DNA from: Simmondsia chinensis
Lineage: Eukaryota > Streptophyta > Magnoliopsida > Caryophyllales > Simmondsiaceae
DNA length: 64,000 bases
Assembly: GCA_018398585.1 (NCBI GenBank)
Contig: JAGTTD010000012.1
Span: 16,997,036-17,061,035, forward strand
Reading direction: 5' to 3'
Position numbers and translations under genes: made by a program. Below are positions 1 through 64,000 of the stretch, piece by piece (within the stretch, counting starts at the first letter, position 1; the number at the start of each line of letters is the position of its first letter). The notes under the pieces were generated by a model. That model was given only the letters and a program-made list of their open reading frames with translations, ran no database searches and was not told the origin of the DNA.

Positions 1-283
1 TCTTTAGCGAGAATCAAGTCTCCGACTCCTGGGCGATGACCCATAAGTAAGAGAAGCCACCACTGAGATGCCCCCAATATTACCAAGTGAGTATATCTTC
101 AGCGAGAATCAAGTCTCCAACTCCTGGGCGATGACGCATAAGTAAGAGAAGCCACCACCGAGATTCCTTCTTTATGACTCCCTTGAGTTTATCAACAGTG
201 ATAATCAAATCCCCGACTCCTAGGTGATGACCCATAAGTAAGAGAAGCCACCATTGCGATACCCTCAATATTGGATAGCACAT
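1..283 (-). repeat. three tandem ~95-bp tRNA-like modules in the Athila 3' region
   Basis: Three diverged copies begin near positions 1, 96 and 190. Each contains, on the minus strand, a GTGGTGGC...TCTCTTAC stretch, then a GTCATCGCCCAGG-like stretch, and an AGTC..GATTCTC stretch that resembles a tRNA B box. The same module occurs three times on the plus strand at 41220-41535, again downstream of an Athila-type 3' region. The tRNA likeness (A-box and B-box spacing) is an inference; the tandem repetition and the second site are directly visible. Confidence 0.75.
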
Positions 284-1149
284 ATCTTTATTTATGCGAG
301 ATAGTGGTGATAGAGATACAATTTTATTTACTTACATTTTTATTTTTATTTTTTTATTTATTTATTTTTTTAATTTTTTTTTAGATTCAGGCATAACTCA
401 TCAAAGCTCATTATAAGATGATAATCCTTAATGCAATCCATTCAAATTTGAGCATCTTTTAATAAGAAAGAAAAGTAAAACAGCCATGCTAACTATTGAA
501 CTCAAATACCATGGTTCTATCAAGATAATGCCTTAGATTAGATCTTGTTTCGCAATTAGAACACAAAAACAATTAATTCTAAGGTTATTCAAATTAAATT
601 AAAGTAAACAAACTTAAGAACAAGTAGAAAAATTGCACAAAAAGCATGAAGATAAGTTTTCAAAATACAAGGGGTCACTTTAAAATAATTTTTTTTTTTA
701 AGGCTAATGATTAAGATTGTAGAAAATATTCTTTTTGTTGGCCGACACTATTTACATCCCCATACAAAGACTCCGAGCTCTGGAAGGCACTTAAGCCGAC
801 TCTTAAAATGACAAAATAGAAAATTTTGAAAGCAATTTTGTTAAAAATTTGTTTCTCCCGCCCTCAAGCTTAAAAATTAACATTGTTTTTAAAAGAAATA
901 TAAAGAACAAGTGGGAGAGAAGTACTTCCTCGGTTTGAGGATTGCTCTTTAATGTGGACATTGTACCACCCCCAAACTTCTTGTGAAATACCTGTTTAAA
1001 CGAAAATATATAAAGAAACATGAGAAAAAATAAAAATAATTAAAGGAAAATAAAACTAGATAGATAAAAATAAAAACACTTGGGTTGCCTCCCAAGAAGC
1101 GGTTTTGGTTATAGTCGTTAGCTCGACTCCCTGAGTGGATCATTCGACA
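284..1149 (-). other. Athila 3' non-coding region
   Basis: No credible coding sequence is present. Two short islands are conserved with the plus-strand fragment at 40440-41220: one around 700-800 (containing the words for GGGGATGTA and GCCAACAAAAAG on the minus strand) and one around 1075-1130 (GGGAGGCAACCCAAG on the minus strand). Conservation between two independent insertions shows this is part of the element rather than host flank. Confidence 0.7.
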
Positions 1150-2307
1150 TTGTTGAGATGAATGGAAGTTTTCAGTGGTTCAAGATCTCCATCAATGTAA
1201 GGTTGCAGTCTTTGCCCATTGAATTTGAAAGTGCACTTTTTCTCATCCTAAATCTCAACCGTGCCATATGGAAAAACACGGGTCACAATAAAGGGTCCTG
1301 ACCATCGAGAGCACAACTTTCCTAGGAAAAGTCATAAGCGGGAGTTAGATAGTAAAACTTTTTGTCCCACTATGAATTCTTTGTTCAAAATGTGCTTGTC
1401 ATGCCATCTTTTGGTTCGGTCTTTGTAAATTCGAGCATTTTCATAAGCTTCATTTCTAAACTTGTCCATCTCATTTATCTGCGGCAACCTTTTCTCTCCT
1501 GCAGCTTGTGAGTCAAAATTCATGGTTTTCATGGCCCAATAAGCTTTATGTTCCAACTCTACTAGTAAATGGCAAGCTTTGCCATAAACCAATCGATATG
1601 GAGACATTCCAATTAGTGTTTTAAATGCTGTTCTATATGCCCAAAGTGCGTCGTTCAACTTTTTCGACCAATCTTTTCTAGAGACGCTAACTGTTTTTTT
1701 CTAGAATAGTTTTCAGCTCTCGATTTGAAACTTCTACTTGTCCGCATATTTGAGGATGGTATGGAGCACCCACATAGTGTGTAACTCCGTACTTACTCAA
1801 TAGTGCTTTTAATTGGCGGTCACGAAAATGTTTTCCGCCGTCACTTATAATCGCTCTAGGAGTTCCAAATCGAGAAAAGATATTCTTTCTCACAAAGTTT
1901 ACTACAATTCTAGCATCATTGGTTGGAAAAGCAGTTGCTTCAACCCACTTCGACACATAGTCTACAGCAACCAAAATAAATCTGTTAGAAAATGATGAAG
2001 GGAAAGGACCCATGAAATCAATCCCCCAAACGTCAAATAATTCAACAACTAAAATGTTGTTGAGGGGCATTTCATGTTTCTTAGAAATATTTCCTGTCCT
2101 TTGACATCTATAGCATTTACTAACAAATTTAAAAGCATCTTTAAAAAGTGTTAGCCAATAAAATCTAAATTGTAAAACCTTAGCTGCAGTTCTGGTTCCT
2201 CCATAATGACCTCCGGTTTCAAGGGAGTGACAGTGGCACAGAATGTCCTCTATTTCCTCCTCTGATACACATCTTTTGATAATTTGGTCTGCACAATGCC
2301 TGTACAA
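1150..2307 (-). pseudogene. Athila integrase domain, frameshifted
   Basis: The first frame (2307-1687) holds the HHCC zinc-binding region (a GGHYGG motif, then CYRCQR) and the catalytic core with D in GIDFMGPF, D in IISDGGKHF and E in GQVEVSNRE, so the D,D,E residues are kept. A frameshift at an A-run near 1695 moves the reading frame to 1658-1332 ([21 protein letters not shown]), and a further shift leads to the GPF/Y-type motif (WSGPFIVTRVFPYG) down to about 1150. The enzyme would insert the retroelement cDNA into the genome. Lesions make it non-functional here. Confidence 0.85.
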
Positions 2308-2358
2308 GAAAGGCTCTTCCCAAAAATAGTACTTTAAGTCAGCAAAGAACTTCTTCTT

Positions 2359-4187
2359 TTATTGGTAAGTCATATCCTTAGGTAGTTCATGTGCAACCAA
2401 ATAGTCAACAATGTTAGCGTACCATGGACAATTAGGATTTTTGCTTACCATCATAAGACTTTCATCTGGGAATTTTTCGTTGATAGAGGGACTTTCGTCC
2501 TCCCGTTCAAGACCCGACAGATGATCTGCCACAACATTTTCTGTTCCCTTTTTATCCCAAATTTCTAAGTCAAATTCCTGAAGCAATAAAATCCATCTAA
2601 TCAGCCTTGGTTTTGCATCCTATATCGCAAAAAGATATTTCAGAGTAGCATGGTCAGTGTAAACAACTACCTTGGAGTTAAGCAAGTAGGAACGAAATTT
2701 GTCAAACGCAAAAACAACAACTAGTGGCTCCTTTTTGGTGGTAGCATAGTTAACTTGCGCTTCATTCAAAGTTCTACTAGCATAGTAAATGGCATGAAAA
2801 ATTTGTTCCTTCTTTGTCCTGAGACAGCCCCTACAACATAGTCGCTAGCGTCGCACATAAGCTCGAAGTGTAAGGTCCAATCAGGTGCTATGATTACAGG
2901 TGCTGACACTAATTTTCTCTTCAGGGTTTCAAAAGCATTCATGCAGTCGCTATCAAAGTTAAAAGGGACATCTTTCATCAACAGATTGCAAAGAGGCTTA
3001 ACGATCTTAGAAAAGTCCTTAATAAACCTTCTATAGAAACCAGCATGTCCTAAGAAACTCTGAATGCCTTTAACATTAGTAGGGGGTGGTAACCTCTCAA
3101 TCACTTCATTTTTTGCTCTATTAACCTCAATTCCTCTTTTTGAAACCATATGTCCTAACACAATTCCTTCTTGTACCATAAAATGACATTTCCCCCAATT
3201 CAAAACAAGATTTGTGTCAGTACACCTTTTCAAGACCATAGAAAGATTAGCTAAACATTCATCAAATGAAACTTTCCACCATATCACTAAAGATTGCCCT
3301 CATACATCGTTGAAAAATCGCAGGAGCATTACATAACCCAAAAGGCATTCTCCTATAGGCAAAAGTGCCATAAGGGCAAGTGAAAGTGGTCTTTTCTTGA
3401 TCCTCAGGTGCTATGGCAATTTGATTGTACCCTGAATATCCGTCAAGAAAATAGTAATAAGAATGGCCCGCCAATTTTTCCAACATTTGGTCAATGAATG
3501 GTAAGGGGAAATGGTCCTTTCAAGTGGGGATGAGCTCATTGTTTCCATTTTCTATTACAATTATTCCCCCTTTTTCGGAACTACATGTACTGGACTAACC
3601 CATGGGCAATCAGATATAGGATAAATTATCCCGACATCTAACAGTTTGACAACTTCTTTTCTCACTACTTCTTTCATGGCAGGGTTTAACCGCCTTTGAG
3701 GTTGAATAGTCGGTTTGAAGCTATCCTCCATGAGAATTTTGTGCATGCAAATGGAAGGGCTAATTCCCTTGATATCAGAAAGGGTCCATTCTATTGCTGA
3801 TTTATGGTCTCTTAAAACTCTAAGTAACCTTTTCTGTTCTATGTTGCTCAATGAGGCATTAATAATAATAGAATAAGAGTTAAAGTTACCAAGATAGGCA
3901 TATTTGAGAGGTGGTGGCAGTGGCTTAAGCTCAAGATTTGGAGATTCATCTTCTTCCATTCCTTGCTGAATTTCAATTGCTTGAATGTCTTCCACCCTAA
4001 TTTCGCAGTGGGAATCAAGAGGTTCGCAGCCTTCCAGGTGTTGGGCACATTCCCTTATCAACCCATCTTCCATGTCTATGGTCCCAGATTTTGTTAGACA
4101 CACTTCAAGGGGCAACTTGGAAAATGTGTCCCTGAATGTCTTAGTGACCAACTCATCTATAATATCAACCTCAAAACAAGAATCCAT
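2359..4187 (-). pseudogene. Athila reverse transcriptase and RNase H, with active-site deletion
   Basis: Pieces in different frames: 4187-3561 (linker and N-terminal RT, ending WVSPVHVVPKKGE), 3486-3262 (GYSGYNQIAIAPEDQEKTTF, MPFGLCNAPAIFQRCM), 3287-2766 (SFDECLANL, FLGHAGFYRRFIKDFS, then RNase H start with CDASDY) and 2586-2359 (RNase H end, [10 protein letters not shown]). The sequence jumps from the MVESF segment straight to SFDECLANL near 3273. The FMDD-type box carrying the catalytic aspartates, expected between them, is absent. Further frameshifts lie near 3550 and 2770-2620, and an in-frame stop near 2620. The copy is dead. Confidence 0.85.
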
Positions 4188-4228
4188 GTTGAGGGAAATT
4201 AAATGGCATTAAAGACGTTAAAGGTTAC

Positions 4229-4735
4229 CTATTCATCTTGTACCCTTAGGATCAGCTTTCCTTGTTGTACGTCTATCAGGGTCCTTCCTGTAGCAAGGAA
4301 GGGTCGGCCTAAAATAAGAGGTATCTCATGATCCTCTTCCATGTCAAGTATTATGAAGTCAGCCGGGAGGATGAATTTATCGACCTTCACAAGGACATCT
4401 TCAATCACACCTCTAGGATACTTGATTGATCTGTCCGCAAGTTGGAGAGATAAGGTGGTAGGCTTCACTTCCCCTAATCCAAGCTTCCTGAAAACAGAGA
4501 GAGGCATTAAATTTATACTTGCACCTAAATCACATGAAACTTTATCAAAACTAATGGAACCAATGGTGCAAGGTATTGTAAAACTCCCTTGGTCTTTTAG
4601 CTTGGGAGGCAACTTCTTTTGTAATATGGCACTACATTCTTCAGTAAGCACTACCGTTTCGAATTCTCCCAACTTTCTTTTGTTAGATAGAATTTCTTTC
4701 ATGAATTTTACATATTTGGGCATCTGTTCTAACAT
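4229..4735 (-). pseudogene. Athila aspartic protease domain
   Basis: The segment is in the same frame as gag. It contains the retropepsin-type core CDLGASINLMPLSVFRKLGLG, the DxGAS variant usual in Athila-type elements, followed by IPLILGRPFLATGRTLID. The protease would cut the Gag-Pol polyprotein. The frame stops at 4229, and another stop follows before the RT part. Upstream, near 4780-4860, two single-base frameshifts of opposite sign separate it from gag. Confidence 0.85.
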
Positions 4736-4858
4736 GTCAGCAAAAGGGACATTGATGTGTAACTTTTGAAAATTTCCAAAAATTTGGCAAATTGTTCATT
4801 CGCTTTTGTATTTTTCAAGCGTTGAGGGAATGGGACTTTTGGTTTGTAGGGTTGAGGT

Positions 4859-6313
4859 TCAGCCCTTTTTTGGTTCATTTTCATTCTGGGTTTTTGTCCC
4901 TTCCTCATTTTCTATTTCCTGATTTGTTTCAGTGGATAGGTCAATTATGGGTTGCTCAGCTGGCATGGGTTGGTCTTCCTGAGTTGGTTCTTTCAAGACT
5001 TTCCCACTTAGTAATTCTATTGCTTTTACTTGCTCTCGTGGGTTAGTGATGGTATTACTGGGTAAGGAACCTTGAGATCTTTCAGAAAGGAGATTTGAAA
5101 TTTTCCTAATTTGGGTCTCATGGTTACTAATCGTCGCTTCTTGATTTCGAAGAATTATTTCAGTGTTTTGCAAGAAACTTCTAGTATCTTGCATAAACTT
5201 ATTCAGCAATTCCTCGAGATCAGTCTTTCTTTCAGGGGGATGAAAAAGTTGTTTTTGAATCCCTTGGTTATTCCATGAAAATTTTGGATGGTTTCTCCAC
5301 CCACGATTATACGTGTTGGAATAGGGATTATTTTTTTCAAAATTTAAAATAAAATTGGTGTGCTCATGGGTTGATGGGGCGAAAGGATTTCCTGTTTGGC
5401 ACTCTATGCTGGAATGATTCCCTGCGCAAAACTCACATGTTAGTACAAGAGAATTTATAGCATTTACGTTCATGTTAGTTACCTATTTCTTAAGCATTGC
5501 AATCTCAGCATTTAACTTTTTTATTGTATCCAGCTCGTATATCCCCACAGGTTTCTTCTGCTCAGTTGCTCTTGCATAATTATTGCTAGCCATTACTTCT
5601 AGCAACTCATATGCATCTTTTGGAGTTTTGAGGTTTAGCGATCCTCCAGCCGCCGCGTCTACCATTGTTTGGTTATTAGGTGCCAACTCATTATAAAATG
5701 TTTGGACTTGCATCCAAATAGGCAAACCGTGATGTGGGCACCTACGCAAAAGTTCTTTAAAATGCTCCCATGCTTCATACAATGATTCAGAGTCATATTG
5801 CACAAATGAGGTGATGTCACTCATCATTTTAGCAGATTTGGCTGGTGGAAAGTATTTTGCAAGAAATCTTTGAGCCAAATCATCCCAAGTAGTGATAGTT
5901 CCAGGAGGTAATGACATCAACCAAGCTTTGGCTTTGTCTCACAGTGAAAAAAGAAACAACCTTAAGCGCACAGCGTCATCACTGACACCATTATGCTTAA
6001 AGGTATCACAGATCTCTAAGAAGTTAGAGATATGTAGGTTTGGGTCTTCACTGGGTAGACCACCAAATTGAACTATTTGTTGAATCATTTGTATAATAGC
6101 AGGTTTTATTTCAAAATTATTGGCATGTATAAGTGGACGTCGGATACTGGAGGTGTATCCCCCAACAGTAGGTACAGCAAAGTCCTTCAAAGTCCTTTCG
6201 TCTTCATTTCCAGTATTAGTAGCCATGTTTTCAGCCCTTTTTTCTTTCCTAATTAATCGAAGTGTTTTTTCAGGGTCAAAATGGGTTATTTCTTTTTCAA
6301 TTAAATGTTGCAT
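4859..6313 (-). pseudogene. Athila gag (capsid and zinc knuckle), two in-frame stops
   Basis: One frame runs from the ATG at 6313 to 4859 and is interrupted by TGA at 5939-5941 and TAG at 5483-5485. Domains in order: N-terminal region (HANNFEIKPAIIQMIQQ, GGLPSEDPNLHISNFLEIC), the Retrotrans_gag core (SLPPGTITTWDDLAQRFLAKYF), and a CEFCAGNHSSIEC zinc knuckle near 5440. Both stops are plausibly C-to-T changes (CGA to TGA, CAG to TAG) because family homologs carry Arg and Gln at such places. Gag forms the virus-like particle that packages retroelement RNA. Confidence 0.86.
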
Positions 6314-6920
6314 ACAAAGTAAAAATAAACAACTACAAAGTTAAAGGAAAAAGATGACAACAAAGAAAAAAAAATATGACACAAAATTTAACGAAGCTAA
6401 ATTCTAAAGAAAAAATAGGCAGTACTAAAGGTTTTGAAAACTTAGGAATACCAACCCTAACTTTGAAAAACCTATGTAGATGGTAAAATAAAATAAAAAG
6501 AAAGTTAAAATTAACCAAAAAATATAAAAATACAATAATTTAAAATAAAAGTTAAGAAAACACAAATTTTATTAAAAGAGAGGGTTAGCAACCCTAATGT
6601 TTGAAAAAAGATCTAATCTAACTTTTGAAATTCTAACAAAGTAAACTTAAATCAAAATAAAGATGAACTTAAAGACAGCATATAAGAAAAATAATAAAAT
6701 AACACAAAACAAAAAAAAAAATTTCTTTTTTTTTATTATGCCAATTTTTATTTTAAAAAAAATTTTTTTTTTTTTTTTTTTTTTTGAGAATTACCTTTAC
6801 AAGTAAAATGAATGAGTGAAAAGAGATTTATATTTCAAACTTAACAAATTTTACAAATTATTAACAATTTTAAATTAGTATAAAAACTAGTTGGTATTGA
6901 TATCAATTAAATATAGACAA
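6314..6920 (-). other. Athila untranslated leader
   Basis: About 600 bases of A/T-rich sequence between the PBS and the gag start, with long A and T runs (for example 6755-6785). No coding potential is evident in any frame. Position alone identifies it as the 5' untranslated leader. Confidence 0.7.
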
Positions 6921-6938
6921 TACCCGGCAACGGCGCCA
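6921..6938 (-). other. primer-binding site of the Athila element
   Basis: The minus strand reads TGGCGCCGTTGCCGGGTA, the usual PBS of Athila-type elements. It lies 7 bases inside the LTR edge. Confidence 0.88.
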
Positions 6939-6945
6939 AAAAACT

Positions 6946-8374
6946 TGATGCAATTCTTTACTAGCAAGTGCACTAGTCGCTTCAAGTAATATAGAGTGAG
7001 TAGAGTATCGTCCCACAAGGATTGCTAAGTGGTTACCAGCTTTAATACTATTTGAAAAATAAAAAAATTAGGAATTTTGATATGAAATAAAGTAAAATAA
7101 ATTAAAAATAAATAAAAGTTAAAACTAGACTAGAATGAGCCGATTTAAGTTGTTTTTCTTAATCAGTTAATAAAGTCTAAGGCATCCGATTTCACCTTAG
7201 TTGCGTCAATACGCCTTTTCTATTCTCGATATTCAAGTTGTTACTGTGTGTTGATGGTTGAAAATCCTAATTTACGAAACATACTCTCTTGAGCAGCATT
7301 TAACGTACTCTTTAACATATTAACCCATCACTTTCGTGCATTAATTTAAATAAGAAAAGAGTTATAAAAGCTCTATGATTTTCTTTTAAAAACCACACAA
7401 ATCGCGTTAATCTCTCTCGAGCATTCGTCCAATTTGTGGTGCTTATCACCTCCGCAATCATTATAAATCTCCTCTCGGACTCATTATGAATCATTATAGG
7501 CCAAGCATGTTAAAACTCATGAAGAACAATGATAAACACTTTAACAACGCAATAACATAAACATTGAATACTTTGAATTAGAAATGAGCGTATTTTACAA
7601 CTTATGCTACATCGTAGCCTTAGATTAACAAAATTAGTTCATGTTAAACTTAACATTAAACATTACAAACATCAAAATACTTGAACTAATGAAGAAAAAT
7701 GATAAAACTAACAAAGATAACAAGAAAAAATACCAAGAACAGGTCTGCTTCAAACTGCACAGACCCGCCTGGTTCCCACCCCTTTCTCACTCAATTTTTT
7801 TTGTGATTTTTGATCTGAAAACTTGATGATCCAACTCCTTGCATCCTCCCCTATTTATACTAGTAGGACTGGGGTAAAAAATTTGGAAAAAATCATCGAA
7901 AATGCTTCTCATTTGCTGGTTTTTGGCGGCAGCTGCAACTTGCTCTTTTCTTCATTATTTTATGCACTTTTCCTGCTTATGCACCGCCTAAACCTGCAAA
8001 CGATGAGCTAGGATAAGTTAAAATGTGTTTATACAAAGAATTTAGGCAAAAAGCATTATGTTTTTGCAGCCCAAATGCAAGTTGTAGCTGAAAAAATGAT
8101 ATTTTATGCAAAAAAATCTGTTATTTTATGTGAAATTCTGCATTAACCGTGTAAATGAAGTGGTGTTGTTAATTTTTTGTGTTTATTTGATGTATCTTGC
8201 TTTTACTTGTTGATTTTAATGATAAAACCTGGCAAGATTAAGTACAAAATGGTGTTTTTGCAAGAAAATGGGTAAAATAGTCAAAACCGAGCAAAAGTGA
8301 TAAAAATTAGAAGTAAAATGGTTAAAAATGTATTAAAATGATATAGATAAATATATACTAATTTAAGGTTATCA
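6946..8374 (-). repeat. 5' LTR of the Athila element
   Basis: In plus orientation the segment begins TGATGCAATTC and ends GGTTATCA. On the minus strand it therefore starts TGATAACC and ends GCATCA, with TG...CA termini. Length is about 1.43 kb. The inner edge is fixed by the adjacent PBS. The outer edge is inferred from the terminal dinucleotides and cannot be tested because the matching 3' LTR lies outside the window. The next five bases (8375-8379, GAAGG) would be the target duplication. Confidence 0.75.
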
Positions 8375-8630
8375 GAAGGGATTCTACTCATTCAGAATGG
8401 TGTTGAATTGTTATGAGTTGTTAAGATTTACGAGATTCAAAGATAGGATGTTGAGTTTTTCATGGGTCATTTGTTTTTAAAAAGGAGTTTAGATGTGTGA
8501 CATCAGAAATCCATGTTACCCTTAGTGGGAGTCATTGGATGGTGGCGAAGCAGTCATGTATTGCTTACTTCACTGTGGAAGTTGGGTACTTGAAATTGTT
8601 TATAATGCTAGCCCGGTATTTAAAATATTA

Positions 8631-8865
8631 CCAAAGAGGGCACCAACACGTCGTCACCGGATCGCATTAGAACTACGAAGTTAAGCGTGCTTGGGCGAGA
8701 GTAGTAACAGGATGGGTGACCTCCGGGGAAGTCCTCACCCTCAGGTTAGGGACACTGGAAAACAGCCTCTCTTCAGGTTAACACCCTGAAGGGGGAAGAC
8801 TGCGTACATCCGCTCCCCCAGACCCTGCGTAGGTGGGAGCCCTTGAGGCACTGGGTATGTTTCTT
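8631..8865 (+). mobile_element. 5S-rRNA-headed SINE, copy 1
   Basis: The head matches plant 5S rRNA over about 95 bases, including the A-box region (AAGTTAAGCGTGCTTGGGCG) and the C-box region (GGATGGGTGACCTCC). It then passes into a non-5S tail with CAGCCTCTCTTCAGG, CTGCGTACATCC and GGCACTGGGTATGTT. The corresponding position of the sister LTR (about 37125) is empty, so the insertion came after integration of the LTR element. The target duplication is short or diverged (ATTACC against TTTACC). Copies 2 and 3 share the same structure. Confidence 0.82.
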
Positions 8866-8929
8866 TACCCAGGTATCCTATATGTCTATAATACCAGTGT
8901 AGTATTTACTAGCCCAGACACAGCTGGGA

Positions 8930-9105
8930 CTTAGATATTACTGCCTGATAATGGGACTTAGATATTATTGCCTAGTAATGGGACTTAGATATTAAGCTTG
9001 GTAATGGGGCTTATATATTACCGCCTCATAATGGGGCTTAGATATTACTGCCAGGTAATGGGACTTAGATATTACTTCCTGGTAATGGGACTTAGCTATT
9101 ACGAC
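8930..9105 (+). repeat. ~27-bp tandem repeat in the LTR promoter region
   Basis: About six diverged units of the form TAATGGGACTTAGATATTAC with a short GCCTGG spacer lie upstream of the TATA box at 9182. The homologous block in the other LTR (about 37170-37330) has a similar unit number but different unit sequences. A place upstream of the core promoter is consistent with enhancer-like repeats; that function is inference. Confidence 0.7.
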
Positions 9106-9181
9106 CTCCCTTGGACCAGTTGACTAGCATTGACCACCCGTTGACCAGCGTTGGCCGCCGTTTGACCAGTGTTGCCAACTC

Positions 9182-9188
9182 TATAAAA
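9182..9188 (+). promoter_or_regulatory. TATA box of the LARD-like 5' LTR
   Basis: The sequence CTATAAAAGGTGGGG sits in the LTR after the tandem blocks. The same site in the 3' LTR (about 37510) reads CATAAATG, a degraded version. Transcription would start some 30 bases downstream. Confidence 0.55.
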
Positions 9189-9642
9189 GGTGGGGCTCTC
9201 CCATATTTTGAAGGGACCTTTTCCCACACACTTCCTGGGAGGCACTCTTTAACTCTTTCACTCTCCGCTACCAACATCTCTCCAGGTAAGGCAAGGCTCG
9301 TCCAAAGTGGGCCTCCCCACGCCTCAACCTCTCATCGTCTTTTACGGTCATCTCTCTGGAGCAATAACTACTCTAACCTTCTACCCTTCTCAGGCTAAGT
9401 CTTTTATATTTTTATTATGTATTTATTGCCTACTTTTATTATTATTTTATTAGATAAATATTGACTTGAGGGTCGAAGGGATCCTCCCGCAGGCCCCTCT
9501 AACCGTTTGTTTGAATTTTGCTGGAAACACTAGACTGGCGTGCAGCTAGAGCTTGAGTCCAGCTTATCCTTACGAACCCCACCTCATACCGGGCTCCCAT
9601 ACGGCGAATAAGCTCACTGGCCAAATTCGTCAAAAACATAAC

Positions 9643-9660
9643 TGGCACCATCTGTGGGAA
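9643..9660 (+). other. primer-binding site of the LARD-like element (diverged)
   Basis: TGGCACCATCTGTGGGAA lies 4 bases after the LTR end. It resembles the TGGCGCCGTCTGTGGG type PBS of many plant gypsy elements, with two G-to-A differences. This supports the segment 8597-9638 being a 5' LTR. Confidence 0.7.
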
Positions 9661-10852
9661 GGATTCCAAGCTCATGCATGGCTTGATATTTCTTGCAAGG
9701 CTCAAATGTTTTACGGGTCAAGCAAGCAACTGAACCAATAGCTTATTCGAGCTTAAGCTTTTCAACTTTTTGAAATCTTTTGTCCAATTTTGGTTTCAGG
9801 TAATTTTTATGAGCTTTTGTTTGTTCATTTTTTGTTTTCGTTTAGTATTTCGTGTTCAATTTGTTAGCTTGTTCTACTCCAAGGTTTCTACTAGTTGCTG
9901 TAATAAACTAATGTGAATTATCCTTTTTTTGTGGTTATGGAATTTTCCTTTATGTTAATCAAGTGTCGAGGAGCTAATTATTCAAAAATATTAACATATG
10001 TGCCTAGAGCTCCTCAAGAGCTTCATTTTGATATAAAATTCGATCCGTAACTCTTCACAGATTAAAAGTTATGTCCGTTTGAAGTTGTAAGGGAAGTTAT
10101 ATGCCGTACCTGCGTTTAGATCGCCCAAAGCCTTTTTCTGGTGCTTTCTGCCACCAAATGTTCAAAACTATATACAGACTTAAAGCTCCTCAAGAGCTTT
10201 TTTTTGATATAAAATTTGATCTATAACTCTTCACAGATTGAAAGTTATATCCATTTTAAATTGTGAGGTAAGTTATATGCCTTACCAGCGTCTAGTTCAC
10301 CCAAGTCACTTTTCATGTACTTCTTTTCTTCAAAAGTTCAAAACTTTTATATGAGTGCATAAGGCACTTCAAGAGCTTCGTTTTGACATAAAATTTGATC
10401 CATAACTCTTCGTAGATAAGAAGTTACACCTATTTTAACTTGTATGGTAAGTTACTTAATCACAACGCGCAATCTGTTAACTCGATTCACCTTTCTATGC
10501 GCTCTTTGATCCAAAAGCTTGATAAATCATGGTAGTTATATACAAATTTTCAAGAGTTTCTTTTTGATAGGTGATCTTACTCGCAGCTCCTTGGGGATTA
10601 AGAGCTATGTTTGTTTAAGTCTCAAGGTTAACTTATGTAAACCACCGATCACTACAATACTGAGTAAATGCCATCCACGTCTTTGCTATATTTGCTTTAA
10701 AATATAAGAAATTACACCGGTTACATAGAGTAGTTCGGCAGCTTCGTTTTGATATGCAATTTGTACTCTAACTCCTAACGAGTTAAAAGTTAGACACGTT
10801 TAAAGTTACAACATACTTAACAAAAAAATAGAAAGGAAATGAAAGTAACATA
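9661..10852 (+). repeat. LARD interior with ~178-bp tandem repeat
   Basis: From about 9990 to 10810 there are four to five diverged units of roughly 170-190 bases. Each opens with a CTCCTCAAGAGCTTC-like word followed by TTTTGATATAAAATTTGATC, AACTCTTCACAGATT and AAGTTATATCC. Unit starts fall near 10010, 10181, 10363, 10542 and 10735. No coding sequence is seen. The array is cut at its right end by the MULE at 10862. Confidence 0.7.
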
Positions 10853-10861
10853 AACAAATAA
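10853..10861. other. left copy of MULE target-site duplication
   Basis: AACAAATAA immediately before the MULE terminus. The identical nine bases follow the right terminus at 27774-27782. A 9-bp duplication is the Mutator superfamily hallmark. Confidence 0.9.
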
Positions 10862-11035
10862 GGGAAATCGTACCATTTAGACCCCCCCCCAGCCCCAGTT
10901 TAATCTTTTATAGACCCCTATAACCCTAAATAGACCATTTTGGACAAAAATTCCCTCCCACTTGACCCCCCCCCCCCCCCCCCACCCGTCCTCTTTCTCT
11001 CTCCTCATTTAATGTTTACAGCAGCCCACCCGTTT
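10862..11035. repeat. left terminal inverted repeat of the MULE
   Basis: It matches the reverse complement of about 27600-27773 through the words TTATAGACCCCTATAACCC, GACCATTTTGGACAAAA and CTCCTCATTTAATGTTTA. Long C-runs (10882-10891, 10965-10982) differ in length between the two ends. Similarity fades past about 170 bases. Confidence 0.85.
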
Positions 11036-11399
11036 ACTTTACCCCCTCCCCCCTCCATTTTTTCTCTCCTCATTTAATGCAAAAGGACATATTTTTAATT
11101 TATGTCATGTAATTTGCTTCTCATTCTCTCCCTTCCTTCTCACTTCCCGCCCATTTTACTCACCTTACTTCTCATTCTCCCTTCTTTGTTCTTTTTCTCT
11201 CATTCTAAATTCCCCAAGCTCCATTTTTTTCGTCCTCTGTGTGTCGTTCTGCTACATTGGGCCCTCAAAAAAAGAAGAAGAAGGCCTGGTAAAATCGTGT
11301 TTGAAGCTTTGTGGCATTGCTGTAGGTTCAAGGTTGAGTCGTTATATACATTTCACGGTTTTCAAATCAGACATTGAAGGTAAAATGATCATTTGTTGA
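11036..11399 (+). promoter_or_regulatory. transposase leader and 5'-UTR exon with intron donor
   Basis: C/T-rich sequence follows the TIR, as usual for plant leaders. A donor-like GAAG|GTAAAATG at 11379/11380 begins a predicted 5'-UTR intron ending at TTCACAG (13540), three bases before the transposase ATG. The ULP1 gene at the other end has the same arrangement (GAAG|GTGAGC at 27322/27321). No experimental support. Confidence 0.45.
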
Positions 11400-13500
11400 C
11401 AGCGTCGTTAATGTATCCATGTCTTATGAGGTTGGTGTGTTACAAGTCATTTATGGTGTATGATTGGTGTAAATGGTGTATTATAATTTTCTTTTAGTGT
11501 GTTTCAACTCATTAATGGTGTATGATTAATCATACACCGTGTATGCTTTGTTTAACTGGTGTATTATCATGTTGTGTTGGGGTTCTTCAAGTCGGTAATG
11601 GTGTATGATCAATCATACACCGTCTATGATAGGTTTAAATGGTGTGAAATCAACTTGTTTAGGCGTGTTTCAAGTAATTAGGGGTGTATGATCAATCATA
11701 CACCGTGTATGATAGGTTTTAATGGTGTGAAATCAACTTGTTTAGGTGTGTTTGAAGTAATTAGTGGTGTATGATTAATCATACACGGTGTATGATAGAT
11801 TACAATAGTGTAAAAGCAACTTATGTAGGTATGTTTCAAGTAATTAGTAGTGTATGACTTATTATACACGGCGTATGAGAGGTTTTAATGGTATAACATC
11901 AACTTTTGAAGGTATTTTCAAAAAATTATTGGTATAATGGTGTAAAATCAACTTGTATAGGTATGTTTCAAGTAATTAGTGGTGTATGATCAATCATAGA
12001 CAGTGTATGATGGATTATAATAGTTTAAAATAAACTTATGTAGGTATGTTTCAAGTAAATAGTGGTATATGACTTATCATACACAATGTATGATAGATTT
12101 TAATGGTATAACATCAACTTTTGCAGGTTTTTTCAAGTAATTACTGGTATAATGGTGTAAAATAAACTTGTATATATATGTTTCAAGTAATTAGTGGTGT
12201 ATGATCAATCATACACGGTGTATGATAGATTATAATAGTGTAAAATCAACTTATGTAGGTATGCTTCAAGTAATTAGGGGTGTATGACTTTTCATACACG
12301 GTGCATGATAGATTTTAATGATATAACATCAACTTTTGCAGGTTTTTTCAAGTAATTACTGGTATAATGGTGTAAAATCAACTTGTATATGTATGTTTCA
12401 AGTAATTAGTGGTGTATGATGTATCATACACGGTGTATGAGGGCCCATAATAGTGTAAAATCAACTTATGTAGGTATGTTTCAAGTAATTAGTGGTGTAT
12501 GACTTATCAAACACGGTGCATAATAGGTTTTAATGGTATAACATCAACAATCAACTTATATAGGTATGTTTCAAGTAATTAGTGTTGTTTGATCAATCAT
12601 ACATGGTGTATGATGGATTATAATAGTGTAAAATCAACTTATGTAGGTATATTTCAAGTAATTAGTGGTGTCTGACTTATCATACACGGTGGTTGATAGG
12701 TTTTAATGGTATAACATCAACTTTTGCAGGTATTTTCAAGTAATTACTGGTATAATGGTGTAAAATCAACTTGTATATGTATGTTTCAAGTCATTAGTGG
12801 TGTATGATGTATCATACACAGTGTATGATGCATTATAATAGTGTAAAATCAACTTATGTAGGTATGTTTCAAGTAAATAGTGGTGTATGACTTATCATAC
12901 ACGGTGCATGATAGGTTTTAATGGTATAACATCAACTTTTGCTGGTTTTTTCAAGTAATTACCAGTATAATGGTGTAAAATGAACTTGTGTATGTATGTT
13001 TCAAGTAATTAGTTGAGTATGATGTATCATACACGGTGTATGATGGATAATAATAGTGTAAAATCAACTTTTGTAGGTATGTTTCAAGTAATTAGTGGTG
13101 TATGACTTATCATACACGGTGCATGACTTATCATACACGGTGCATGATAGGTTTTAATGGTATAACATCAAGTTTTGCAGGTTTTTTCAAGTAATTACTA
13201 GTATAATGGTATAAAATCAACTTGTATAGGTATGTTTCAAGTAATTAGTGGTGTATGATCATTCATACACGGTGTATAATAGATTATAATAGTGTAAAAT
13301 CAACTTATGTAGGTATGTTTCAAGTAAATAGTGGTGTATGACTTATCATACATGGTGTATGATAGGTTTTAATGGTATAACATCAACCTTTCTAGGTTTT
13401 TTCAAGTAATTACTAGTATAATGGTAGTGTATGATTAATCATACACCGTGTATTAATGCTTTAAATGTTGTTATTTCATTTTATCTTGGTGTGTCGCATG
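11400..13500 (+). repeat. palindromic ~83-bp tandem array A (in predicted transposase 5'-UTR intron)
   Basis: More than twenty diverged units of about 83 bases (some halves shorter) cover this stretch. Each unit has the palindrome TCATACACNGTGTATGA, then a TTTTAATGGTGTAAAATC-like stretch, AACTTGTATAGG and GTTTCAAGTAATTAGTGG. The orientation is the same throughout. No ORF crosses it. Arrays B and C have the same orientation; D and E are reversed. Confidence 0.9.
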
Positions 13501-13542
13501 TAATTAGTGGTGTAATATCATGTTACTTTCGTGTTCACAGTA

Positions 13543-16491
13543 ATGGCAGATGTTGCTATTGCTCGGTACGATGGACACTTTAACGAGAGGGCAGAGTATT
13601 TTGGTGGGAAGTTGGAGTTTGTTTTTTTGGATGATAAGATGGACTTTGCGGGCTTGCAAAGGACTTTGGTGGAGTTGATGGGTGTTCAGGTGGATACAAG
13701 TCCGAAGATGCAATTGCAACTTCGTACCGGCAAACGGGACATCCCATTATATGATGTCAATAATGATAGATCAGTAATGGTTTTGAAGGCATTGGCAAAA
13801 AAAAGATATGGCTAAGCATGCCTTGTACATCACTGTTGAGTCCACGGTTGATAGGACTCCTTACTTTGGAGATCAACGGAGTCTTAATCAAACACTACTA
13901 GATGGTGACGAGAACAATGGTGGTTTGGACCCTGTGATGCCTGATAGTTTTGGTGGATGTATTAAAGCGGGGATGGAAGAAGTAGCCCGTGGAGATGCAT
14001 CTGAATTGGAGTTTGACATACCCACGGCGACAGCGACAGCGATCGGTGAAGATTGGAAAAATTCCAATCAAAGTCCGTGCGATCAATTGGATAATATAAA
14101 TTTATCCCATGTGCAACCGATGCATCACCTCCACATGGGCACATTTCTGCCCAGCAGAATATTTGTCCTGAAGTTGGTACATCACCTCCTACTGTCGAAC
14201 CTGCGGTGGAACCGAATGTCCAACCCGACGTCCAAGCTACTGTTGATCCTCACTATGACGATGATGTTGGTTCCGGTGATGAGAGTAGCCGAAATGACGG
14301 GGTATATGGGCAGAGTGTGATGGTTGATATAATCAAGGTGCATCAAGTATTTAAATTGAAGAAGGATTTGTTGACTAAATTGGCAGTAATTGCCATGAGG
14401 GAAAAATTTGAATTCAAGAGCTTCAAGTCTAACAAATCCTTAACGGTTGTTCGTTGTATGCAAGAGGGTTGCACATGGAGGGTTCGGGCCATGTGTCTAG
14501 CAAATGGTGGCAATTGGATGGTTACAAAAGTTAAAAATAATCATACCCACCTCATCAATCTCACCACTGTTAGACACAGGCAGGCAACCAGTTGGGTCAT
14601 CGGGGAATGCGTCCGCAAGAAACTTGTCAACCCTGGAAGAGTGTTCAAGCCACGGGATGTCATAGATGACATCTACAGTAGCTACGGTGTCGATATCAGC
14701 TACAGTGTTGCATGGAGGGTGAGAGAGTTTGCATATGACAATGTTAGATTGGGTACCGCCGAAGAGTCATATGCATTCTTGCCTGCTTATCTGCAAGTTC
14801 TCCAACATACTAACCCCGGTACCACATTTTATTTACAGACAGATGATGAGAGCATGTTGCAGTACCTCTTCATTGCGTTTGATGCTTCACTGAAAGGGTA
14901 CCGGTTTTGCCTGCCAGTTGTGAGCATTGACGCAACACGCCTGAAGGGAAAATACCAGGGTGTTCTATTCATTGCCGTTTGTCAGGATGCCAACTAGGAA
15001 ATTTTTTCGATTGCTGTTGGTATCGATGATTCAGAGAATGATGCATCATGGCATTGGTTCCTCAGTAGGTTGAAGGAAGTCATTGGGGAGCCTATTGGTC
15101 ATGTCATTGTATCTGATAGACACCGAAGCATCCAACGCGCGGTGAAAGAAGTTTTCCGCAACACATTTCACAGGCTGTGCATGTACCACGTGCTTAACAA
15201 CTTGAAGGCCAAATTCAAGAGCAAAACGAAGCAGTTAGATCAGTACTACTACAAAACAGCTAAAGCATACAACATTGAAGAGTTCCATAGTTTGTTTTTT
15301 AGTTTATGTTGTGCCATACCCGGGGCTAAAGATTACTTGGAAGATGTGGGACTGGACAAGTGGGCTCGTTCCCAATCCCCTTGTCATCGGTACAACATAA
15401 TGACGACAAACATTTCGAAATCCATGAATGCTGTATTGGTCAAGGTGCGTGACTATCCAATTACTGCCCTCATTAATGAGTTTAGGCTACTGTTGCAGAA
15501 GTGGTTTCGTGACAGAAGAGCCAAGGCTGAAGCTTGCACCAGTGCAATGTCCCCCGACGTCGAAAAAAAATTACAAGACAGATTCAAATTATCAAGAACG
15601 ATGACAGTAAGCTCCGTACATTTTGTCATGTTTAATCCCTACTACAAAAGGTACTTAGGGGTGTAAGGCAGGTTTTAATGGTATGCAATGTACGATTGCT
15701 TAACATGGTGTGAAATCTACCTGTGTTGGCATGTTACAAGTTTGAAACAGTGTGAAATCCGCTAATTTTGGTAGGCTTCAGGTGTTTCATGGCGTATGTT
15801 TAACCATACCCCGTGAATGATATGTTTTAGGGGTGTAAAATCAACTCGTTGCTGTGTGAATCAAATTATCCTTGGGACGTTTATTGGTGATACGTGCATG
15901 TTTTATTGGTTTTTTATTTAATTTGTTTTTTATTATTTTAATTTTTTTTGCACCATGGTTGTTTGACGCGCTTCTCTATTCTTTTGGTAATGCAGATTTT
16001 GCGAGCTGATGATCATACTTTCGACATCATCGATGGGGAGAAGAATTTTTGCGTAGATATATCGCTCTAGACATGTACCTGCCACAGGTTTCAGCTTGAG
16101 CAGCTTCCTTATGAGCGTGCGTTAGCCGTCGTACGGCACAGTCCTTATGGTCTGTATGACTTATGCTCGCCGTACTACAGTAGAGAAAATTGGTGCAAGT
16201 CGTACAGAGATGTCGTCTACCCGACGCCGCACATAAGTGACTGGCGTATCCCGCGTGATGTAGCTTACATGAATCTTCTTCCACGTGACGTGCGAAACCT
16301 CTTCTGGGAGGAGGTGGAAGAAGAGGACTCCTTCTATAAGCGAGGAGCGTGTTTATCAAAGGTGCAGTCGGTGCAAAGAACACGGGCATAACCGATCCAC
16401 GTGAAAGAATCCAATTGCTATGCGTCCTAGTGCCGAAGGCACCTCATCCAACTCCGGCGGTCCTTCTTCTCAAGTTCCTCCTCCAAATTAA
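13543..16491 (+). pseudogene. MuDR-type MULE transposase, multiply disrupted
   Basis: The chosen ATG at 13543 opens a short N-terminal region. Then come a MuDR DNA-binding-type region (KEFxFKS-like FEFKSFKSNKS, CxxxCTWRVRA), the MULE catalytic domain (D in SIDATRLKGKYQG, D in VIVSDRHRSIQ), a SWIM-like CTC segment (about 16070) and a CX2CX4H zinc knuckle (CSRCKEHGH, about 16370). An intron with a few array-type units probably separates the catalytic exon (to about 15660) from the SWIM exon (from 15995). Lesions: frameshifts near 13797 and 14110, TAG at 14995-14997, another TAG before the SWIM, SWIM CxH replaced by YER, TGA at the last knuckle Cys (16402-16404). TTNISKSMN has Lys where MULE proteins usually have Glu. 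It would cut and join the element's ends. Confidence 0.88.
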
Positions 16492-17009
16492 GTTACATTC
16501 TTCATACACCACTAGATGAAAATGTATACAAGTGAATAAAATTACTTGAAACATGTATGTGTTATTGTATATTACCATAGAATTTACACTGTAATCATTG
16601 TACTAAAAATTGTAGAAAGGTTGTGCTGCGTATGTAATATTGTATATTTTCATATTGTTGTATATTCCTATTGATGTATTTTCAAATTGTGTAATAAAAA
16701 TTGTGAATGATGTGTTTTTAAGTTGGTCCCAATTGTGTGTTCTAAGTGTTTGATGTGTTTTTGAAGTGTGTTATGATGTGTGTCGACACACATTATTACA
16801 GAACAGGGATGCAGAGGTGTGTGTCGACACACAGGGATTACTTGAAACACACTTATAAAGGTTGATTTTACATCATTATACCACATAACTTGAAAAAAAC
16901 ATGCAGAAGTTGATTTTACACCAATATAACCCATCATACACCATGTATGATTCATTATACACCACTATTTATTTGAATCACACCTATATAACCCATCGTA
17001 TGTCATGAT
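16492..17009. repeat. transposase 3' flank, homologous in reverse to the ULP1 3' flank
   Basis: From 16505 to about 16835 the sequence (GATGAAAATGTATAC, TATTACCATAGAATTTACA, AAGTTGGTCCCAATTG, ATGTGTGTCGACACACA) is the reverse complement of 21360-21060. A third, direct copy lies at 26875-27180. A few array-type units follow to 17000. No gene is seen. Confidence 0.8.
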
Positions 17010-18096
17010 TCAACTGTAAGCCCGATCAAGTGATGAGGGACAAAAGAAAAGGTCCTCATTCTTTTGGTATATCTCAAACAGTTGTAAGTAACATTGCATA
17101 GCGAGTTTTCTGCAGTCGTCAAGACCTCTTTCGTCATATTGCTTTAACTCAGCAACTGACTTCTTCAGTTTTCTGTTCGGATCTCCAGCTATGAGGAATT
17201 GAGCCAAAGCAATGCCCCTGAACCAAGTATGTATTTGAATGGTAAGATTAAACTAAACAAGATGTAATTGTAAACTGAGCATCATCATTGGAATGAAATA
17301 TGAGGCAATAGTTATATTGAATTTCTAATAACACAAAGAATGAATGCGTATGATACATCCTTTCAGTCTGATTTCAAGTGTTCGAGTGTTATATTTATAA
17401 TATGCCCAGGCATCCAAGTAACAACCATAAGTATCCCAAACTACATAACAAATTTGAAACGCACTTTTAATAATCACTTTAATTTAGGTGAAAATGGAAC
17501 TCTGTTGGCCATACTTGAAAGCATCACAATCTCTGAATCCTCTGTAACCTGAGATTAAGAGTATATCCCCCTCGTCCCTCTGCATATGTTGTTTGTAAAG
17601 TGCACACACGGCATGCATACAAAGTTCAAGATCCTTATCATGTGGATGCACTTCGCACCATTAAAACTCATCATACACCATACACCATGTATGATTGATC
17701 ATAAACCACTATTTACTTGAAACACCCTTGAGGAATCATGATCTGTATAAGTGCCTGCAACTCTCCCTGCCTCTCAGCTATCACTGGCCCACCACCGCCA
17801 CTGCTAGAACCACTTACATTAGCAATTTCAACGGCTAGATGTAGCACAAAATTGAGGAACCGTGGATGCTTGGCTTCCTGTCCACCTCCTCCAATTATAG
17901 GCAAAAGCATACAAGGTACAAATACATGGGGAGAACCGTGGGAGAGGGGTAGGATAAAGTAGGTGGTAGTTGAGGCTATTAATTGTCTTGCTTGGGTGTC
18001 AATTATGACGATAGAACATTCAATGTTCAACCCCCAACTTCCCCAACCGGTCAACCTCTTCCATTTAAAACAAGGGCATTTATAATACACAACCAC
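17010..18096 (-). pseudogene. unrecognised multi-exon coding-like fragment captured in the MULE
   Basis: Minus-strand coding-like blocks: 18096-17713 (SHGSPHVFVPCMLLPI, then GGGGQEAKHPRF), about 17660-17515 (VHPHDKDLELCMHAVCALYK, GYRGFRDCDAFKYGQ) and 17225-17010 (GIALAQFLIAGDPNRKLKKS, DDCRKLAMQCYLQLFEIYQK), ending at a stop. Intron-like breaks with array-type repeats separate them. The first block is repeated in inverted orientation at 19063-19410. I do not recognise the protein; composition and exon-like layout suggest a host gene fragment taken up by the MULE. No function is proposed. Confidence 0.5.
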
Positions 18097-18140
18097 ACAC
18101 TAGTCAAGTGCTATGGCTAATACAAAACTGTTGAAAATAA

Positions 18141-19062
18141 TGCACGTATATTGATAGTACACAATTTCTTTGATATTAATAGCAATTACATTGTAATAAA
18201 AACATTTATTGGTATATGATCAATCATACATGATAGGTTTTAATGGTGTGAAATCATATTGTTTTAGTGTGGTTCAAGTAATTAGTGGTGTATGACTTAT
18301 CATACACTGTGTATAATATGTATTAATTGTGTAAAATCAACTTGTACAAATGTGGTTCAAGTAATTAGTGGTGTGTGACTGATCATACACCGTGTATGAT
18401 AAGTTGTAATTGTGTAAAATCAACTTGTACAAGTGTGTTTCAAGTAATTAGTAGTATATGACTTATCATACACCGTGTATGATAAGTTTTAATTGTGTAA
18501 GATCAACTTATACAAGTGTGATTCAAGTAATTAGTGGCGTATGACTTATCAAACACCCTGTATGATAAGTATTAATTGTGTAAAATCAACTTGTACAAGT
18601 GTGGTTCAAGTAATTAGTGGTGTATGACTTATCATACACCGTGTATGATAAGTTTTAATTGTATAAAATCAACTTGTACAAGTGTGTTTCAAGTAATTAT
18701 TGGTGTATGACGTATCATACACGGTGTATGATAAGTTTTAATTGTGTAAAATCAACTTGTACAAGTGTGGTTCAAGTAATTAGTGGTGTATGACTTATCA
18801 TACACAGTGTATGATAAGTTTTAATTGTGTAAAATCAACTTATACAAGTTTGTTTCAAGTAATTAGTGGTGTATGACTTGTTAATTGTGTAAGATCAACT
18901 TGTATAAGTGTGATTCAAGTAATTAGTGGTGTATGACTTATCATACACCCTGTATGATAAGTATTAATTGTGTAAAATTAACTTGTACAAGTGTGGTTTA
19001 AGTAATTAGTGGTGTATGACTTATCATACACGGTGTATGATAAGTTTTAATTGTGTAAAATC
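18141..19062 (+). repeat. palindromic ~83-bp tandem array B
   Basis: About eleven units, more uniform than array A, of the form TGTATGACTTATCATACACC, GTGTATGATAAGTTTTAATT, GTGTAAAATCAACTTGTACA and AGTGTGTTTCAAGTAATTAG. It lies exactly between the two arms of the inverted repeat 17713-18140 / 19063-19410 and could be the loop of a large hairpin transcript. Confidence 0.9.
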
Positions 19063-19570
19063 AACGTGCATTATTTTCAACAATTTTGTATTATCCATAT
19101 CACATTAACTGGTGTGAGGTTGTGTATTATCAAATGCCCTTGTTGTTTTAAATGGAGGAGACTGATCGGTTGGAATAGTTGGAGGTTGAACATTGAATGT
19201 TCACGGGTTATAATTGACACCCAAGCAAGACATTTAATAACCTCAACTACCACCTACTTTATTCTACCCCTCTCCCATGGTTCTCCTCATGTATTTGTAC
19301 CTTGCATGCTTTTGCCTATAAATGGAGGAGTTGGACAGGAAGCCAAACATCCACGTTTCCTCAATATACATATAGCCGTTGAAGTTGCTAATGTAAGTGG
19401 TTCCTCAATTTGAAGATTCCCCTTATGTTCCCTTCGGATCAACGAATGGATTTCACTATTTTGACAGCCACGACGGGTCAATTTTGGTATCGGTTGAAAA
19501 ACAACGACATCTGGCTTACTAATCAGGGAGGTGCGAGCACTTCCACAGATCAAGGAGAATGTCAAGGATG
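19063..19570 (+). pseudogene. inverted arm of captured fragment plus duplicate of ULP1 exon 6
   Basis: 19063-19410 encodes the same protein segment as 18096-17713 but on the plus strand (SHGSPHVFVPCMLLPI shared exactly). It is followed at 19425-19540 by a copy of ULP1-gene exon 6 (DQRMDF, TGQFWYRLKN), also on the plus strand, whereas the gene's own exon 6 is on the minus strand at 22950-22830. The region is therefore a rearranged patchwork of gene pieces. Stops follow at about 19676. Confidence 0.7.
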
Positions 19571-19674
19571 TGATATTTTACTGCTGAATATAATCGGTTC
19601 CTCAGCCATTTTACTGATGAGTGGAGACTTGCTAATTACCTATGATCAGCTTCACCGGCTGATCATGATTCGTT

Positions 19675-19728
19675 AAGGGTTTTGCTTAAACGTGTTTTAA
19701 AGGAATTATGTGATTAAGCAAAACCCTT
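19675..19728. repeat. 15-bp perfect inverted repeat (hairpin)
   Basis: AAGGGTTTTGCTTAA at 19675-19689 and its exact reverse complement at 19714-19728, with a 24-base loop. It follows the patchwork fragment; function unknown. Confidence 0.8.
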
Positions 19729-19889
19729 TATGATTCATCACCATGTGTAGGTGTGTTTGAAGTATGTCCTTCAAATTATCTGCAGGGTAATTTAAAGTTA
19801 CATGCAGGCTAATATCAGTACCCTATGTCCCTAGCTAATAAACCATTAAATTATGTATAGCGTCAAGAAATGTATAAAGAATTTCCTGC

Positions 19890-20857
19890 AACTGTTCAAT
19901 ATACACGGTGTATGATAGTTTTAAATGGTGTGGAATCAACTTGTTGTAATGTGGTTCAAGTAATTAGTGGGGTATGATGAATCATACACGGTGTATGATG
20001 AGTTGTAATGGGTAAAATCGACTTTTGCATGTAATTTTCAAGTTTTGCTGGTGTAATGGTGTAAACTCAACCTTTATAAGTGTTTTTCAATTAATAATTG
20101 GTGTATGATGGGTTATATTGGTGTAAAATCAACATATATAGGTGTGTTTGTAGTAAATAGCAGTGTATGATCAATCATACACGGTATATGATGAGTTTTA
20201 TGGGTGTAAAATCAACTTTTGCATGTAATTTTCAAGTTCTGCTGGTGTAATGGAGTAAACTCAACCTTTATAAGTGTTTTTCAATTAATAATTGGTGTAT
20301 GATGAATCATACACGGTATATGATGGGTTATATTTGTGTAAAATCAACTTATATAGGTGTGTTTGAAGTAAATAGTTGTGTATGATCAATCATACACGGT
20401 GTATGATGGGTTTTATGGGTGTAAAATCAACTTTTGCATGTAATTTTCAAGTTCTGCTGGTGTAATAGTGTAAACTCAACTTTTATAAGTGTTTTTCAAT
20501 TAATGATTGGTATATGATGAATCATACACAATGTATGATGGGTTATATTGGTGTAAAATCAACTTATATAGGTGTGTTTGAAGTAAATAGTGGTGTTTGA
20601 TGAATCATACACGGTGTATGATGAGTTTTATGGGTGTAAAATAAACTTTTGCATGCATTTTTCAAGTTTTGCTTGTGTAATGGTGTAAACTCAACCTTTA
20701 TAAGTGTCTTTCAATTAATAATCGGTGTAGGATGGGTTATATTGGGTCAATATGAACTTATATAGATGTAAAATGAACTTATATAAGTGTTTTTCAATTA
20801 ATAATTGGTGTAGGATGGGTTATATTGGGTTAATATGAACTTATATCACTATTCTGT
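19890..20857 (+). repeat. palindromic tandem array C (longer composite units)
   Basis: Units alternate between the palindromic module (TCATACACGGTGTATGATG) and a second module (CTTTTGCATGTAATTTTCAAG, then AACTCAACCTTTATAAGTG) to give a composite period near 180-190 bases, repeated about five times. The final units lose the palindrome. No coding sequence. Confidence 0.85.
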
Positions 20858-21090
20858 AAGAATGTGTGTCGACACACCATCCATGTGTGTCGACACACAA
20901 CTCTGCATCCCTGTTCTGTAAGAATGTGTGTCAACACACCATCCCCGTGTGTCGACACACAACTCTGCATCCCTGTTCTATGAGAATGTGTGTCGACACA
21001 CTATCCCTGTGTGTTGACACACACCTCTGCATCCCTGTTCTGTAAGAATGTGTGTCAACACACCATCCCTGTGTGTCGACACACACCATA
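20858..21090. repeat. ~62-bp tandem repeat built on TGTGTCGACACA
   Basis: Three to four units, each with two copies of the self-complementary word GTGTGTCGACACAC around a CATCC spacer, and an ACTCTGCATCCCTGTTCTGTA linker. Some copies have CAACAC in place of CGACAC. Single units occur at 16780-16845 and 27015-27075. Confidence 0.88.
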
Positions 21091-21320
21091 ACACACTTCA
21101 AAAACACATCAAACACTTAGAACACACAATTGGGACCAACTTCAAAACACTTCATTCACAATTCTCATTACACAATTTGAAAATACGTCAACAGGAATAT
21201 ATAACAATATGAAAATATGCACTATTACATACACATCACAACCTTTCTACAAGTTTTAGTACAATGATTACAATGTAAATCCTATGGTAATATACAATAA
21301 CACATACACATCACAGAATT

Positions 21321-24300
21321 TTATTTACTAGTATACATTTTCATCTGTTTCTTTCTTCCATGCCTGTACAAGTATACGCAAGTATTCATCCGCAACTTCC
21401 CCATCTGCCCTTGCGTGCATTGGGAGATGCTGAGTCCATTTGTAAGCAAAAATTCAATAAACTTTAGCACAAATATGCCACAATCTGACCTGCAGTTCAT
21501 AATAATACAGATGACAAAATAAGAAATTACGCATCATTGTAAGTAATGACTATTTTCATCCCCTTAATAACCAAAAAAAATAAACATAGTAAAACAGCAA
21601 TGGAAGTAGATGTCATACCCCATCTGTTGTGGACATGAATCCCCGTCGTAAGTGATCATGAAAGGTTTGCCTCTGAGATGTATGAGGTCCTTTCTTAGGT
21701 CCCAAAAATTAACCATATCTAGAGCATATAGAAGCAATTTTGCAATTGGCTGCACATGTCCTAATCTTGATTCCTTGGATGCGGCGGAGTACAAAGAATC
21801 AATTACCTCTATCCGCCAATCTTTAAAATTGATGGCACCAAGGAGCCAATGTTGATTAGGTTGATTGATGGGCATGTGTATCCGATCCGCATTGTGGCAG
21901 CGGACCCCATATTTAACATCCCTAGCAAGAAACTTGGTGATCAACAAATCAAAATCGTCAAAAGCTGATTCGATGGGGATTTCTCTGTTTTGAGTGTGTT
22001 TCAATAGGGGTCCAAATAGAATAGAAACCAATGTATTTGCTCATGTTGCCCTCTGGTCGAAATGCTCTGGCCACTTATGTTTCTTCTGCATGATGTAGTG
22101 CAGAACGACATCCATTTCCTATAATATAAGACAAATTACTTCAAACACAACACACACCACTAATCACTTGGAACATAGCAACACAAAAACATAAGTCGAT
22201 TTACACCATTAAACCATATCGTACACGGTGTATAATTGATCATACACCACTAATTACTTGAAACATAACTATATAACTTGATTTTACACAATTCAAACTC
22301 ATCATACACTGTGTATGATAAGTCATACACCACTAATTACTTGAAACACACTTATACAAGTTGATTTTACACATTTAAAACCTATCATACACGGTGTATG
22401 ATAGATCATACACCACTTATTACTTGAAACATAACTATATAAGTTGATTTTGCACATTTAAAACGTATCATACACCGTGTATGATAAGTCAACACCACTA
22501 AATACTTGAAACATTACTATATAAGTTGATTTTACACAATTGAAACTTAACATACACAGTGTATGATAAGTCATACACCACTAATTACTTAAAACACACT
22601 TATACAAGTTGATTTTACACATTTAAAACCTATCATACATGGTGTATGATAGATCATATACCACTTATTACTTGAAACACACCTGTACAAGTTGATTGCA
22701 CACCCTTAACACCTATCATACACCGTGTATTATTCATCATACACCACTAATTAGTTGACACACCAACAAAAAATAATGGGATCCACTTACAGTAATCACA
22801 CGCCAAATGGATCATGACGGGGAACATACCTCATCCGTAAGCCAGGCGTCGTCGTTTTTCAACCGATACCAAAACTGACCCGTACGGGCAGTCAAAACAA
22901 AGAAATCCATTCGTTGATCCTCAGTTAACTCGAACGGAGTCTTCAAATTTCTGTAATATACAATAAGAAGTATGATATATAAGCATCCCATAAGAAAATT
23001 ACAATCTGGAAACATTTTCATACTGATAATAAAAAAGCATAGTGTAAAATCACACTTACTTCTTAACCTTTGTGTGGAAACTTTTGTAGAAATCTTCGAA
23101 CTCTTTTTTATCTTCCTTGGAGGGGGGTTGGAATGGATCGAAGAGCAGAACCACTTCCGGTCCAGGATGGGTCATTCTTGCCCATTTGCTCTTACCCTCT
23201 GCGGTCCAGTCTTCACCTTTGTACTTGGGATTTGGCTTGGGGTCCCTCCTCTCTTGCCCCAATCTCAAAACTGTCTCGGACAATGTCATCAAGTTTTCAA
23301 CGCCATCCACATGCGTTGACGATGGTTCCTTGTAGACATTTTTCTGGTCCCTGGTTGGCAGAGTAAATACCAAAGTCAATAAACCTCAACATGCATGAAA
23401 ACATACCAAATTGGGACAATAACAAGGATCCGTAGTGTCTTACCTAGTACGTGGAGGAGAAATAATAATTGCTTGCTCAATTGGGGATGGATGAGCAGAA
23501 GTAGATGGATAGATATGTGGGGATGTGGCATGCGGTGGACAGTCTGAGAGCTCCTTAATCATTGCCTCCTGAGCCTCAAACCGTTGTTCGTACATTTGCA
23601 TCTGAAGCTGCTGCTCTTCAAGTCTGCTTTCGAAGTCCATCCGCATGATTTGCATATCTTTCTCCATCGCTTTGAGTCTCTCCATAACCTGCAATATGTC
23701 CTTCAAATTGTCATAAACATGAATTTGAATAATATGGTACTTACAAGGATAAAAATACAATTAAATAAACACAAAACGAAATGTCAATACCGATTGATAC
23801 ACTAAATTGGTTGACGTAGTAGATGGTTCCTCCTGGGATGTCGGCAAGGTGTGTTGAGTTGCCAATGGTTCTGGATCATCACTTGGATCTGCTGGCATTG
23901 CCTCAACAGGAGATTAAACCCCCTCCTCACCATCCTCAGCAAAGGCAATGCCTTGTAGATTAGGCTGATTGGCTTTTGCACTCGTCAGTCTAATTGGTTC
24001 GGCATTCAATTGCTGATCAAAGGAAGATACATCATATGAACATTAGCAAAATTACAAATCATAATTCTAACCCAAAAGATATGAAACAACTAGCAGTAAA
24101 TTAGTAACAACATAATGTATTACTACCTGATCAAATACAGTTGAGAGTAGAAAGGTGTACAAAACCTTAACACATATCTTCCAGTTAAGGATCCGCCCAA
24201 GAGGCTGATTGCCAACCCTCACCACCCCAACCTTGGCAAGTTCTAGAAGGGTTTCCATGGCAAATATGGAAACCACATCATAGAATCCGTGGACGGAGTA

Positions 24301-25068
24301 GCTCCTTTCTAAACCATGTTGCATTTTTGCCACGAAATCCTTGAGCTTCCGCACCAAGAATTTCCAGCTCAAGGATCCCCAAGCAACACTGTTAAAAGAG
24401 TCCATGTCGTCCATGAGGGCCAGGATGTTCGGGTCAATGGCTGTTCTCTTGTGTTTGGCAAATAGTAGACCCTCAACCAAGTAGGCAACAACAAGCTTAA
24501 CCTGGTCCTTCATAATGGAGCAGGTTCTGCATGCTTTAAGCAGTTGTTGCCTACTCATCCTCCCCCTCATGCCGTACTTGGCAATCAGCCTGTTGGAACC
24601 ACCGCGTACATCTTCCACGTCGGCATATCTCAAGCCGGTTAGAATGCAAAATTCCCTCCTCCCGAGGTGCACTAACTTCCCACCAAATGAGAATGATAAC
24701 TCCTCGAGATTTGAGTTGGCCACCTGGTGGAGAAGGACAACGTGAATTAGACTATGCCAGAAGCCGACATTAGTCTCATGTAGCTCAAGCAGATGCCCGA
24801 CATTGTATTGTAAAACAAGGGTAAGCTGCAATGCAAAACACTTTTAGTTAATAAGGGATCATAAATGTTATAGTAAAAAGTCAACATAATTCATATGGAT
24901 ACTGTGTCAAACCTTGGCTTCGTCGTCCTTCAAGATTTCCCTAATCTCCGTCACAGCTTTGGTTGATACTCCCATCTGGTTAACTTGCAGGAATTTCCAG
25001 CAACTCCTTGGGAAAATGTAATCAACCTCCACTTCTGATCGGCTCTTCTTGCGTGTGTAAAATGCCAT
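21321..25068 (-). pseudogene. MULE-borne DUF1985-ULP1 cysteine protease gene
   Basis: Eight coding exons inferred from reading frame and GT/AG sites: 25068-24913, 24825-24127 (DUF1985; GKLVHLGRREFCILTGLR), 24012-23791, 23688-23444 (coiled coil), about 23350-23060, 22950-22830, 22118-21619 and 21489-21321. The C48 (ULP1/SENP) residues survive: His in NQHWLLG, Asp in VIDSL, Gln and Cys in QQMGSDCG formed across the last intron. ULP1 enzymes remove SUMO from proteins; why MULEs carry them is not known. Two nonsense codons, TAA 23914-23916 and TGA 22041-22043, interrupt it. A 5'-UTR intron (27321-25069) holds array E, and intron 6 holds array D. Boundaries are my reading and need transcript support. 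Confidence 0.82.
22190..22775 (-). repeat. palindromic ~83-bp tandem array D (inside ULP1 intron)
   Basis: About seven units in the orientation opposite to arrays A-C (CACCACTAATTACTTGAAAC, AAGTTGATTTTACAC, then the palindrome). They fill the predicted intron between exons 6 and 7, so relative to the gene the repeat is in sense orientation. Confidence 0.88.
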
Positions 25069-25084
25069 CTGAAATAAAAGAAAA

Positions 25085-26880
25085 ACATCACAAAACCAAA
25101 GATTAAACCCATGATACACCATTAAAACAAACCATGCAAGGTGTATGATTAAGCATACACCACTAATGACTTGAAACACACCCGGACAAGTTGATTTCAC
25201 ACCATTAAAACCTACCATTCACGGTGTATGATTGATCAAACACAGTTAATTGCAGTAAATAGTTGATTTTACACCATTAAAACCTATCATACATGGTGCA
25301 TGGTTAAACATACACCACTAATCGGTAGAAACACACATAAACTAGTTGGTTTTACACCATTAAAAGTAATCATACACCACAGTTTTACTTAACACAAACT
25401 AACATACAATGATTTTATATAATTAAAACCAATCATAGACAATGTATGGTTAAACATACACAACGAATCACAAGAAACACACATAAACAAGTTGATTTTA
25501 TACCATTTAAACCTATCATACACAGTGTATGATTGATCATACACCACTAATTACTTAACACACACAAACAAAAGTTGATTTTACACCATTAAAACCAATC
25601 ATACACCGTGTATGATTGATCATACACCACTAATTACTTAAAAAACATCTACACAAGTTAATTTTACACCAATCAAACATATCATACACAGTGTATGATT
25701 GATCATACACCACTAATTACTTAAAAAACGACTACCCAAGTTGATTTCACACCATTAAAACTAATCATATACTGTGTATGATTGATCATAAACCACTAAT
25801 TACTTAAAAAACGTCTACACAAGTTGATTTTACACCATTAAAACCAATCATACACCGTGTATGACTGATTATACACCATTAATTACTTAAACAAAAACAT
25901 CCATACAAGTTGATTTCACACCCTTAAATCCAATTATACACCGTGTATGATTGATCATACACCACTAAGACTTGAAAGATATTAAAACAAGTTGATTTTA
26001 CACCATTAAAGCCAATCATACACGTCGTATGATCAATCATACACCACTATTTACTTAACACACACAAACACAAGTTGGTAATACACCATTAAAACCAATC
26101 ATACACAGTGTATGATTGATCATAAACCACTAATTACTTAAAAAAACGTCTACCCCAGTTGGTTTTACACCATTAAAACCAATCATACACCTTATATGAC
26201 TGATCATACACCCCTAATTACTTAAAAAACATCTATACAAGTTGATTTCACAGCCTCAAATCCAATCATACACCGTGTACGATTGATCATACACTACTAA
26301 TGACTTAAAAGACATTAAAACAAGTTGATTTTACACCATTAAAACCAATCATACACGGTGTATGATTAATCATACGCCACTGTTTGCTTAACACACACGA
26401 ACACAAGTTGATTTTAAACCATTAAAACCAATCAAATACTGTGTATGATTGATCATAAACCACTAATTACTTAACAACGTCTACACAAGTTGATTTTACA
26501 CCATTAAAACCAATCATACACCGTGTATGATTGATTATACACCATTAATTACTTGAACAAAAACATCTATACAAGTTGATTTCACAGCCTTAAATCAAGT
26601 CATACACCGTGTATGATTAATCATACACCACTAATGACTTGAAAGACATTTAAACAAGTTGATTTTACAGCATTAAAACCAATCATACACTGTTTACTTA
26701 ACACACACAAACACAAGTTGGTAATACACCATTAAAACCAATCATACACCGCGTATGATTGATCATAAACCACTAATTACTTAAAAAACGTCTACCCAAG
26801 TTGGTTTTACACCATCAAAACCAATCATACACCTTGTATGGTTGATCATACACCACTAATTGCTTAAAAAATGATTGGCG
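25085..26880 (-). repeat. palindromic ~83-bp tandem array E (in ULP1 5'-UTR intron)
   Basis: More than twenty units in minus orientation. It mirrors array A across the element, with the same palindrome and spacer words in reverse complement (CACACAAGTTGATTTTACACC, ATTAAAACCAATCATACACC). A few units are truncated or lack one palindrome half. Confidence 0.9.
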
Positions 26881-27190
26881 TATGTAATATTGTATATATT
26901 GTTGTATATTCCTATTGATGTATTTTCAAATTGTGCAATGAAGATTGTGAATGAAGTGTTTTGAAGTTGGTCCCAATTGTGTGTTCTAAGTGTTTGATGT
27001 GTTTTTGGAGTGTGTTATGATGTGTGTCGACACACATTATTACAGAACAGGGATGCAGAGGTGTGTGTCGACAGACAAGGATTACTTGAAACTCACTTAT
27101 AAAGGTTGATTTACATCATTATACCACAAAACTTGAAAAAAAAAAAAATGCAGAAGTTGATTTTACACCAATAAAACACACTAACCCTTA
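26875..27190 (+). repeat. third copy of the MULE 3'-flank segment
   Basis: Direct repeat of 16640-16935 (TATTCCTATTGATGTATTTTC, AAGTTGGTCCCAATTG, GATGTGTGTCGACACACA, ATTACAGAACAGGGATGCAG). It lies within the predicted ULP1 5'-UTR intron, in opposite orientation to the copy after the ULP1 stop. Confidence 0.85.
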
Positions 27191-27599
27191 CTCACAAAGC
27201 CACTAACAGCAAAACCCTAAAGCCTAAATAAAACACTAACCAATACTATGCCCATGCAACACTCGAAATAAACGCATATTATACTTTTCCCTAAAAAATA
27301 ACTTCAAAAATCGGTGCTCACCTTCGGAAATGGTGATTAAACCCTAGATTGACAAAGAGAGCAAGGATGAAGTGAGCAAACACACGATATCACCGGACGA
27401 ATGCGTCTCGCAGATGAAGTTAGAGGAGAAAGAGGATGAACGGGTGAGAGAAAGAGGTGAGAGAGAATGAACGGGTGAAAGAAAGAGGAGAGAGAGTATG
27501 GCTTGCAAAACACGTTTGCTTTGGAGGAGAGAGAAGATGGGAAGGGGGAGGGGGTAAATTCAAATTTTTACAGCTGTATAAGTAAATGCGAGGAGAGAG
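27191..27599 (-). promoter_or_regulatory. ULP1-gene leader region
   Basis: Between the intron donor at 27321 and the right TIR, the minus strand is C/T-rich with repeated CTCTCTCTCC words, like the transposase leader at the other end. The region matches the left side only loosely. No coding sequence. Confidence 0.45.
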
Positions 27600-27773
27600 A
27601 AGGGGAGAAGGATGGGATGAGGGCTGCTATAAACATTAAATGAGGAGAGAGAAAGAGGACGGGTTGGGGGGGTGAAGTGGGAGGGCAGTTTTGTCCAAAA
27701 TGGTCTATTTAGGGTTATAGGGGTCTATAAAAGATTAAACGGGGGCTGGGGGGTCTAAATGGTACGATTTCCC
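27600..27773. repeat. right terminal inverted repeat of the MULE
   Basis: Reverse complement of the left end, finishing GTCTAAATGGTACGATTTCCC less one base, then the target duplication. See the left TIR for shared words. Confidence 0.85.
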
Positions 27774-27782
27774 AACAAATAA
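27774..27782. other. right copy of MULE target-site duplication
   Basis: AACAAATAA, identical to 10853-10861. Confidence 0.9.
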
Positions 27783-28424
27783 TATGAGGCTTTGACCGCC
27801 CCTCTGAATTTGACCGTCACCTTCTTCAGAACCCTTCTGTATTGTCCCATCCTCCACAACTACACCAAAATTTGCTCATTCAAAGCCTGGCTCGCCTTAC
27901 CTAGCTCACCGGTTCTAGCTCGTTGGTTCCAGCTCGTCGTTCCTAGCTTGCCGGTTCTAGCTCACCGTTCCTAGCTCGCCGTTCCCAACTCACCGATTAT
28001 AGCTCGCCGCTCCTAGCCCGCCGGTCATAGCTTGCCCGAAATCTGGCTCGCCTTGGTCTGTAGCTCGTCCTAACCCATTGTTCGCCGCGCTCCGGCGACC
28101 GCCGTGTTCCAGTGACCACCATTCTCACCTAACCTCACCCTACCTTCAACATCTATGATACTCCACCCACCACAAGAACATCATCGGGCTCGCCCTGGCT
28201 ACTGCCGGCCTTGGCCACCACCAGGTAAGTCATCACCATGACTCTTCTTATTTCGCCGACCTTGTGACGTTTCACCTGCCAGCATGGAAGTATGACCTTA
28301 GGCACTCAACATCGCTGGTGTCATTTCCCCTTTCACGCGACCATCACCGACATTCCAATGCTTTAATCGTCACGACACGTTGCCTGCAACCCATACCAGG
28401 CATCATTGCTGGTAGTTTTCTTCC
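27783..28424 (+). repeat. LARD interior with ~14-bp GCTCGCCG tandem repeat
   Basis: From about 27885 to 28050 there are some ten diverged units of the form TAGCTCGCCGTTCC. The rest is C-rich sequence without a supported gene. It resumes the LARD-like interior interrupted by the MULE. Confidence 0.6.
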
Positions 28425-29540
28425 TCTCTCCAATTCAATCGCAATTGTGTCAATTTTCATCACAATTTTTTTTTTAATTCAACCCTAAAAGGGTCAATTT
28501 TCGTTACAATCTTTGTTTAATTCAACCCCAATTTTCGTTACGATCTGTATTTAATACAATCCTAAAAGGTCAATTTTCGTTATGATCTTTGTTTAATTCA
28601 ACCCTAAAATGGTCAATTTTCATTACAATCTTTATTTAATTCAATCCTAAATGGTCAATTTTCATTACAATCTTTGTTTAATTCAACCCTAAAAGGTCAA
28701 TTTCTATTATAATCTTCGCTTAATTCAACCCTAAAAGGGCTCGATTTTTATTATAATCTTTGTTTAATTTAATCCTAAAGGGATCAATTTTCATTACAAT
28801 CTCCCTTCAATTTAACTCTAAAGGAGTCGATTTTTATTATAGTTTTCATTTAATTCATCCCTAAAAGGGTTGTTTTATGTTACGGCTTTGGTTTAATTTA
28901 ACCCTCGAAGGATCAATTTTCTATTACAATCTTAAGTTTAACCTAAACCTAAAGGGTTAATTCTCATTACAATCACTATTCCATCGGACCCTAACTTGGA
29001 TCAATTTTTACTACAACATTAATCTAATACAGCTCCAAAAGGATTAATTTTCGTCATAATATCAATTTAGCTCAACCTTGACTGAGCAAATTTTCATAGC
29101 AATTTCTATTCAATTTGACTTTATTGGGTTCGATTTATGTTATAACCTTAATTTTATTGGTTAATTTTCGTCAACTCTGACTGAACCCATACTTGTTACA
29201 ATCTTAATTTTCGTCAACTCTGATTGAACCCATACTTGCTACTATCTTAACTTTTGTCAGCACTAATTAAATAAATTCACATTACAATCCCAGTTTAATC
29301 CAGCTCTGGATGGACTAATTTTCCTTATAATCTCCACTCCCTTCAGCTATAAAAGATTAGTTTCGTTGCATTTCTTACTCATCTTAACTCTAAATGGGTT
29401 AACTTTTGTCAACCCTACTCCTATTCAATTCAACCCTTAGTGGATCAATTTTTGTTATGATTTTGATTTAGTTCAACTCGATTTAAATTAATTTTTACTA
29501 CAATCTTAACTCTAAATGGGTTAACTTTTGTCAGCACTAA
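28425..29540 (+). repeat. degenerate ~44-bp tandem array
   Basis: Units of about 44 bases such as TTTAATTCAACCCTAAAAGG followed by GTCAATTTTCGTTACAATC are repeated some 25 times, becoming more diverged to the right. The array continues after the LINE (30978 to about 31400), with stray units at 33300-33470, so the LINE was inserted into it. Confidence 0.8.
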
Positions 29541-29544
29541 TTTT

Positions 29545-30977
29545 CGTTGCATTTCATTGATTTGGAGAAGGCATATGATAGAGTGCCAAGAGAGGTACTA
29601 TGGAGGGTTTTGGGTAGGAGAGGCATCCCCATGCCATATATCCGGGCCATTCAAGATATGTACAAGGAGGCACATACTAATGTGCGCACAGGGGAAAGGG
29701 AGACAGACACTTTTCCTATTACAGTTGGGGTATACCAAGGTTCTGCCTTGAGTCCTTTTCTATTCATTCTAGTCATGGATGAGCTCACTAGACACATCCA
29801 AGGGGAGGTGCCTTGGTGTATGCTTTTTACAGATGACATAATTTTAGTGGGGGACTCCAGAGCAGACATAAATGAGAAGTTGGAATTGCGAAGAAGCACT
29901 TTGGAATCGAAGGGATTACGAATTAGCAGATCTAAGACTGAGTACTTAGAATTCAAATTTGGCCATTCCACCACGACTAGTACAAAGGATGTCAAGATAG
30001 AATCGGAGACCGTACCGAGGAAGGAGAGTTTCAGATACTTGGGCTCCATGATACAGCAGAACAGGGTGGTTGACAAGGATGTCAACAACAAGATTAATGT
30101 AGGCTGGCAGAAGTGGAGGATGGCCTCCGGGGTGCTTTGTGATAGAAAAGTCCCGCTAAAGCTAATGGGAAAATACTACAGGATGGTAGTGAGACCTGCT
30201 ATGTTGTATGGGGCAGAGTGCCCCCCAATGAAACTACATCAAACACAATGGATAAAGGTGGCAGAGATGAGGATGTTGCGCTGGATGTGTAGCCACACAA
30301 GGAAGGATAGGACCAGGAACGAGGTAATCGGAGGTAAATTAGGTGTAGCCTCGAACAATGATAAGTTGAGAGAGCACCGCTTGAGATGGTTTGGACATGT
30401 TAGCAGGAGACCAACCACAGCTCTAGTCAGGAGGTGTGAACAGCTACATACTACGCTAGGCAGAAGAGGGAGGGGCAGACCAAAGAAGAGTTGGCCGGAG
30501 ACGATCCGACACGACCTAAACCTAAGGGAGGAGATGGCCTTAGATAGAGCACGATGAAGGGCTAGCACAGGGGTAGTAGTGAGGCGAGTGACTGGTAATT
30601 TAAGATTTCTAGGCAGTCATAACCCGAGGTAGTGCACTTATTTGTTATTTAGTTGCTTCCCGATTTATTCGCCAATTATTGGCCATGTACTATTTGCTTT
30701 ACTATGTGCCTTGTAGTTGCCTTCTGTGGGGTATATTATATACTACTAGTTTAATGCGGTGTCCTAAGCTGATGCTTTGTGGCTTCCTTGGTCTCCAGGT
30801 TACAATGTTCTCATGACAACTCGATCTTCAGAATGGGGGTCCTCGAAAACAACCTCTCTTCCACCCGGAAGGGGGAAGGCTGTGTACATCCACTCCCCCC
30901 CTCCCTCCCCCGACCCTGCTTCATGCGGGAGCCCCTGTGGCACTGGGACTGTTGTTGTTGTTGTTGTTATACAATCT
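29545..30977 (+). mobile_element. 5'-truncated RTE-type LINE
   Basis: It starts inside the reverse transcriptase domain and ends in a (GTT)n tract at about 30958-30977, as plant RTE LINEs do. The 3' end before the tract (ACCTCTCTTCCACCCGG, GGCTGTGTACATCC, GGGAGCCCCTGTGGCACTGGG) resembles the tail of the 5S-headed SINEs in this window. Target duplications cannot be resolved because the surrounding array is itself repetitive. Confidence 0.85.
29547..30557 (+). pseudogene. RTE LINE reverse transcriptase, 5'-truncated
   Basis: An open stretch of 336 codons covering the C-terminal part of the LINE protein. Motifs: FIDLEKAYDRVPREVLW, then GVYQGSALSPFLF, then FTDDIILVG, where the two aspartates of the polymerase site are kept (RTE proteins usually read FADD). 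The C-terminal region has RYLGSMIQ, WFGHVSRR and GRGRPKKSW. The endonuclease and the N-terminal third of RT are missing, so it is a dead fragment. The terminal stop TGA falls where relatives usually have Trp, and may be a further lesion. Confidence 0.87.
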
Positions 30978-33900
30978 CAACTTAATTCAACCTTGTCTGA
31001 GCAAATTTTTGTTGTAGCATTTGCTCAAATCAACCCTTTTAGAACTAATCCTTGTTAAATCTTAGTTTAACTCAATCTTCATTGAGAAATTCCCGTTGTA
31101 ACATTTGTTTAAGTCTACCCTATTTGGACGGATTCCTACTACCATCTCATTTCAGTTCAATCCTGCTTGAACTATTCGTAACAATTTTAGTTTAATTCTA
31201 CCCTTGTTAAATTGATTTCGTTTTAATTTTGGTAAATTTTAGCTACAATCCCATGTTAAGTAAATCTCAACTTGGTCAGTCTTCATTTCCATCCTAAGAT
31301 CTACTTAGGTCACAATATCAATTCAACTAAATCTTGTTTCGATTCAGTTTTCCTTATAACTCATGTTGAATCAATCCTCATTCGACTAAATTATAGTTGA
31401 GTATATTCTTCTTACACGTCATTCCTATCCAATAAAATTCGAGTTAAATCTACTTTCACCCATTTGCTCATATAGCAATCGAAGTCACTCATCACATATG
31501 TCATCCTAGGTTTGAGTATGGTTTGCTCTAATCTCTTATATTCTTGATAATCGCATTCGAATCTCTCTCGTATTCTCATTGAAATTAAGGTTATTTCAAC
31601 TGTTATTTCATAACATAGCTCTAATAAATAGTCCATCCTATTGGTATACTTAGCTATTATATAAAGTTAAAAGTTACTCGCTTTTTATTCTAAGAGTCTC
31701 AATTAGACAGTTTTCTCTCAGTCAGTAGCGAGGAATTAAATTTCTCTGAACACTCCACTAAAAATGAATAAAGTAATAATTTCCTTCTATTAATCACTTA
31801 CAAATTAAAAGTTCATCGGGTGATACCTTCTATTGGAAACTACGACTTCTTTCTATATGTATCATCTCTGTTATCCATTTCTGTTAAGTGCTAAAAATCA
31901 CACACTAATTATGTGTGGAACTTGTTGTGAAAGTATTCTTATTCCCTGCCGCTCATAAATATCACACATATCTAAACTCCATTTGTTTTAGATCGACTGA
32001 TAGAACTATAACGTATCAACTTAAATTATTATAACCTCAATTAAATTAATATTTGTCCTATAGCTGACTTAACCAACCTTTGCGCCAACTCCATTTCAAA
32101 TCAAACCCTAAAGAGTTAATCTTTGTCATAATTCCATTCTAATAGGTTCTTGTTTGAGCCAACTCTCACTGCAATTCCATTCTAATCAAACTCTACCTAA
32201 ACAACCACTACCCTAAACAAATGAATTGAAAGTTACAATTTCCAGTGCATAAGGTCTAATTGGCCAACGGCAAAGTCATACCTCATTCTAAAGTAAACAA
32301 TTACGAAGTTACCTAGTCCAAGATGAATTAGCTTTAATTATCAAATTGATTCATATTAATTTGGTCAAGGTTAGGGGATCTCAGTTTACAAATATAATTA
32401 AAGTTACCGGCCATGCCTAAGGTATGACACCATCCTTGTAATACACTAAGAAAGCTTGTTCTCGTTTATTGATTACCATACTGAATGGATAACGAACCCC
32501 TCCATGGTGTACCTCTTGTACGAAGAAACCAATACACTTTCTAATTATGCCGCTTGTATATCGTAGCACTTGCACCTAACAATGGTAGTGCCGAATTATT
32601 GATGCCAAGAAGACCATACTGATGACATAAAAATGTTTTTTTTTTTTTTTTTCATCTTTCATAGTTTGACGAGCAATAGCATAAAATATTATAAGACTCA
32701 AACAACTTGTACTCCCTATAGGAACCATAACACAGATTTCGTAGCCTATCCCATACCATATAGGCATGCCCACCAGCATGCGACAAGCTATAACTAATTT
32801 CATTAATCTAGCCAGTAAGGGATGTAGGCAGGCCTTAAGATGATACTAGACTAAATTATACACTTTCAAATAAGTACAATAATCCTCAGGCGTGCAATCA
32901 TGTACTCTGCGTTATCTCGTAAATCATTGATAGTAATCGTTGCCCATTTGTAATATTCAGACACAATTTAATAGCAGCACTTCAACCCATTTCCCATTGT
33001 TAGTTTTCTCTGCTCAAAATAAAGTGGCAAGGTGTTCAACACCAGCCAAACGAAAAATAAGCATACGTTGATACCTTCAGCACAAGAAATGAGGTTCCCT
33101 TAAATGGAACCCCGAATAATGTGCTTGAGTGAGTCACAGGGCACTTGCTAATTGCGGAGTTAACTCATGCACTTTCTAAAGCTTCTGTTGGTTGATAAGC
33201 TTGACTAGAAGCGGGCTTTGATGAATAAAGGGAGAGACCAGCAGGTGCAGGAGAGTGCATATACTTCAAACTAGGATTATTAATAGTAGTGGAACTTGTA
33301 CTTGTCAATTTAACTCAACACTATTCAAATTAACTCTCGTTACAAGCTCGATTTAACTCAATCCTCGTTGAACCAATTTTCATTACAATTTTAACCAATA
33401 TTTGCTACAATGTCTACTCAACTGAATTCTAATGAGGTCAGTTCTCATCTCAATCCTAAACTACTCTGATCCTAGTATTCGAACAAATTGTGTTCTTTAA
33501 CTAGCACGAAAGCCTGTCTATACTTGTTGGCCACTGTATCAAATGACCAAGTTTGCTATAATCCTTCGCATAGGGAACCACACTTTACCAAATCCTTTCC
33601 CGTGAATTGTCAAGTTAGCAATTGAGTACAACGATTTAAGGAGCAAAGTCATCAAATTCACCTCTTAGGTTAAGGCTCTAGGGTGCACAACGAACACAAT
33701 CCTACACCAGAACACAAGTGTAAATCAAAAGGTACATATGAGCACCACATTCAAAAGCGATGAAAGCTCTTGTGACGAAATGGCAAAAGTATATGATCCA
33801 CTAGAGAAACTTTGCTTGAGCACGTAAGAGACCCCATAACTACCTTAGAACTCGCAAGGCATGTCTATTCTCTCTTTCCATCTACGACTAACCCAATTAT

Positions 33901-34261
33901 TCCATGAATTTCTCATGGGCATATGTTATACACCTACAAAAAAATCCCTACACGAACAATTCCTCCAATAGGAACTCAATGTGCTGCTTACCACATGCTA
34001 ACATGGCAATTGTACACCTACAAAGCACTAGCAAGGATTATCTAGTCAAGAAGATAAAATTCCACCACACTTGACTTACTTCATAAATGGCGTGATGTCA
34101 ACATCTCTCGAAACCAAATGCAGCGGTATGATGAGTACCTTTTGGGAGATACCATTCAGCCTCTCTAAATCAAGCAAAATCAAAAATCAAAAATACACCC
34201 AAGTCAGGAATTATTTCATAAATAAGGGGAGCTGGAAGACTTTGCTTTCATTCGTGATTCC
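30978..34261. other. non-coding LARD interior
   Basis: The 44-bp array remnant runs to about 31400. The rest is unique-looking AT-rich DNA with stops in all frames and no motif of gag, pol or a host gene. Scattered units at 33300-33470 (CAACTCAATCCTCGTTGAAC and similar) recall the 44-bp array. Confidence 0.55.
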
Positions 34262-34905
34262 CTATCAATGGCAGCACAAATCATTTTAAGGTTGGGGAAC
34301 TTCATCCCCATTCACAGCACGAGTTTCATTTCAATGGTGGTACAAATCATTTCAAGACGGGGGAACTTCGCCTCAGTCATTTCCATAGTGGCAGTGCAAA
34401 TCATTTTTAGAACTAGGAGACTTCGCCTCAATCGTTTCCTTATTCTGGTGACAAATTATTTTAAGACTAGGGGACTTCGCCTCAGTCATTTCCATAGTGG
34501 CGGTGCAAATCATTTTTAGAACTGGGGGACTTCTCCTCAATTGTTTCCTTATTCCGTGACAAATTATTTTAAGACTGGGGGACTTCGCCTCAGTCATTTC
34601 TATAGTGGTGGTGCAAATCATTTTTAGAACTGGGGGGCTTCGCCTCAATGGTTTCCTTATTCTAGTAACAAATTATTTTAAGACTGGGAGACTTCGCCTC
34701 AGTCATTTCCATAGTGGCAATGCAAATCATTTTTAGATCTGGGGGACTTCGCCTCAAGCGTTTCCTTATTCTGGTGATAAATTATTTTAGGACTGGGGGA
34801 TTTCGCCTCAATCATTTCCTTATTCTGGTGATAAATTATTCTAGGACTGGGGAACTTCACCTCAGTCATTTCCTTATTTGAGGGGCAAATCATTTTTGGG
34901 ACTGC
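34262..34905 (+). repeat. ~57-bp tandem array with alternating units
   Basis: About eleven units with the core GGGGACTTCGCCTCA, GTCATTTCC and CAAATCATTTTTAGAACTGG. Two unit types alternate (one with CATAGTGGC, one with CTTATTCTGGTG), giving a higher-order period near 115. Open stretches on the minus strand here are translations of the repeat. Confidence 0.85.
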
Positions 34906-37059
34906 CGATTTACAACTTCGACTTCTTTATCTCGATAGCAGAAATCACTTTTGATGACTATGGGAATTTACCTCCGAAGCACAAGCTAGATATTACCTCC
35001 ATCACAAAGGCTAAACCACTCCAAAATCAAGACTCTTTACAATTAGCAACGGTTCAAAATATATTATTTTCATGCGACGTAAAGCAGGTAAAAACAATTC
35101 CAAGTCGAGAACCACCCATCAATAAGAGGCAATCCCTTTCAAAACCAAGGAATTTCGTCCTCAATTGCGCAACTTCATGGCATATCCAAAGGGCTTCATT
35201 ACCTGTCAAAAAGCAAATTATAATCGTCAAACTTGGTTGCTTATTGCAACTTGACAAAATATTTCTAGTAAGAGAGTCCGAAACTGTATTTGAGTAACTC
35301 ATAATCCAATCAATCTTCCGCTAAGTTATTTAGTACCACAACTGGTCAACAACTTGGCAAGAGCATACCAGGTATTATCTGCTTAGCCTTATAATCTCAT
35401 ACCTATAGTGGGGGCATATAGTCGGTAATTCCAAACCATGGAAGCAATTTCTTGACAAACATGCTCACTTAATAGTAAAAATCGCTTCACAGAATAACAA
35501 TCTAAATAGGAGAAAAAATAGTCCGATACCCGCAATAATCTATTTCAAGGTTGTCTTGTACTTTCTTTCTAATGATCTCAAAACTCCTCTCACAGCCTAT
35601 TTGGTCCAGCAATAATCATTGACAAATGATCTCAAAACTCCTCTCACATCCTATTCAGTCGAGCAATAATCACTGTCAACAAGGTAACACACAGTAAAGG
35701 ATCACCGAGTCTTCGAAATAGTCTGCGACCCTAAGCCTAGAGTAACAAGGTTGATATGTACAAAACAATGTGTAGGCCATATCAATGGTAGACTCGAAGG
35801 TCTTTTATTATTAACATCCTATAAACTCACTATACAAAGTGTTTTTATATTCAACGCAAACATAAGCGACATACTACAAGCTCTCAAAAACTCGTCATTA
35901 GTAAGTCACACATTGCATATAAATGCTTGTCACCCTAACATCAGTAAGAGTTCATGTGTTTTGCTTATAACCCCTCAACATGAGCCATGCCAAGCTCATC
36001 AATTCATAAAAAACTTCTAGGACAAGCGAACATTGGCCATGGACATCCTTTGAGGATGGTATAACTTAACAGGTAATGGCCTTAACAGTGTGTTATTTCT
36101 AGCAACATTGTATTTATTTTAATACTTATTGCCTGCATATCCGGTGTTATACTGACCTGTTGGGCTTAATTTGCTAGCTTGAGTGTGCCTGATTTTATCC
36201 AGGTATTCTGTACGTGGCGCCTGACAGTCATCCACATACATCCTCACCACCATGGTCCGCCCTGGTGCTAACACTCGCAACGGGTGCAATACTTATCACC
36301 ATGGTCCACCCTGATGCAAACACCCGCAACTGCAATACTCACCACTTATATACCAAATGAGTATAGTAAATCATCCACCTAGAACTCCAACCAAATATCG
36401 AAAGGCATCATACTCACCACTTCACGGATATTACAAACTAAATACGCATATAACTAAGGGCTAGTCATGATAGCAATATCTTCATATGCTTATCACATAA
36501 AACTTATAACACAGCAAGTGCTTGTGAGATTAAATGAACAAAATACTACAAATATTCTATGATTTAAAAGTCCCTTGAAACTCATATTCATTTAAATATT
36601 TTGAAAACTACCCATTCGGACAAGCAAAAAGGTAAAATATTCCTTTAAATTCCCCAACAGGCTAAATGCCCTGATAGGGCAAACAGTATGTTAAACACTC
36701 TATTAAAATCAACAATTTGGCTGAAAGCCTTGCAAAGGCTCATGATGAGCTCTTAGCCTAGTTACGAGCCGAAACGACTTAAACATTCTGTTAACTATCA
36801 AAAAACCTTGATAAACAGGTCCTAAGCCCTGTTAATACGCATGAATAGCAATTACAAAAACCTAAAACATTATATTCATCAGCACACATTTTTTAAGGTT
36901 ATGCGTCCTACACACGAGTGGCAATTACGAAGAGCCAGGGCATAATATTTGAAATCCCTATCATAAGGGCAAACATTGTATGCTAGCAAGTCATGCTAAG
37001 AATTGACATGTGATCCATTCCATGCCCAAACTTGGAGTGACCGAAGTTCGCCCATGGAG
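34906..37059. other. non-coding LARD interior with short duplications
   Basis: Two direct duplications of about 55-60 bases are visible: 35570-35690 (AATGATCTCAAAACTCCTCT repeated) and 36255-36345 (CACCATGGTCC..CCTG repeated). No gene is supported. The segment leads to the purine tract before the 3' LTR. Confidence 0.55.
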
Positions 37060-37087
37060 TTTTGGGGGGGGGGGGGGAGGAGCTATA
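37060..37087 (+). other. polypurine tract of the LARD-like element
   Basis: A run of G followed by AGGAGCTATA lies directly before the LTR TG at 37088. Its place fits the plus-strand primer site. The long G-run is also a spot where assembly length may be wrong. Confidence 0.65.
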
Positions 37088-37956
37088 TGTTTATAATGCT
37101 AGCCCGGTATTTTAAAATATTACCTTGGTATTCTATGTGTTTATAATACTAGCCCGGTATTTACTAGCCCAGACATGGCTGGGACTTAGATACTACTTCC
37201 TGGTAATGGGGCTTAGATATTACTGCTTGGTAATAAGGCTTAGATATTACTGCCTAGTAATGGGGCTTATATATTACTGCCTGCTAATGGGACTTAGCTA
37301 TTACCGCCCCGTAATGGGATTTAGCTATTACCCAGACACTTGCAAGCACATAGACTAGGCATACACCAGCATTGACCAGCATTGACCGCCATTGACCAGT
37401 GTTGACCGCCCTTTGACCAATTAACTAGCGTTGACCGCCGTTTAACTAGTTGACCAGTGTTGATCGCCGTTTGACTAGTTGACCAGCGTTGACCCCCCCT
37501 AGCCAACTCCATAAATGGGGGCCTCTCCCATACTTTGAAGGGACCTTTTCCCACACACTTCCTAGGCGGCACTTTTTCACTCTCTCGCTACCACCGTCTC
37601 TTCTTTTGAAGGCAAGGCAAGGCAAGGCTCGGCTCGTCCAAGGTGGGCCTCTCCACGCCTCAACCTCCCATCGTCCTTTACGGTCATCTCTCTGGAGCAA
37701 TAGCTACTCTAACCTTCTACTTTTCTCAGGCTAAGTCTTTTATATTTTTAATATGTATTACCTGCTTTTATTATTATTTTATTAGATAAATACTGACTTG
37801 AGCGTCGCGGGCCCCTCTAACCATTTGTTTGAATCTTGTAGGAAACACCAGACGGGCATGCAGCTAAAGCTTGAGTCGAGCTCCTCCTTACGATCCCCGC
37901 CTCATACCGGGCTCTCATACACCGAATAAGCTTACTTGCCAAATTCGTCGAAAACA
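37088..37956 (+). repeat. 3' LTR of the LARD-like element
   Basis: Same family as 8597-9638, beginning TGTTTATAATGCTAGCCC and ending ACA at 37956. It lacks the 5S-SINE, and thus supplies the empty site. It has an expanded TTGACCAGCGTTGACC-type block (37365-37500) and a decayed TATA box. The next bases GAAGC differ from the GAAAT before the other LTR at two places. Confidence 0.75.
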
Positions 37957-38142
37957 GAAGCCTATGAAGTTGATGAGTGAACTAGTTGACTCAGAAGGTT
38001 CTTAAAAGATGAAAGCATGTGAGCAAAAGAAAGGGACAATGAAAGGTCGGTATTGATAAAAGTTTATAGTCAAAGAGTTGACAGATCTCGAGGGAATAGT
38101 AATGCAATGCATGGCTAATTAGGTTTAGAAAAAGTGGGAGAT
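37957..38142 (+). mobile_element. copia-type 3' internal remnant with polypurine tract
   Basis: About 185 bases ending AAAAAGTGGGAGAT directly before TGTTGGAATTGG, the usual junction between the internal region and the 3' LTR of plant copia elements. Only the last bit of the internal region is left, and no protein motif can be called. Confidence 0.6.
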
Positions 38143-39640
38143 TGTTGGAATTGGTATCCTGAAAAACCCAATTTGTTAGTTATAAATATTAAATGAATGA
38201 AATTATTTTTTTTTTTTTAATTGTTTGATTATGTTTTATGAGTCTAATGTACGTGTGATTGTTTTCTAAAACGTTCCTTGAGATGAACACAGTCCAAGAT
38301 GACAAGTCAGGTTCGGTTTAAGTGGTCAATAAAATTGAGCCACAGATAGACTTAAATTAAATTAGTGATATGTTATTGAAGTATGTTAGTAGTCAGTGAT
38401 AAGTTTGGAAAACTTATCTGATAAGGCTATAATATGATACTTTAAATGACTTATTTTGGTCATATGGATAGAGATCTAAAAGTGTTATATTGGTGTTGTC
38501 AGTAAGATTTGAACACTGACCTAGACCATCTGAATTAGTTGTTTCTTTACTGCTATCAAAAATAATTAATTCTGTGAAGATGACAACTCTAGATCCCGAA
38601 AATAGTCTAAATGCATGAACAGACTGTTCATTGCTTTGATCGGCTAAAAGGATTAGTCACAACATGTTGACTTAAATCTTACCAAAGAGGGCACCAACAC
38701 ACCGTCACCGGATCCCATTAGAGCTCCGAAGTTAAGCGTGCTTGGGTGAGAGTAGTACAAGGATGGGTGACCTCCTGGGAAGTCCTCACCCTTAAGTTGA
38801 GGGCACTGGAAAACAGCCTCTCTTCAGGTTAACACCCTGAAGGGAGAAGGCTGCGTACATCCCCCCCCCCCCAAGACCCTGCGTAGGCGGGAGCCCTTGA
38901 GGCACTGGGTATGTTCCTTTTATGTTGACTTAAATCTTATGTGCGTTGGGTAACTTCATAAAGTGTAGCGAGGACATGTATTTTACATGAAATCTATAAT
39001 CTCTTATAAGATAAATATGTCCCCTTTGTTGATTTGCAAGCATAAGAACATATTCGATAATCTTTGGCCAAAGTATTTCAAATGTTTGACATTTGAAATT
39101 AGTACATAAATTATTTTATGCATTATTGAATTATTCGAGAAGGGCAAGTTAGTAACTATGGTCAAAGATGTGAGAAAATTAGTGATAGCAGTTAAAACTA
39201 CTTTTCCTCATGGATATCTAATAGATGGGTTGATTGTCACAATAAAAGTAATTTGGAAATTATTAAATAAAAATATTTAATTCTAGAGTGCAGTAATATT
39301 TATTTAGTGGAATTAAGTATTACTAAATGGCAATCAATGTTATCAAGTGTTGATAATTATATTTGACACATTTGGAGCAAGAATTAAGTTGTCCCTGAGG
39401 TCTCTCTGCAAGCTTTTAGAAGTACAGTGGTTGAAAATATCCGAAATGAATTTATGAGATAAATTATTTGTTCGTGAGATGAATAAATTAATTTTGTTAA
39501 ACATAATTCATGAGATGAATTATTTATTCATAAGATAAATAAATTAGTTTTACCAAATAATATTCATGAGGAATTTTATACATGCGAGAATTTAAAATTA
39601 GAAAAGGAAATGAAACGATTTAAATAAAAAAGGTTAAAGA
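38143..39640 (+). repeat. copia-type LTR with inserted 5S-SINE
   Basis: It begins TGTTGGAATTGG and matches 56370-57600 by eye over its length (GATTATGTTTTA, AATAATTAATTCTGT, GATATCTAATAGA, TGAATTATTTGTTC). Compared with that copy it has an extra segment, the 5S-SINE at 38682-38921 with its target duplication. The right boundary is uncertain, since similarity fades near 39620. Confidence 0.65.
38682..38921 (+). mobile_element. 5S-rRNA-headed SINE, copy 2 (exact 18-bp target duplication)
   Basis: The copy is flanked by ATGTTGACTTAAATCTTA at 38664-38681 and 38922-38939. The 5S-like head spans about 38695-38790, with the A-box region at 38729-38745 and the C-box region at 38761-38785; the match to the plant 5S rRNA consensus is nearly complete. 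The tail (38791-38921) ends GGCACTGGGTATGTTCC then T-rich bases. The last part of 5S rRNA is replaced, so it is not a 5S gene copy. This is the clearest copy for defining the element's ends. Confidence 0.9.
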
Positions 39641-40439
39641 AAACAAGGTCGCATCACGTGGCCCAGCATAGAATTAACCCAGCATGTGCAATGCAAGTGC
39701 CGGGGTCTGTTAAATCTACGGCAATAGCCTCCATTAAATACAAGAGTGACATGTGTTGTGACTGGTGGCAATTCCTGTTGTTTACTCCCTAAGAGCTGGA
39801 ACGATGCCATTTTGGGCAAAGTACCATATGTTAAAAAAGTGAGGTCCACCTCAAGGCAAGTCTTGCCTTTAGGTGCGAAAATAACAATTTCTGGAGCCCA
39901 GCATTCTGAAGAGATGATCACCCTAACAAAGGTATCAACCACTGAAGGACTCAAGATGGTTGAAGGGTAAAATGAGCTCGAGTTCAAGGGGTTGCTAAGA
40001 AGGCTGCAACGCTGGTGGTTTGCAGGCTCGAAATGGTTACTTAAAGCAAAATCTCATATTCTTGGGCACTAAACTTAATCCAAGAGGACGTGGGGCTTCT
40101 AAAAGGGACTTTCGCTAAGATTACGGACATGGGCACCAAGGAGTTCTCTCCAATACTGGATTAAGGACACGTTCATTGATATTTTGCGTAAGATGAAGCT
40201 TAGTGGCCTGACGTGGGAAAAGTTGCCACAGAATAAGGAGTAGTATTTAGTTTCTATTTATTCTAAATAAAGGACTCTGCGTCAATTCAAACAAAAACAA
40301 CACAAAAATTCATCAAGTTTTCTTTACAGCACGCTTGTGCTCTTTTCTTGCTGTACTTGCTTAACATAGAATTTGTTGTACTAGCTCAGCTTAACATACA
40401 ATTTGTTGTACTTACTTTATTAGTAATACAGTTTCTCGA
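39641..40439. other. unassigned sequence, possibly LTR-derived
   Basis: No gene supported. AATAAAGG at about 40266 and the plain TTTCTTTACAGCACGC segment could belong to the end of the preceding LTR, but no second copy in the window confirms this. Confidence 0.4.
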
Positions 40440-41640
40440 GCTTCAAATCCACCAAAAAGTCAAGCTAACGATTATAACTTAAACGCTTTTTGGGTGGCAA
40501 CCCAAGTTTTCCGTTCTTGACTTCCTTCCTTTATTAGTAACACGTTTAAGGGTAACCTCATGATAACATTCACCATCTAAAAGCTATCCTCAACCTTAGG
40601 AAGTATCTCTCACTTACTGCTTTGTTCCTTATGTATTTTTTTTTAACATTGAGGGTAATGTTAACTTTAAATTTGGGGGTGAGAGAGATATTTTGGTACA
40701 TTTTTTACAATTTTGAACAAATTTTTTCAAAAAGTTTTCTAGTCTGGTCCTATTTTATCTTTTAGAGTTGGCTTTAGTGCTTTCCAAAGTTCAGAGCCTT
40801 TGTATGGGGATGTAGATAGTGTCAGCTAACAAAAAGGTTTTCTATTTTCTATAGTTTAGATCATTACTCTTGTTAGATTTTATTTTGAACCAATTTAAAA
40901 TCATAAAAAAAAAAAAAAAACCGGATCTTATCATCATGCTTTTTAGCCAATTTTTCTACTCTTTTTAGCTCGTTTACTTTAATTAGACTTGAATAACTTG
41001 AGAATCAATTGTTTTTGTGTTCTAACTACAAAACATGATCTATTCTAAAGGCACTATCTTGATAAAACCGTGGTGTTTGGGTTCACTAGTTAACATGTTT
41101 GTTTTACCTTTCTTCTGATTAAAAGATGCTCAAATTTGAATGGATTGCGTTAATATTATCGTTCGCATAATAGACTTTGAAGAGTTATGCCTAAGTTTAA
41201 GTAAAAGCAAAATATGAGGGCGTCTCAGTGGTGGTGTCTCTTACCCATGCTGTCATCGCCTAGAGATCAGGAGTTCTATTCTCGCTTTAGATATACTCAC
41301 TATAAATTACAACAAATTTTGTGCTTAAGCCTATCATGAGGACATCTCAGTTAGTGGCGTCTCTTAGCCATGCGGTCATCGCCCAGGGGTCAGGAGTTCA
41401 ATTCTCACTGAAGATATACTCATGCGGTCATCTTGAAGACATCTTAGTTGGTGGCATCTCTTATCCATGCGGTCATCGCCTAGGGCTCAGGAGTTCAATT
41501 ATGGCTGAAGATACACTCATGGGTCGGGGTTGGATGAGGCAAACCAATTCCTCATTGCAAAAAGATATGAAAAAAAAGTGGAAGTGAATATTTTGTGAAT
41601 AATTTTTAATCTTGGGCACACCTGAAAAGTCTTGTTGTGA
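40440..41640 (+). mobile_element. Athila-type 3' region remnant
   Basis: Plus-strand counterpart of the reverse complement of 1-1130: GTCAAGCTAACGATTATAAC, GGGTGGCAACCCAAG, then TTTGTATGGGGATGTA, AGCTAACAAAAAGG and a CAAATTTGAATGGATTGCG stretch, then three tRNA-like modules. No integrase or LTR is attached, so it is a fragment. It gives independent support for the non-coding islands in the element at 1-8374. Confidence 0.78.
41220..41535 (+). repeat. three tandem tRNA-like modules
   Basis: Units start near 41220, 41340 and 41436. Each has CAGTGGTGGTGTCTCTTACC, ATGCGGTCATCGCC and CAGGAGTTCAATTCTC, then a GAAGATATACTCATG tail. It is the same module as 1-283 on the other strand. Confidence 0.75.
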
Positions 41641-42149
41641 GTGGCATAATTTGTGTCATCTATTCGGTTTGAATGTCTTGAGATTAGAAAAAACAGATAA
41701 ACTTAGTTTTCTTAGCCAGCTTTTGAATTCATTAACCTAGGTGATTGACGGATTTTTTCCTTAGATTGTTTTTCCTTTATAACCTTAAATTTTGAGCCTT
41801 TGTGATTCTTTTTTTAATAGAAGTAGTCCTGCTTTGAATTGTGATAAATTTTTAAAAAGCATGAGGCTCTGCGCTTTAATGTTTAGAATTCGCAGCCCAG
41901 TAAAGCGCGGCCTAGCAGCAGAACCCCCACCCCTCCTTGGCCCAACAACCACCTCCTTCCTTAGCCCAACACCCTCAGTCCGTCCAAGCCCAACAACGCC
42001 CACAACAGAACCCTCCTCATCACCTAGCCCAATGTGTGGCCCATTAGGAGTGGGCTCAGTCCGTGGCCCATTACCCATAACACCATCCTCCCTTCACCCA
42101 CCTTGCGTTGTCTTTGCCGCCGCCAGGATGTTTTCCCCGTCACCACCTC
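41641..42149. other. no supported gene
   Basis: AT-rich sequence to about 41870, then C-rich sequence. The plus-strand open frame across 41792-42358 has no recognisable domain and lies opposite the LINE ORF1 fragment. Confidence 0.4.
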
Positions 42150-42583
42150 CGGTTGCTCGGGGGGATAGTAACAGTATTTGGGGTGCGACACGAATGGCCA
42201 AGAACACGACATTTACGACACACTTTTGGCATACCTTCCAATTTAACAATCACCGGTATAATTCGACAATTATAATCAACCGAAAGTCTCTTTGGAGGGT
42301 CGGTCCAAGCGTTAAGTTGAACTCAAACACGAGCGTAGCTAACCATAGTGCCATCTAATGTCGGTTGGTCCATGAAAAGAGGGTGTCTTATGCCACTAGC
42401 TATTGAACTCAAGGATGGCTCCAACCATAAGGAGGCCAGGTGGCTATGTAATTGGATCCAAATAGAGATCCAGGGAAGGTCATGCGACGGAGCAAAGTCA
42501 GGCTTCCAACGCTCAGGGGAAAAATAGTGCCCGTTAAGGGTCCAAGGTTCATCTTGTAAAATCTGATCTGACTTAGCCGCCAA
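42150..42583 (-). pseudogene. L1-type LINE ORF1 fragment (DUF4283-like)
   Basis: The minus-strand frame 42583-42323 encodes ILQDEPWTLNGHYFSPERWK, then IWIQLHSHLASLW and VSYARV, the pattern of the DUF4283 domain found in plant L1 ORF1 and related proteins. Downstream, in shifted frames, a cysteine-containing stretch (about 42200) may be the zinc knuckle. The remaining ORF1 and all of ORF2 are absent. A truncated nucleic-acid-binding protein of a LINE. Confidence 0.65.
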
Positions 42584-43004
42584 CTCGAATCGGAAGTAGT
42601 AAACCTCTTTAAACTTGTATGCTTCTATATTTTGTACGGATTATACAAGTTATATATATAAAATACTACTGTCTTTGAGTATGATTGTTTGATTGATTGA
42701 GTGGTTCGATCTTGGATGGAATATGAATCATACCGCATATCAAATATGCATGATTTATTATTACATACCTCAGTCAGTTAAATATTCGTGCTGATAATGT
42801 GTTATAAAATAAACATAAAATATAAAAGATAAGAAATAAAAATTTTCCCTTTACTGCTTTTCTGTATTACACCAATTACATATACTAGAGTATATATAAC
42901 CAAATAAATTGTAAAGAAAACGGTAAATTACGAAAAATCAAGACTTTTGGGTCTCCTCTCACTGTTCGGGGTGGGAGTCAACCATATGACTGATAAAAAA
43001 TTGG
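42584..43004. other. no supported gene
   Basis: AT-rich sequence. AAAAATTGG near its right end (42996-43004) is the left target-duplication candidate of the next element. Confidence 0.4.
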
Positions 43005-44259
43005 GAGTCGGTTCCGAAAATAATGATAAAAAAAATAATGCTGAAAAAAAAATATTTCCATATCTACTGTTGAACCGCTTTTTTTAAAAACAGTTTAGTT
43101 CACATTAAACCGCGTTCAGCAAACGCGGTTTATCGAGTTAAACCGCGTTCAACCGCGTTCCATAAACGTGGTTCACAGTCAGCGAGCCCCCTTTAAATTT
43201 AATTTATAGTCATATTAATTACAAGGTTTAAGCACTAATGTCCTGCTAGCCCAATGGTCACGGTCATTAAATGGCAAATGCCTGACGTGGGTTCGATTCC
43301 CACTTAATGCAATATTTTTTAATTTTGGGAGAAATTTTCTAAGTTTTTTCTTAAATGTAATAGTTAAAAACTAAATATACAATTTTAAAATTATTTTTAA
43401 ACTCTTACGAGTCACAAATTTGGATTTACCTTTTAAAATTATCTTCTTTTATTACATGGATAAATAAAAGTATAATATATGTGGGAGTCTTTATACAAAT
43501 ATTATAAATGTGGGAGTCTAATTAAAATTTAAATTTCTATAGTACTTTTCTAGTTTGAGTAGATGTGCTTTATCAATTTTTTTGAGTTGTGAAATGATTA
43601 AAAAAACGTCGATTGTGAATTTTTTAATAATTTTTATTATTAAGTTATTATTTTTTTTATTCAAGCTCCCCTTACTCTAAAATTCTGGATCCGCCACTGC
43701 CCCCACTTACAGTTACCACTATGCGTGATGATCATCACATTGATCCCATGTCCCTCTCAACAAAGCTCCAACATCATAAGTGGAGGTGGTACGAAATCAG
43801 GCAAAGTTATAAAAAAAAATGCTACTAATTCAGTAGTGATCAAATAACTCTAACAATAGTACTTGAAAGATCTCCGGCATATAAAGCAGAAGAAGAGAGG
43901 CAGCATACGACGTGACCTGCGGTGGGTTAACAAGAAAGAGGCAGAGAGACGGTGAGAGCCGGGGCGAGGGGTACGCGTGAGTGAATGGGTCGGGGTTGTA
44001 GATCCTCAGTAAACCGCGTCCTAACCGCGTCTAATGGATGCGGTTTATCTAAGTATAAACCGCTTCTAAAAAACGCAGGTTTATTGTATAACTGCGTCTA
44101 TAAGACGCGGTTTAGACGTAAAACAAACGCATTAATTTGACGCGGTTTGTTATAGCTGCATTTTGTAAATGCGGTTCAATAGTAGATATGAAAATATATT
44201 TTTTTCAGCATTATTTTTTATATTTTTTTATTTTTCAGTATTATTTTCGGAATTGACTC
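43005..44259. mobile_element. non-autonomous TIR element with AACCGCG repeats
   Basis: The left end GAGTCGGTTCCGAAAATAAT and the right end, read in reverse, GAGTCAATTCCGAAAATAAT match, and similarity continues for about 80 bases (AATAATGCTGAAAAAAA, ATATCTACT.TTGAACCGC). The flanks are AAAAATTGG and AAAAATTGA, an 8- or 9-bp duplication. Subterminal AAACCGCGTT-like words recur on both sides in opposite orientation. There is no transposase. Duplication length suggests a MULE or hAT relative. Confidence 0.72.
43232..43310 (+). other. tRNA-like sequence inside the TIR element
   Basis: A consensus B box GGGTTCGATTCCC (43289-43301) lies within a perfect 5-bp T-arm stem (GTGGG/CCCAC), and an A-box-like TAGCCCAATGGT lies at 43247-43258. 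Terminal GCACTAA and TTAATGC could pair as an acceptor stem with one mismatch. At 79 bases with an odd D-arm region it is not a clear functional tRNA. It may be a SINE head or a captured tRNA. A T-rich stretch follows. Confidence 0.5.
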
Positions 44260-44834
44260 AAAAATTGAAGGGAAGACTTCAGCTGAGGTCAACTCGTGCC
44301 TCTATGTATGTAATCATATGAACGTCGAATTCGAATTCGCGTGGCTGATCGTGGAGGCATCGTTCTTGGAGATTCGCTATCCTTTTCACGGTAAGCAAAG
44401 CCCTCTTATGATCAAAAAAAAAAAAAAAAGGCAAGCCCTACAATTTCGCTCGTGTTGCAGTTCTTGATGATGATGCTGAATATACATGATGATTCTATGA
44501 TTATCAGAATTTGTTGTCGTTCTACGATGTTCTGTGGATTTTCCTTCTTGCTTTTCAAGTTGACGTTGTAGTTGAAGATTTTCGAGGTTTTTTTTTTTTT
44601 TTTTTTTTTGTTTTTTTGTTTTGAGAGCTGGGGTTGATGAGTTGTTTTGTTTGTTTAATTTTGCTGTAGACTCACCAGTAGCTTTCAATTTTTAAGATTA
44701 GAGGTTGAATTGCGATCTGTAGAGGACATAGCAGTTGCACTAACCCTGATAGAAAATAGGGATGATACTAGAGAGAAGATAAGTAAGAGGCAACCTTGAA
44801 TAACTAGGTTGACCTTGGTGTATATGTACAAATA
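44260..44834. other. no supported gene
   Basis: A short open stretch from 44322 followed by a donor-like ACG|GTAAGC (44391) could be read as a first exon, but no continuation is found. Homopolymer A and T runs at 44415-44430 and 44588-44609. Confidence 0.3.
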
Positions 44835-44975
44835 TTCTTTTTGTTGTTGGAGGCCTAGCGTCGCTTTTGGTTAGTATCTTGTAAGGGTAAGATTGCGTAC
44901 GTCTTACCCCCCAGCCCCAATAATTTGTCTTGGCGGGAGCCTTTTTTATGCATTGGGCTGTTGTTGTTGTTGTAA
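44835..44975 (+). mobile_element. short (TTG)n-tailed SINE/RTE 3' end
   Basis: Flanked by GTACAAATA at 44826-44834 and 44976-44984. The body contains GGTAAGATTGCGTACGTC, CCCCAGCCCC and GGCGGGAGCC, and ends GCATTGGGCTGTTGTTGTTG. This matches the 3'-end pattern shared by the RTE LINE at 29545-30977 and the 5S-SINE tails. It is a 5'-truncated insertion. Confidence 0.75.
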
Positions 44976-44984
44976 GTACAAATA

Positions 44985-46209
44985 CATGGATGAGAATACA
45001 AAACATGATCCCTTGATCATAGGCATATTACATGACATGTGATCCTATATATTGGCACATGTTTGTTGTGCTAATAAACCCTGGGGAAAGGAGAAAGGCT
45101 ATAGAAAAATGCTACAAATCCAAGACTAGAGCTCCAAAAGTGTAAATAAAATAGAGCTCTAAATTCTTCAAAGATGAGCTTCTTCCCTTCTTTTATGGAA
45201 ATAATGAAATTTTGTATAATTAAGTACCCCAGGGCGTGTCTTAAGTAGGGGTTAAATGTGCCAGGCCAAGGCTTGAGTTTCAGGTGAAGCTCACGTAGTT
45301 TGAAGACTTCGAGCTCCATCCTGGTTTAACTCAAGCGATCTCAATGAGCTTACGTCTGAGTTAAACTCATGTAGGATTATTGAAGCTTGATTTGGACTTC
45401 TTTAGGCTTATTTTTTCTCGAGGTAGCTCATTGAAGCTCGAATTTCGCTCATCTGGTAATATTTAGTCTCATAATTCCCTTTCGAGAATGGCTTAATTGA
45501 GCTCGCTTAGATTCTTACATTATCAGGATTGGCTTGCTTAGCTAAATGAGCCAACTCGGTTGTGCTCAACTTGAAACATGCTAGCTTGGGAGAGCTGGCT
45601 TAGCTAGAGATACACACTATGGAGCTAAAGTAGAGTAGCCCTAGGTGAGAAAGCTGTCATTCATATTGATAACTGTGAGTTACATATAGCTAGAGTCGTC
45701 ACGGATTTTGCTTCCTATTTTGTCCGTGAATTGCCTTCTACATCGTGTAAGTCTGCATACAACTTAGTTTTTCTTAAGTGCTATGTACGTTGTGAAAATG
45801 TTTTGTTGTTTTTTTTGGATTGAATACATTGTCAGAGTGTTGTTACTTATATCTGAATGAAATTCTACTTGACACCAGTGGAGCAGATTCCCATGCCACT
45901 ACCATTAGTTTGGTGTTCATTTGGACTGTTTAAGTGATAGAGGAATCTATAATTTCACGAAAGGCGTAACGTTCTATTTATGAACCGTGTTGTTGGATAT
46001 TATTACTTCAAAATTAACACGGGTAGAAATGAAATCAATGATGAGAATAAGAAGACAAGAAATCAATGAGATTTTGTCACCAAAAGTTTGAAATTAAATT
46101 TGAATTTTGAAACATATTGCATAAGGGATATTTAAACCTCCATGATGATAACCATAATATAGGGAGGAAAATTAGGTAACCAATGCGCATTAGTTCTATA
46201 TAAGCATTT
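44985..46209. other. no supported gene
   Basis: About 1.2 kb with only short open frames. A minus-strand frame at 45071-45319 has no recognised domain. CATTT at 46205-46209 is the left target duplication of the Reina-like element. Confidence 0.4.
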
Positions 46210-46539
46210 TGTTATGTTTGTAATTCTTTCAAGTTGTAATAAGGCGCGTGAGTCTTGTAATGTTTGAATTAGAGTTTGGCGCCAAGAGTCGGTTAGGCGG
46301 TTGGGTTGCTGGACAGCTTCGGTTAAGCTAGAGAGTTCAGTGCATTGTATCTAGATTCTTATAAGTAGGTGATCTTGTGTATTTGCTATTCATTCAATGA
46401 AAATATCAAATCAATCTCTTTGAGATTAAGCCTTCTTTCTTCATCTAACTCTCTCTATTTTCTCATCTCCTTCACTTCTTTCTCGTCCCATACTCTCTTT
46501 ATCTTAGTTTACGATCAAGATTTAATCTCGATCTTAACA
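46210..46539 (+). repeat. 5' LTR of the Reina-like element
   Basis: Begins TGTTATGTTTGTAATTC, ends CGATCTTAACA. Nearly identical to 51484-51815. Confidence 0.93.
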
Positions 46540-46541
46540 AT

Positions 46542-46555
46542 TGGTATCAGAACCT
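46542..46555 (+). other. primer-binding site of the Reina-like element
   Basis: TGGTATCAGAACC, two bases after the LTR; complementary to the 3' end of initiator tRNA-Met with one mismatch (TGGTATCAGAGCC is usual). Confidence 0.88.
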
Positions 46556-46574
46556 CGTTTGGCTTCCAAATCAA

Positions 46575-49500
46575 ATGGATTCGAATGAAATTGCACTGAT
46601 TGGTGGTGTTACCACTAGATCAGCAGCTGCTAAGTCTTCATACGCTGATGTTGTTGGCAGCAGTGATGCAGCAAGTCGGGATGTGGTTACGAATGCTCAA
46701 TTGGACAGTCAGTTGAAGTCAATGCTTGATCAAATCAAGCAAGCAAATATAGAAACAATGCTGCAGATGAATCAACAAATCGATGAGAAGGTTGATCAGC
46801 GAGCTCAGCAGTTGGAGGTTAAGATCTCTGATCAGGTCGCGCTTCAATCACAAGAATTGGAGGAGAGGTTTAACCTGCGGTTTGATCAGCAAATGCAACA
46901 GCTGGAAGAGAAATTAGCAGAGATTCGAGAGCAATTTAGGAGGCCAAATCCTCCTGTTGTTCCGGATCCATTATTGCCTGCTAGTGTATTACAAGCTAAT
47001 CAACCTGTGAATCATCAGATGCAAAGTGAAGCTGTCAGACACAATGAACACACTCCAGTGGTTAATACTGATGTTGATGCTAGAGTTCAAGATCGAGTTC
47101 AGGAAGTTGAGATAACTGATAGGCAAGGTCGCAGTGAGCAGGTGCAGTCATGACCTTCAAACTGGAATGCAGGACCTGATGTTCGAGCCCCTGAGATTGC
47201 AGACACTCACATAACAGTTGGATTGAATGTGGAGCAATTGGATAGACCACCTGATCAGTGGAATCAGCAACATTCCGGTAGTAATGAGGAATCGTCTAAT
47301 AGCAGAAGCAGTGGTCATAGACAGCCTCGGATGCAGATTGATGCTTTTGATGGGAAGCAACCTCATTCATGGCCTAGAAGGTGTGATCGTTATTTCCACT
47401 TCTACCATATCGAGGAATCAGAAAAGGTACAAATCGCTGCTGTATATCTTTTAGGAGATCATGAAGTGTGGTTTTATAGTTTGATGAAAAGCAATCCTTC
47501 CCTCACATGGACTGAATTTGCCAAAGAATTGTGTGGCCGGTATAGTGATGAGGATGATAGTGACATTGTGGATAAATTCAATAAGGTGAAGCAGGAGACA
47601 TCAGCGAGAGATTATATGACCAGGTTTGAAAACCTCCGAGCAAGCATCATAACTGAAATTCAAGCCTCAGAGTCGTATTATGTTTTAGCCTTTATAAGTG
47701 GATTGAAGCCAAGGGTGAAGAACTTAGTTAAAGCCATTGATCCTCCAACCTTGTCTATGGCTTATGCTAAAGCCAAGCTTTATGAATCAACAATGTTGCC
47801 TTCAAGTGATGTTTCCAGACCTCGTGGAGGCAGCTCCAAACCACAGCAAGGATCTGTTAGGTCCAGGACCAACAGATCAAAGGATAAGCAGCTGCAGAGG
47901 ATGTGTTACCGATGTAATCAACCTTACCAATTTGGCCACAAGTGCAACCCAAAGTTTCTTATGTCTGCTGAAGGGGTTAGTGCTAGAAAACTCTCTGATG
48001 GAGAGGAGATTGAAGATGATGGAGATGATTTAGATCAGGACATCGAGGAGAACTTGGATGATGCTGAAGTGGAAATCTCAATGAAAGCCTTGACTGGAAG
48101 TGGGACTCATAGCAGAATCCGAATCAAAGGGAAGGCTGGAAAAAGGTCTATCATTATCCTCAATGATAGTGGCAGCACCCATAGCTTTGTTGATCCTAAA
48201 GTGGTCAAGAAAGTGGGTCATGAAGTGATAAAAACTCATCCTCTTGCTGTTACCGTGGCTAATGGGAAATCTATGATGACTCAAAACAAATGCCAAGGGT
48301 TCTATTGGTATATGCAGGACCGCAAGTTCAGTTATGATTTTAGAATCCTTCCTTTGGGAGGGTGTGATATGGTGCTTGGGGTCGATTGGGTGAGATCTTA
48401 CAACCCAGTGTTGTTTGATTTTGCTAATCTCACGGTTTCCTTTGAAGCACAAGGCTCTAAAGTTACATTGCAAGGGATGGCTGAGCAAGCTCATTTGCAA
48501 GTAATGAAGGGAAGTAAGTTGAAGAAGGGAATTAAGAAAGGTGCATTCCAATGGGTAGGGCAGCTGTTTGCTATAACTCCTACTGAAATGGTGAGCATTA
48601 CCGAACCTGAAGTGCAAGCAGTGATCAATGAATTTGAGGATCTATTTGAGGTGCCCAAGTCCTTACCTCCCAAGGGGAGTTTAGACCATGTTATTCCTCT
48701 CAAAAGTAATGCAGAACCCGTGAGACTTAGGCCGTACAGATATCCACATGCTCAGAGGTCGGAAATAGAGAAGCAAGTGGATGATTTACTCAAGACCAAC
48801 TTCATACGGCAAAGTCACAGCCCCTTTGTCTCTCCGGTTATTCTTGTCAAGAAAAAGGATGGTACGGCTAGAATGTGTATTGATTATAGGCAGCTCAACT
48901 CTATGACAGTAAAGGACATGTTTCCTATACCAGTTATAGATGATCTGCTTGATGAGTTGTGTGGAGCTCAAGTCTTTTCCAAGCTGGATCTACGACAAGG
49001 CTATCATCAAATTAGAGTGGAAGAGCAAGATGTGTACAAGACAGCATTCCGGACACACCATGGACACTTTGAGTTTGTAGTCATGCCTTTTGGCTTGACA
49101 AATGTCCCAGCCACATTCCAAGCTCTTATGAACGATGTCTTCAAGCAATTTCTTAGGAAATTTGTGTTAGTCTTCTTTGATGACATCCTGGTTTACAGTG
49201 CATCTTTTGAGGAGCATTTGCGGCATTTGAGGGAGGTGTTCTTGGTTATGCGTGAGCACAAGTTGTATGTTAAATTGGCCAAATGTTCTTTTGCTCAAAC
49301 TCATTTGGAATACCTTGGCCATGTGATTTCTTGTGAGGGGGTTTCCACTGATCCCTCAAAGGTCCAAGCCATGAGGGAATGGCTTGTTCCGGTAACCTTG
49401 AAGCAATTGAGGGGATTTTTGGGATTAACTGGGTATTACTGCAAGTTTGTAGTAGGGTATGGAGCTTTAGCCAAGCCACTCACAGACTTGTTGAAGAAAG

Positions 49501-51455
49501 ATGCTTTCAAATGGTCGGATGAAGCCTAGATTGCTTTTGACGCTCTTAAGGCAGCTATGTGCAGAGCACCTGTTTTGGCCATGCCCGATTTCACTTCAAG
49601 CTTTGTATTGGAGACTGATGCTTGTGGAAGTGGTGTTGGGGCAATGTTGTCACAAGGAGGAACGCCTATAGCTTATCTCAGCTAGGCATTGAGTGCAAAA
49701 CATCAAGCACTCTCCACATATGAGAAAGAGTACCTCGCGATTCTGCTTGCTGTGGAAAAATGGAGGCATTACTTGGATGGGCATCATTTTATCATCAAGA
49801 CTGATCACCAAAGTCTTAAGCATCTATTAGAGCAGAAGATTGTCACAAGAATACAAAGAAAAGGGCTGATGAAGATGTTGGGGCTTGATTATGACATTGA
49901 GTATAAGAAAGGAAAGGAAAGGAAAGGAAAGGAAAATATTGCAGCTGATGCACTGACGAGCAGGTTTGAAGATTATGAGCAAGGCTCTCTTGGGGCCGTT
50001 TCAGTGATCTCTCCTGCTTGGATGGAAGAAGTACATCAATCCTATGAGAACGATCCATTCGCACAAGAATGTATAGCAGCTGTCAGTGTGGGTAAGGCAA
50101 GTAAGTTGGCTGCTGGTGCTGATGTTTCTGTAACAAGAGGAATTATCAGAATTCAGGGGAAGTTGTATATTGGCATTTCTACTGATCTCAGGCTTCAGGT
50201 CATCAGTGCTGCTCATGATTCTTCATGGGGAGGTCACTCAGGAATGGAGAGAACGTACCAAAGGCTGAAAATGCACTTCAGCTGGCCGGGAATGAGGACA
50301 GCAGTGACTAATTTTGTGCAAAGTTGTGAGATTTTTCAACAAACTAAGCTTGGTGATCATAGGTATCAAGGACTTCTCCAGCCTTGACCTGTTCCGGAGG
50401 GAATATGGCAGAATATAAGCATGGATTTCATTGAGGGATTGCCTAAATCAGAAGGGAAAGAGGTGATCTGGGTAGTAGTTGATCGATTCACCAAATTTAG
50501 TCATTTCATTGCGTTAGCCCGTCCTGTGACTGCTGATAAATTGGCTCGTGTGTTCCTTGATAACATCTACAAGCTTCATGGGTTGCATCAATCCATAATC
50601 TGTGATAGAGACAAGATCTTTACAAGTCGCTTTTGGAAGGAGTTGTTTGGTCTTTTGGGAACGACTTTGGCCCTTAGCTCGTCTTATCATCCTCAAACCG
50701 ACGGTCAGGCTGAGAGGGTCAATCAATGCATCGAGCAATACCTGAGAAGCATGGTGTTTACCCATCCTAAGGTGTGGGGGAGGTGGCTCTCATTGGCGGA
50801 ATTTTGGTATAACACCCATTTCCATGCTTCTCTTGGAACTACACCTTTCAAAGCATTGTATGGGTGTGATCCACCCACTCCATTGATGTTGCAAGGAGTT
50901 GAGTCCCAGGTTGCTGAGGTTACTGAGTTGGTGCAACAAAGGAAGCATCTTATGCAGCTGTTGAAGAATAATCTCAGTTAGTCACAAGCCCGAATGAAAT
51001 GGTATGCAGATCGCAAGAGAGCAGATAGAAACTTTGAAGTGGGTGATATGGTGTACTTGAAACTTCAGCCCTATAGGCAATCCACAGCAGCTGTAAGGAA
51101 GAATGTCAAGCTTTGCGCACGATTCTTTAGGCCTTACAAGGTTTTGGAGAAAATTGGCAAGGTGGCATACAAGCTGGAGCTTCCACCCGATTCATATATT
51201 CACCCTATTTTTCATGTTTCACTTCTTAAAAAGCAGGTTAAACAAGGCCAAGGTTCTTCTCCAGATCCTCCGGAGGTCGGTTCCAGTGGCTCTCTGATCC
51301 CACAGCCAGCTGCAATAGTAGAAGTTAAGCAAGGAAGTGCAACCAGTTCCAACAGGCAAGAAGTTCGAGTGAATTGGTGCAATTTGGATGAGTCCTTCAC
51401 CACTTGGGAAGAGAAACGATTTTTGTTAAGCCAATTTCCTTCTTTTCATTCTTGA
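46575..51455 (+). pseudogene. Reina-like gag-pol, one frame with five stops
   Basis: From the ATG at 46575 one frame runs to 51455. Order: coiled-coil-rich N-terminus, Retrotrans_gag region (about 47340-47780), zinc knuckle CYRCNQPYQFGHKC (47901), protease (DSGSTHSF, 48163), RT (FFDDILVYS, about 49180), RNase H ([17 protein letters not shown]), integrase (HHCC, then MDFIEGLP, CDRDKIF, GQAERVN) and a chromodomain-like end (RVNWCNLDESFTTWEE). Stops: TGA 47151, TAG 49527, TAG 49683, TGA 50385, TAG 50979. No frameshift was found. The second zinc-finger Cys pair reads CEIF, so one Cys is lost. Confidence 0.9.
49905..49934 (+). repeat. GGAAA pentamer repeat inside gag-pol
   Basis: About five GGAAA units encode KERKGK-type residues before ADAL in the RNase H. 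The reading frame is kept. Confidence 0.8.
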
Positions 51456-51470
51456 GGGCAAGAATGTTAT

Positions 51471-51482
51471 AAGGGGAGGGGA
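51471..51482 (+). other. polypurine tract of the Reina-like element
   Basis: AAGGGGAGGGGA ends just before the 3' LTR TGTTATG. Confidence 0.85.
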
Positions 51483-51483
51483 T

Positions 51484-51815
51484 TGTTATGTTTGTAATTC
51501 TTTCGAGTTGTAATAAGGCGCATGAGTCTTGTAATGTTTGAATTAGAGTTTGGCGCCAAGAGTCGGTTAGGCGGTTGGGGTTGCTGGTCAGCTTCGGTTA
51601 AGCTAGAGAGTTTAGTGCATTGTATCTAGATTCTTATAAGTGGGTGATCTTGTGTATTTGCCATTCATTCAATGAAAATATCAAATCAATCTCTTTGAGG
51701 TTAAGCCTTCTTTCTCTCATCTAATTCTCTCTATTTTCTCATCTCCTTCACTTCTTTCTCATCCCATACTCTCTTTATCTTAGGTTAAAATCAAGATTTA
51801 ATCTCGATCTTAACA
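51484..51815 (+). repeat. 3' LTR of the Reina-like element
   Basis: Matches the 5' LTR with roughly twelve substitutions and two single-base indels by eye. Contains the LTR promoter; transcripts starting here would read toward the ZAR1-like gene. Confidence 0.92.
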
Positions 51816-51820
51816 CATTT

Positions 51821-52525
51821 GCTAGTGGCTAGCTGTAAACGGCCATGGAGAGGAGGCATATGCACGCAGTGAATTTGTAAGGGCTGCCCTGGGTTGCCCA
51901 AGTAAGAGAGAGGGAAATGATGTCGAGTGTTATGTTCAAGTTTTTGGTTGACCTAAGACTGGCATGAAGAGAGTAATATTCAAATGACTTGATTGAGGGT
52001 TTGCAATTTTTACGTTCGAAAGTTGCATGTGGGAGGGTTTATAACTTTGTCCATGCAAGGTTTACATATGAGTTTTGGTGAGTGCGAGAGTGGGGCTTTT
52101 GGGGTTACTCGTAGAGATTTTGATTCCAAAATTTGGAAGTGGTTAGGCGCCTAATTAGGTGTCGTGGTTTTCCCATTACTTAAGTTTGTTATATTTTGTG
52201 CTTTTTTTACTTCCATTGTGCTTTTATGCTATTTTGTCCAACACGTGTTATGTCTTGCCTTTGGCTAACCCTGACATCTCCTAGGATTTACCACAGTACA
52301 ATAACAAATCTGATTAACAGGCCTTTAGGTAATCTATCTTGTGAACTGCCTGTGTTGTCCTTTAATATGCAAAGATAGATTATGACCCAGCACATGTACT
52401 AGACAAACAATATTTTTTATTATTAATAATTACTTTAGAAGTCCAGTTAACTCGCTAAGATCCGTATAATTATCTTTCTAGAATGTTGATCCTTTCTTGC
52501 TAACGCATTATTTCTCCTAGGGAAA
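51821..52525 (+). promoter_or_regulatory. upstream region of the ZAR1-like gene
   Basis: About 700 bases between the retrotransposon's target duplication and the ATG. TTTCTCCTAG at 52511-52520, just before the ATG, looks like an intron acceptor, so a 5'-UTR intron is possible. No clear TATA box could be chosen. No protein-coding sequence. Confidence 0.45.
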
Positions 52526-55078
52526 ATGGTGGACGCAGTCGTCACTGTCTTTTTGGAAAGACTCTTCGATGCTCTTGTGGATCAGAGCCATGTACTGAGC
52601 AGTCATAGAGAACAGTTTGAGAAGTTACAAATTGAGCTCCAATTGATGCAAAGCTTCCTTAAGGATGCAGAGAGGCTCAAACGAAAGAACGAGTTCCTAA
52701 AATCAATCATGCGCAACCTCTGGGAGTTGATTTATGAAGCTGAAGATATACTCGCAGATTGCCAGGGGCAGTCTACTAGCAGCACTGACAAGTTTCTCAA
52801 TGGTTATTCTACGTGTTATCAACCAAATAAAGTCACCCAAAAGTACCAAACAGGAAAGAGGCTTAGAGAAATCAATGAAAGAATCACGAGCATAAAAGCG
52901 CAGATGTCGTCTTTCCCGGTACTGCAGCTTATTTTTCAGCAAGGGATGACTAAGTTTGATGAAGATGCACTACCCAGATGGAGCTCCCCCGTGTATGATC
53001 ATACCCAGGTTGTTGGACTTGAAGATGACACAAGAAAAATCAAAGACTGGTTATCCCAAGCGAGTCGTGGCATACTTGCAGTTGGAATAGTTGGTATGGG
53101 TGGACTTGGAAAAACAACTCTTGCTCAGAAAGTTTTTAATCATAAAGAAACCGAGCTTTGCTTTGAGAAGAAAATATGGGTTTCCGTATCTCAGGCGTTC
53201 ACCGAAGGACAAATCATGAGATGCATTTTGAGAAACCTCGGAGACACAAGCACAGGAGACAATGGGGGTGAATTATTGAAGAAAATAAACCTGTATCTGC
53301 AGGGAAAGAGGTTTTTGATTGTGATGGATGATGTCTGGAGCAAAGACAATACTTGGTGGCTCAGAATCCTCGATGGGTTGCCCAAAGGAAATGGAAGTTG
53401 TGTCATTGTTACCACAAGAATCGAGGAAGTTGCCCGAAAGATGGGAGTACAAACTGAAAGAATCCATCGTCCAAAATTTCTCAGTAAAGACGATGCATGG
53501 TTGTTATTCTGCAACATCGCCTTTGCAGCTCATGAATCCCGCTGTGTGTACTCTGAGCTCGAGAACATTGGAAGGGAAATTATTGATAAATGCGGTGGCC
53601 TGCCACTAGCAATCAAAGCAGTTGGAGGAATGATGCTCTGCAAGCCGCCACAGTACCATGAATGGAAACGGATTTCAGATCATTTCCGGGACGAGTTAGC
53701 TGAGGATGATGACTTTGTTATGGCTTCATTGCGGTTGAGTTATGATGAGCTCCCCTCTTACTTGAAGTCATGTTTCCTTTCTCTATCTATCTATCCCGAG
53801 GACTACATCATAAGCAAAGATCAGTTGATCCATTGGTGGATTGGTGAGCGTTTTGTGCCTCTGAGGAGCGGTAGATTATCAACTGAAGCCAGTGAAGATT
53901 GCTTGTCGGGTTTGACAAACCGATGCTTGGTTGAAGTTGTAGACAGGGATTATAACGGAAGGATTTGCACCTGTAAAGTGCATGATATGGTGAGAGACTT
54001 GGTGATCAAGATTGCGGCAGATTATTCTTTTTCTGGGGATACTAAAATTGTTATCTCCCGTCATCTTGGACTGAAATCCGATACTGATGAAACCCAGCTC
54101 ACCAGAAGCTGCAAGTTGCGGGCCCTGATCTCGACCGTGAAAACTGGTGAAGTGAACAAGATTTGTTCGACCGTTGCAAGGAAATTTTGTGAGTTTCGAT
54201 ACTTGCAGGTATTGGATCTTTCAAAATCTATCTTTCAAGAGCCTCTGGCCATCCTCCTTGATAAGATTTCCAGCCTTAAACACTTGACATGCCTCAATCT
54301 GAGTAACACCCATCCACTTATTCAAGTTCCTTCTTCAGCGGAAAGACTCCGCAACCTGCAGATATTTGATGTTAGCTACTGCCAAAATCTGAAATCCTTA
54401 CCACCTTTCATAATGACATTCAAGAAGCTCACCATGTTAGACGTGAGCCATTGTGGGTCCCTCGAGTTTCTACCGAAAGGGCTAGGATTGCTATTGAATC
54501 TTGAAGTATTGTTGGGCTTTAGGCCCGCTAGGATGCACCAATTTGAAGGTTCTCGGATCAGAGAGCTGAGAAGCTTGACACGACTTAGAATGCTCGGGTT
54601 GCAAATCACATGTGCAGATGAGATTGATGACTTTGAGCTCGACACATTAGCTGGGCTTAGAAGTCTGCAAATTTTGACATTAAGTTGCTTTAATAGCCTT
54701 GGCAATGACCATATGTATAAGCTAGAAAAACTGATTCCTCCTTCGCAGCTTTATGAACTTTCCCTCAAATTTTACACTGGAAAGACAAGTCCGAAATGGC
54801 TCAACCCGATATCTCTTCCTATGCTTCGGTTTCTTTGCATCTCAGCAGGAAACCTCGCAAAGATGGACCAAAGCTTTTGGGGGGATGATCAGTTTGCCTG
54901 GAAAATTGAGGGTTTGAAGTTGGAATCGTTATCAGATTTGAGTGAGAGTTGGTCGATGGTTCACCAAGTGATGCCGTCCTTAAGAACGGTTTACGCTTGC
55001 TGGTGCCCTGAGTTGAGGTCTTTCCCTATAGAAAATGTTGGTTTTCGAGGGGGTATGTGGAAGAAGGAAGAGAGCTAA
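52526..55078 (+). CDS. ZAR1: CC-NB-LRR immune receptor, ZAR1 homolog
   Basis: An 850-codon intact frame, about the length of Arabidopsis ZAR1 (852). Order: CC domain starting MVDAVVTVFLE (MADA-like, with acidic residue E11) and YEAEDIL at 70-76; NB-ARC with P-loop GMGGLGKTT (190-198), kinase-2 FLIVMDDVW (263-271), TTR at 296-298, GLPL at 358-361, and VHD (485-487) for the MHD motif; then LRRs with LSNTHPLIQ and a VGFRGG end. In Arabidopsis ZAR1 works with RLCK XII pseudokinases and, when activated, forms a pentameric resistosome, a calcium-permeable channel at the plasma membrane. The CC and C-terminus agree closely with ZAR1, so I call ortholog or close paralog. No RLCK gene is in the window. 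All switch motifs are present and there is no lesion, in contrast to the decayed TEs around it. Confidence 0.93.
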   Translation: MVDAVVTVFLERLFDALVDQSHVLSSHREQFEKLQIELQLMQSFLKDAERLKRKNEFLKSIMRNLWELIYEAEDILADCQGQSTSSTDKFLNGYSTCYQPNKVTQKYQTGKRLREINERITSIKAQMSSFPVLQLIFQQGMTKFDEDALPRWSSPVYDHTQVVGLEDDTRKIKDWLSQASRGILAVGIVGMGGLGKTTLAQKVFNHKETELCFEKKIWVSVSQAFTEGQIMRCILRNLGDTSTGDNGGELLKKINLYLQGKRFLIVMDDVWSKDNTWWLRILDGLPKGNGSCVIVTTRIEEVARKMGVQTERIHRPKFLSKDDAWLLFCNIAFAAHESRCVYSELENIGREIIDKCGGLPLAIKAVGGMMLCKPPQYHEWKRISDHFRDELAEDDDFVMASLRLSYDELPSYLKSCFLSLSIYPEDYIISKDQLIHWWIGERFVPLRSGRLSTEASEDCLSGLTNRCLVEVVDRDYNGRICTCKVHDMVRDLVIKIAADYSFSGDTKIVISRHLGLKSDTDETQLTRSCKLRALISTVKTGEVNKICSTVARKFCEFRYLQVLDLSKSIFQEPLAILLDKISSLKHLTCLNLSNTHPLIQVPSSAERLRNLQIFDVSYCQNLKSLPPFIMTFKKLTMLDVSHCGSLEFLPKGLGLLLNLEVLLGFRPARMHQFEGSRIRELRSLTRLRMLGLQITCADEIDDFELDTLAGLRSLQILTLSCFNSLGNDHMYKLEKLIPPSQLYELSLKFYTGKTSPKWLNPISLPMLRFLCISAGNLAKMDQSFWGDDQFAWKIEGLKLESLSDLSESWSMVHQVMPSLRTVYACWCPELRSFPIENVGFRGGMWKKEES

Positions 55079-55108
55079 AGTGTTGGTGTAGTTGTTCTCT
55101 CAACTTTC

Positions 55109-55114
55109 AATAAA
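55109..55114 (+). terminator. polyadenylation signal of the ZAR1-like gene
   Basis: AATAAA about 30 bases after the stop codon. Plant signals are loose, so the site of cleavage is not defined. Confidence 0.5.
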
Positions 55115-55877
55115 GAAGTCTTAAATTCAGAGTTCATCATCCTCCTTTTATAAGTATTGGCTTTCTCTTTCGGGAAAGTTGTACTCCTTGCCAAAGTAGA
55201 AGAAAACTATTGAAGAAGGAAGAGCAAAGAAGCTAATGCCCTTAGTGGGAGAAAGATATTTTTTCAGTAAAGTTTTCTTCTTGAGATATATAAATATGTA
55301 TGATACCAGTTTTGGGTTTGGGTTATTTGAAGATGAGGTGAGACTTGAAGTTGTGGGGTCGGGATTGAAAAAGGTTCTCATTCGTGGAAGTAAACGTCTT
55401 GTATAATTGTATTCCTTCAGAGGAATTCAACTTTCACGTCTTGGTGGAAGATGTCTTTTCATTTGGACGTTGTTGATAGTCATTTATGTAACGAAATTGC
55501 GAAGGTTGAGAACATTGTTCTGAAAGCTTAGTAAGTAATTTATTATATTCATTAATAAGTTATTTTATCTATTTATTTGTTATTTTATTGAATTTTATGA
55601 GTTATATATGTATTTGATTATTTTTTAAAATGTGTCGTGAGATGGAACCTAGAGTAGGATGACATATCAACATTTAAATTAAGTGGCCAATGAAATTGAG
55701 TCCCTAGTGATTCTCAATAAATGACTGAGTTTGTTTTTGAGTAATTGGTAGTAATTTCGAGTTATTGGCTAATATAAAGTATGTGGTTGTTTTGAGTCAA
55801 TGGGTGCTTTTGCCAAGGGACATAATTTTAAGAAATTGGTGACCAATTTCAAGCATTTTTGACAACTAGATCAAAAA
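55115..55877 (+). other. 3' flank with a diverged copia-type LTR fragment
   Basis: To about 55500 nothing is recognised. From about 55540 to 55850 the sequence (TTATTTTATTGAATTTT, GATTATTTTTTAAAATG, AAGTGGCCAATGAAATTGAG) resembles the LTRs at 38143 and 56370, but is much diverged. Confidence 0.45.
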
Positions 55878-56124
55878 CCAGAGAGGGCACTAACACGCCG
55901 TCACTGGATCCCATTAGAATTTCAAAATTATGCGTGCTTGGGCGAGAGTAGTACCAGGATGGGTGACCTTCTGGGAAGTCCTCACCCTCAAGTTGGGGGC
56001 ACTGGGAAACAGCCTCTCTTCAGGTTAACACCCTGAAGGGGGAAGACTGCGTACATCCGCACCCCCAAACCCTGCGTAGCGGGAGCCCTTGAGGCATTGG
56101 GTATGTTCGAAAAAAAAAAAAAAA
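55878..56124 (+). mobile_element. 5S-rRNA-headed SINE, copy 3 (poly-A tail)
   Basis: Same structure as copies 1 and 2: 5S-like head (GTGCTTGGGCGAGAGTAGTA, GGATGGGTGACC), CAGCCTCTCTTCAGG, CTGCGTACATCC and GGTATGTTCG, ending in a run of about 15 A. Flanking ATCAAAAA at 55870-55877 and 56125-56132 is a likely target duplication. The A-box region has small changes (CAAAATTATGCG), so this copy is more diverged. Confidence 0.87.
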
Positions 56125-56369
56125 ATCAAAAAACATTACCTATCTGTAGCAATCACCGATGTATTTGAAGCCAAAATCTGAACTCTATCACAAATAATGT
56201 CAGATGTGTATGATTACTGAAATTGTAGCCTCCACCACTTTCGTTTGTTTTCCTCTTACATGTATAAATATTTTGTAGCAATTATCAAATAATGATACTA
56301 ATAATAACAAAAATACATAATACGATAAATAATATATTATCAATTAACAACAAAATATAAATAGATTCT

Positions 56370-57600
56370 TGTTAGAATAGGTGTTATAGAAAACCCAATT
56401 AGTTAGTTTTTAAATATTAAATAAATAAAATTATTTTATTTATTTATTATCTGATTATGTTTTACGAGTTAAACATACATGATTATTTTTCTAAAACGTT
56501 CTATGCGATGGACATTGTCCAAAATGATGTATCAGGTTTAGTTTAAGTAGTCACTAAGATTGAGCCACGGAAAGACTTAGATCAAGCTAGTGACATGTTA
56601 AAGTATGTTCCTAGTCGGTGATAAGTTTGGACAACTTGTCTGATAAGACTATAATAGGATACTTTTGATGACATGTCTTGGTCATGTGCATTGGGATCCA
56701 AGAGTATTATGTTGGCGTTTTCAATAAGATTGAAACACTGAGCAGGACTACCTGAATTAGTTATTTCTTTACTGCTATCAGAAATAATTAATTCTGTAAG
56801 ATGATAACTCTAAATGCAGGAAATAGTCCGAACTTGTGCATGGAATATTAATTGCTTTGATGCCCAAAATGATAAGGTTAAAATTGAATAACCAGGATCT
56901 TATGTTGTTGGGCAATTGCATAAAGTGTGGCGGGAGTGGATATTTTTCTAGGAATCTACAATGTAGGATATACCCCTAGTTGATTTGTAAATATATGAAT
57001 AGATTCTAGAATCATTGGCCAGAGTATTCCACATGTTTGATATTTGGAATTAATACGAAAATTATTTATGTATTATAAATTGTCCGAGAAGGGCAAGTCG
57101 GAAACTACGATGATAGAGGTGAGAAAAATAACGATGGTAGTTGGGGTTGTTTTTGCTCACGGATATCTAATAGAGGGGTTAATTATCACAATAATAATAA
57201 TAAAATTATTTGAGAAATTCTTGAGCGAATATATTTAACTCTAGAATGCAGTAAAACTTATTTAGTGAAATTAAGTTTTATTAAATGGTTGTCAATTGTT
57301 ATCATGAGATGATAGTCAGATTTTACCCATTTGGAGCTAGAGTTAGATTGTCTTTGAGGTCCCTCCGCAAGCTTCAACTTAAGCACGGCTTGAAAATATT
57401 AAAATTGAATTTATGAGATGAATTATTTGTTCATAAGACGAATAAATTAATTTTGCTAAACATAATTCATGAGATTAATTATTTATTCATAAGATGAATA
57501 AATTTATTTTACAAAATAATATTAACGGGATGAATTTATATATGTGGAAATTTAAACAAATAAATTTTAAAAAATAGAAATAATAAAGGTAAAGCAAATT
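56370..57600 (+). repeat. copia-type LTR
   Basis: Begins TGTTAGAATAGGTG and runs parallel to 38143-39640 through TCTGATTATGTTTTA, GTTTAAGTAGTCACTAAGAT, GAGAAGGGCAAGTC and TATTAAATGG. There is no purine tract before it and no internal coding region after it, so it may be a solo LTR or an isolated 5' LTR. The right edge is approximate. Confidence 0.6.
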
Positions 57601-57810
57601 GGAACCTAGTTTTCTCCCATAACGAAAAACTTAAAATTGTTTAGGGTTTTTCTAAATTAATATTTAGCGTAATTTTTTTGAAAAATTGTTTTTAGGAAAG
57701 ATTAAAAAGAAAAATTTTGTTCTGAAATTTTTTCTAAATTGAATATTTTGGCAGCCCACACTCTGGTGCTAATAGAGGTCATTGCGAAGAAGATCTCGAG
57801 GTGTCAAAAA

Positions 57811-58176
57811 GTTGCCATGAACTTACATAATGGGCAAAGAGTTAGAATTCATATGAGAATGAAAGATAGAAGAATTGGAGATGAGAAGAGAATTAGAGTA
57901 CGAGATGAGAAAGAATTAGAAGAATTTAGGAAGAGAAAGTAGAGATGTGAGAGAGAGAGAGAGAGAGATTAGGAAAAGATGAAGATACTATTTTATTAAT
58001 TTTGAATAATTCCTAATTATAATTCTAATCCCTTTTATAGCTAAACACAAATGTAATGTAACAATCATAATATCTCTAACTAATTATTATTTATTCTAAC
58101 AACCAATTAATACTTCTAACTATATATAACTATTACATTAGGCTATTCTATTACAAGTATAATACCAATCATGACA
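57811..58176 (-). repeat. 3' LTR of the short element
   Basis: On the plus strand runs from about ATGAACTTACATAATGGG to AATCATGACA. It aligns with 59247-59499 and 60343-60470. Contains a GA-rich microsatellite (57950-57968). Confidence 0.72.
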
Positions 58177-58695
58177 TTATTCCTCCCTTATGAAATCCTT
58201 GTCCTCAAGGATTAGCCATAAAAGTTGGAAATGAAAGCTTGAATGCAATAAGATCTTCCCAGCAACTTCACTTTCATCTAGGTTGCACCATTTGATCAGC
58301 ATTAAGCAAAAACAACCGGCTCCCAAAGTATTGATTCTGGTTCGAGGAAGGCATTCCCATGTTCTAGTATTCTTTGCATTCTTATTGATTCATCATAGTA
58401 GTGCATCACCACCAACAACACAAGCACAAAAATTATTAAACCAAATCTTCATTAGCTACAATTTGGGTGACATAAAACCCAATTGATGTGATATCATGGT
58501 CAAGAAAATTGTTGCAAGGCCAAGGCGCATGCCTCTTCTTCGCATTGTTTTAACACTTCTTGATGGAAGCTTGCCCAATCTTTGGAATTTTTGATTTAAA
58601 GTTTCCACTCAACAATTTTTTAATGTTGGTCTTTTTTCTTTGTTTATTACACGACTTTGTGCTCTGATTCGACATGGGCTTTGATTTTAGAGGTT

Positions 58696-59143
58696 TTAAA
58701 TGCGAAATTGCACTCTTGATTGAGTAAAGAAAAAAGAATCTAAGACATATTCTAACTTGACTTCTAGGTTTACTCCACTAAAATTGAAAAAAATCAATTT
58801 TAGGTTTTGGTAGGGAGCCATTAACTCTATAAGGGACACAAGTTTGACTACTTTCACCATTTTCAGGATATGACCCCAAGATTGGCGGCTTACCCACATT
58901 AATTTGCCCAACATTTGCCTTGGACTCATGCAATCTCGCTTCTGCTTCTTAGCTTCTAACCGACATAGAAGGCTGGGACAAATTGAGCATTAATTGCTAC
59001 ATAAGTGCGAGCATTTGCGTCTGATCCTTCTGTATCACTTCCATTAATTAGTGTGGCGCAACCTTGGAGCTTCCTCAGCTGATTGTTGTGTCTCTATCAG
59101 CTTTTGTACTAGTCCTTGGATCGGGTTTGTGATTTTCTGCCAT
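58696..59143 (-). pseudogene. decayed gypsy gag start
   Basis: On the minus strand an ATG at 59143 opens MAENHKPDPRTSTKA and soon meets stops. In shifted frames the pattern LPKPKIDFFQFSGVN resembles the gag segment of gypsy elements (PKI.FP.FSG.NP). No pol motif is left. Confidence 0.5.
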
Positions 59144-59232
59144 GGTTGCACGCGTTTTACCTTTAGCCAATGGAGAATCAACAACTGACACATGGATTGA
59201 AAAAAAAAAAAAAAAATTCAACTCAAGATCGA

Positions 59233-59244
59233 GCTCTGATACCA
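59233..59244 (-). other. primer-binding site of the short element
   Basis: Minus strand TGGTATCAGAGC, exact for the initiator tRNA-Met type PBS. Confidence 0.85.
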
Positions 59245-59246
59245 AT

Positions 59247-60470
59247 TGTTATGAACCTACATGACGGGGAAAGAGTTAGAATTGAGATGAAAGATAGAAG
59301 AATTGGAGATGAGAAGAGAATTAGAGTATGAGATGAGAAAGAATTAGAAGAATTTACGAAGAGAAAGTAGAGATGAGAAAGAGAGAGAAAGATTAGGAAA
59401 AGATAATATACTATTTCATTAATTTTAGATAATTCCCAATTACAGCTCTAATTCCTTTTATAGCTAAACTCAAATCCAATGTAACAATCATAATATCTCC
59501 AACAATTAATCTAAAAGTAACCCAATTATATGTCAATATACCAAAAAATAATATCTAACCAAAAAATAATCCAACTCTAACTTTTCTACTAAAAAATAAC
59601 CCAACACTAATTTTTCTACCAAAAAATAACCAAACTCTCAAATTAATCTAAAAATAACCCAACTTTAAAAATTTAATTTAACAAATACTAAATTGTGATG
59701 CTTCGGCCGTATATTTTTCTTCTACGTATTTTTGGTTTGGCTTGTTTTCTGTAGGCGGTCTCATTTAGTAAACAAGCTGAGTGAGCACAAATATGCAGCT
59801 TGGTTAAATAAATGATACCAATATCGAGCTGGTCTCATTTAGTTTACGAGCTAAGAGCTGATCAACCTGTGGTTCGGCTCGGCTCATTTGCAACCCTAGT
59901 TCTCTAGTTGTATTCCTCGGATGTTTTGCTTATTTTTTGCCCCGAGATGTTGCCTTTTTGTGGGATTGTATTCAATTATCGGAAAAAAGTATTTTTTAGT
60001 TTGGTTAGGTGAGAAAAAAAATCAAGCCAAACCAAAATTACATAGAAGAAAAATATAATGTTGGAGCACCATACCACACGCCATGCTTAGCAATCAATTC
60101 AATATTTTTTAAAATTAATTTTGGAGTTTGGTTATTTTTTGGTAGAAAAGTTATAGTTGGGTTATTTTTTGATAGAAAAGTTAGAGTTAGGTTATTTCTT
60201 GGTTAGAAAATAGAGTTGAGTTATTTTTTGGTAGAAAAGTTAGAGTCGGGTTTTTTTTTTTTAGTGAGAAAATAGAGTTGGATTTTTTTTGGTATATTGA
60301 CTTATAGTTGGGTTATTTTTAGATTAATTTTTGTAATATCTCTCACCAATCCTTGCAATTATAATATCTTTAACTAACTATTATTTATTCTAACAACCAA
60401 TTAATACTTCTAACTACATGTAAATATTATATTTAGCTATTCTATTACAAGTGTAATACCAATCAGGACG
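59247..60470 (-). repeat. 5' LTR of the short element, interrupted
   Basis: 59247-59499 and 60343-60470 together match the other LTR. The break is exactly filled by the foldback element and its duplication. Confidence 0.72.
59500..60333. mobile_element. 834-bp foldback TIR element with 9-bp target duplication
   Basis: Flanked by TAATATCTC at 59491-59499 and 60334-60342. The ends CAACAATTAATCTAAAAG and, reversed, CAAAAATTAATCTAAAAA match, followed by long inverted arms (59500-59690 and about 60110-60333) with internal ~32-bp repeats of the kind GGTTATTTTTTGGTAGAAAA. The middle (59690-60100) is unrelated DNA. There is no transposase. The 9-bp duplication suggests a non-autonomous MULE. The uninterrupted LTR at 58070 is the empty site. 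Confidence 0.82.
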
Positions 60471-61577
60471 GAAGTATTTTTTTTTTTTCCAATTTCAGAT
60501 CTACAAATTTTGCGCTTCAGGTATGTCTAAATTAAGTATTTGATATTTAATTTGTTCTTTCCTTTATTCTGCATACCATTTATATACTTGTTTTATTCGA
60601 TGTTTTGATTGTTATATTATGTGCCTATTAGAGTAAGATCTAGGTCTAACTAAATATTTTAATTAGATTAGGGAATTAAATTTAAAATTAAGAATTTAAA
60701 ATTAGTTTTTCATTGCACCCGCTGTAGTCATTAAGGGAAGAATTTTTTGAAATACGTTCCCAATAATTGGTATCATAGCAAAGGGATATATAGACATAGC
60801 CCTATTCCCTGGAACTCTCACACGTGAGGTGTCACAAAGCATGACTCTCCGCCCGAGGGCTTAGGTAGTGAGAAGAGTCTCCTATACTGAGGGCTTTGAT
60901 AGGTGCTCTTTATTGTGACCATAGTTGAAGAACTATGAACCCAACAATTGGTTTCAGAGCCAACTCCATGTACGTTCATAATTGACATTAAAACACTAGG
61001 TTTGATAAAAGTGGAGTATGTAGAATTACGTAAAATATGAAATTGGGAATTTCTTTAAAGGGAAAAGACTATCCTGGATATTGTTATTAAAAGAGTTTAA
61101 TAACAAGACTGAAAGTTCAATGTAGTTTTAAATTGTTTAAAATTTTTGAAATCACGATTCAATTTAGGAGCGTAAGTCTAAATCGGATCTAATTAGATTA
61201 GATATTTAAAGAGTTGAATGATTTAGATTATTTGTCTAATGCGATTAGATTATGAATCTAGGTATGAAATATTCAACTGTTGAATATTTTATGATAATCC
61301 AAAATAAAGAAAAACTTGATTGTGTTATTAAAGAGTTTAATAACAAGACTGCAATTCATCAAACTTAAGTTGTTTAAATTCGGATGACTTATAATTAAGT
61401 AGCCGTTGTAGTTTCTAAATAATCTAACGAGATTAGATGTTCAAGTAGTTGATTTATATATATACAACATTAGAAGGAATATCTAAATGGATTAGATATT
61501 CAGTTTTTAGATCAATTAAGATTAGGATCAGATTAAATTAATTAATTATTTAATAAAAAATAAAAATAAAAATACAA
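60471..61577. other. retroelement-like non-coding DNA with a ~230-bp duplication
   Basis: ATTGGTATCATAGC (60767) and AATTGGTTTCAGAGCC (60946) resemble degraded PBS sites. A direct duplication has the words TTATTAAAGAGTTTAATAAC, AAGACTG and TTTAAATTGTTTAAA at 61090 and 61320. No gene. Confidence 0.4.
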
Positions 61578-61612
61578 GTGAGGGGGTGCCCAGTGCAGGG
61601 CACGCCCCTCAC
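61578..61612. repeat. GC-rich hairpin in AT-rich DNA
   Basis: GTGAGGGGGTGCCC pairs with GGGCACGCCCCTCAC (one bulge or mismatch) around a short AGTGCA loop. The surrounding several hundred bases are A/T-rich. Confidence 0.8.
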
Positions 61613-62150
61613 CAGTAAAAAAAATTAAATTTTTTATTTAATTTTTATTATTTAAATATTTTGCATAAATAAATAATTGATTAGGGTAAGATCCTAATTA
61701 AAGATTATGTGATAATCATTTTTAAAATAGTTTAAAAAAAATCTTTAATTGCTCCAACTTTTAGGCCTTAAGTAATGTTATTCAAATTATTTGATAACAG
61801 GATACTTATTAAATTTAGTTCATGTATCCAATATTATTTAAAGGAGTTAAATATTATGTATGATATGAAAAAAAGTATAAGGCCATATAAGTTGGTGGAA
61901 TATTTGATTTCATCGAGTGGAAAAATTTATTCATATAGATTTAATATGATTAGATAATTAAATAGTTGAATTATTTGAAAAGAAAAATTTTCATAATATG
62001 TCTAATGAGATTAGATTACATAGGTTGGATACATAAAGAAACCTAATATGATTAAAAATTCATTTAATTGTTAAATAAAAATTTAGAATGTGATTCTAAT
62101 ATTGGTTATGTGATAATCAAATTTTAAAAAAGAAATATCCTCCATTGTAA
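61613..62150. other. no supported gene
   Basis: AT-rich sequence; short open frames only. Confidence 0.4.
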
Positions 62151-62940
62151 AATTTCAAGTGGGAGCAAGGATCAGAAGTTGATTCCTTACGGTCTCCATT
62201 GCCAGTTTGATAGTATAGTAGACAGGTGCTACTCCCCAAGGAGGGCTTTTGTTTGCAGGATACATGATTAGACTTCTTAATGATATATAGAGGTATGGGG
62301 AAAACGAGTGCGGCCACGATGGCATGTTTATCCTGTTTACTTAAACTAATGTCTAGGTAATGGTATACACTTGATTAGGATAATATGATAGTCTTCTAGA
62401 GAGCATTATGATACCGTCTTAGAGACCAAGGGAGAAACAATGAGTTAATATGTTTAGGAAACATATTATTTGAGAATAGTTCTCATTTGACTAATTACTT
62501 GTTAACGCCTCTCCCATAGTAACAAGTAGATTGGTTAGCTCATCGTTGAATACACACAAGAAATGGTTAGGTGGATCCATACTTTGTTTGTTTCCTAAAA
62601 TTATTTAAAAATTCACAATACTCAAAATATCAAGTGGGAGCGAGCTTCTAAATGAATGCTTATGGCCTTCATTACCGGTCTAGCAGTATAGTAGGTGGGC
62701 GTGGCTCCCTGAAGAGAGCATTCATTTGTGAAATATAAGATTAGTCCTCTAAGAGATGAACTAAGTCAAAGTAATCGAGTACGGCCACGCCGATGTGGAG
62801 TATATCGAGACCTTGTATGAGTGTTCAGGTAATGGTCTACACTTGACTAGGGTCTACATTAGCCTCCCGGAGGAGCTCTGTTGTAGGACCTTAGAGGCTG
62901 AAGAAAATTGGTGTGTTAAACGTGTTTTAGTCAAGAGCTT
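62151..62940. repeat. ~475-bp direct duplication
   Basis: A segment beginning TTTCAAGTGGGAGC (62154) recurs from 62629. Shared words: AGTATAGTAG, GAGTGCGGCCACG against GAGTACGGCCACG, TAGGTAATGGTATACACTTGA against CAGGTAATGGTCTACACTTG (one base changes in each). Only two units are visible. Origin unknown; the GTGGGAG words recall retrotransposon ends. Confidence 0.65.
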
Positions 62941-64000
62941 ACAAGAAAACGTATTTTATTGATAAATGTTCTCACCCTTCTAATGTCTCAATTCGGCCTT
63001 GCTGACGGGAAATTTTGGGCGGTTCAATTAGGTCTCCAAGGCATACATGTAAGTGATGGATGATGAACTCCGAACTTTGATTGTTTGCTAAAAACTAAGA
63101 AAAGTAATCCTATGTGTTACATGACTTATTTTACGGTTTCTATTTTTAGACAGGTTGTTCGATTATACATTGCAATCAATACTGGTACGTCTTGTGTGTT
63201 CTATTTTGTTTATTATAATATGATATGTTTTAGTAGATGTTGAGCGCTAGAAAATGCTCAGAGTTCTCTAGGTTGCTACTAGTAGATCAACTAAGTTGAA
63301 AAAAACATTTGGAATGTTAGATTAGACTAAAGAGTTAGTCAAATGCAATATTCGGACATTAGATGTTGAATTTGTTCTAGTATTAGATACTTGAATTGCC
63401 AATTATAGTAGAGATGATCAAATACTTGAAAAAAGTGTTTGGTTAGAGAACTAATAGCATGAGAACAGTTTATGAGAAATGGTGTCATAAAACTAAGGGA
63501 AGAGTCCACTTAGTGTGGCATATATCTCAGGAATTAAGAACCTTAAAAGGATAAAATAAAACATGAGTCAAAATAGTTTTGTCTCTTTTATAATTGTGTT
63601 AGACAATATTATAAAAGGAATTACTTAAGTACTTAGATACTATTGTTGCTAAAACTGAAAGCCAACATGACAATGTATATGATATCTTGTCACCTCTAGT
63701 TGTGACAAGTAGGAAGTTCACTAGTGTACTAGTGAATATGGTTTTCAACAGGGGCATCAAAAGATGTAGTAGTATAAGTCAAAGAGTATAGTTTTGTATT
63801 TGAGTAACTATCTTGATTTACTTAAAAGATTTGATTTCTATCAACTATTTATTTTGAAATAGACTTTCGGTTATTTTTCATAAAATAAACTAATAGTTAT
63901 ATAAATAAAGTGTTTATTTAAAAAGTACACTTGTAGATAGTTGACTTATTTTAAATAAAACTACATTAATGGCAATTTATTAGCCTAATACAAGCTAGGC
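62941..64000. other. no supported gene
   Basis: AT-rich sequence with stops in all frames to the end of the window. Confidence 0.4.

Follow-up and report, generated by a model that had tools for sequence, protein, structure and literature searches.

A dispersed SINE family with a 5S rRNA-derived head and a LINE-derived tail in the genome of Simmondsia chinensis

We find that a family of SINEs is dispersed over thousands of places in the genome of Simmondsia chinensis, and that three of its copies lie in the window (the whole 64,000-nucleotide stretch of DNA analysed here). Judged from its sequence, the element joins a head derived from 5S rRNA to a tail derived from the 3′ end of an RTE-type LINE. 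It is thus a SINE3-type element, apparently one that is new for plants. We hold with high confidence to the account as a whole, namely that a SINE of this build, probably transcribed by RNA polymerase III (Pol III) and inserted by RTE machinery, is likely to have arisen through a template switch and now numbers thousands of copies.

Copies in the window and across the genome

All three window copies lie on the forward (+) strand and exceed the Rfam gathering score for 5S_rRNA (64.5, 56.3 and 51.5 bits for copies 1, 2 and 3; gathering score 38), and the common structure ascribed to them in the preliminary description stands. Copy 1 (8631–8866) and copy 2 (38682–38921) are full-length members of a young subfamily, the former closing with a T-rich run and the latter with a terminal T-run. 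The head of copy 2 (38682–38787) is 5S rRNA-derived and includes an A-box, an intermediate element and a C-box; its tail (38792–38915) is homologous to the 3′-terminal ~120 nt of an RTE-type LINE (consensus positions 111–232). The fusion of a 5S head to a "non-5S tail" proposed earlier is therefore borne out as a chimera, but the tail is not anonymous, matching as it does the 3′ end of a LINE from the same genome. The 18-bp target-site duplication reported around copy 2 is indeed exact (38664–38681 and 38922–38939). Copy 3 (55878–56124) is flanked by an A-rich 8-bp duplication (55870–55877 and 56125–56132), the right-hand repeat following an A-run, in agreement with the short duplication and poly-A tail first described. 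A T-run is the norm for the family, and the A-run of copy 3 may be due either to variation in the tail or to the target. For copy 1, a flank-pair duplication test found no target duplication in the flanks.

The same window holds several other features. An open CC-NB-ARC-LRR frame of 850 aa (52526–55078, + strand) is of the RPP13-like protein 4/ZAR1 type of NLR by Pfam; among the best 120 of 334 matches, the top one is 67% identical, and those from Beta, Malania, Chenopodium, Cannabis, Ricinus and Saponaria are 64–66% identical, a spread across many eudicots that leans weakly to a Caryophyllales host and includes no close relative. A snoR71 C/D-box snoRNA is found at 5724–5830 on the + strand (Rfam, 46.7 bits against a gathering score of 40). 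At 43232–43312, Rfam gives a weak Plastid-ycf2 match on the − strand and a short tmRNA match on the + strand, and this segment is possibly a tRNA gene or tRNA-derived sequence. Two LTR-retrotransposon-like coding stretches of gag/pol type (46575–51455, + strand, and 1687–5473, − strand) both include integrase-like and reverse-transcriptase-like frames, as judged from translations alone.

The host genome that we searched comprises 831 Mb in 35 contigs. A 39-nt pattern spanning the 5S/tail junction, with up to three mismatches allowed, matched 8,561 times genome-wide (4,274 forward and 4,287 reverse), whereas the same pattern reversed gave 0 matches in the same genome; chance is therefore excluded as an explanation for the junction. 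These matches also dispose of the concern, raised in the preliminary description, that only these few copies exist. Nor do the copies share one flank: the flanks of the 35 full-length copies compared differ, and 25 copies are bounded by their own target duplications, on which grounds segmental duplication was rejected. With copy 2 as the query, the host genome returned 7,134 first-look candidates (unconfirmed as copies), and the best 40 scored were full length or nearly so, at 93–100%, on many contigs. For a random sample, 160 places were drawn across 592 Mb of the genome; the 10-kb stretches at the first ten of them contained 1 full copy and 6 tail-only matches (E value of 1e-3 or better). 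By eye, five of these six tail-only matches terminate as the LINE does, in (TTG)n or something close to it. Consensus sequences of the young subfamily and of an old one, both non-coding, are 234 and 255 nt long.

The copies carry the marks of retroposition. We compared 35 full-length copies, each in flanks of its own and among them the three from the window; 25 have target-site duplications of 10–22 bp at a duplication score of at least 9. Only 1.5% of shuffled controls, in which the left flank of one copy is paired with the right flank of another, reach that score. Two of the remaining ten scored 8, just under the threshold, and eight, including copy 1, lack a duplication. In the old subfamily, duplications at the same threshold flank 13 of 21 copies, against 0 of 398 shuffled pairs. 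Most copies begin with CCAAAGAGGG and finish with GTATGTTCC followed by a T-run. Copies truncated at the 5′ end also exist: two loci (L032 and L035) start within the 5S part, and L035 has a matching 12-nt duplication by eye. Together with the LINE 3′-end tail, the excess of target duplications over the control supports the earlier proposal that a plant SINE with a 5S head has moved by LINE-driven retroposition.

Divergence from the 234-nt consensus is 0.4% for the best copy, with a median of 3.4% (n = 35), values that understate the divergence of the family because the sampled loci are the best hits to the queries and not a random sample. The low divergence of the best copies suggests recent activity. 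Mean departure among copies is 2.1% in the A-box, 4.0% in the C-box and 0.6–3.2% in stretches of the tail. Across 33 copies (two diverged ones excluded), the promoter boxes and head are thus not clearly better conserved than the tail; we base no argument on this, as the tail was the query that brought in many of the copies and the sample is skewed accordingly.

The LINE-derived tail and its likely partner

The window itself contains an RTE-type LINE fragment (29541–30968, + strand), apparently cut at its 5′ end, which consists of a reverse transcriptase frame (29541–30557; Pfam RVT_1, E value of 5.6e-23), a 3′ UTR and a (TTG)n end. Positions 30834–30953 of this fragment match the SINE tail. 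Positions 111–232 of the SINE consensus are 79% identical to a LINE 3′-end consensus (E value of 3e-29), 82% identical to one LINE copy and 73% identical to the window's own LINE. The element thus has the LINE 3′ end expected of a SINE, at 73–82% likeness across ~115–130 nt. An older, diverged relative of the LINE tail, also with a (TTG)n end, lies at 44839–44974 on the + strand, where a search for a 5S head found none.

Such LINEs are abundant in this genome. The 3′ UTR of the window LINE returned 5,123 first-look candidates; of 41 matches, 40 spanned almost the entire query at 88–100% and the other was a partial match at 81%. All 12 of the LINE copies viewed end in (TTG)n by eye. RTE LINEs of flowering plants are described as ending in (TTG)n or (TTGATG)n, and the tobacco TS SINE as having ~100 nt in common with an RTE 3′ end (passages from Ohshima 2013). 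We infer from this end, and from the published TS SINE/RTE pair rather than from a clade tree, that the LINE is of the RTE type. Because of the same (TTG)n ends and the TS precedent, the S. chinensis element looks, apart from its head, like a known type of SINE/LINE pair: as in TS, its tail is shared with a plant RTE LINE, here one of its own genome.

On sequence likeness, the RTE-type LINE of the window is the likely source and partner lineage of the SINE. The exact partner is kept at candidate strength because the LINE copies end in (TTG)n and the SINE in (T)n. This leaves room for another reading, in which the 5S-headed SINE is moved by a different LINE (L1-type or an unknown poly(T)-ended one) and the shared tail reflects ancestry only. 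The unlike ends (12 of 12 viewed LINE copies in (TTG)n) would be as expected on this reading, and poly(T)-ended Au-like SINEs and p-SINEs appear without an identified partner LINE in the passages from Ohshima 2013. Predicted folds also lend it something: the SINE and LINE tails have two small 3′ hairpins in common, but the long hairpin that comes first in the SINE tail is absent from the LINE's own predicted fold. Set against this are the ~120-nt common tail, given in the same source as the hallmark of SINE/LINE pairing, and the commonness of such LINE ends in this genome (the 5,123 candidates above). We consider movement by another LINE unlikely, while giving it more weight than any other alternative, and favour the RTE-type partner. 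The chief difficulty with this partner is the change from a (TTG)n end to a T-run, and the poly(T) Au-like SINEs present it as well. Compared with shuffled sequences, the predicted folds show no extra stability for the SINE tail (z = −0.89), the LINE tail (z = +0.96) or the head (z = −0.28).

The 5S head and the two subfamilies

Positions 25–106 of the young consensus align without gaps to positions 26–107 of plant 5S rRNA, with 79 of 82 positions identical (96.3%); the old consensus is gap-free over 5S positions 12–119, with 99 of 108 identical. The A-box motif starts at element position 50, against 51 in 5S, so the promoter register is kept. The 5S reference is a general plant 5S rRNA sequence with the customary names and places of the promoter boxes, and the comparison rests on this and on Rfam rather than on the host's own 5S genes. 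In both consensuses, the first ~10 nt of 5S are replaced. We had considered an insertion plus a deletion at the 5′ end, and dropped this since the gap-free alignment explains that end more simply. All 40 loci given to Rfam exceed the 5S_rRNA gathering score; they comprise 20 of the 38 loci of the copy-2 type (without the truncated L032 and L035) and 20 loci of the old subfamily. By sequence, then, the head is that of a small RNA bearing a Pol III promoter, from which transcription is predicted, and its derivation from 5S rRNA gives the element the structure of a SINE3.

The Rfam result (20 of 20 loci in each subfamily) would also be expected of 5S rRNA genes scattered over the genome, or of single 5S retropseudogenes lying beside LINE tails by chance. 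Such a nature is very improbable, given that the same junction recurs 8,561 times, that the whole unit has moved as one with its own target duplications, and that both consensuses have other sequence in place of the first ~10 nt of 5S.

Old copies were first met in the flanks of young-copy loci. One of them, used as a query, returned 8,399 first-look candidates, of which the best 40 scored at 83–100%; 20 were retrieved, and the 255-nt old consensus was built from 21 copies. At one locus (L031, 1385–1850), an old copy directly adjoins a young copy in the same orientation, and the right target duplication of the young copy overlaps the start of the old one. In the old consensus, the 5S part reaches its natural 3′ end and the LINE tail follows directly, with CTCGTGTTGCACCCCT running straight into CAGGTTGGGGG. 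In the young subfamily, ~8 nt of the 5S end are gone, and by eye its tail is further from the LINE than the old tail. We infer that the order was from LINE tail to old subfamily to young subfamily.

The structure of the old subfamily suggests how the family began, that is, as a chimera. Reverse transcription of LINE RNA by an RTE enzyme would have begun at the 3′ end of that RNA and, after ~120 nt, jumped to a 5S rRNA template, so that 5S and LINE tail were joined in a single step. A template switch from LINE RNA to 5S rRNA fits the point of fusion. Later, ~8 nt of the 5S end would have been lost in the young subfamily, whose amplification would be the more recent.

Proposed mechanism, known relatives and significance

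Once in the genome, the element would recruit Pol III through its internal 5S promoter (A-box, intermediate element and C-box). Transcription would start at, or within one base of, the 5S start. Because base 1 of the element lies within one base of that start while its first ~10 nt are not 5S, the start is probably set at a fixed distance from the internal promoter. Pol III would read on through the LINE-derived tail and stop in the terminal T-run, a T-run being a natural Pol III stop. The RTE reverse transcriptase would then recognise the common tail and insert the RNA by target-primed reverse transcription.

The consensus is predicted to fold in a 5S-like three-way arrangement, with a new helix that pairs the 5′ end with the 5S/LINE junction. 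The energy of this closing helix is only mildly better than that of shuffled ends (p about 0.02, a weak value), and we therefore keep the helix as speculation. A wider reading would make this the first 5S-headed SINE lineage of plants, born in plants from a nearly complete 5S and an RTE tail, with a 5S-like fold under its new closing helix. If that fold is kept, the RNA could still engage 5S-binding proteins, and the lineage could be the source of the 5S sequence of Cassandra. We regard this wider reading as doubtful when taken in full.

SINE3 elements are reported from vertebrates and some insects (Kojima 2020, PMC7245038), and those of animals, such as Ped-1 of the springhare and HaSE3 of a moth, have a 5S rRNA-derived head as the plant element does. 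The arrangement is the same as well, in that Ped-1 is paired with the BovB LINE and HaSE3 seems to be mobilised by the RTE clade. The S. chinensis element differs in its plant host and in a tail taken from the host's own LINE. Because its 5S is of the plant type and its tail is the host's, its birth was likely independent of animal SINE3, from which it is set apart by these two features rather than by sequence comparison. 5S-related SINEs of Aspergillus (PMC5063351) also lie outside animals, but are fungal. Plant SINEs are described as tRNA-derived in a review, and the T-run end of the Au-like SINEs resembles that of our element. The Angio-SINE superfamily has a tRNA-derived head, unlike the 5S head found here. 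The tail of our element may resemble the 37-bp Angio-domain at the 3′ end of Angio-SINEs.

Cassandra (a TRIM with 5S in its LTRs) resembles the element here in being a retroelement of plants that has taken up a 5S promoter. Being an LTR element, it differs from the SINE in its insertion chemistry; target duplications of LTR elements are typically ~5 bp. Cassandra is described as the known dispersed 5S-bearing element of plants, yet it is scarcely credible that our copies are fragments of it: their target duplications are variable (10–22 bp in 25 of 35 copies) rather than short and fixed, their flanks diverge right outside the 5S-start and LINE-tail boundaries, 5′-truncated copies exist, and the tail is the 3′ end of a LINE.

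A 2010 paper speaks of 5S-homologous sequences among SINE3 "including plants" (PMC3095306), a statement that counts against novelty, but its plant reference is the Cassandra paper. The passages compared contain no plant SINE3 beyond Cassandra-type sequences. The preliminary description had held that no plant family of this kind is described; this stands insofar as we saw no plant 5S-headed SINE among the literature matches listed, a scope to which Repbase, SINEBase and Seibt et al. 2020 do not belong.

Families of this kind may go unseen because the de novo step of AnnoSINE looks for tRNA A and B boxes, and because candidates that are nearly identical to Rfam RNAs are discarded (PMC8825457). 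They could be missed, or else annotated as thousands of 5S genes, a hazard that follows from the 5S_rRNA calls at 40 of 40 loci. The family adds a second kind of 5S-capturing retroelement in plants beside Cassandra, and its subfamilies appear to preserve the steps of SINE birth, from a complete 5S with a LINE tail to subsequent trimming. Cassandra itself may derive from a SINE3 inserted into an LTR, as proposed in the passages from Kojima 2024 (PMC10886601), and an element such as this one is a plausible kind of source for that origin.
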